Virus record (IMG/VR): IMGVR_UViG_3300025671_000505
Coordinates: 1 to 24,580 of that record
Length of the DNA stretch: 24,580 nucleotides
Direction: 5' to 3' (one strand)
Source: a virus
Shown: piece after piece, positions 1-24,580 of the stretch
Numbering within the stretch: the stretch's first letter is position 1
Layout: every line of letters begins with the position of its first letter
Program-made: the position numbers and the translations under genes
The notes under the pieces: generated by a model
What the model saw: the letters and a program-made list of their open reading frames with translations, nothing else
What the model was told of the DNA's origin: nothing
The model's database searches: none

Positions 1-489
1 AGTGATCAGCTTGATATTAAGCTAAATGAAGCATCTGATTTGATTGACCAATACTTCGAAGCGTTCCCATCTATCAAGAACTTCTTAACTAAGCTTGGGA
101 ACTATGGAAAAACTCATGGTTATATCACAACTTTCCCCCCATTTAAACGGAAGAGATTCTTCCCTGAATGGGATGGGGTAGCAACTGAACCTAAAAACAA
201 AGGTATTATTGAGAGAGCATCTAAAAATACCCCAATTCAAGGCTCATCAGCTGATATGACTAAGCTTGCTTTAGTTCATATCCACAACTACATCATTAAC
301 AACAATCTCAGAAACAAGATTAAAATTGTAATGACTGTCCACGATCAGATTGATACTATCTGTCACAAGACAATAGCTGAAGAGTGGTCACAAACACTCA
401 CTGAGCTAATGGAGAAAGCAGCTAATACTATCATTAAGAACAACTTACTCAAAGCTGAAACTGAGATATCAGATACTTGGAAAAAATGA
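1..489 (+). CDS. polA: DNA polymerase I family (family A), C-terminal fragment
   Basis: This is the last 162 residues of a family A DNA polymerase; the reading frame is open at the left edge. It covers the end of the palm/fingers region. The stretch IIERASKNTPIQGSSADMTK matches the family A pattern ER.A.N.P.QG..AD, and TVHDQ near residue 115 is motif C. The motif C aspartate, a metal ligand (Asp882 in E. coli Pol I), is kept, but the next residue is Gln where most family members have Glu (HDE). The exonuclease domain, motif A and helix O lie outside the window. The gene ends in a 4-base stop/start overlap with a small downstream reading frame. In this context it is the phage replicative polymerase, which crAss-like phages commonly carry. 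The family is certain; the gene symbol is used by homology only. Confidence 0.93.
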   Translation, partial: SDQLDIKLNEASDLIDQYFEAFPSIKNFLTKLGNYGKTHGYITTFPPFKRKRFFPEWDGVATEPKNKGIIERASKNTPIQGSSADMTKLALVHIHNYIINNNLRNKIKIVMTVHDQIDTICHKTIAEEWSQTLTELMEKAANTIIKNNLLKAETEISDTWKK

Positions 490-671
490 ATGTAAGAACA
501 ATCTATCCCACAGATCCTATTAATAACTACACAGATTGGGTGAAGTATATTCAAGGAAATCTTCGTAGCTTGCGGTGTAAACTAAATGCTTATGAAAGAC
601 TCGAATCAAGTAGGGGGGAATCATTACAAGAGCCTCCCAATTCAACCGACAGAGTACATTCAGAAGAATAA
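486..671 (+). CDS. Small hypothetical protein overlapping the DUF3310 gene
   Basis: A 61-residue frame starts at the ATGA overlap with the polymerase stop, a normal coupling arrangement in this genome. It begins MNVRTIYPTDPINNY and has no recognised domain. Its last 86 bases overlap the start of the DUF3310 gene in another frame. The tail there is polar and unlike a conserved protein, so the real coding part may be only the first 35 or so residues. A run of six G lies in the overlap at about 613-618, where a one-base slip would fuse the two frames. It could therefore be a free-standing small protein, or the N-terminal part of a longer DUF3310 protein joined by frameshifting or split by a sequencing error. 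Confidence 0.5.
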   Translation: MNVRTIYPTDPINNYTDWVKYIQGNLRSLRCKLNAYERLESSRGESLQEPPNSTDRVHSEE

Positions 672-870
672 CTTGACATTTATTGAGGGTAACATAATCA
701 AATATGTTACAAGACATAGATACAAGAACAAGAAAGAAGATCTGTTAAAAGCACTTGATTACTTGAATCAACTGATTGCTTACGAATACCCTGAAGAAAA
801 CATCCCTATGCATACTTGGACACCAACTAGTACTGAGTGGAAGAGTGTAATTGGGGATAAACTTTATTGA
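586..870 (+). CDS. DUF3310 family protein
   Basis: The 94-residue product matches the phage family DUF3310 (SaV-like). It has NHYKSLPIQPTEYIQKNNL near residue 12, followed by EGNIIKYVTRHRYKNKKEDLLKAL. The family is widespread in phages and usually 60-100 residues long. Its biochemical role is not settled, although it often sits near nucleotide-metabolism genes. I chose the ATG at 586, which leaves a short leader before the conserved NHY; a second in-frame ATG follows at 592. The start lies inside the preceding small frame. The last 25 residues, after the conserved core, are not family-typical. The family call is firm; the function is unknown. Confidence 0.85.
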   Translation: MLMKDSNQVGGNHYKSLPIQPTEYIQKNNLTFIEGNIIKYVTRHRYKNKKEDLLKALDYLNQLIAYEYPEENIPMHTWTPTSTEWKSVIGDKLY

Positions 871-890
871 CTCGTCAAGTCATGAACTAA

Positions 891-962
891 CTATAGCCTA
901 AGAATTAATCTTTAACCCTTAAAAACAAAGGTTTGAAAAATGCAACAATTCTTGGGCTATAG
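891..962 (+). ncRNA. Structured RNA element, copy 1
   Basis: The arms CTATAGCCTAAGAATT (891-906) and AATTCTTGGGCTATAG (947-962) form 16 consecutive base pairs, one of them a G-U. Inside is a core with a small AACC/GGTT helix (914-917 with 930-933) and an unpaired 3' side including GAAAAATGCA (934-943). The same core recurs in the copy at 1079-1146, where the outer arms differ in sequence but still pair. Compensating change of this kind points to a folded RNA rather than a DNA site. I do not recognise the family: the conserved bases of hammerhead and twister ribozymes are not apparent. It lies just upstream of a tRNA-like sequence, so a role in tRNA transcript processing is possible but unproven. 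Confidence 0.65.
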
Positions 963-967
963 TTTAC

Positions 968-1044
968 AGTCCGGTATCTCCTCAAGCTTATACCTTGTAG
1001 AAAGAGTAGTTGGTTACACGTGGGTTCAAGCCCCACCCGGACTA
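968..1044 (+). pseudogene. tRNA-like sequence, probably a degenerate tRNA
   Basis: The acceptor arms AGTCCGG (968-974) and CCGGACT (1037-1043) pair perfectly. The T arm is textbook: GTGGG, loop TTCAAGC, CCCAC (1020-1036), followed by discriminator A1044. The total of 77 bases is normal for a tRNA. The middle does not fold as a normal D arm plus anticodon arm. The best local hairpin is CAAG/CTTG with loop CTTATAC (983-997), and no 5-base-pair anticodon stem follows at the expected place. I therefore assign no anticodon. It may be a decayed tRNA, a highly divergent one, or an RNA that mimics the acceptor/T half. Confidence 0.55.
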
Positions 1045-1050
1045 CTACTG

Positions 1051-1078
1051 GTCGTAGGTTCAAGTCCTGCTGGGCGCA
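1051..1078 (+). pseudogene. Orphan tRNA 3' half (T arm plus 3' acceptor strand)
   Basis: GTAGG, loop TTCAAGT and CCTGC (1054-1070) form a good T arm with one G-U pair. It is followed by TGGGCGC (1071-1077) and A1078, as in the 3' end of a tRNA. The matching 5' acceptor strand (GCGCCCA or a wobble version) is not found in the preceding 200 bases or directly downstream. No D arm or anticodon arm precedes it. It begins 6 bases after the tRNA-like sequence ends and abuts the second structured element. It is most simply the remnant of a deleted tRNA gene. Confidence 0.6.
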
Positions 1079-1146
1079 CTATGTCACCCATTTAACTTTT
1101 AACCCTTTAAAAAATAGGTTTGAAAAATGCACCTTGGGTGGCAGAG
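1079..1146 (+). ncRNA. Structured RNA element, copy 2
   Basis: This is the second copy of the element at 891-962. Arms CTATGTCACCCA (1079-1090) and TGGGTGGCAGAG (1135-1146) give 11 of 12 pairs, one being G-U. The internal core, from TTTAACCCTT to GGTTTGAAAAATGCA, is nearly identical to copy 1, while the arms differ and remain complementary. It starts directly after the orphan tRNA 3' half. The last six bases of the 3' arm can instead pair with 1174-1179, so the element may have two alternative folds. TAGGTTTG (1115-1122) also fits the Bacteroidota -7 promoter pattern TAnnTTTG, but copy 1 lacks the TA, so a promoter reading is weaker. Confidence 0.65.
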
Positions 1147-1201
1147 GGTTTGGTCGTTTAAAGCTATTTAGGTTCTGCCGGTAGTGTCCCTTAAAAACGA
1201 C
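1140..1201 (+). other. Possible H-type pseudoknot before tRNA-Trp
   Basis: GGCAGA (1140-1145) is complementary to TCTGCC (1174-1179), and GTCGTTT (1153-1159) to AAACGAC (1195-1201). The two helices interleave, which is the arrangement of an H-type pseudoknot. The first helix uses bases that also belong to the 3' arm of the element at 1079-1146, so the two folds exclude each other. The structure ends 5 bases before tRNA-Trp. Helices of 6 and 7 base pairs are suggestive, not conclusive. Confidence 0.4.
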
Positions 1202-1206
1202 ATTCT

Positions 1207-1279
1207 GCGTCAGTAGTTCAATTGGTAGAGCAGCGGTCTCCAAAACCGCAAGTTGTAGGTTCGAGCCCTACCTGACGCG
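1207..1279 (+). tRNA. tRNA-Trp (anticodon CCA)
   Basis: This is a full cloverleaf. The acceptor is GCGTCAG/CTGACGC, and the D arm is GTTC...GAGC with GG in the loop. The anticodon arm is GCGGT, loop CTCCAAA, ACCGC, and the T arm is GTAGG, TTCGAGC, CCTAC. The discriminator is G, as expected for bacterial tRNA-Trp. CCA is not encoded, so the host must add it. The CCA anticodon reads only UGG, so this tRNA does not support reading UGA as Trp. Confidence 0.96.
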
Positions 1280-1294
1280 CAAAATTAACAGTCA

Positions 1295-1669
1295 ATGAAA
1301 CATATTTTTCCAGACTACAGACTACAGTATGTTGACATAAAAGAAGAAGATGGAGTGTATCGTCACTATAAGTTTCTAACTCATGTTAGAATTGAGAGAG
1401 ATGGTAAATACTACCATGTTCTTGTAGTTAATGAGCTTAGAAGAGTTTCTACAACTGATGTTGATAGCTTGCTTAACTTTATCAAAAGATGTATATCACA
1501 GTGTTACAATGTTATGTACTTACACGAAGTAAATAACGACATTGAATGTAGTAAGAACTATTCTGAAAAAGATAGACTAAAACAAGCTCTAGACGTAGAG
1601 ATCGAAGACGTGGCGCAAGCCACCCTAATCGTAAGTAGGCACAGTTTGCAAGTTCTGGGGGTAATCTAA
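1295..1669 (+). CDS. Hypothetical protein between tRNA genes
   Basis: The product is 124 residues, starting MKHIFPDYRLQYVDIKEEDG at the ATG 16 bases after tRNA-Trp. I do not recognise the family. The first 100 or so residues look like a normal small soluble domain with alternating beta-type segments (YHVLVVNELRRVS) and a helix (DVDSLLNFIKRCI). From about residue 104 the DNA contains several strong hairpins, including GTGGC-GCAA-GCCAC, and the encoded tail is less protein-like. The C-terminus may therefore be a recent extension into structured non-coding DNA. The stop lies 12 bases before tRNA-Arg. Confidence 0.7.
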   Translation: MKHIFPDYRLQYVDIKEEDGVYRHYKFLTHVRIERDGKYYHVLVVNELRRVSTTDVDSLLNFIKRCISQCYNVMYLHEVNNDIECSKNYSEKDRLKQALDVEIEDVAQATLIVSRHSLQVLGVI

Positions 1670-1678
1670 AAACTTGCA
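1610..1678 (+). other. Run of three hairpins across the gene end, upstream of tRNA-Arg
   Basis: Three adjacent hairpins are visible. GTGGC and GCCAC close a GCAA (GNRA-type) tetraloop at 1610-1623. CCTA/TAGG follows at 1624-1639. TGCAAGTT (1647-1654) pairs with AACTTGCA (1671-1678) across the stop codon of the upstream gene. The last ends 3 bases before tRNA-Arg. They could guide tRNA processing, protect the mRNA end, or be the remains of an RNA gene. Confidence 0.45.
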
Positions 1679-1681
1679 TTT

Positions 1682-1755
1682 GGACGGGTAGCATAACAGC
1701 ATAATGCATCGCTCTTCTAAAGCGAATTATGAGGGTTGGAGTCCCTCCCCGTCTA
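1682..1755 (+). tRNA. tRNA-Arg (anticodon TCT)
   Basis: The acceptor is GGACGGG/CCCGTCT (first pair G-U) and the D arm is GCAT/ATGC. The anticodon arm is TCGCT, loop CTTCTAA, AGCGA, and the T arm is GAGGG, TTGGAGT, CCCTC. The discriminator is A and CCA is not encoded. Anticodon UCU reads AGA and AGG, which are frequent in these AT-rich phage genes. The T loop starts TTGGA rather than the usual TTCGA or TTCAA, a small deviation. Confidence 0.92.
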
Positions 1756-1759
1756 CAAA

Positions 1760-1801
1760 GTTGATAAGATAATCCCTATTATCTTAGGTTTATCTCTCAA
1801 C
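1760..1801 (+). other. Two-tier hairpin after tRNA-Arg
   Basis: TAAGATAAT (1765-1773) and ATTATCTTA (1778-1786) form a perfect 9-base-pair stem with loop CCCT, and GTTGA/TCAAC (1760-1764 with 1797-1801) can close it from outside. There is no following T run, so it is a poor intrinsic terminator. A processing site or a barrier at the 3' end of the tRNA transcript is more likely. Confidence 0.5.
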
Positions 1802-1880
1802 GTAATGTATGAATAATCATACCCAATCAGGTATAATTGACGTAATGTATGAATAATCATACCCAATCAGGTATAATTGG
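1801..1880 (+). repeat. 40-bp tandem repeat, two copies, duplicating a gene start
   Basis: Positions 1801-1840 and 1841-1880 are the same 40 bases with a single difference at the last base. Each unit contains an ATG followed by codons for MNNHTQSGII. Only the second copy leads into the long downstream frame, because 40 is not a multiple of three. The first copy encodes a 15-residue frame (1809-1856) whose stop overlaps the real start at 1849. Each unit also holds two overlapping inverted repeats, GTATGA-ATAA-TCATAC and ATACC-CAATCA-GGTAT, which cannot form at the same time. Confidence 0.95.
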
Positions 1881-2283
1881 TGCATTATTACACCATTATG
1901 TACCCGAACGGGTGTTATCGTTTACAAATACGATAACGTCTATTATCGTCTCTAACCACGAAATGTGTCAAGAATTTACAAGTAAAATGAAAGTTCCAGT
2001 ATTAAAATACTACGGGATGGATGCAGCATTAGCTGGAGAGAATCGCCATCCACAAGATCATCTTAGAGAGTTAGGGGTTAAGTACGGGTATGCCTCATGC
2101 CATAGCGTAGCTGATGTATGGTTTTTTTGGATGCCATATGGTAACCTAGATGCACTACCTGAATGGCTGAAGTCGGAGCAAATCACAGTTGACCCCATAC
2201 AGTTTTGGGGTGACGACAACGAAGAGTCTGTAGCTATGGGTCAGAATATACTTAACATACACAGTAAAATGGATAAGATATGA
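1849..2283 (+). CDS. Hypothetical protein with duplicated start region
   Basis: The 144-residue product starts MNNHTQSGII within the second unit of the 40-bp tandem repeat. I recognise no domain. It contains several Trp and His residues, including VADVWFFWMPYGN around residue 88. No signal peptide or membrane segment is evident. The first 30 codons are packed with inverted repeats, among them ACCCG-AA-CGGGT (1902-1913) and GTTATCGT/ACGATAAC (1914-1937), and the start codon lies inside a hairpin stem. That would suit control of translation by mRNA folding, which is inference. The stop overlaps the next gene as ATATGA. Confidence 0.75.
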   Translation: MNNHTQSGIIGALLHHYVPERVLSFTNTITSIIVSNHEMCQEFTSKMKVPVLKYYGMDAALAGENRHPQDHLRELGVKYGYASCHSVADVWFFWMPYGNLDALPEWLKSEQITVDPIQFWGDDNEESVAMGQNILNIHSKMDKI

Positions 2284-2432
2284 CAGCAGAAGAACTTGTC
2301 GGACGAGCGAGAGAACGCTGGGAAGAGATAGACAATGAGGGTCTGGACTGGAGGTCATTCGCTAACGGATGGCTTGAAGGTAGGATAGACCTTATGTCCA
2401 GTGATTCAACTAAAAAACTGGACAATGACTGA
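2280..2432 (+). CDS. Small acidic phage protein
   Basis: A 50-residue frame starts at the ATGA overlap with the upstream stop. It reads MTAEELVGRARERWEEIDNE, then DWRSFANGWLEGRIDLM. The segment with DWRSF.NGWLEGR resembles short proteins I know from other phage accessory regions, and the function is unknown. It is probably two helices. Its end overlaps the next small gene by 8 bases. The overlap at both ends and its normal amino acid make-up support it as a real gene despite its length. Confidence 0.7.
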   Translation: MTAEELVGRARERWEEIDNEGLDWRSFANGWLEGRIDLMSSDSTKKLDND

Positions 2433-2586
2433 ATACAAAGGCTACACAACAGCAAGAACTAACTCAGGTGAGACGTTATACGGATACTTGAGTGATTCAG
2501 ATGCTGTAGGTTTGACTTACTTCAGCAGAGACAGGAAGACAGGTGAGATTCATCACGCCTGTCTAGGTAAAGTATTGAACCTTTAA
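2425..2586 (+). CDS. Small hypothetical protein
   Basis: The product is 53 residues from the ATG at 2425 (MTEYKGYTTARTNSGETLYG), which overlaps the previous stop. A GTG at 2401 in the same frame is a less likely start because it would lie deeper in the upstream gene. The composition suggests a small beta-rich domain (ETLYGYLSD, LTYFSRDR, IHHACLGKV). I do not recognise a family. The stop TAA lies inside the first copy of the 22-bp repeat that also supplies the next gene's start. Confidence 0.65.
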   Translation: MTEYKGYTTARTNSGETLYGYLSDSDAVGLTYFSRDRKTGEIHHACLGKVLNL

Positions 2587-2742
2587 CACCAAAGAGAAAT
2601 GACACTACAAGAAGCAGTAACACTACTTGAGAATCACAACAAGTGGCGCAGAGGTGATGATACTTTAGAGATGGTAGAGCCTAAAGATTTAGGAATAGCA
2701 ATTGAATTGATTGTAGAATACTTTAACACCAAAGAGAAATGA
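2581..2742 (+). repeat. 22-bp direct repeat pair bounding a small gene
   Basis: The 22 bases at 2581-2602 recur exactly at 2721-2742. Both copies include a start codon (ATG at 2599 and at 2739). The first copy contains the stop of the upstream gene. The second encodes the last residues (YFNTKEK and stop) of the small gene lying between the copies. The 140-bp unit therefore has the form of a cassette inserted at, or duplicated from, a gene start. Confidence 0.9.
2599..2742 (+). CDS. Small phage protein, HNKWRRG type
   Basis: A 47-residue protein, MTLQEAVTLLENHNKWRRGD followed by PKDLGIAIELIVEYF. This pattern (LL..HN.WRRG...., then a helix with I..A+..++..+) is one I know from short conserved proteins of many tailed phages; the function is unknown. 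It is predicted to be two helices. Its start comes from the first copy of a 22-bp repeat and its last codons from the second, and the stop overlaps the next start. Confidence 0.75.
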   Translation: MTLQEAVTLLENHNKWRRGDDTLEMVEPKDLGIAIELIVEYFNTKEK

Positions 2743-3017
2743 GCAAGCACACACCCGGGCCGTGGCACCACGACGAATACGGCCACATTTGCGCGGGGCC
2801 TCAAATCATTGGCATCGCCTACCAGTTCGAACTTGACGACAGCGATTACGACGAATTGCCGTGCATACCAAACGCCCGCCTAATGGCCGCAGCGCCTGAA
2901 TTGTTGGAGGCGTTGAAAGAGCTATACAACGCTTCTTTGGTGATGGAACAACCTCGGTTTTACAAAGCCTTATCAGAAGCAAAGAAACTAATTGCAAAAA
3001 TTGAAGGCGATGAGTAA
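2739..3017 (+). CDS. HTPGPW-type phage accessory protein (Ead/Ea22-like)
   Basis: The 92-residue product begins MSKHTPGPWHHDEYGHICAG and contains NARLMAAAPELLEALKELY. Both patterns are hallmarks of a common accessory protein type in phages and prophages, sometimes labelled Ead/Ea22-like, with unknown function. It starts at an ATGA overlap supplied by the 22-bp repeat. The first half of the gene is clearly richer in G+C than its neighbours (codons such as CCG, GCC, CGG and GCG), which suggests recent transfer from a different genome. It ends IAKIEGDE, encoded by the first copy of an 18-bp repeat that also carries the next start. Confidence 0.85.
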   Translation: MSKHTPGPWHHDEYGHICAGPQIIGIAYQFELDDSDYDELPCIPNARLMAAAPELLEALKELYNASLVMEQPRFYKALSEAKKLIAKIEGDE

Positions 3018-3170
3018 TTATTTATTTATGGCAGGCCTTGCCTTAATGTTTCTGTTATCTATTGTTTTGTGGGCTACCGCAAATATTGACTTATTGGAAG
3101 AAAAGGAAAGGGAATTGAGGGAAGAAATTGACCGCATCGAAAAAGAACAACGAAAAATCGAAGGCGATGA
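2996..3170 (+). repeat. 18-bp direct repeat pair bounding a membrane-protein gene
   Basis: AAAAATTGAAGGCGATGA (2996-3013) and AAAAATCGAAGGCGATGA (3153-3170) match at 17 of 18 bases. Each encodes KIEGDE near the C-terminus of one gene and contains the ATG of the next (3010 and 3167). The repeat bounds a 157-bp unit that amounts to the membrane-protein gene between the copies. The plan is the same as for the 22-bp pair upstream, with an unrelated sequence. Confidence 0.85.
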
Positions 3171-3183
3171 AAGCAATACTTGA
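3010..3183 (+). CDS. Small single-span membrane protein with coiled coil
   Basis: The product is 57 residues from the ATG at 3010, which overlaps the previous stop. An in-frame TTG at 2992 is a less likely start. Residues 4-24 form one hydrophobic span (YLFMAGLALMFLLSIVLW), with only a few residues before it. Residues 28-50 are a charged heptad-like helix (DLLEEKERELREEIDRIEKE). The layout is that of a small inner-membrane protein with a helical tail, as in phage spanin, holin-accessory or lysis-inhibition genes, but no lysis genes lie nearby and I assign no function. The C-terminal KIEGDE repeats that of the upstream protein. Confidence 0.7.
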   Translation: MSNYLFMAGLALMFLLSIVLWATANIDLLEEKERELREEIDRIEKEQRKIEGDESNT

Positions 3184-3391
3184 GTTTGACCTACCTGAAG
3201 AGGGATTTGAGTTTAGACGAGCGACTAATGGTAATAGGTGGGCTCAAATTGTCTACGATATTGACGAGACTTTAAGGCAGTGGAATAAGTACAATGAAAA
3301 CCTTACTGCTGAACAGAAGGAGGCTTATCAAAAAGTAAGAGACCTCATATGCACAGAGATGTTAGAACACAACCTAGACTTTGACGAATGA
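3167..3391 (+). CDS. Conserved small phage protein of unknown function
   Basis: The product is 74 residues from the ATG at 3167: MKAILEFDLPEEGFEFRRAT, then WAQIVYDIDETLRQWNKY and a C-terminal helix. The pattern (F.LPE....F..A..G..W......D+D..LR...KY......E.....+R) is one I know from small proteins in many unrelated phages; the function is not established. It starts inside the second 18-bp repeat and overlaps the previous gene by 17 bases. The stop forms an ATGA overlap with the next gene. Confidence 0.8.
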   Translation: MKAILEFDLPEEGFEFRRATNGNRWAQIVYDIDETLRQWNKYNENLTAEQKEAYQKVRDLICTEMLEHNLDFDE

Positions 3392-3678
3392 AACCTGACT
3401 TAGAACAAGCACAACACAGCTTCATCAAGCTATTAGTTTGTATGCAAGCTGGATTAGAGTTGATGGATGATTTAGAGGGAACTACACTCTATCGTCACGA
3501 AGTAAAAGCAGTATTGAGAAACACATCTAAAGTGTTATCTAAGAAACTCGATGGTGCTTACAAGTTCGTTGATGATGAAGAGAAAGAAGAGACTCTACGA
3601 TCCATTGACAGGGCAATTCACCTTATCTTAGACAACTCGGTTCATAGCCTATTTGTAGAGGGCTATGTACCGAAATAA
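3388..3678 (+). CDS. Hypothetical helical protein
   Basis: The product is 96 residues and begins MKPDLEQAQHSFIKLLVCMQ at an ATGA overlap. It appears almost all helical, with amphipathic segments and charged stretches such as DDEEKEETLRSIDRA. No signal peptide, metal site or known motif is visible. It is the last gene of the small-gene accessory run, followed 43 bases later by tRNA-Leu. I do not recognise the family. Confidence 0.75.
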   Translation: MKPDLEQAQHSFIKLLVCMQAGLELMDDLEGTTLYRHEVKAVLRNTSKVLSKKLDGAYKFVDDEEKEETLRSIDRAIHLILDNSVHSLFVEGYVPK

Positions 3679-3721
3679 TGCCATGTCAAGGTACGTTGGG
3701 CGATAACGTTAAGCGCAATAT

Positions 3722-3807
3722 GCCTGGATGGTGGAATTGGTAGACACGACAGACTTAAAATCTGTTTTTCCGAACGGAGAGTGCGGGTTCGAGTCCCGCT
3801 CCGGGTA
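3722..3807 (+). tRNA. tRNA-Leu (anticodon TAA)
   Basis: This is a type II tRNA of 86 bases with a long variable arm. The acceptor is GCCTGGA/TCCGGGT. The anticodon arm is ACAGA, loop CTTAAAA, TCTGT, and the T arm is GCGGG, TTCGAGT, CCCGC. The discriminator is A and CCA is not encoded. Anticodon UAA reads UUA and UUG, the preferred Leu codons in AT-rich genes. It stands apart from the other tRNAs, between the accessory run and the replication genes. Confidence 0.96.
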
Positions 3808-3828
3808 CTAAACTTAAACTAAATACAG

Positions 3829-4137
3829 ATGAGTAAATTTTCAATGACTGAGTTGACTCAGTTCGTAATCGAGTGGGGTAAAGATCGTAACCTCATTGAA
3901 CGTAAGAATGCTGATAAGCAGATGATTAAGGTAGTTGAAGAAGTTGGGGAATTAGCTGCTTCATTACTTAAGAATGATGAGAAGAATATTGTTGACTCTA
4001 TTGGGGATAGCTTTGTTACTCTCATTATCTTATCTGCTCAGCTTGGGTTAGATCCTACACAATGTCTTAATGAAGCTTATAGCGAGATTGCTAATCGTAA
4101 GGGTAAGACAGTTGATGGGACATTCATTAAAGAATGA
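3829..4137 (+). CDS. MazG-like nucleotide pyrophosphohydrolase
   Basis: The 102-residue product has the alpha-helical MazG-type fold signature. EEVGE (residues 37-41) and DSIGD (56-60) supply the acidic residues that bind magnesium in this family. Enzymes of the family hydrolyse nucleoside triphosphates to monophosphate and pyrophosphate. In phages they may clear abnormal nucleotides or lower alarmone levels, but the substrate cannot be read from the sequence. The length fits a single MazG domain. The ATG at 3829 is the first after tRNA-Leu, and the stop overlaps the next gene (ATGA). The dUTPase-like all-alpha NTP phosphatases are related and cannot be fully excluded. Confidence 0.85.
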   Translation: MSKFSMTELTQFVIEWGKDRNLIERKNADKQMIKVVEEVGELAASLLKNDEKNIVDSIGDSFVTLIILSAQLGLDPTQCLNEAYSEIANRKGKTVDGTFIKE

Positions 4138-4562
4138 ATCCGTGGGTATACGTAGGTCTAAACGCAGCAGATAAGTATGTAGCAATCTACAAGTATAAGC
4201 GTTCAGACAAGAGTCCGCTAGAGTACATACTAGCAGCTATAGAGATGAGTACAGACATCACTGTAGTACAAGTAAAAGGGAAAACAAGAAAGAGAGCAGT
4301 GTCTGAAGCAAGACATTGCTTTTGTTTTCTTGCACAGAGGTATACTATGCTTCCCTTAGAAGTTATTGGGGAGCATATAAATAGGCATCACAGCACTGTA
4401 ATTCACTCTATCAGAACTGCAGAAGCATTACTTGAAACTGATCAAACGTTTGCAGAGCTGATGAATATATTAGAACTAGGGTATCTAACAATGAAATCTA
4501 ACAACCATGCCAAAGTCAAAGTATCTGACTGTCAACAAGATCAGTCTAAAGATTCAATATGA
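4134..4562 (+). CDS. DnaA domain IV-like DNA-binding protein
   Basis: The product is 142 residues. Residues 52-95 match the DNA-binding domain IV of the initiator DnaA: RAVSEARHCFCFLAQRYT, a helix-turn-helix with IGEHINRHHSTVIHSI (78-93) and the characteristic HSTV. No AAA+ ATPase domain is present, since the protein is far shorter than DnaA (about 450 residues). The N-terminal 45 residues are unrecognised. It stands at the head of the helicase genes, so it may mark the phage origin or compete with host DnaA for its sites; both are inference. The C-terminal tail overlaps the next gene by 56 bases. Confidence 0.8.
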   Translation: MNPWVYVGLNAADKYVAIYKYKRSDKSPLEYILAAIEMSTDITVVQVKGKTRKRAVSEARHCFCFLAQRYTMLPLEVIGEHINRHHSTVIHSIRTAEALLETDQTFAELMNILELGYLTMKSNNHAKVKVSDCQQDQSKDSI

Positions 4563-4692
4563 TGAGGATATAGACACTAAAATGCAGAGATTCTACTACA
4601 TAGAAGATGTACTGCATGAGGGAGAGTCTATATTCGACTTATTGAGACAGGATGTAATTGATGAAATAGACGAACGAATACAATATGAATAA
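4507..4692 (+). CDS. Small hypothetical protein
   Basis: The 61-residue product begins MPKSKYLTVNKISLKIQYDE. The N-terminal part is basic and the rest acidic, ending DVIDEIDERIQYE. The chosen ATG lies 56 bases inside the upstream gene; a start at the in-frame ATG at 4582 would give a much shorter product. The stop overlaps the helicase start. No domain is recognised. Its tight packing between two replication genes supports it as a real gene, possibly an accessory factor for the helicase. Confidence 0.55.
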   Translation: MPKSKYLTVNKISLKIQYDEDIDTKMQRFYYIEDVLHEGESIFDLLRQDVIDEIDERIQYE

Positions 4693-5857
4693 CAACAAAG
4701 TAAAAGACTCAGAACAAAGGAAAGCATTGAATCAATGGGCTACTAATGGGTGGGTGGGAAGCATTATTGCTGGGACAGGGTTTGGGAAGAGTAGATGTGG
4801 GGTATTAGCTGTACAAAAGGTTAGTAAGATGTTTAGTCGTGAAGACTTTAAAGCTCTCTTACTAGTCCCTACTACTCAACTACAAGATCAGTTCAAGGAA
4901 GAATTTAAGAAGTGGGATGCAGAAGACTGTCTAGAATTTACAGACATTGTATGCTATCAATCAGCACATAAGCTAGACAATGAGCATTATGATATCGTAG
5001 TTTGTGATGAGATTCATCTTGGGTTGAGTCCTATCTACAGACAGTTCTTCGAAAAGAATACCTACGATAAACTTCTATGTATGACAGCTACTGTCCCTGA
5101 AGAAGAAGAGTATGCGAAATACCTATATCATTTAGCCCCAGTAAGATACAAGATTACTCTGGATGAATGTGTAACTTTAGGATTAGTAGCCCCTTACGAA
5201 ATTTATTGTGTTCCTGTAGAGCTTAATGAGGAAGACAAGGCTAAGTACAAGAAAGCAAATAATAAGTTTGTACAAGCTAAGTATCGTATTGGGGGGTTTA
5301 ACACATTTGATGACGCTAAAGCAATATTAGCTAAGAAGATACAAGGAGATGCTGGTGCTGCTAAGATGTTCTTTGATGCTATCAGAGAGCGTAAGCAAGT
5401 AGTACAGCACTCTACAGCTAAGATTGAGGTAGCTAAACAACTAATCAAAAAACATCATGAAGACAGGATACTGGTATTTAGTGGTACTAATTCTTTTACT
5501 GACGATATGGCTGACGCTCTTGGAGGTCTATCTTACCACTCGGGCTACAGTAAAGCTAGAAGAGAGAAAATACTTGATGGGTTCAGCAAAAGATCTCACA
5601 GAGTATTGTGCAGCACAAAAGCACTCAATCAAGGTTTTAACGTTCCTGATGCTAGCATCGGCATTATTGCTGGCCTTGATAGCAAAGCTCTTCCTATGAT
5701 TCAACGTCTGGGAAGACTACTTAGACTACATGAAAATAAGATAGGGAAAGTGTATGTTCTCTATGTAAAAGATTCTCAAGAAGAGAAATGGTTAACTAAT
5801 GCAATCAAACCTTTAACTAACGTAAAATGGGTAAACACAGAGTATGGACAAGGCTAG
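4685..5857 (+). CDS. Superfamily 2 DNA helicase
   Basis: The 390-residue product has a complete SF2 core. Motif I is GTGFGKS (30-36), motif II is DEIH (108-111), motif III is TAT (134-136), and motif VI is QRLGRLLR (340-347). The C-terminal RecA-like half begins around residue 255 (RILVFSGTNSF). It belongs to the ResIII/DEAD-like branch of ATP-driven translocases that crAss-like phages carry in their replication modules. It may unwind or remodel forks, or act in recombination and repair. No extra nuclease or methylase domain is fused. The ATG at 4685 overlaps the upstream stop, and its 3' end overlaps the next gene by 31 bases. Confidence 0.92.
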   Translation: MNNNKVKDSEQRKALNQWATNGWVGSIIAGTGFGKSRCGVLAVQKVSKMFSREDFKALLLVPTTQLQDQFKEEFKKWDAEDCLEFTDIVCYQSAHKLDNEHYDIVVCDEIHLGLSPIYRQFFEKNTYDKLLCMTATVPEEEEYAKYLYHLAPVRYKITLDECVTLGLVAPYEIYCVPVELNEEDKAKYKKANNKFVQAKYRIGGFNTFDDAKAILAKKIQGDAGAAKMFFDAIRERKQVVQHSTAKIEVAKQLIKKHHEDRILVFSGTNSFTDDMADALGGLSYHSGYSKARREKILDGFSKRSHRVLCSTKALNQGFNVPDASIGIIAGLDSKALPMIQRLGRLLRLHENKIGKVYVLYVKDSQEEKWLTNAIKPLTNVKWVNTEYGQG

Positions 5858-6099
5858 ATGAGAAATTCATCAAGGAAAATTATTCTCGTATGTCCGCTAG
5901 AGAGATGGCATTTCAGCTTAATACTACCTCAGATGCTGTATATGCTAGAGTAAGAAAGCTCGGATTAAATAAGGGGCCTAAAACTACAGCTTCTAAAATC
6001 ACACCTCCTCAAACTAAGCAGATTGTTGTAGATAATAAGAACCTACAATCAATTGAGTTTGATATCCAAGGAGTAAAGATTCACATGGTGTTTAAATAA
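5827..6099 (+). CDS. Myb/GcrA-like helix-turn-helix protein
   Basis: The product is 90 residues. The first 47 (VWTRLDEKFIKENYSRMSAR, then QLNTTSDAVYARVRKLGL) fit the tri-helical SANT/Myb or GcrA-type DNA-binding pattern W....F...NY..MS..E.A..L......V..R..KLGL. A linker rich in Thr, Pro and Lys follows, and then a short beta segment (SIEFDIQGVKIHMVF). The start overlaps the helicase end by 31 bases. It is likely a small DNA-binding regulator or replication accessory protein; the target is unknown. Confidence 0.75.
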   Translation: MGKHRVWTRLDEKFIKENYSRMSAREMAFQLNTTSDAVYARVRKLGLNKGPKTTASKITPPQTKQIVVDNKNLQSIEFDIQGVKIHMVFK

Positions 6100-6104
6100 T
6101 TATT

Positions 6105-6656
6105 ATGGTTGTAGAAATTTCCACAGAATCTCTAAAAGAGTTTGGGATATCTGCAAATGATTACCTATATTTACACCTGTTGTGTAATAAAGGCCATGAT
6201 ATTCTAGTTGATTTAGACCTTGACGTAGACTTAGAAGACTTGCAAACCAAAGGCTTCTTAAAGGTGGGAGAGACAGTAGAAGACCATGTCGTAAGAGAGA
6301 AGTTTTTAACTGAACACTTTACTCCTTTCGATCAAATGTGGTCAGAACTGCTCTCCCATTTTCCTCTCAAGGTTGCAGATGCTAGAGGATCAGTACGTGT
6401 CCTTCGTAGTAAAGACTCCAACGCTGCAACAAACGCTGGTGCTAAGAAAAAGTACAAACAGTATTTGAAAAGCGATCCCAATAAGCATAAAGAAGTAATC
6501 AAAGCTCTTGAAAATGAGCTAAAGATTCGTAGGGATGGGGGTACTATGCATTTTATGCAAATGCTGAACACTTGGATTAATCAGCACACATGGGAAAAAT
6601 ACATAGGACTCGAAGCAGATGAACCAAGCAAAGGAAGAATCACACGGCAGCTCTAA
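6105..6656 (+). CDS. Probable helicase loader / replisome organiser
   Basis: The 183-residue product lies directly before the DnaB-type helicase and overlaps it by 38 bases. The N-terminus (SLKEFGISANDYLYLHLLCN) resembles a winged-helix unit. The C-terminal segment MQMLNTWINQHTWEKYI resembles the TWLNQ..WE tail seen in phage replisome organisers and helicase loaders. The middle is basic and contains KKKYKQYLKSDPNKHKEV. Together with its position this suggests recruitment of the helicase to DNA. The call rests on motif resemblance and context, not a full domain match. Confidence 0.55.
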   Translation: MVVEISTESLKEFGISANDYLYLHLLCNKGHDILVDLDLDVDLEDLQTKGFLKVGETVEDHVVREKFLTEHFTPFDQMWSELLSHFPLKVADARGSVRVLRSKDSNAATNAGAKKKYKQYLKSDPNKHKEVIKALENELKIRRDGGTMHFMQMLNTWINQHTWEKYIGLEADEPSKGRITRQL

Positions 6657-7578
6657 AAGAGTACCGTTACCTAAGCTTAGTCACATCAGTCAAGTTGTTG
6701 ATACCTCAGTCAAGCAGGTTAGGGACGCACATTACGGTAAACGTAGAGTGTATCCCACTGCTTGGCCTAGGTTAAATCGTAACTTAATGGGTGGACTACA
6801 GCCTGGAAAAATGTATGTAATAGCAGGTCGCCCAGGTGTGGGTAAGTCTGCATTTTCTAACCAACTAATATTTGATATTCTCGATGTAAACAAACTGAAA
6901 CAAAACGATTTAGTCGTTATCTATTGGAGCTTTGAGATGCCTGGGGAGCAGCAGATACTCCGTGCAGGTTCAAAAGATACTAAGCTTCAGACGTTCGATT
7001 TGCTGTCAGTGGAACAACCATTGAGTCCAGCATTGATGGACAAGTATGAGCAAAGTGTACAGAAGTACAAAGATTATCCTCTGTATTTCTGTAGTATCCC
7101 TAATAATATGGATGCAATCAAACGAACCAACGAAGAGTTGTTTCAGAGATTCCCCACAAAGACAGTCATTAACTTGATTGATCACTCAAGACTCGTTCTT
7201 GGGAAAGAGGATACAGAGCTACAAAAACTTAATACACTCTCAAAGGGGTGTATGTGGGTACAAGCTCAAATGCAATCTATAACGATTCTGTTATCTCAAT
7301 TAAACAGGAATATTGAACAAGAGTTCCGAGCCAAACAGCAATATCAACCATTGCTCACTGATTTGTTTGGGGGTGACTCTATTGGTCAAGATGCTCATGT
7401 AGTAATGATGCTACAACGACCATATGACTTGTATGGGATTACTGACAGCTACTGCGGTGAAAATCCTATCGGGTTGTTAGCTTGTCATATTGAGAAGAAT
7501 CGTGATGGTATGCTAGGGATGATCCCATTTCAAACTGACTTATCAACATTTACAATTAATGAGCGAACTAAAAATTAG
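6619..7578 (+). CDS. DnaB-like replicative helicase (ATPase domain only)
   Basis: The 319-residue product matches the C-terminal RecA-like domain of DnaB. Walker A is GRPGVGKS (70-77), a glutamate follows in WSFEMP (103-108), Walker B is NLIDH around residue 188, and SQLNR (226-230) is the polar motif of DnaB enzymes. LTDLFGGDSIGQDAHVVMML corresponds to the late LRESG..E.DAD.V region. The N-terminal primase-binding domain of cellular DnaB (about 450 residues in total) is missing, as in several phage helicases. It should form the hexameric fork helicase with the primase at 9908 and the upstream loader candidate. The start lies 38 bases inside the loader gene. Confidence 0.93.
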   Translation: MNQAKEESHGSSKRVPLPKLSHISQVVDTSVKQVRDAHYGKRRVYPTAWPRLNRNLMGGLQPGKMYVIAGRPGVGKSAFSNQLIFDILDVNKLKQNDLVVIYWSFEMPGEQQILRAGSKDTKLQTFDLLSVEQPLSPALMDKYEQSVQKYKDYPLYFCSIPNNMDAIKRTNEELFQRFPTKTVINLIDHSRLVLGKEDTELQKLNTLSKGCMWVQAQMQSITILLSQLNRNIEQEFRAKQQYQPLLTDLFGGDSIGQDAHVVMMLQRPYDLYGITDSYCGENPIGLLACHIEKNRDGMLGMIPFQTDLSTFTINERTKN

Positions 7579-8272
7579 TCTCCCGACTAAGAAACAGGCT
7601 GCTACAAGAAAGAGTCCAAAGAACTTTGTCTTGTATGGTCAACCAAAGATCGGGAAGACTACAGCACTCTCTCAGCTTGATAATTGTTTAATCATTGACC
7701 TTGAGGATGGTACTGATATGCTTGATGCATTGAAGATCAAAGCCAATAACCTCAAAGAGTTGTCTATGATTGGGCAAGAGATTATCAAAGCTGGGAAACC
7801 TTACAAGTACATTGCAATTGATACTGTAACTCAACTCGAGGTATGGTGTGAGTATGAAGCAAAGAAACTGTATCAAAATACTCCTATGGGTAAGAACTTT
7901 GATGTAGATAACAAAGGCTTATCTGTACTCTCACTCCCTAACGGTGCAGGTTATTTGTATCTACGTCAAGCGTACAAGAAATGGATTGACAGGCTTAATA
8001 CTTTAGCTGACCATATCATCTTGGTTGGGCACTTAAAGGAGGCCAAGATTGACAAGAAGGGTAAAGAAGTAGCAGTCAAGGATTTAGACTTGACAGGAAA
8101 AATCAAGAATATCACATGCGCTAATGCTGACGCTATTGGGTATGTCTTCCGTGAAGATGATAATACTATGATTAGTTTCGATTCTATGGGAGATATTCAA
8201 GCTGGGTCAAGATGTGACCACCTCAAAGGACAAACCTTCCCACTCGAATGGGATAAAATCTTTATTGACTAA
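7559..8272 (+). CDS. Sak4-like RecA-type ATPase
   Basis: The 237-residue product has Walker A GQPKIGKT (27-34), IIDLEDGTD shortly after, Walker B YIAIDTVTQLE near residue 84, and IILVGHLK near residue 153. This matches the AAA_24/Sak4 type of phage recombination ATPase, which works with an SSB in single-strand annealing. The length is typical (220-250). It overlaps the helicase by 20 bases and is followed, after one intervening gene pair, by the SSB-like gene at 9074, the usual partner. Other single-domain RecA-fold phage ATPases are an alternative. Confidence 0.85.
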   Translation: MSELKISLPTKKQAATRKSPKNFVLYGQPKIGKTTALSQLDNCLIIDLEDGTDMLDALKIKANNLKELSMIGQEIIKAGKPYKYIAIDTVTQLEVWCEYEAKKLYQNTPMGKNFDVDNKGLSVLSLPNGAGYLYLRQAYKKWIDRLNTLADHIILVGHLKEAKIDKKGKEVAVKDLDLTGKIKNITCANADAIGYVFREDDNTMISFDSMGDIQAGSRCDHLKGQTFPLEWDKIFID

Positions 8273-8730
8273 TGAGATCTTTATTTTTAACCATAGCTAC
8301 AACTGTTGCATTATCTGCAACAGCCCAAGAACTTACACTTGATAAAGTTGATGAGTTTACTGGGAGTACATTAAAGCTTACTAAAGACTATACAGCTGGG
8401 AAATCTTTAGGGTATAAGCTCTTTATTGGGTTTAGACGAGTAGATAGCTCTTATGGAGTAAGCTTGTGGAGTACAGGTGACCAAGGATGCGCAGGAGCAG
8501 TTGGGAACTATGCTATTTTCTTAGATGCTAATGGGAATACAATCAAGCTTGATGATGATATCAGCGATGTTGATTGTGCAGATATGGCATCATCTGTTTA
8601 TGTTATTGACCCGAGTGAATTTGAATCTTTTGTCCCTACTAAGATTCGATTTGCTCAAAGCGAAGGATTCATTGACTATCCTTTTGAATGTGAATTTACT
8701 ATCCAACAACTTTTAACTGTGATCAAATGA
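8272..8730 (+). CDS. Exported protein of unknown function
   Basis: The 152-residue product begins with a classic Sec signal peptide: MRSLFL, a hydrophobic stretch, and a signal peptidase I site ATA-Q at residues 16-19. The mature part, about 134 residues, is acidic and probably beta-rich (YKLFIGFRRVDSSYGVSLW, NYAIFLDANGNTI), with three cysteines. I do not recognise a family. It should be periplasmic or surface-exposed. The start sits in a TAATG overlap with the Sak4-like gene and the stop overlaps the next gene, so it is made with the replication proteins. An early exported protein would suit a superinfection-exclusion or envelope-modifying role; that is inference. Confidence 0.8.
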   Translation: MRSLFLTIATTVALSATAQELTLDKVDEFTGSTLKLTKDYTAGKSLGYKLFIGFRRVDSSYGVSLWSTGDQGCAGAVGNYAIFLDANGNTIKLDDDISDVDCADMASSVYVIDPSEFESFVPTKIRFAQSEGFIDYPFECEFTIQQLLTVIK

Positions 8731-9074
8731 TTGAAGCACAATCACAAACCACTCAAGAAGTGGAACAAGTAGAGACTCCGAAAGTCTTTACTACATCTCA
8801 AATCCTCGAAGATCTCGATAACGGGTTAGACCGTAAGCAGATTGCAACTAAGTACGGGTTAAATCAGACTGAGATGAAAGTCTTGTTTGAACACCCTGTA
8901 CTTAAAGGTAAGCGTGCAAAACGAGCTCTCAAGAAAGTATCATTCACTTTGATTGATGATACTAAGAAAGAGAGTACTCCTTGCGCTAACCATGATTTGC
9001 AGCAAGTAGAAGATAATAAATCTGAGAACTTGGACAATGAATCAGTATCTAACTTTAATGAAATTCAAGACTAA
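8727..9074 (+). CDS. Small protein with helix-turn-helix-like core
   Basis: The product is 115 residues. Residues 25-58 (SQILEDLDNGLDRKQIATKY and what follows) look like a helix-turn-helix that reads a repeat-like target. A basic stretch (KGKRAKRALKKVSF) follows at 61-74. The N- and C-terminal ends are acidic, polar and probably disordered. It is tightly coupled to genes on both sides (ATGA, then TAATGG). It is likely a DNA-binding accessory of the SSB/recombination set, with no firm family. Confidence 0.65.
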   Translation: MIEAQSQTTQEVEQVETPKVFTTSQILEDLDNGLDRKQIATKYGLNQTEMKVLFEHPVLKGKRAKRALKKVSFTLIDDTKKESTPCANHDLQQVEDNKSENLDNESVSNFNEIQD

Positions 9075-9844
9075 TGGCTTTTGTAAGTAACAGCTCTGAA
9101 CAGGAGGTATCTAGTGGTTCAGTACCCCTGTATGTTGGGATTGCAGCAGTGAAGATTGCAGCAGTTAATCCTGCACTCAATGAACTCAATGATCTTGGGA
9201 TCAACATGAAAACTGAACCTGAGTACCTTGGGGTAAACATCGGTGGTGATGAGTACAACAAAGTAGTATTCTGGTTGAAGCATGAAGGTCCTGACTTCTT
9301 CAGCAAACTTGAAGTTTTAATCAAGCCTGAAGCAAAAGTATCTCAATCTGGGAAAACTCAGTGGACTAACAACATCGGTCAGTTTGCTTATGCAGAGAAC
9401 AAAGCATCTGAAGCATATGAGTGGTTTAAGGACGAAGGTGTCCGTAAAGCATTCGTAGGTGAGGAAATGCTCATTGACTTTGTAAAAGCTTTTGCTAACG
9501 TAGCTAATGGGGATGACTGTTACTTTGAGACAGCTCAGAACATTGCTAAGGGTGATGTGAAAGAGATCAAAGAGCTTGTCAAGCAACTCCCTGATAACAA
9601 AGTACGTGTACTGCTTGGGGTAAAAGATGAGAAGTATCAGCAAGTGTATACAAAGCACTTCGGAAGACTCAAGCCTAAGCGTGATGATTTGTTTGTTAAG
9701 CGATTGGCTGAAGATTATGGTGCATTCAATGCTGAGTACAACTCTAGCCTTCAGCTTGAGGTATATTCCCCAGCGTTGATTGAAGCTGATAAAGATTCTC
9801 TTCCTGAGTCTATGGACACAGGATCAGGCTCTGATTGGTTGTAA
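9074..9844 (+). CDS. Probable single-stranded DNA-binding protein
   Basis: The product is 256 residues. The N-terminal half is beta-rich (VPLYVGIAAVKIAAVNP, PEYLGVNIGG, KVVFWLKHEG), and the protein ends in a typical SSB-like tail: acidic, flexible and closed by an aromatic (DSLPESMDTGSGSDWL). Such tails bind partner proteins in bacterial and T7-like SSBs. The position after a Sak4-like ATPase fits, because the two usually work together. No clear OB-fold motif can be read by eye, so the call rests on architecture and context. A strong terminator follows 20 bases after the stop, making this the last gene of the first replication transcript. Confidence 0.65.
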   Translation: MAFVSNSSEQEVSSGSVPLYVGIAAVKIAAVNPALNELNDLGINMKTEPEYLGVNIGGDEYNKVVFWLKHEGPDFFSKLEVLIKPEAKVSQSGKTQWTNNIGQFAYAENKASEAYEWFKDEGVRKAFVGEEMLIDFVKAFANVANGDDCYFETAQNIAKGDVKEIKELVKQLPDNKVRVLLGVKDEKYQQVYTKHFGRLKPKRDDLFVKRLAEDYGAFNAEYNSSLQLEVYSPALIEADKDSLPESMDTGSGSDWL

Positions 9845-9864
9845 TCTAGGTTAATAGAATAGTT

Positions 9865-9900
9865 AAGGGGGGACTTTATTGTTCCCCCTTTTCTATTTTT
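9865..9900 (+). terminator. Rho-independent terminator after the SSB-like gene
   Basis: AAGGGGG (9865-9871) pairs with CCCCCTT (9884-9890), extended by G-U and A-T pairs, and is followed by TTCTATTTTT. It lies between the SSB-like and primase genes and should end the 3829-9844 transcript. Confidence 0.9.
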
Positions 9901-9907
9901 ACAAGCC

Positions 9908-10951
9908 ATGATTAATTCTAGACCAAGCAATGATTATCTACATACAGAAGTAATATTGAGTAAAGTATCTGAGTATGATATATTTAGGTACTATTGCCCT
10001 AACTTCAAAAACTTAAATGAGAAGTTTTGCAGTGACATACGTAAAGACAAAACCCCATCTGTTAGCATAACTAACTGGAATAACGGATTACTCTACAAAG
10101 ACTTTGGGTATCCTGATCATACATTCAATTGCTTTAGCTACGTTATGGCTAAATACAATATCGGGTTTATTGAGTGTCTTCATATGATATCTAAAGACTT
10201 TGGGTTAGGGTTAGTTAGTAGTAACATTAATCCAGTAGCTAGAACTTATAACTTTACTCCTACAGTTAAGAAAAGATCTAATATTAAGATTAGGTCTAGA
10301 TCTTGGGGTAGTGATGATGCTAAGTTCTGGTCAAAGTATGGGATAAGTAAACGTCTCTTGATTAAGTATAGTGTTATTCCTATTGATTATTTTTGGGTAA
10401 ATCATAGTAGATTCAGAGTCAAGCAGTTAGGCTATGCTTTTAAGTTTGATACTGGGTATAAGATTTATCAACCTTATGAGATAGAGGATAAATGGTACTC
10501 TAATGTTGGGAAGAATTGCATTCAAGGTTATAGTCAACTCCCTGATTCTCATGATCTTGTATTCTTGACTAGCTCTCTCAAAGATGTAATGACTTTAGTT
10601 GGTATGGGTTACCCAGCTGTGGCATTACAATCTGAGATGTCTATCCCTGATCAAGATTTTATAGATGAACTTCGTGAAAGATTTTGTAGTATTGTAGTAT
10701 TCTACGACAATGACTTCAAATCAGAACACAACCCTGGACAGAGAATGGCGAATAGGCTGTGTCAAGACTATGATCTTAGAAACCTTTCCATCCCAGACTC
10801 ATATGGATGTAAAGACATTTCAGACATGGTATGTGACTATGGATTGGGTGTTGCAAAAGAGTTTATCAAACATACATTAGATGACCAATCAAGAGCGAAT
10901 AGATCAAATACTAAAGAAGTGTGTAGTGATGATGGCCAACCTTGGAACTAA
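9908..10951 (+). CDS. DnaG-like primase with TOPRIM domain
   Basis: The product is 347 residues. The N-terminal part (residues 20-100) looks like a reduced zinc-binding domain: C30, C41 in FCSDIRKDKTPS, then NCFSYVMAKYN, in the pattern of DnaG CHC2 domains. The TOPRIM domain begins with LVFLTSSLKDVMTLVGMGYP and includes FYDND (D267 and D269, metal-binding DxD) followed by GQRMANRL. The conserved TOPRIM glutamate position is occupied by Ser222, a variant I believe occurs in other phage primases. It should make RNA primers for the DnaB/polymerase fork. The ATG at 9908 lies 8 bases after a terminator T run. Its end overlaps the next gene by 71 bases. Confidence 0.85.
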   Translation: MINSRPSNDYLHTEVILSKVSEYDIFRYYCPNFKNLNEKFCSDIRKDKTPSVSITNWNNGLLYKDFGYPDHTFNCFSYVMAKYNIGFIECLHMISKDFGLGLVSSNINPVARTYNFTPTVKKRSNIKIRSRSWGSDDAKFWSKYGISKRLLIKYSVIPIDYFWVNHSRFRVKQLGYAFKFDTGYKIYQPYEIEDKWYSNVGKNCIQGYSQLPDSHDLVFLTSSLKDVMTLVGMGYPAVALQSEMSIPDQDFIDELRERFCSIVVFYDNDFKSEHNPGQRMANRLCQDYDLRNLSIPDSYGCKDISDMVCDYGLGVAKEFIKHTLDDQSRANRSNTKEVCSDDGQPWN

Positions 10952-11105
10952 AACACCACTTGACGTAGGAGATCGTAAAACTGCAAAACAATTAGAGAAC
11001 GAGTGGCTTCAAGAAATAAAACACATAGATCCCGAACAGTACAGAATGCTGGTACCAGATCTACACGAGTCAGAAATGCACGACCAAAAGAAATCGACGG
11101 AATAA
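10881..11105 (+). CDS. Small hypothetical protein between primase and nuclease
   Basis: The 74-residue product begins MTNQERIDQILKKCVVMMAN and continues with a charged helical segment (RKTAKQLENEWLQEIKHIDP). It is acidic and helical, with no recognised domain. The start lies 71 bases inside the primase gene, and its last 103 bases overlap the nuclease reading frame, so it bridges two genes. The composition is protein-like throughout, more so than the nuclease frame over the same bases. It is therefore probably the main product of that segment. Confidence 0.65.
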   Translation: MTNQERIDQILKKCVVMMANLGTKTPLDVGDRKTAKQLENEWLQEIKHIDPEQYRMLVPDLHESEMHDQKKSTE

Positions 11106-11494
11106 ACTTTCGTTCATTACTTGAAGCATTCTGTTATCGTAAGCTTAAAGAAGCTGGGATCAAAAATGATTATGAGAAGCACAAATTCGTTCTTTTAGAA
11201 GGGTTTCATTATCCAGAACAACGTCTTGAAGACAATGGGAAGACTGGGTATAAGGATAAGAAGACACATAAAGTTAGGGATATTACTTATACTCCTGATT
11301 TTGTAGATCCTCAGGGTAGATGGATTATTGAGTGTAAAGGCTATGCTAATGAGCGCTTCCCTTTAAAGTGGAAGATGTTCATGAAACAAATGGCTGAAAA
11401 AGATAACCCACCTGCACTATTTGTACCTAGGAATCAAAACCAGGTACTAACAACTATAGAAGCTATACTTGAACTAATGACCCCTACACAATAG
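11003..11494 (+). CDS. PDDEXK-type endonuclease (DUF1064-like)
   Basis: The product is 163 residues if translation starts at GTG 11003. The nuclease core is plain: DGINFRSLLEAFCYRKLKEA (32-51), then TPDF (97-100, catalytic Asp99) and IIECKG (108-113, Glu110-x-Lys112). This matches the phage DUF1064 family of PDDEXK nucleases, often compared with Holliday-junction or replication-associated enzymes. The family core needs only the residues from about 25 on, and no in-frame ATG lies upstream of it. The start must be GTG 11003, another non-ATG codon, or a frameshift from the overlapping upstream gene. The stop TAG lies inside the stem of the terminator that follows. Confidence 0.8.
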   Translation: MASRNKTHRSRTVQNAGTRSTRVRNARPKEIDGINFRSLLEAFCYRKLKEAGIKNDYEKHKFVLLEGFHYPEQRLEDNGKTGYKDKKTHKVRDITYTPDFVDPQGRWIIECKGYANERFPLKWKMFMKQMAEKDNPPALFVPRNQNQVLTTIEAILELMTPTQ

Positions 11495-11506
11495 GGGTCA
11501 TTTTTA
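11477..11506 (+). terminator. Rho-independent terminator overlapping a stop codon
   Basis: ATGACCCCTA (11477-11486) and TAGGGGTCAT (11492-11501) form a perfect 10-base-pair stem with loop CACAA, followed by TTTTATTT. The nuclease stop codon (11492-11494) begins the descending arm. The next gene starts only 20 bases after the stem, so it needs its own promoter or readthrough. Confidence 0.9.
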
Positions 11507-11520
11507 TTTACAACAATCGT

Positions 11521-11898
11521 ATGAATATAGAAATTACGCCTGATATCATTATCAGGCATGGGGATCCTATTGCCATAAGTTATGGGAGTGGGATGACTAT
11601 TGGTTTGTTTCGTAGTTATGAGAGAAGTCTGCAATTCTACGACATGCTTACACGTCCTCAAGAACCTAATGGTCTTGGGAAATACTACAGTCAAGCTTTT
11701 CTAGATGACTACATGGAGAAACTTCGTAAAGGTGAAGGACTTAGACAGTCTTATATCTATGGGGATAACGTCAAAAACAGAGTAGTACCTATAAATATGG
11801 AGATTTACAAAGGCACTAACTTATATGAAGAGTACGAACTAATTAAAGAAATAATTCATGAGCATCAAAACTATTGGGCAGCAGACCAAATCCTCTAG
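11521..11898 (+). CDS. Hypothetical protein upstream of rIIA
   Basis: The 125-residue product begins MNIEITPDIIIRHGDPIAIS at the first ATG after the terminator. It appears mixed alpha/beta, with PNGLGKYYSQAFLDDYMEKL in the middle and an acidic helical end. No family is recognised. Its last 41 bases overlap the rIIA-like gene, so the two are probably translated together. It is the first gene of the third rightward transcript. Confidence 0.75.
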   Translation: MNIEITPDIIIRHGDPIAISYGSGMTIGLFRSYERSLQFYDMLTRPQEPNGLGKYYSQAFLDDYMEKLRKGEGLRQSYIYGDNVKNRVVPINMEIYKGTNLYEEYELIKEIIHEHQNYWAADQIL

Positions 11899-14479
11899 TA
11901 TAGGACTTGAGAAGAAGATCAACGACGGAGCTAAGAAGCTGGTTATTGATATTCTACAAGCTACACAGTATTCTACTCCAATACCTTCTACTATTCGTGA
12001 GCTGGTTACAAATGCCTGCGATTCACATAGGGAGAAAGAGATTGCTATAAACATTCTCACAGGGAAGAATAAAGTCGAAGATTACTTCATCACCAGAGAT
12101 GGGGAAGAATATGAAGATTCTAACTTCGATGCCAGCTACTATGATTTAAACTGGTTGGATACTGAAGACAAGGATGTTGTAATTGAGTATCGAGAGGATG
12201 ATGAGGGTACAGGCTATTGTGATAGCGTTAAGATTATTGACTACGGTGTAGGTATTGGGGGTCGTCGTCTTGAAGGTATGCTTGAACTAGGGTATTCTAC
12301 AAAGCGCAATACCTCTGAGAACTTCGGTGCTTTCGGGTTAGGCTCAAAGGTAGCATTGTCTACTGGAGTCCCATTCTATACTGTTGAAACTCATTACAAT
12401 GGGAAGAAGTTTCTACTCAACTGTCACCCATACAAGACTGACTTTGTAATCAGTAAGTGGGATGCAGATGGGGCTATTACTCTGAGTAATGGGGAAGAAG
12501 CATACTATCAAGTCACTAACTCTAAGAACAAGACCATCATCTCATTTGGGGTAAAGAAGCACAACAGAAGATTATTTGTAGACTCTGTGTATCAGCAGCT
12601 TAGCTACTTTGAGAATGTTAAGTTCTTTACTTATTATCATGGTAGTCAATTCCCATTAGAGAGAGAAGTATCTAATAAGCAGCTACTCAACACTGAGTCT
12701 ATGATTGTCTCTGATGGTAGTTACTACTCTCGTCCTCACATTGTTATTGTCAAGAATGTTGGAGATAACATCGGTATTAACTACGGTTCGATTGACTTTC
12801 GTGAGCTTGAGATGGAGGAGTTATGGGGTAATGTAGGTATCAAATGCCCGATTAGACAATCTTACGTTGAAGATGGGAATGAGATAGTAATTCAAGATGG
12901 GGTAGAGGTTACCCCATCTCGTGAGAAAGTTATCTGGAGTGACAATACTAGAAAGTATGTACAACAGATGATTGAGAAAGCAGCTGATGAAGCATCTCAA
13001 CTAATTGAAGAAGAGTTAGTTCAAGATGATTTCATGGAGTGGGTTAAGACTTGCTCTAACATTCTTTATCACAAGAAGAATGTAGATGAGATTAAGAATG
13101 CCCCTGCTATTGCTCAGATCTCTAGACTTGTGGATACGTCTAAGATCAAACCAAAATTTAAAGACACTGAGATCAGGTTTACATCCCCTAAGAGCTTGCT
13201 TACTGGGATACGACTAAGAAAAGTATGGTCGTACGGTAATGACATTAAGAGGGAAGACTGTAATGACTGGACTCTTGTAAACTTCAATCATTTGTACTTT
13301 ACTAATGAGAGCGTTAACAAGACTAAGGACTTGTATTTGACCTCTGGTTCGGAGCCTATTTTTGTACTCAGCGATAGAGCATTGGATGCAAAAGAGGATT
13401 TAGACAGATCAATTGCTGTTCGTAAGCTTGTTAAAAGTGCCTCATTAGTAAAGTCTTATGATGATATTGAGGTGCCTGAAGACTACATTGAAACTGTTGA
13501 GAAGTATGTCAAAGAAGATGAGTTAACCAATGCTCAGTATCGTAAGCTTCATAACAAGATTGTTGCACACACTCTCAGATGGGGTAGACTCAAACATGAT
13601 TGGGTGTGGGATAAGTTTGAAGCTAAGATTAGTGAGATTGTATCTTCTGAAGTAACAACTTTCTATGGTACTCGTGAGGATGAAGTCAAGATTAAAACTG
13701 CTGCATTACTTATATCATCTAGAATTGGGAATTATGTATCTGATTACAGCAGCACTAATCTAGACTATCAGAATAGCCCTGTATTGATTCATGAGTGGGC
13801 TCCTGAAGGATATAAAAACAAGCATGTCTTTCTTGAGAGAACTTACAACTCCCCTCAGATAATCTGTTTGGCTCAGAGTAATATCAAGCACGCTGAGACA
13901 AATGAGAATTGGAGGCACATTGATGAGTTCTTCTACTCTATGGATCAAGATGGGAATATCGTAGCTAGTGAGTATCTAAAAGTCTATCTGACTGCAGTAC
14001 GAATAGCTAAGAAGAGATCTTATGATTGGATGAGTAATGGAGTTATTAGCTACTACTTCCCTGAGTTACACAAATTGTATAAAGATCTTAGAAATTATTC
14101 AAGAGCTGCATACACTAAGACGGTTACAGATACTGTCAAAGATTATGTTAATTTCTTGGGTAAATTCATTGATTATCAAGACATTTGTGATACAGGAGAT
14201 GTATCTTTAAGGCAACAGAAATCTTCCGAAATCTTTGTAGTAGATGTCCCAAGCATTGATTCATACCACAAGGATATCGTAAGTGCTTACAGTGCGATTG
14301 AAGACTTAGCTGAAGGCATAGATGACTTTATGAGATCTTGTCAGATTAATTATTTAAGATCTCAAGATGTTAAACCAGTCTTTGATTTGATCTTTAATCA
14401 CTACGGTAAGTTTGATATAGATGTTCCTGAAATAAGTGTCCCAGGAATAACCTATACTTTTGAAACTAAGGACGCTTAA
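11858..14479 (+). CDS. rIIA: rIIA-like GHKL ATPase
   Basis: The 873-residue product has the Bergerat (GHKL/Hsp90-type) ATP-binding fold near its N-terminus. The N box is RELVTNACDSH (47-57, Asn52), the G1 box is DYGVGIGG (128-135), and the G2 box is FGAFGLGSK (156-164). The rest is a long helical region without known motifs. Phage rIIA proteins have this architecture, and the next gene is rIIB-like, the normal T4-type pair. In T4 the pair is membrane-associated and linked to exclusion and lysis behaviour; here the role can only be inferred. The ATG at 11858 lies inside the upstream gene. MutL/Hsp90-type proteins are the alternative, but the linkage favours rIIA. Confidence 0.87.
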   Translation: MSIKTIGQQTKSSSIGLEKKINDGAKKLVIDILQATQYSTPIPSTIRELVTNACDSHREKEIAINILTGKNKVEDYFITRDGEEYEDSNFDASYYDLNWLDTEDKDVVIEYREDDEGTGYCDSVKIIDYGVGIGGRRLEGMLELGYSTKRNTSENFGAFGLGSKVALSTGVPFYTVETHYNGKKFLLNCHPYKTDFVISKWDADGAITLSNGEEAYYQVTNSKNKTIISFGVKKHNRRLFVDSVYQQLSYFENVKFFTYYHGSQFPLEREVSNKQLLNTESMIVSDGSYYSRPHIVIVKNVGDNIGINYGSIDFRELEMEELWGNVGIKCPIRQSYVEDGNEIVIQDGVEVTPSREKVIWSDNTRKYVQQMIEKAADEASQLIEEELVQDDFMEWVKTCSNILYHKKNVDEIKNAPAIAQISRLVDTSKIKPKFKDTEIRFTSPKSLLTGIRLRKVWSYGNDIKREDCNDWTLVNFNHLYFTNESVNKTKDLYLTSGSEPIFVLSDRALDAKEDLDRSIAVRKLVKSASLVKSYDDIEVPEDYIETVEKYVKEDELTNAQYRKLHNKIVAHTLRWGRLKHDWVWDKFEAKISEIVSSEVTTFYGTREDEVKIKTAALLISSRIGNYVSDYSSTNLDYQNSPVLIHEWAPEGYKNKHVFLERTYNSPQIICLAQSNIKHAETNENWRHIDEFFYSMDQDGNIVASEYLKVYLTAVRIAKKRSYDWMSNGVISYYFPELHKLYKDLRNYSRAAYTKTVTDTVKDYVNFLGKFIDYQDICDTGDVSLRQQKSSEIFVVDVPSIDSYHKDIVSAYSAIEDLAEGIDDFMRSCQINYLRSQDVKPVFDLIFNHYGKFDIDVPEISVPGITYTFETKDA

Positions 14480-14492
14480 ACCTTAACTAACA

Positions 14493-15659
14493 ATGGTTTA
14501 TATTGATGTTATTGGGGATAATATCTCCGTATCAATGGGAGAAGAGACAGTGTCTCTTAAGTACTCCAAGGAAGCTTATGAAAAGCTTTCTAAACGAGCA
14601 GATAAGGCTAACTCTGCAGAGACTGTAGAAGAGTATAAGAAGCAAGTAGCTAAGCTTCTTAAGAAAGCTACAGAATATCAGCTGAGTGTAGATCAATATA
14701 TCACTACTGCATGTGATTGGGTGATGTATGATCAGCATCAAGGTAAATACTACTTAGCTGTTGATGGGGAGCCTGTTACTACTCTTGCAATGCCACAATC
14801 TCTTGTAGATCGTATCATTGAGTCTGTTGACAAGGGTATTGACTTCATGCCAGTAGTCAAGTTATGGACTCGCTTCTTGCGTAATCCTTGGTTAGAGACA
14901 AAAGGGGAGGAGTTTGCAGAACGCTTTGCAGACTTTGTAAACATGACGTATGTACGCCCTGATGTAGTTAAAGATTTGACTGAAGTTAAGGGTTACTCTG
15001 AAGAAGTAGCTAAGAAGCTTGCTACTGTCTATCAAATCAAGATCACTAAGGAAGGTTTGTTAAACGGTTACAAAGTCTCTAAGGAGATATTCCACAAGTT
15101 TGATGCAGAGACTGGGGAAATGATTAATCGTTACAAGCGTACTTTTAATGTCAACACAGGTGAGATTGAATCTGAAGGACTCCCAGAGTTTGTAGAAGAT
15201 AGAATCTTTGAACCTGCTGTTATGGGTACAAGTGGGGATGCATTCTACTGTGGGGAAGAGTTAGGTCACTTCATTAAAGTTGGGAAGACTCACGCATTGC
15301 AATCTTGGGATCAAGTCAACACCAATGATAGTATCACATGTGTCCCAGGTTTACACGTTGGTGGGTTGTACTACATCAACTGGTATTCCGGGGAAATTCA
15401 CAACATCTTCGTAGATCCTATGCACATTGGTGCTATTCCTGATTCTAATGATGGGGCAATCAGATGTAAGCAATACTTCGTACACTCTTCTTTAGAAGGT
15501 GTTAACGGTAGTATGTATCACTCATCTGAGTATGCTGCATTAACAGATGAAGAGTGGTTGCAGATGCGTAAAGACATTCAATCAAATATGATTATGACTT
15601 TCAATGAGGTGTCTGATAATCTCACTAAAGAAGTACTTAACTTGCAGTCTATAAGTTAA
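14493..15659 (+). CDS. rIIB: rIIB-like protein
   Basis: The 388-residue product follows rIIA after 13 bases. The diagnostic part lies near residues 282-330: VPGLHVGGLYYINWYSGEI, then FVDPMHIGAIP and IRCKQYFV. It corresponds to the conserved pattern of phage rIIB (PG.H.G...Y........V.V.P.D...+P....K+R...Y.V). Residues 165-190 (VKDLTEVKGYSEEVAKKL) suggest a small helical DNA- or protein-binding unit. The protein probably works with rIIA. No signal peptide or membrane span is visible. Confidence 0.85.
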   Translation: MVYIDVIGDNISVSMGEETVSLKYSKEAYEKLSKRADKANSAETVEEYKKQVAKLLKKATEYQLSVDQYITTACDWVMYDQHQGKYYLAVDGEPVTTLAMPQSLVDRIIESVDKGIDFMPVVKLWTRFLRNPWLETKGEEFAERFADFVNMTYVRPDVVKDLTEVKGYSEEVAKKLATVYQIKITKEGLLNGYKVSKEIFHKFDAETGEMINRYKRTFNVNTGEIESEGLPEFVEDRIFEPAVMGTSGDAFYCGEELGHFIKVGKTHALQSWDQVNTNDSITCVPGLHVGGLYYINWYSGEIHNIFVDPMHIGAIPDSNDGAIRCKQYFVHSSLEGVNGSMYHSSEYAALTDEEWLQMRKDIQSNMIMTFNEVSDNLTKEVLNLQSIS

Positions 15660-15666
15660 TTAAGTA

Positions 15667-16458
15667 ATGAGTCAACAGGTGGAACGACTCCCTAAGGGAG
15701 AAACAGTTTGCCTTATTGACGGAGACTCATTACTATACTATGAGATGGGGAAGGAGACGTTGGAAGAGGCTATTGCAGGTCTTGACCAACGTCTCTCCCA
15801 CATATTAGAGCAGTGTAACACTACTAATTATGTGGGCTTCCTTACTTATGGTAAGTGTTTTAGATATGATGTCTATCCTGAATATAAAGCAAGGAGGAAG
15901 AATAACAACCGATCTATTCTGTTCCCTTCTCTGAAAGAGTACTCTATCCAGAAGTATGGATTTAAGTACATGGAGGAGTTAGAAGCAGATGATTTAGTTA
16001 GTTATTTCTCATACACTCGTCCAGAGAAAACCATTATCTGCTCCCCAGATAAAGATGTATTAAAGCAATGTACTGGAATGCATTACAATTATGGGAAAGC
16101 AGAGTTTGTACACACATCCCCTGATGAAGCTATTAAGTTTCTATGGATTCAAACCTTGATGGGGGATAGTACAGATAACATCAAAGGATTACCTGGGGTT
16201 GGGATAAAGACTGCAGAGAATTGGTTAAAGGACCGTACCAAAGATTTTGAATCTTTTGCATTACGTAAATACGTAGAGCAATATGGTATGGTACAAGGCA
16301 TTAATGAATTTCATAAGAACTTCAGACTTGTCTATTTGCTTAAGACTGCTGCAGATTTACTCGATCTAGGTATTGACGTTGATGAGGTAGAAGCTATGTA
16401 TACTACAGGGTATACTAGCGTTGTTCAACTGGATTTAGATTTATGGGAAGATGAGTGA
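15667..16458 (+). CDS. 5'-3' exonuclease / flap endonuclease
   Basis: The 263-residue product has the FEN-family acidic sites: LIDGDS (16-21), EADD (106-109), DKD (127-129) and GDSTDN (165-170). They are followed by the helix-hairpin-helix GLPGVGIKTA (173-182). These residues bind two metals and remove 5' flaps and RNA primers. The length matches T4 RNase H and T5 exonuclease-type proteins. The upstream polymerase belongs to family A, whose bacterial members carry this nuclease as a domain; here a separate protein supplies the activity. The stop overlaps the next gene by 8 bases. Confidence 0.92.
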   Translation: MSQQVERLPKGETVCLIDGDSLLYYEMGKETLEEAIAGLDQRLSHILEQCNTTNYVGFLTYGKCFRYDVYPEYKARRKNNNRSILFPSLKEYSIQKYGFKYMEELEADDLVSYFSYTRPEKTIICSPDKDVLKQCTGMHYNYGKAEFVHTSPDEAIKFLWIQTLMGDSTDNIKGLPGVGIKTAENWLKDRTKDFESFALRKYVEQYGMVQGINEFHKNFRLVYLLKTAADLLDLGIDVDEVEAMYTTGYTSVVQLDLDLWEDE

Positions 16459-17263
16459 CAAAATAGTATTCAGACCAGTAGACCCTAGAACTGTACGATT
16501 AGAGAATGACTCGTATTTAGAGGACAGAGACACGAATGGAGATATAATCAGACTATACAAGCAGAACTCTAATATTGAAATAAGTATCGGCAATGTTGTT
16601 AAACAGATTAGAAACTCTTACAAGGTAAATATCATTACCCGAGGATCAGCTGGAAATACAATTGCCTGTTACTACTTAAAATGTGCTCTTCAAAATACAT
16701 CTAGTGTATTCTTAGTTCCGTTACTTGGGTTTAAAAAGAGTCAACTATTCTGGGGGAGTAACTTTGTCAATGCGTTTATGTCTACTCCAGACATTGACCA
16801 TTGTATTGCTTTACTCTATAGATTTAGTGGGTCTCAAGACTTTGTAAAGTTTGAAGCTTGGATTAAGTCTCAACCAGCATTTCATCAAGCTATAGATGTC
16901 GACAAGCATCATGTATTGTATGTATTTAATATCCCTAGTGTTGGGAAGAATACTTATGAATTACTACGTGCTGGGAGATACTCTGAGATAGATGATATCT
17001 GGAAGTTATTGATACTCAGCTTTCATGGGTTCGATAGAGATGGGAAGACAGGTCAGATACTGTACAAAGATGAACGGCTAAAGAAAGAACTAGAACTAAA
17101 ATTTGATATTGAAATTGAGGATGCTGAGTTACACAGTATCCCGGATATGAAGTATGAGTGCTTCGATCCTATTTACTATTCTACAGATGATAAAACAAGC
17201 AAAACAACAACTTCACACAATACTCAAGAAGGACTTATGGGAACTACTTCACCATCAACTTGA
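16451..17263 (+). CDS. Conserved-looking hypothetical protein
   Basis: The 270-residue product begins MSDKIVFRPVDPRTVRLEND. It has a well-ordered mixed alpha/beta make-up, including VKQIRNSYKVNIITRGSAGN near residue 49 and HVLYVFNIPSVGKNTYELLR near residue 154. The region resembles a nucleotide- or phosphoribosyl-binding segment but lacks a clear Walker or PRTase motif. The last 20 or so residues are Ser/Thr-rich and overlap the start of the glycosylase gene. The position between flap exonuclease and UDG suggests a repair or replication role. I do not recognise the family. Confidence 0.75.
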   Translation: MSDKIVFRPVDPRTVRLENDSYLEDRDTNGDIIRLYKQNSNIEISIGNVVKQIRNSYKVNIITRGSAGNTIACYYLKCALQNTSSVFLVPLLGFKKSQLFWGSNFVNAFMSTPDIDHCIALLYRFSGSQDFVKFEAWIKSQPAFHQAIDVDKHHVLYVFNIPSVGKNTYELLRAGRYSEIDDIWKLLILSFHGFDRDGKTGQILYKDERLKKELELKFDIEIEDAELHSIPDMKYECFDPIYYSTDDKTSKTTTSHNTQEGLMGTTSPST

Positions 17264-17924
17264 GTCTGTAAATATGGAGTTGGTTCATGCTAAAATAGGG
17301 CAAGATATTGGTAACGGGAAGGAGGTTTATCCTTCCCCTTATCAACTCTTTAGGGCCTATAGATACATGGAACCACAAGATGTTAAAGTAGTTATACTAG
17401 GACAAGATCCTTACCCTAAAGGAGAAGCTATTGGATTAGCTTTTGGGGTAGATACCCCTAAAATCCCAGCATCACTACGTAATATCTACAAAGAGTTGTG
17501 TAATCAATTTAATCATGTCCCTGAAGAGTTTGATTACTCATTAGAGCATTGGGCTAAACAGGGAGTTCTTTTATTGAATACATCTCTGACTGTACGAGAA
17601 GGCTCCCCAGGATCTCATGATGGGTTGTGGGACTTCTTAATTAAAGATACTCTTAGAGTTATTAATCAAGAAGCTCCTAGAGCAATTCATTTGTTATGGG
17701 GTAAGCACGCTAAATCTTATAAGCAATACATTAACGGTGCTGTACTAGAAGCTGCTCATCCTGCAGCTGAAGGATACAGAGGGAATGCAGGCTTTTATGG
17801 ATGTGGGCATTTCTATGAAGTCAATGAGAGACTCAAATCATTAGGGTTGGATACAATCGACTGGTTTGGGGATAAGCTCAGTATGACAGAAACAGAAATG
17901 CTGGCTGAATACGATAAAGAGTAA
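17187..17924 (+). CDS. ung: Uracil-DNA glycosylase, family 1
   Basis: The product is 245 residues from the ATG at 17187. Motif A is GQDPYPKGEAIGLAFGV (72-88) with the water-activating Asp74, followed by NTSLTVREGSPGSH and AIHLLWGKHAKSY. The late motif is AAHPAAEGYRGNAGFYGCGHF, which keeps its histidine (read in two parts: AAHPAAEG, then GFYGCGHF). Cellular enzymes read GQDPYHGPGQ and HPSPLS at these sites, so both loops differ. The enzyme removes uracil from DNA, and UDG is common in crAss-like phages. An upstream ATG at 17154 is possible but adds no conserved residues. The start overlaps the preceding gene by 77 bases. Confidence 0.92.
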   Translation: MIKQAKQQLHTILKKDLWELLHHQLESVNMELVHAKIGQDIGNGKEVYPSPYQLFRAYRYMEPQDVKVVILGQDPYPKGEAIGLAFGVDTPKIPASLRNIYKELCNQFNHVPEEFDYSLEHWAKQGVLLLNTSLTVREGSPGSHDGLWDFLIKDTLRVINQEAPRAIHLLWGKHAKSYKQYINGAVLEAAHPAAEGYRGNAGFYGCGHFYEVNERLKSLGLDTIDWFGDKLSMTETEMLAEYDKE

Positions 17925-17929
17925 AATAG

Positions 17930-17955
17930 AAAGGGGGCATTTAGCCCCCTTTTTT
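17930..17955. terminator. Bidirectional terminator between convergent genes
   Basis: AAAGGGGGC (17930-17938) pairs with GCCCCCTTT (17944-17952) around loop ATTTA, with T-rich tracts on both outer sides: TTTTTT on the plus strand, and TTTCTATTTT as read on the minus strand. A second GCCCCCTTT follows at about 17958-17966. It lies between UDG and the leftward 1259-residue gene and can stop transcription from both directions. Confidence 0.9.
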
Positions 17956-17970
17956 ACGCCCCCTTTAATC

Positions 17971-20900
17971 TTAGTTAGTTAGATCAAAGAACTTAGCTGC
18001 TTCTCCTGGATCCATAGTTTTAAATACCCCAGACGCTGCAGGAAGTACGTCAATGAAATCTTTAACCCACTTCTCATCCCCTTTCTCAAACATACCTGAC
18101 TTTCTCTGGTAGAATACTTCATCCTCAGGTACAATCCCAATAGGGTAAAGGACTCTTTTCCTAATGCTGTTCATTAGCTCTATGAGATTCAGTACAGGTC
18201 TAGTTGCAGCCATTGGGGATTTTGTCATTCTAACAAACTCAGGGAGAGAGTAGAATGCTGACAATTCAGTTCTAAGTCTAAGAGCTTGATAGAGTATCAT
18301 ACCTTCTGTCCAGCTATCTTCTTCGTCATCATCGGACATATTCCCAATCAAGATTGCTATAATTCCAGACATTGCAACAACTACTTGCTCATGCAGAAGT
18401 CTACGCATGTTCTGCTTTTCTTCTTTAGATAGCTTTGAGAAGTTAGTTACTGACTTTAAAGCTTCTCCTACACCCTGTGTCCTAAGAGCAAAGAATGCAT
18501 TTGCTAAATGATTAAAGAATGTTTGATAGTATCCTTCAGTTATAGCTCCTAACTCCATATCAATATGAGCCCCTCCAGCTGAGTGTCCGAATCTCTTTCT
18601 GTATGATGGAGTAAAGTACTTTCTGAACAAAAGAAGCATCTTTCCCATAGGAATTCTTTCCCCTAACACAGTGTCTTCCCCACCTTTTAACTGGTTGGTG
18701 CGCTTTAGAAGTCCATGCAATTTTGCTCTAAACTCTAACTCACTGAAGTTAGCTACTCTTGGGTCTACAATTAATTTCCCTTTCTTATCTTCAATGAGCA
18801 TATCCCAAAGATCTGCCTCTTCCCCACTCTCATTAAGTAGTACTTTCCCATTAGCGTCCTTAAGCTTTCCTTTGTATGCTCTACTCAAGGCAAGCATTTT
18901 TTCTGCTACTGTCACAAGTTCTACCCCGTTCTGAGCAAAGAATGCTGTATCAATATCTAATTTCTTTTTAATAGCTGAACCTGCTGAGCTCCCAAACATT
19001 CTATCGAACTTCTGAAGAGCATCAAACTTTTCAATCATCTGAAATATTTTACTCTTCTTACTAAACTTAGGAGCTAATCCTTCTTTTGCAAGATCTGCTA
19101 ACCCAAATCCAAAGTTGTAGACTTTACGCCTAGCCCAAAATAAGTCTTCTCTGCTGTAGAACTGTTTAGCCCATGCTTCTTGACTCCCAATAGTACTGTC
19201 AATAACAAGCTGGTTTGTAACCTGTAAGAAGTTAAGAGACAGTCCAGCTAGTGCTGTAATTGTAGAAGCTGTGGATGCAAGCTTATTAGCATTAGTCAAC
19301 CCGAAAAGAAGATTATTCTTTATCTCCCCCTTGTTCGCTTTCCCATAGAAGATTGCATCTATTGCTGACTCTAACTGTTTAAATGAGTTAGAATCTTTAC
19401 CCTCTTTGGTTTTAGGAACCATAGGCAATCCCATCTTAGATGCCACCATATCTACAATGGCATTACCACTAGAGTGCATCTCAAGGACTTTCCTATTCTC
19501 AATAGATGCTCTCATGATATTTACAACACCTTGAAGCTCACCCTTAGCTTTATAGCGGCTAGCCATATCATGAAACTTAATCATGCTGTTGGTGATATCC
19601 AGAGATACAAGGTCTGCTTGTACTATATTGGTGTAGTAGCGGGGAATCATTTTTATCTTTTCCCCGTTAGCATCTAGCATCTCCCCAAACTCAGTATCAG
19701 TCTCTTGAATAGAGAATGCATCTGTGATTAAGTTCTTAGCTGAGTTCTTATATTTTCCTTCTATTACTTGATCTGTAACAGACTTTCTAATAGATGGGAG
19801 GATGTAAGACATTGAGTCCCAGCTATTTGTGTACAATCCCCCACCTTTACCCCCAAGAATATTCTGATCTTTCTCATACAAATCCATCAAGTAGTCATAG
19901 TACTCTCTGGCTTCAGCTGGCATATTAGTAAACTTAGGATTCAAGTAAGAATCGTTAGGTTTAGCAAGTATTCCTTTAGGGATCCCATTAGTTTGTAATG
20001 AGTCATACTCATATTGAAGAGCATGGAATTCATACTGCAACTCTTCTAACTCTTTTTCAGACAAGCTTTCATCACGCAGTGCATCCTCAAGCTTGAACAG
20101 CTCAGCTCTCATATCGTCGAGTATCTTCTGAGCTCCTGGAACAGGGACTGTGTTTGCTTTCCTCCAGCTAGCAAGTGCTTTGTTGTACTGTCTCCCATCT
20201 TTAGACTTATACCAATCAGCTAACAGAGTACGGTCTTTTGGGAAGTTGTAATCTTTCTTAGCTTGATTAATAGCCTTGATTTGGTTTTCGTAGAACTTAG
20301 TTATGTTATACTGCTGTACAAAAGAGTTAACCTTGACTGGGACATAATCTTCCCCATCTTTTACATACACAGTCACTACCTCTGATATGTCTTCGTACAG
20401 TTTTTCTACGTTGTCTTCCCCAACTCCTTTCCAAGCTAAAAACTTTTTGTACTCAGGCTCTAATTCTAGTACAGTAGAGATTACTCTATCGTTTGACTCC
20501 ATGAATTTTTCTTTCATGGACATTGCAAACAGTTGTAAAGACTTCTCTGAGCTATAAATCAAAGGGTCTGTGTACATAGAGAACCAAGTAGCATCTAAGT
20601 GAGTCTGTCTCAGTTCTCGTATAATCTGATCTCTCCCAATCTTTTGATTCTCAAGCTGTTTGATGTTTAAATCTAGCAGCGGCTGTATAGAGTTCTGTGC
20701 AATAGATTCTTTCCTAGCTTTTCTAAACTCAGGATCTTTTCTGTTTATCCCAGACAGTCTTCTAGTCTCTCTAATGTTTTTAATCTTCTCATCAATATCA
20801 TTATTGACTTCGAAGTTGGCATACTTAACTAGTGCATCTCCTTGAATAGTGGTAGCTGTTAAAAGATACTCAGTGTTTAACTGTTTCATATCTTCCATAG

Positions 20901-21750
20901 CAGTCACTAAGTTGAGAATCAAGTCATCCTTAATCCCATCTTTATCCTCTAACTCCATGAGTCTTTGTTGAACAATATTCATCAACGACTTCTCAGGATT
21001 ATCTTGATAGTAAGCATCAATGGTTAGCTTTAACTCACTGATCTTATTAAGAGTTTTATGTAACTCTTCTTTGGATGCTGTCTGATAGTTCTGTGTATGA
21101 TACACCTCTATCTCATCCATAATATTTCTAGCCTTTACAGCAGTGTTAACTACGTGATTTACAAAATCTAAGTAATCAGTAACCTCATCCTTACGTGTTC
21201 TGACTTCCTTTAGATTTTTTTTAAGCTTTTCTAACTGATAGAGCTGAGCTTTTGTACGCTTGTTTGGGGCAACTCTGTTGATTCTGTCAATCTGTTTCTG
21301 CAGGTTTAACAAGATCTGATCTGCAGCAGTACTAAGATTCTCTTGTACAACAAACGTCTTTTTAAAATCACTTGTGTACTGTGTATCAGACTTCTTTCTA
21401 TCAAACCTTCTGTTCTGACCTTCAACTATTTGTATAGGGTCGTTGCTTTGAAGTCTTAGGCTCTTTAAAGAGTTCTCATTTACAGTTACAAGCATGCCTT
21501 CATCAATCCGAAGTAAGTCTAGACTTGCCCCGAACAATCCATAAGCTGTTTTGTTTGCATGACCTATGTACTCAATGGCTATTGGATTGAGAAGTAATCC
21601 CTCAGGAGTTTGATATACTACCTCACGATCTATGAGTACTTGTTCTACAAACTCTACAAGTCTCTCGTTAGGTGAGACATCTTCAACATACTGAAATATA
21701 TCAGTATTAACTGGGTTTACTCTCCCATTAGATTTATACGTACAAGCCAT
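17971..21750 (-). CDS. Very large protein, probable virion (ejected/cargo) protein
   Basis: The product is 1259 residues. The gene starts in a TAATG overlap with the stop of the RNA polymerase gene. No enzymatic motif is recognised. The N-terminal 90 residues look globular. Residues roughly 120-600 are highly charged and helical with long coiled-coil-like stretches. Two hydrophobic segments occur: TASTITALAGLSLNFLQV near 825-842, and VVVAMSGIIAILIGNM near 1120-1136 followed by an acidic run DDDEEDS. Large proteins linked to the virion RNA polymerase in crAss-like phages are capsid cargo ejected with the DNA. This protein's size, position and membrane-active-looking segments fit that role, which is inference. 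It is transcribed towards the replication genes and ends at the bidirectional terminator. Confidence 0.6.
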   Translation of the reverse strand: MACTYKSNGRVNPVNTDIFQYVEDVSPNERLVEFVEQVLIDREVVYQTPEGLLLNPIAIEYIGHANKTAYGLFGASLDLLRIDEGMLVTVNENSLKSLRLQSNDPIQIVEGQNRRFDRKKSDTQYTSDFKKTFVVQENLSTAADQILLNLQKQIDRINRVAPNKRTKAQLYQLEKLKKNLKEVRTRKDEVTDYLDFVNHVVNTAVKARNIMDEIEVYHTQNYQTASKEELHKTLNKISELKLTIDAYYQDNPEKSLMNIVQQRLMELEDKDGIKDDLILNLVTAMEDMKQLNTEYLLTATTIQGDALVKYANFEVNNDIDEKIKNIRETRRLSGINRKDPEFRKARKESIAQNSIQPLLDLNIKQLENQKIGRDQIIRELRQTHLDATWFSMYTDPLIYSSEKSLQLFAMSMKEKFMESNDRVISTVLELEPEYKKFLAWKGVGEDNVEKLYEDISEVVTVYVKDGEDYVPVKVNSFVQQYNITKFYENQIKAINQAKKDYNFPKDRTLLADWYKSKDGRQYNKALASWRKANTVPVPGAQKILDDMRAELFKLEDALRDESLSEKELEELQYEFHALQYEYDSLQTNGIPKGILAKPNDSYLNPKFTNMPAEAREYYDYLMDLYEKDQNILGGKGGGLYTNSWDSMSYILPSIRKSVTDQVIEGKYKNSAKNLITDAFSIQETDTEFGEMLDANGEKIKMIPRYYTNIVQADLVSLDITNSMIKFHDMASRYKAKGELQGVVNIMRASIENRKVLEMHSSGNAIVDMVASKMGLPMVPKTKEGKDSNSFKQLESAIDAIFYGKANKGEIKNNLLFGLTNANKLASTASTITALAGLSLNFLQVTNQLVIDSTIGSQEAWAKQFYSREDLFWARRKVYNFGFGLADLAKEGLAPKFSKKSKIFQMIEKFDALQKFDRMFGSSAGSAIKKKLDIDTAFFAQNGVELVTVAEKMLALSRAYKGKLKDANGKVLLNESGEEADLWDMLIEDKKGKLIVDPRVANFSELEFRAKLHGLLKRTNQLKGGEDTVLGERIPMGKMLLLFRKYFTPSYRKRFGHSAGGAHIDMELGAITEGYYQTFFNHLANAFFALRTQGVGEALKSVTNFSKLSKEEKQNMRRLLHEQVVVAMSGIIAILIGNMSDDDEEDSWTEGMILYQALRLRTELSAFYSLPEFVRMTKSPMAATRPVLNLIELMNSIRKRVLYPIGIVPEDEVFYQRKSGMFEKGDEKWVKDFIDVLPAASGVFKTMDPGEAAKFFDLTN

Positions 21751-24580
21751 TATACTTTACAATTTATTTCTTGCGACCCATCCTCCATCCCAGGGAAGTT
21801 TACAATCTCAGTCATTTCTTCTATTATGTTCTCTGAGAACTCCTGCACTAAATAAAGTCTTTCAAAGATACTTCCACTCATTATATCCCCATTAGCGTCT
21901 CTAAGATTAACTTCCATCAGCTTTCCTGGGATACTCTTTTGCTCAAGCATTGCATAGTTACCTAGGCTAGTTTTCATAAAGAGACTAAATCTTTCAACTC
22001 CTTTTGACGTATTTCGTGTAGAGTAGAAGTTTAAATCTTCTGCTGTTGCCACAGCTCTAGCGTTCTTAGCGGGTATGTATCTAACTACAGATTGACCGTT
22101 AACTTGTCTAGTACCATAGTTTCTAATGAACTCTGGGAGGAACTCATTAAAGTATCTAGGGTCTAATTGCATTCGCTTAAACTCTCTTCTCATATGCTCA
22201 GCAAGAGTAACCCCATTGTGCTGAATTCTATTGTAGAATGCTACCCCAATAACGTCGTAGTAACTACCATAAGTAGGAGCAAATCCATTAGACAGTATTG
22301 AGTAGAGAGCAATCTTAGTAGCTAATGTTCTAATACCCTCTTGGTACTCTTTGTTATCTGTGTAGATCTCAGGATTATTAAGCAGAGCTTCAAAAGAAAT
22401 TATCATATCATTTCTCTCTCCCTCTGTCAACTTCTCAGTCTTATCGAGTATCAACCCGTAGACTTTGTTATTCTCATTGTCATACCCTGGGCTCTGAGCA
22501 AGTTTTGAGATAAACAAGTTATTAGATAAACTTGGGATAGCTGCTACTGCTCTTTTTAAGCTGCTCTCTAATGTAACCTCTGGGTTTGCATATACCTCTT
22601 TTACCTTAGATGCATCTAACAGTCTTACCCCATTAGCATCTGTAATCTCCCCAAGTGGGGATCCTTTCTTTGTAAGCATATGATACACAAGAGCAGTATC
22701 AATCATGGTATGTATCTCAGGACTAAACTCGTTTGCATTCACAAGTTTTTTAAGCGCAAACTTAAAATTCCTAGTTGCAATGTTAGGACCCACGAACATT
22801 GTACCCATTACATCTGATACTTTCTTTATGCCCTCGAAGTAAGCTCTTTGCAATCTATACCTATCTCCAGCAAGTATATCTCTCACAATCTCAGCACTTA
22901 CAAGCGGGTTTTCATCTGCCTCATAAGCACTCAGCTTATCTAAGTAGTGTTCATTCCCACCTAAATTCCCAATCGAATCTGCGTTATCAGCAGTTATTGT
23001 AGTGTAGAAATCCCCTAACTGTCTGCCCCCATAGTAAGCTTGTACGAAGTTAAAGATCGCTACATCACTATTAAGATTAGTACCACTAACTATCTTAAGC
23101 TTCTTAATCATACTAGCGTAAGAGTCTGTAAGATTATTCTCTCGAATATTATTAAGCATATCTGCCCCTAGACCCTCTTCCTCAAACAAATCACTAAATA
23201 CTTTATTAGCAGACATGTTTGAGTTAGTGATAGAGTCTACTGCAAATCTTACAACCTCGTGGTTAACAATCTTATCAATTACATATGGACTTACCCCAAT
23301 ATGATCTAAGAATGTAATAGCGTTAGCAGTTACACTATTTTCATTCAGTGCACCTTGGATTGGGGAAGTGCCAGCATCAAGTGCAGCATTCAATCTTTCT
23401 GATGTGATAGCAGAAGACTTTCTCCCATCTAGTGGAGAAGTATTTACAATTGCCCCATATGTAGTATCGTCCACTATAATTCTCTTAGAGTCATGTAGTG
23501 GAACACCTCCTTGCTTTATTTGAGCTGCAACACTCAAACCTGCCAATGAGTTTGCGTGAGCACCTACAAGAGCTTGAGACGCTTTGAATGCTTTTTGATA
23601 CTGCAAGTCATTCAGTGGATGGTCAAATGGGAGATTGATTTGCTTGTCTTTGTTCAACTCATAAATCTCATTCAACGTGTCCTGGTTAAGAGGAGCAATG
23701 GTTTGAGCAAATACTTCCTCTGACAAACTTACTTTTTCAATCTGACGAATTACTTCATTCATCAGTTGAGCAGACTTATTGTTCTTTGCTCTCTTAGATT
23801 TATCTGGGAACAGCGTAAACAGCTTATCAATATCAAAGTCACTACCAGTTTGTACAGTGATATTCCCAGGTACAATTATTGTCTTCTTATAAGACTTAGG
23901 AATAACCCCAACAATCTTAACTGGGACAGTAGATGAATAACCTTGGTGTGGGATACGATACGATATACCTGTATCACCTACTTTCAATCCATACTTATCT
24001 AAGAAGTCTTGTGACACCATAACTTCAGCATGACCTATATTCCCATTCTCATCCACTGAGATGTGTCTCAATTCTCTTAACTTGTCTTCAATCTTAAACT
24101 TCCCTACACCTGCAACCTGTACAAGCTCAGAACCAGGTGCATTGAGTTTGAATACATTGTTTCTAAACAGTGAGTAGAGAACACTTTCAAACTTCTTCTG
24201 ATAAGCTGGGAAGTAGAGTGGGAGAGTAAAGTCAATATCTTGAGTTTCAATATCTGTAATGATTTGAAGTTGATCCTCTGTAGACTTATCAAACTTCCCA
24301 TTCTCAATTTGATTGCTGATTATTAAGTCTCTGATATTCTGTAAGAACTTAAGTCTAGCATCTCTATCCCCAGGCTTATTAATCAGATCATTGTACCCAA
24401 GCTTATCTAATATGTCCTCAGTAGATTGCTTTATTACATCCTCAATAAGGTTGAAGTATTTCTCTGTGTCAGCAACATCAGCAAAGGTATTCTTACGAAT
24501 CTGCCTGTTGAGTCTAGCAAAAATCTTCTGTGATTCATTGATTACCTGTGGCATGAAGATCTTATCTCCACGCATGGTAT
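21750..24580 (-). CDS. Virion RNA polymerase of crAss-like phages, C-terminal part
   Basis: The frame encodes at least 942 residues and stays open at the right edge; an ATG at 24575 is probably internal. Counting from that ATG, GSDFDIDKLF places DFDID at residues 246-250. This is the metal-binding signature of the single-subunit, double-psi-beta-barrel RNA polymerase described for crAss-like phage phi14:2, related to eukaryotic RNAi polymerases and, more distantly, multisubunit RNAP. The preceding beta-rich region (residues 160-240, VKIVGVIPKSYKKTIIVPGN) fits the barrel. About 690 residues follow the catalytic loop, comparable to the known enzyme. In that system the polymerase is packaged, injected and transcribes early genes, which here would be the rightward set. 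It overlaps the next gene by TAATG. Confidence 0.82.
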   Translation of the reverse strand, partial: TMRGDKIFMPQVINESQKIFARLNRQIRKNTFADVADTEKYFNLIEDVIKQSTEDILDKLGYNDLINKPGDRDARLKFLQNIRDLIISNQIENGKFDKSTEDQLQIITDIETQDIDFTLPLYFPAYQKKFESVLYSLFRNNVFKLNAPGSELVQVAGVGKFKIEDKLRELRHISVDENGNIGHAEVMVSQDFLDKYGLKVGDTGISYRIPHQGYSSTVPVKIVGVIPKSYKKTIIVPGNITVQTGSDFDIDKLFTLFPDKSKRAKNNKSAQLMNEVIRQIEKVSLSEEVFAQTIAPLNQDTLNEIYELNKDKQINLPFDHPLNDLQYQKAFKASQALVGAHANSLAGLSVAAQIKQGGVPLHDSKRIIVDDTTYGAIVNTSPLDGRKSSAITSERLNAALDAGTSPIQGALNENSVTANAITFLDHIGVSPYVIDKIVNHEVVRFAVDSITNSNMSANKVFSDLFEEEGLGADMLNNIRENNLTDSYASMIKKLKIVSGTNLNSDVAIFNFVQAYYGGRQLGDFYTTITADNADSIGNLGGNEHYLDKLSAYEADENPLVSAEIVRDILAGDRYRLQRAYFEGIKKVSDVMGTMFVGPNIATRNFKFALKKLVNANEFSPEIHTMIDTALVYHMLTKKGSPLGEITDANGVRLLDASKVKEVYANPEVTLESSLKRAVAAIPSLSNNLFISKLAQSPGYDNENNKVYGLILDKTEKLTEGERNDMIISFEALLNNPEIYTDNKEYQEGIRTLATKIALYSILSNGFAPTYGSYYDVIGVAFYNRIQHNGVTLAEHMRREFKRMQLDPRYFNEFLPEFIRNYGTRQVNGQSVVRYIPAKNARAVATAEDLNFYSTRNTSKGVERFSLFMKTSLGNYAMLEQKSIPGKLMEVNLRDANGDIMSGSIFERLYLVQEFSENIIEEMTEIVNFPGMEDGSQEINCKV

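What the first reader, a model, noticed from the sequence alone, without database searches (positions are those of the whole stretch)
891..1146. Two copies of an unidentified structured RNA with stem arms that differ yet still pair
Elements at 891-962 and 1079-1146 share a nearly identical core (TTTAACCCTT ... GGTTTGAAAAATGCA). Their outer arms differ, CTATAGCCTAAGAATT against CTATGTCACCCA, yet each is complementary to its own 3' arm (16 of 16 and 11 of 12 pairs, including G-U). Conserved loop with covarying stem is the signature of a functional RNA. I cannot match it to a ribozyme or riboswitch I know. The copies flank a tRNA-like sequence and an orphan tRNA 3' half, so it may belong to tRNA biology, be a mobile RNA, or mark processing sites.
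Basis: seen in the sequence. Interest (0 to 1): 0.72.

Follow-up and report, generated by a model that had tools for sequence, protein, structure and literature searches.

The report
Twin RNA hairpins flanking phage tRNAs
An uncultured phage carries two copies of a small RNA hairpin around damaged tRNA genes; the copies keep the same core while their stems have changed but still pair, an anatomy like the signals at which phage T7 RNA is cut by RNase III, though no relative was found to prove it.

Summary
Two elements, 891-962 and 1079-1146, share a 40-nt core (35/40 identical), while their outer arms are only 10/24 identical yet pair in 23 of 24 cells; 6 of 12 outer pairs changed on both sides. 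Pairing exceeds chance: only copy 1 itself reaches its score among random places in the window, and copy 2 is reached at about 1 in 1000. Neither copy matches Rfam. No further copy was found in 80 related phage loci, 36 whole related records, IMG/VR or 84,980 GTDB genomes, so covariation rests on two paralogues only. Copy 1 precedes a degenerate tRNA; copy 2 starts right after the orphan 3' half of the tRNA-Met that relatives keep here. In relatives that tRNA-Met spacer holds other unnamed structured RNAs. The layout (variable lower stem, asymmetric internal loop with conserved long side, conserved upper hairpin, copies in one direction) is that of phage T7's early RNase III sites, which I folded as a yardstick. 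Best reading, at moderate confidence: a cis-acting processing hairpin of the tRNA-region transcript. A small RNA, ribozyme, promoter/leader or mobile hairpin are not excluded. New variant of a known kind; interest moderate.

The parts
889..906 (+). Copy 1, 5' arm of the outer stem (18 nt)
   Evidence: Inverted repeat with 947-964, 94% complementary; RNAfold
905..944 (+). Copy 1 core, 40 nt: predicted inner stem 911-920/928-937 with C916-U932 mismatch, A-rich apical loop, start of the long side of the asymmetric internal loop (AAAUGCAAC, 938-946)
   Evidence: Direct repeat with 1092-1131, 88%; fold
947..964 (+). Copy 1, 3' arm of the outer stem
968..1044 (+). Degenerate tRNA-like sequence: good acceptor (AGUCCGG/CCGGACU) and T arm, no normal D arm
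   Evidence: RF00005 29.0 bits, E 0.0011; not called by ARAGORN
1048..1078 (+). Orphan 3' half of tRNA-Met(CAT); the upstream CGGACT could be the fusion point with the tRNA-like sequence
   Evidence: 93% over 30 nt to intact tRNA-Met of a relative at the same locus
1079..1090 (+). Copy 2, 5' arm of the outer stem
   Evidence: Pairs 11/12 with 1135-1146
1092..1131 (+). Copy 2 core, 40 nt
   Evidence: 88% identical to 905-944
1135..1146 (+). Copy 2, 3' arm of the outer stem; GGCAGAG (1141-1147) can also pair with UUCUGCC downstream
1207..1280 (+). Intact tRNA-Trp(CCA) downstream of copy 2

Best explanation
Two paralogous RNA hairpins that act in cis on the + strand transcript of the tRNA region. 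Lower stem (12-18 bp, sequence free, pairing kept), asymmetric internal loop (4-7 nt on the 5' side; AAAUGCAAC or AAAUGCACC on the 3' side), upper stem (8-9 bp with a C-U mismatch) and A-rich apical loop together form a double-stranded substrate with a fixed weak point. Most likely mechanism: the host's RNase III-type enzyme binds the stem and nicks in the conserved 3' side of the internal loop (by analogy with T7, near AAAAU/GCA), cutting the precursor before and after the 968-1078 segment. Shown: two copies, conserved core, compensated arms, + strand genes, tRNA remnants between them. Inferred: transcription, the inner stem, cleavage, the enzyme.
For: Arms only 42% identical yet 23/24 cells paired, 6 of 12 pairs changed on both sides; pairing rare by chance. 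The wobbles in the arms (U899-G954, U1084-G1141) and inner stem (U913-G935) are G-U on the + strand and would be A-C on the other; copy 2 folds better on the + strand (z -2.7 v -0.9). All nearby genes up to 17.9 kb and all tRNAs are on +. T7 sites R0.3, R0.5 and R1.1, folded here, have the same layout: similar upper hairpin (AAGG..CCUU) plus shared 3' internal-loop UAUGA, with lower stems of different sequence (UAGCGGAUA/UAUUCACUA, GUGAUA/UUAUCAC, AGAGGGACAA/UUGACCUUCU). R1.1 is a 60-nt hairpin with a 4/5-nt asymmetric internal loop from between T7 genes 1.0 and 1.1 (PMC6121014), cut by E. coli RNase III at one phosphodiester (PMC4858673). The tRNA-Met spacer of relatives holds other structured RNAs, so structure in this slot is common in the clade.
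Against: No sequence kinship with T7 sites; only two copies, no homologue, no expression data. The upper stem is short and A-U rich and the 3' internal-loop side (9-10 nt) is longer than in R1.1. RNase III accepts many helices, so the layout is not specific. The flanked tRNAs are defective, so there is no obvious valuable product to release. RNase III of the unknown host was not examined.
Confidence: 0.4

Rival explanations
1. A small structured RNA with its own job (phage small RNA, protein-binding hairpin or RNA sponge), set beside tRNAs because tRNA maturation frees its ends.
For: Copy 1 ends 3-5 nt before a tRNA-like sequence and copy 2 starts at the first base after a tRNA-Met 3' half. 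Relatives place other structured RNAs in exactly these spacers. GOLLD and ROOL RNAs of phages also sit by tRNA islands (PMC12286853).
Against: Both adjacent tRNAs are degenerate, so processing by RNase P or Z is doubtful; no target or partner known; not found in the nearest relatives.
Confidence: 0.25
2. A new small self-cleaving ribozyme: the conserved internal loop is the catalytic core and the outer stem is free to vary; two copies would cut out the tRNA segment.
For: Conserved unpaired core with freely changing, compensated stem; two copies flanking a segment; hammerheads are known in phage intergenic regions, some in multiple arrangements (PMC3088659).
Against: No match to any ribozyme family of Rfam even at E <= 5; the hammerhead CUGANGA box is absent (sequence); the core is A-rich and partly explained by a simple stem; no homologues.
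Confidence: 0.1
3. The 40-nt core is a promoter or translation leader, repeated because the same polymerase or ribosome reads it; the arms are secondary.
For: Both cores end in AAAAATG(CA): frames of 52 codons (from 940) and 14 codons (from 1127); other gene leaders here have CTTTAACACCAAAGAGAAATG (starts 2599, 2739). TAGGTTTG in copy 2 fits the Bacteroidetes -7 box TAnnTTTG.
Against: The 52-codon frame just reads through tRNA sequence, and the peptides after the two ATGs differ; copy 1 lacks TAnnTTTG and neither copy has the upstream TTG box at the usual distance; no further copy in 24.6 kb; it does not explain the compensated arms.
Confidence: 0.1
4. A mobile or DNA-level hairpin: a 40-bp unit inserted into two palindromes, or remains of the rearrangement that fused the two tRNAs.
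For: The elements bracket a rearranged segment; relatives have intact tRNA-Met and no element.
Against: No third copy in the window, relatives, IMG/VR or GTDB by the patterns used; no target duplication seen; wobbles favour RNA of one strand.
Confidence: 0.08
5. Decaying duplicates without function; the pairing of copy 2 is partly luck.
For: Copy 2 with flank folds no better than shuffles (z -0.8) and part of its 3' arm can pair elsewhere (1048-1190 fold).
Against: Neutral decay should not leave the core 88% and the arms 42% identical while keeping pairing.
Confidence: 0.07

Closest known systems
RNase III processing signals of phage T7 early RNA (R0.3, R0.5, R1, R1.1, R1.3)
   Same: Hairpins of about 60 nt in one orientation between genes; R0.3, R0.5 and R1.1 share an upper hairpin and the 3' side of an asymmetric internal loop, with lower stems of different sequence that pair (PMC6121014).
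   Different: No sequence similarity; longer internal loop; A-U rich upper stem; beside tRNA remnants rather than between protein genes; cleavage untested.
Stable RNAs of phage T4's tRNA cluster (species 1 and 2; from memory, a lead only)
   Same: Small non-tRNA structured RNAs in a phage tRNA cluster, function unknown.
   Different: No sequence comparison made; those are longer single-copy RNAs.
GOLLD and ROOL RNAs
   Same: Phage RNAs of unknown function near tRNA islands; GOLLD env-38 lies downstream of a Met-tRNA (PMC12286853).
   Different: Hundreds of nucleotides with elaborate folds; Rfam models give no match here.
Spacer RNA families A and B of this phage's relatives (this work)
   Same: Occupy the same spacer next to tRNA-Met; structured; unnamed.
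   Different: Different sequence and fold; single copy per phage seen; conserved between several phages.

Membership tests
T7-type RNase III processing signal | Hairpin with two helices separated by an asymmetric internal loop | tested here: met
   Folds of both copies; T7 yardstick
T7-type RNase III processing signal | Several copies per genome with conserved core and different, pairing lower stems | tested here: met
   T7 yardstick
T7-type RNase III processing signal | Sequence kinship with the known sites (AAGGUC..GGCCUUUAUGA) | tested here: not met
   Core UUUAACCC..GGUUUGAAAAAUGCA differs; so it is not filed as a member, only as working alike
T7-type RNase III processing signal | Cleaved by RNase III in the internal loop | not testable with these tools
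   Needs an enzyme assay or RNA end mapping
Any RNA family of Rfam 15 | Score at or above the family threshold | tested here: not met
   Only tRNAs at gathering threshold; at E <= 5 the elements give only miRNA/snoRNA chance matches far below threshold, on the - strand
Hammerhead ribozyme | CUGANGA and GAAA boxes in a three-way junction | tested here: not met
   No CUGANGA in either copy (sequence); no Rfam hit
Intrinsic terminator | G+C-rich stem followed by a U run | tested here: not met
   No site at either copy
tRNA | Cloverleaf score | tested here: not met
   ARAGORN and Rfam call neither copy; only the 968-1044 neighbour is borderline

The most novel reading that the evidence does not exclude
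A new class of small self-cleaving or trans-acting phage RNA, used in pairs around tRNA segments, whose conserved internal loop is the active part.
Probability: 0.12. Interest if true: 0.75.

Novelty: new variant of a known kind. Interest (0 to 1): 0.42.

Why it matters
If it is a processing signal, it shows that these uncultured phages mature their tRNA-region transcripts with repeated hairpins that arose independently of T7's, and it gives an RNA that can be tested directly with purified RNase III. Together with the two other spacer RNA families found in relatives, it suggests that tRNA spacers of this phage group are a rich, unnamed store of structured RNAs.

Tried and rejected
blastn against phages with copy 1 and with the copy 2 region: chance, apart from the tRNA-Met half. 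Covariance model R1: nothing beyond the two copies (best others E 0.066 and 0.13, judged chance). The 1295-1669 ORF as bait for nearer relatives: none. Idea that copy 2 is a worn form of family A (hairpin followed by AUGCAA): the likeness is a few bases only. attC site, terminator and permuted tRNA were considered; no 5' half of tRNA-Met was seen on reading the tRNA region, and a fusion of two tRNAs at CGGACT explains the orphan half more simply.

Full report
What was checked. The window is a 24,580-base uncultured virus record with DNA polymerase, helicases, primase and exonuclease genes on the + strand up to about 17.9 kb. The tRNA region lies just behind the polymerase gene and a small nucleotide-kinase-like gene. 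Elements at 891-962 and 1079-1146 are as described. They share a 40-nt gapless repeat (905-944, 1092-1131; 35/40) and each is enclosed by its own arms.

Is it more than chance? Copy 1 folds far better than shuffled sequence (z -5.8), copy 2 moderately (z -2.7 over its exact length, -0.8 with flanks). With the core position fixed, a helix as good as copy 1 occurs nowhere else in the window and one as good as copy 2 at 0.14% of places. About 270 chance matches to the core patterns in IMG/VR form a natural control: one reaches copy 2, none copy 1. On a pair-wise alignment 6 of 12 outer pairs changed on both sides; sliding the partner by one column destroys the pairing (that alignment was placed by hand with N as spacer in copy 2). 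Core and arms differ in identity (88% v 42%, Fisher p 2e-4). This is what a conserved RNA core with a sequence-free stem looks like, but it is one comparison between two paralogues.

Which strand? The wobble pairs are G-U on the + strand (U899-G954, U1084-G1141, U913-G935), where the other strand would have A-C; copy 2 folds clearly only on +; the genes and tRNAs around are on +.

Surroundings. Nearest relatives by polymerase (79-55% identical over 162 aa) often carry an intact tRNA-Met(CAT) and tRNA-Arg(TCT), with tRNA-Leu in several. The window's orphan half at 1048-1078 is the 3' half of that tRNA-Met (93% over 30 nt to L004). Its upstream end meets the 3' end of a degenerate tRNA-like sequence (968-1044, 29.0 bits) at CGGACT, which occurs both in the acceptor of the tRNA-like sequence and in the anticodon arm of tRNA-Met of L004; a fusion at this short shared sequence is the simplest account (inference). 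Copy 2 begins at the base after the tRNA-Met end.

What stands in that slot in relatives. Two other structured RNAs, neither in Rfam. Family A (about 140 nt; L003, L005, L038, L055, L379) ends at tRNA-Arg, has 11 pairs with two-sided changes and a 5' CUCUGCC that matches the loop GGCAGAG of its 3' hairpin, also as UUUGUCC/GGACAAA and UCUGCU/AGCAGA, a probable pseudoknot. Family B (about 60 nt) fills the spacer behind tRNA-Met or before tRNA-Arg or tRNA-Lys in most of its loci. So structured spacer RNAs are common in this group, of different kinds.

Homologues of the element. None: not in 80 relative loci with a covariance model, not in 36 whole relative records, not by patterns in IMG/VR or GTDB genomes, not by blastn in phages.

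Mechanism. As a yardstick I folded the early RNase III sites of phage T7 (site positions recalled from memory; DNA fetched, where the sites are not annotated). R0.3, R0.5 and R1.1 have similar upper hairpins and the same 3' internal-loop letters UAUGA, but lower stems of different sequence that pair. R1.3 has the hairpin but a short lower stem, and R1 a different internal loop. The literature gives R1.1 as 60 nt with an asymmetric internal loop, cut once by RNase III (PMC6121014; PMC4858673). The elements here show the same division of labour: fixed upper hairpin and fixed 3' internal-loop side, free lower stem, repeated in one direction. I therefore commit to a cis-acting processing hairpin, RNase III the likeliest enzyme, at 0.4. 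Shown: anatomy, repetition, compensation. Inferred: transcription, cleavage, enzyme.

Rivals. A free-standing small RNA (0.25), a ribozyme (0.1), a promoter or leader (0.1; both cores end in AAAAATGCA and open short frames), a mobile hairpin (0.08) and decay (0.07). None is excluded.

Membership. It is not a member of the T7 signal family by sequence; it is said only to work alike. It matches no Rfam family. Verdict: real, probably functional RNA, new variant of a known kind, moderate interest, limited by the absence of homologues.

Noticed in passing
L003:6993-7136, L005:7859-8003, L038:7325-7470, L055:4667-4814, L379: Family A: unnamed ~140-nt structured RNA directly before tRNA-Arg in several related phages, with 11 covarying pairs and a probable covarying pseudoknot (CUCUGCC/GGCAGAG, UUUGUCC/GGACAAA, UCUGCU/AGCAGA); no Rfam match.
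   Followed up: partly
L006:7798-7856, L011:7506-7566, L012:7158-7216, L028:4033-4096, L038, L044, L054: Family B: unnamed ~60-nt spacer RNA (CUCGUCAUUUAUGACUG..CAGGUCACCGACACCUGUGAG) filling a spacer beside tRNA-Met, tRNA-Lys or tRNA-Arg; one copy (L028) lies away from any detected tRNA.
   Followed up: partly
L011:7650-7776, L044:7431 region, L004:5740-5821: Another hairpin with a shared top (GTAG.TGCAA.ATGCTTAC) and different arms, before tRNA-Arg or tRNA-Trp.
   Followed up: no
window 968-1078; L004:3870-4235: Degenerate and partial tRNAs in the arrays; in the window a tRNA-like sequence appears fused to the 3' half of tRNA-Met at CGGACT.
   Followed up: partly
window 940-1098 and 1127-1171: Both cores end in AAAAATGCA and open short frames (52 and 14 codons before the stop); the first reads through the tRNA remnants.
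   Followed up: partly
window 2581-2602 and 2721-2742; L004:4564 and 4715: Repeated gene leader CTTTAACACCAAAGAGAAATG before start codons, similar in a related phage; perhaps a promoter or initiation leader.
   Followed up: no
window 1800-1879: Exact 40-bp tandem repeat with an inner palindrome-like part (GTATGAATAATCATAC) behind tRNA-Arg.
   Followed up: no
L006:7080-7815: A protein gene, by eye resembling a glycoside hydrolase (not searched), lies between tRNA-Met and tRNA-Arg, in the same slot.
   Followed up: no
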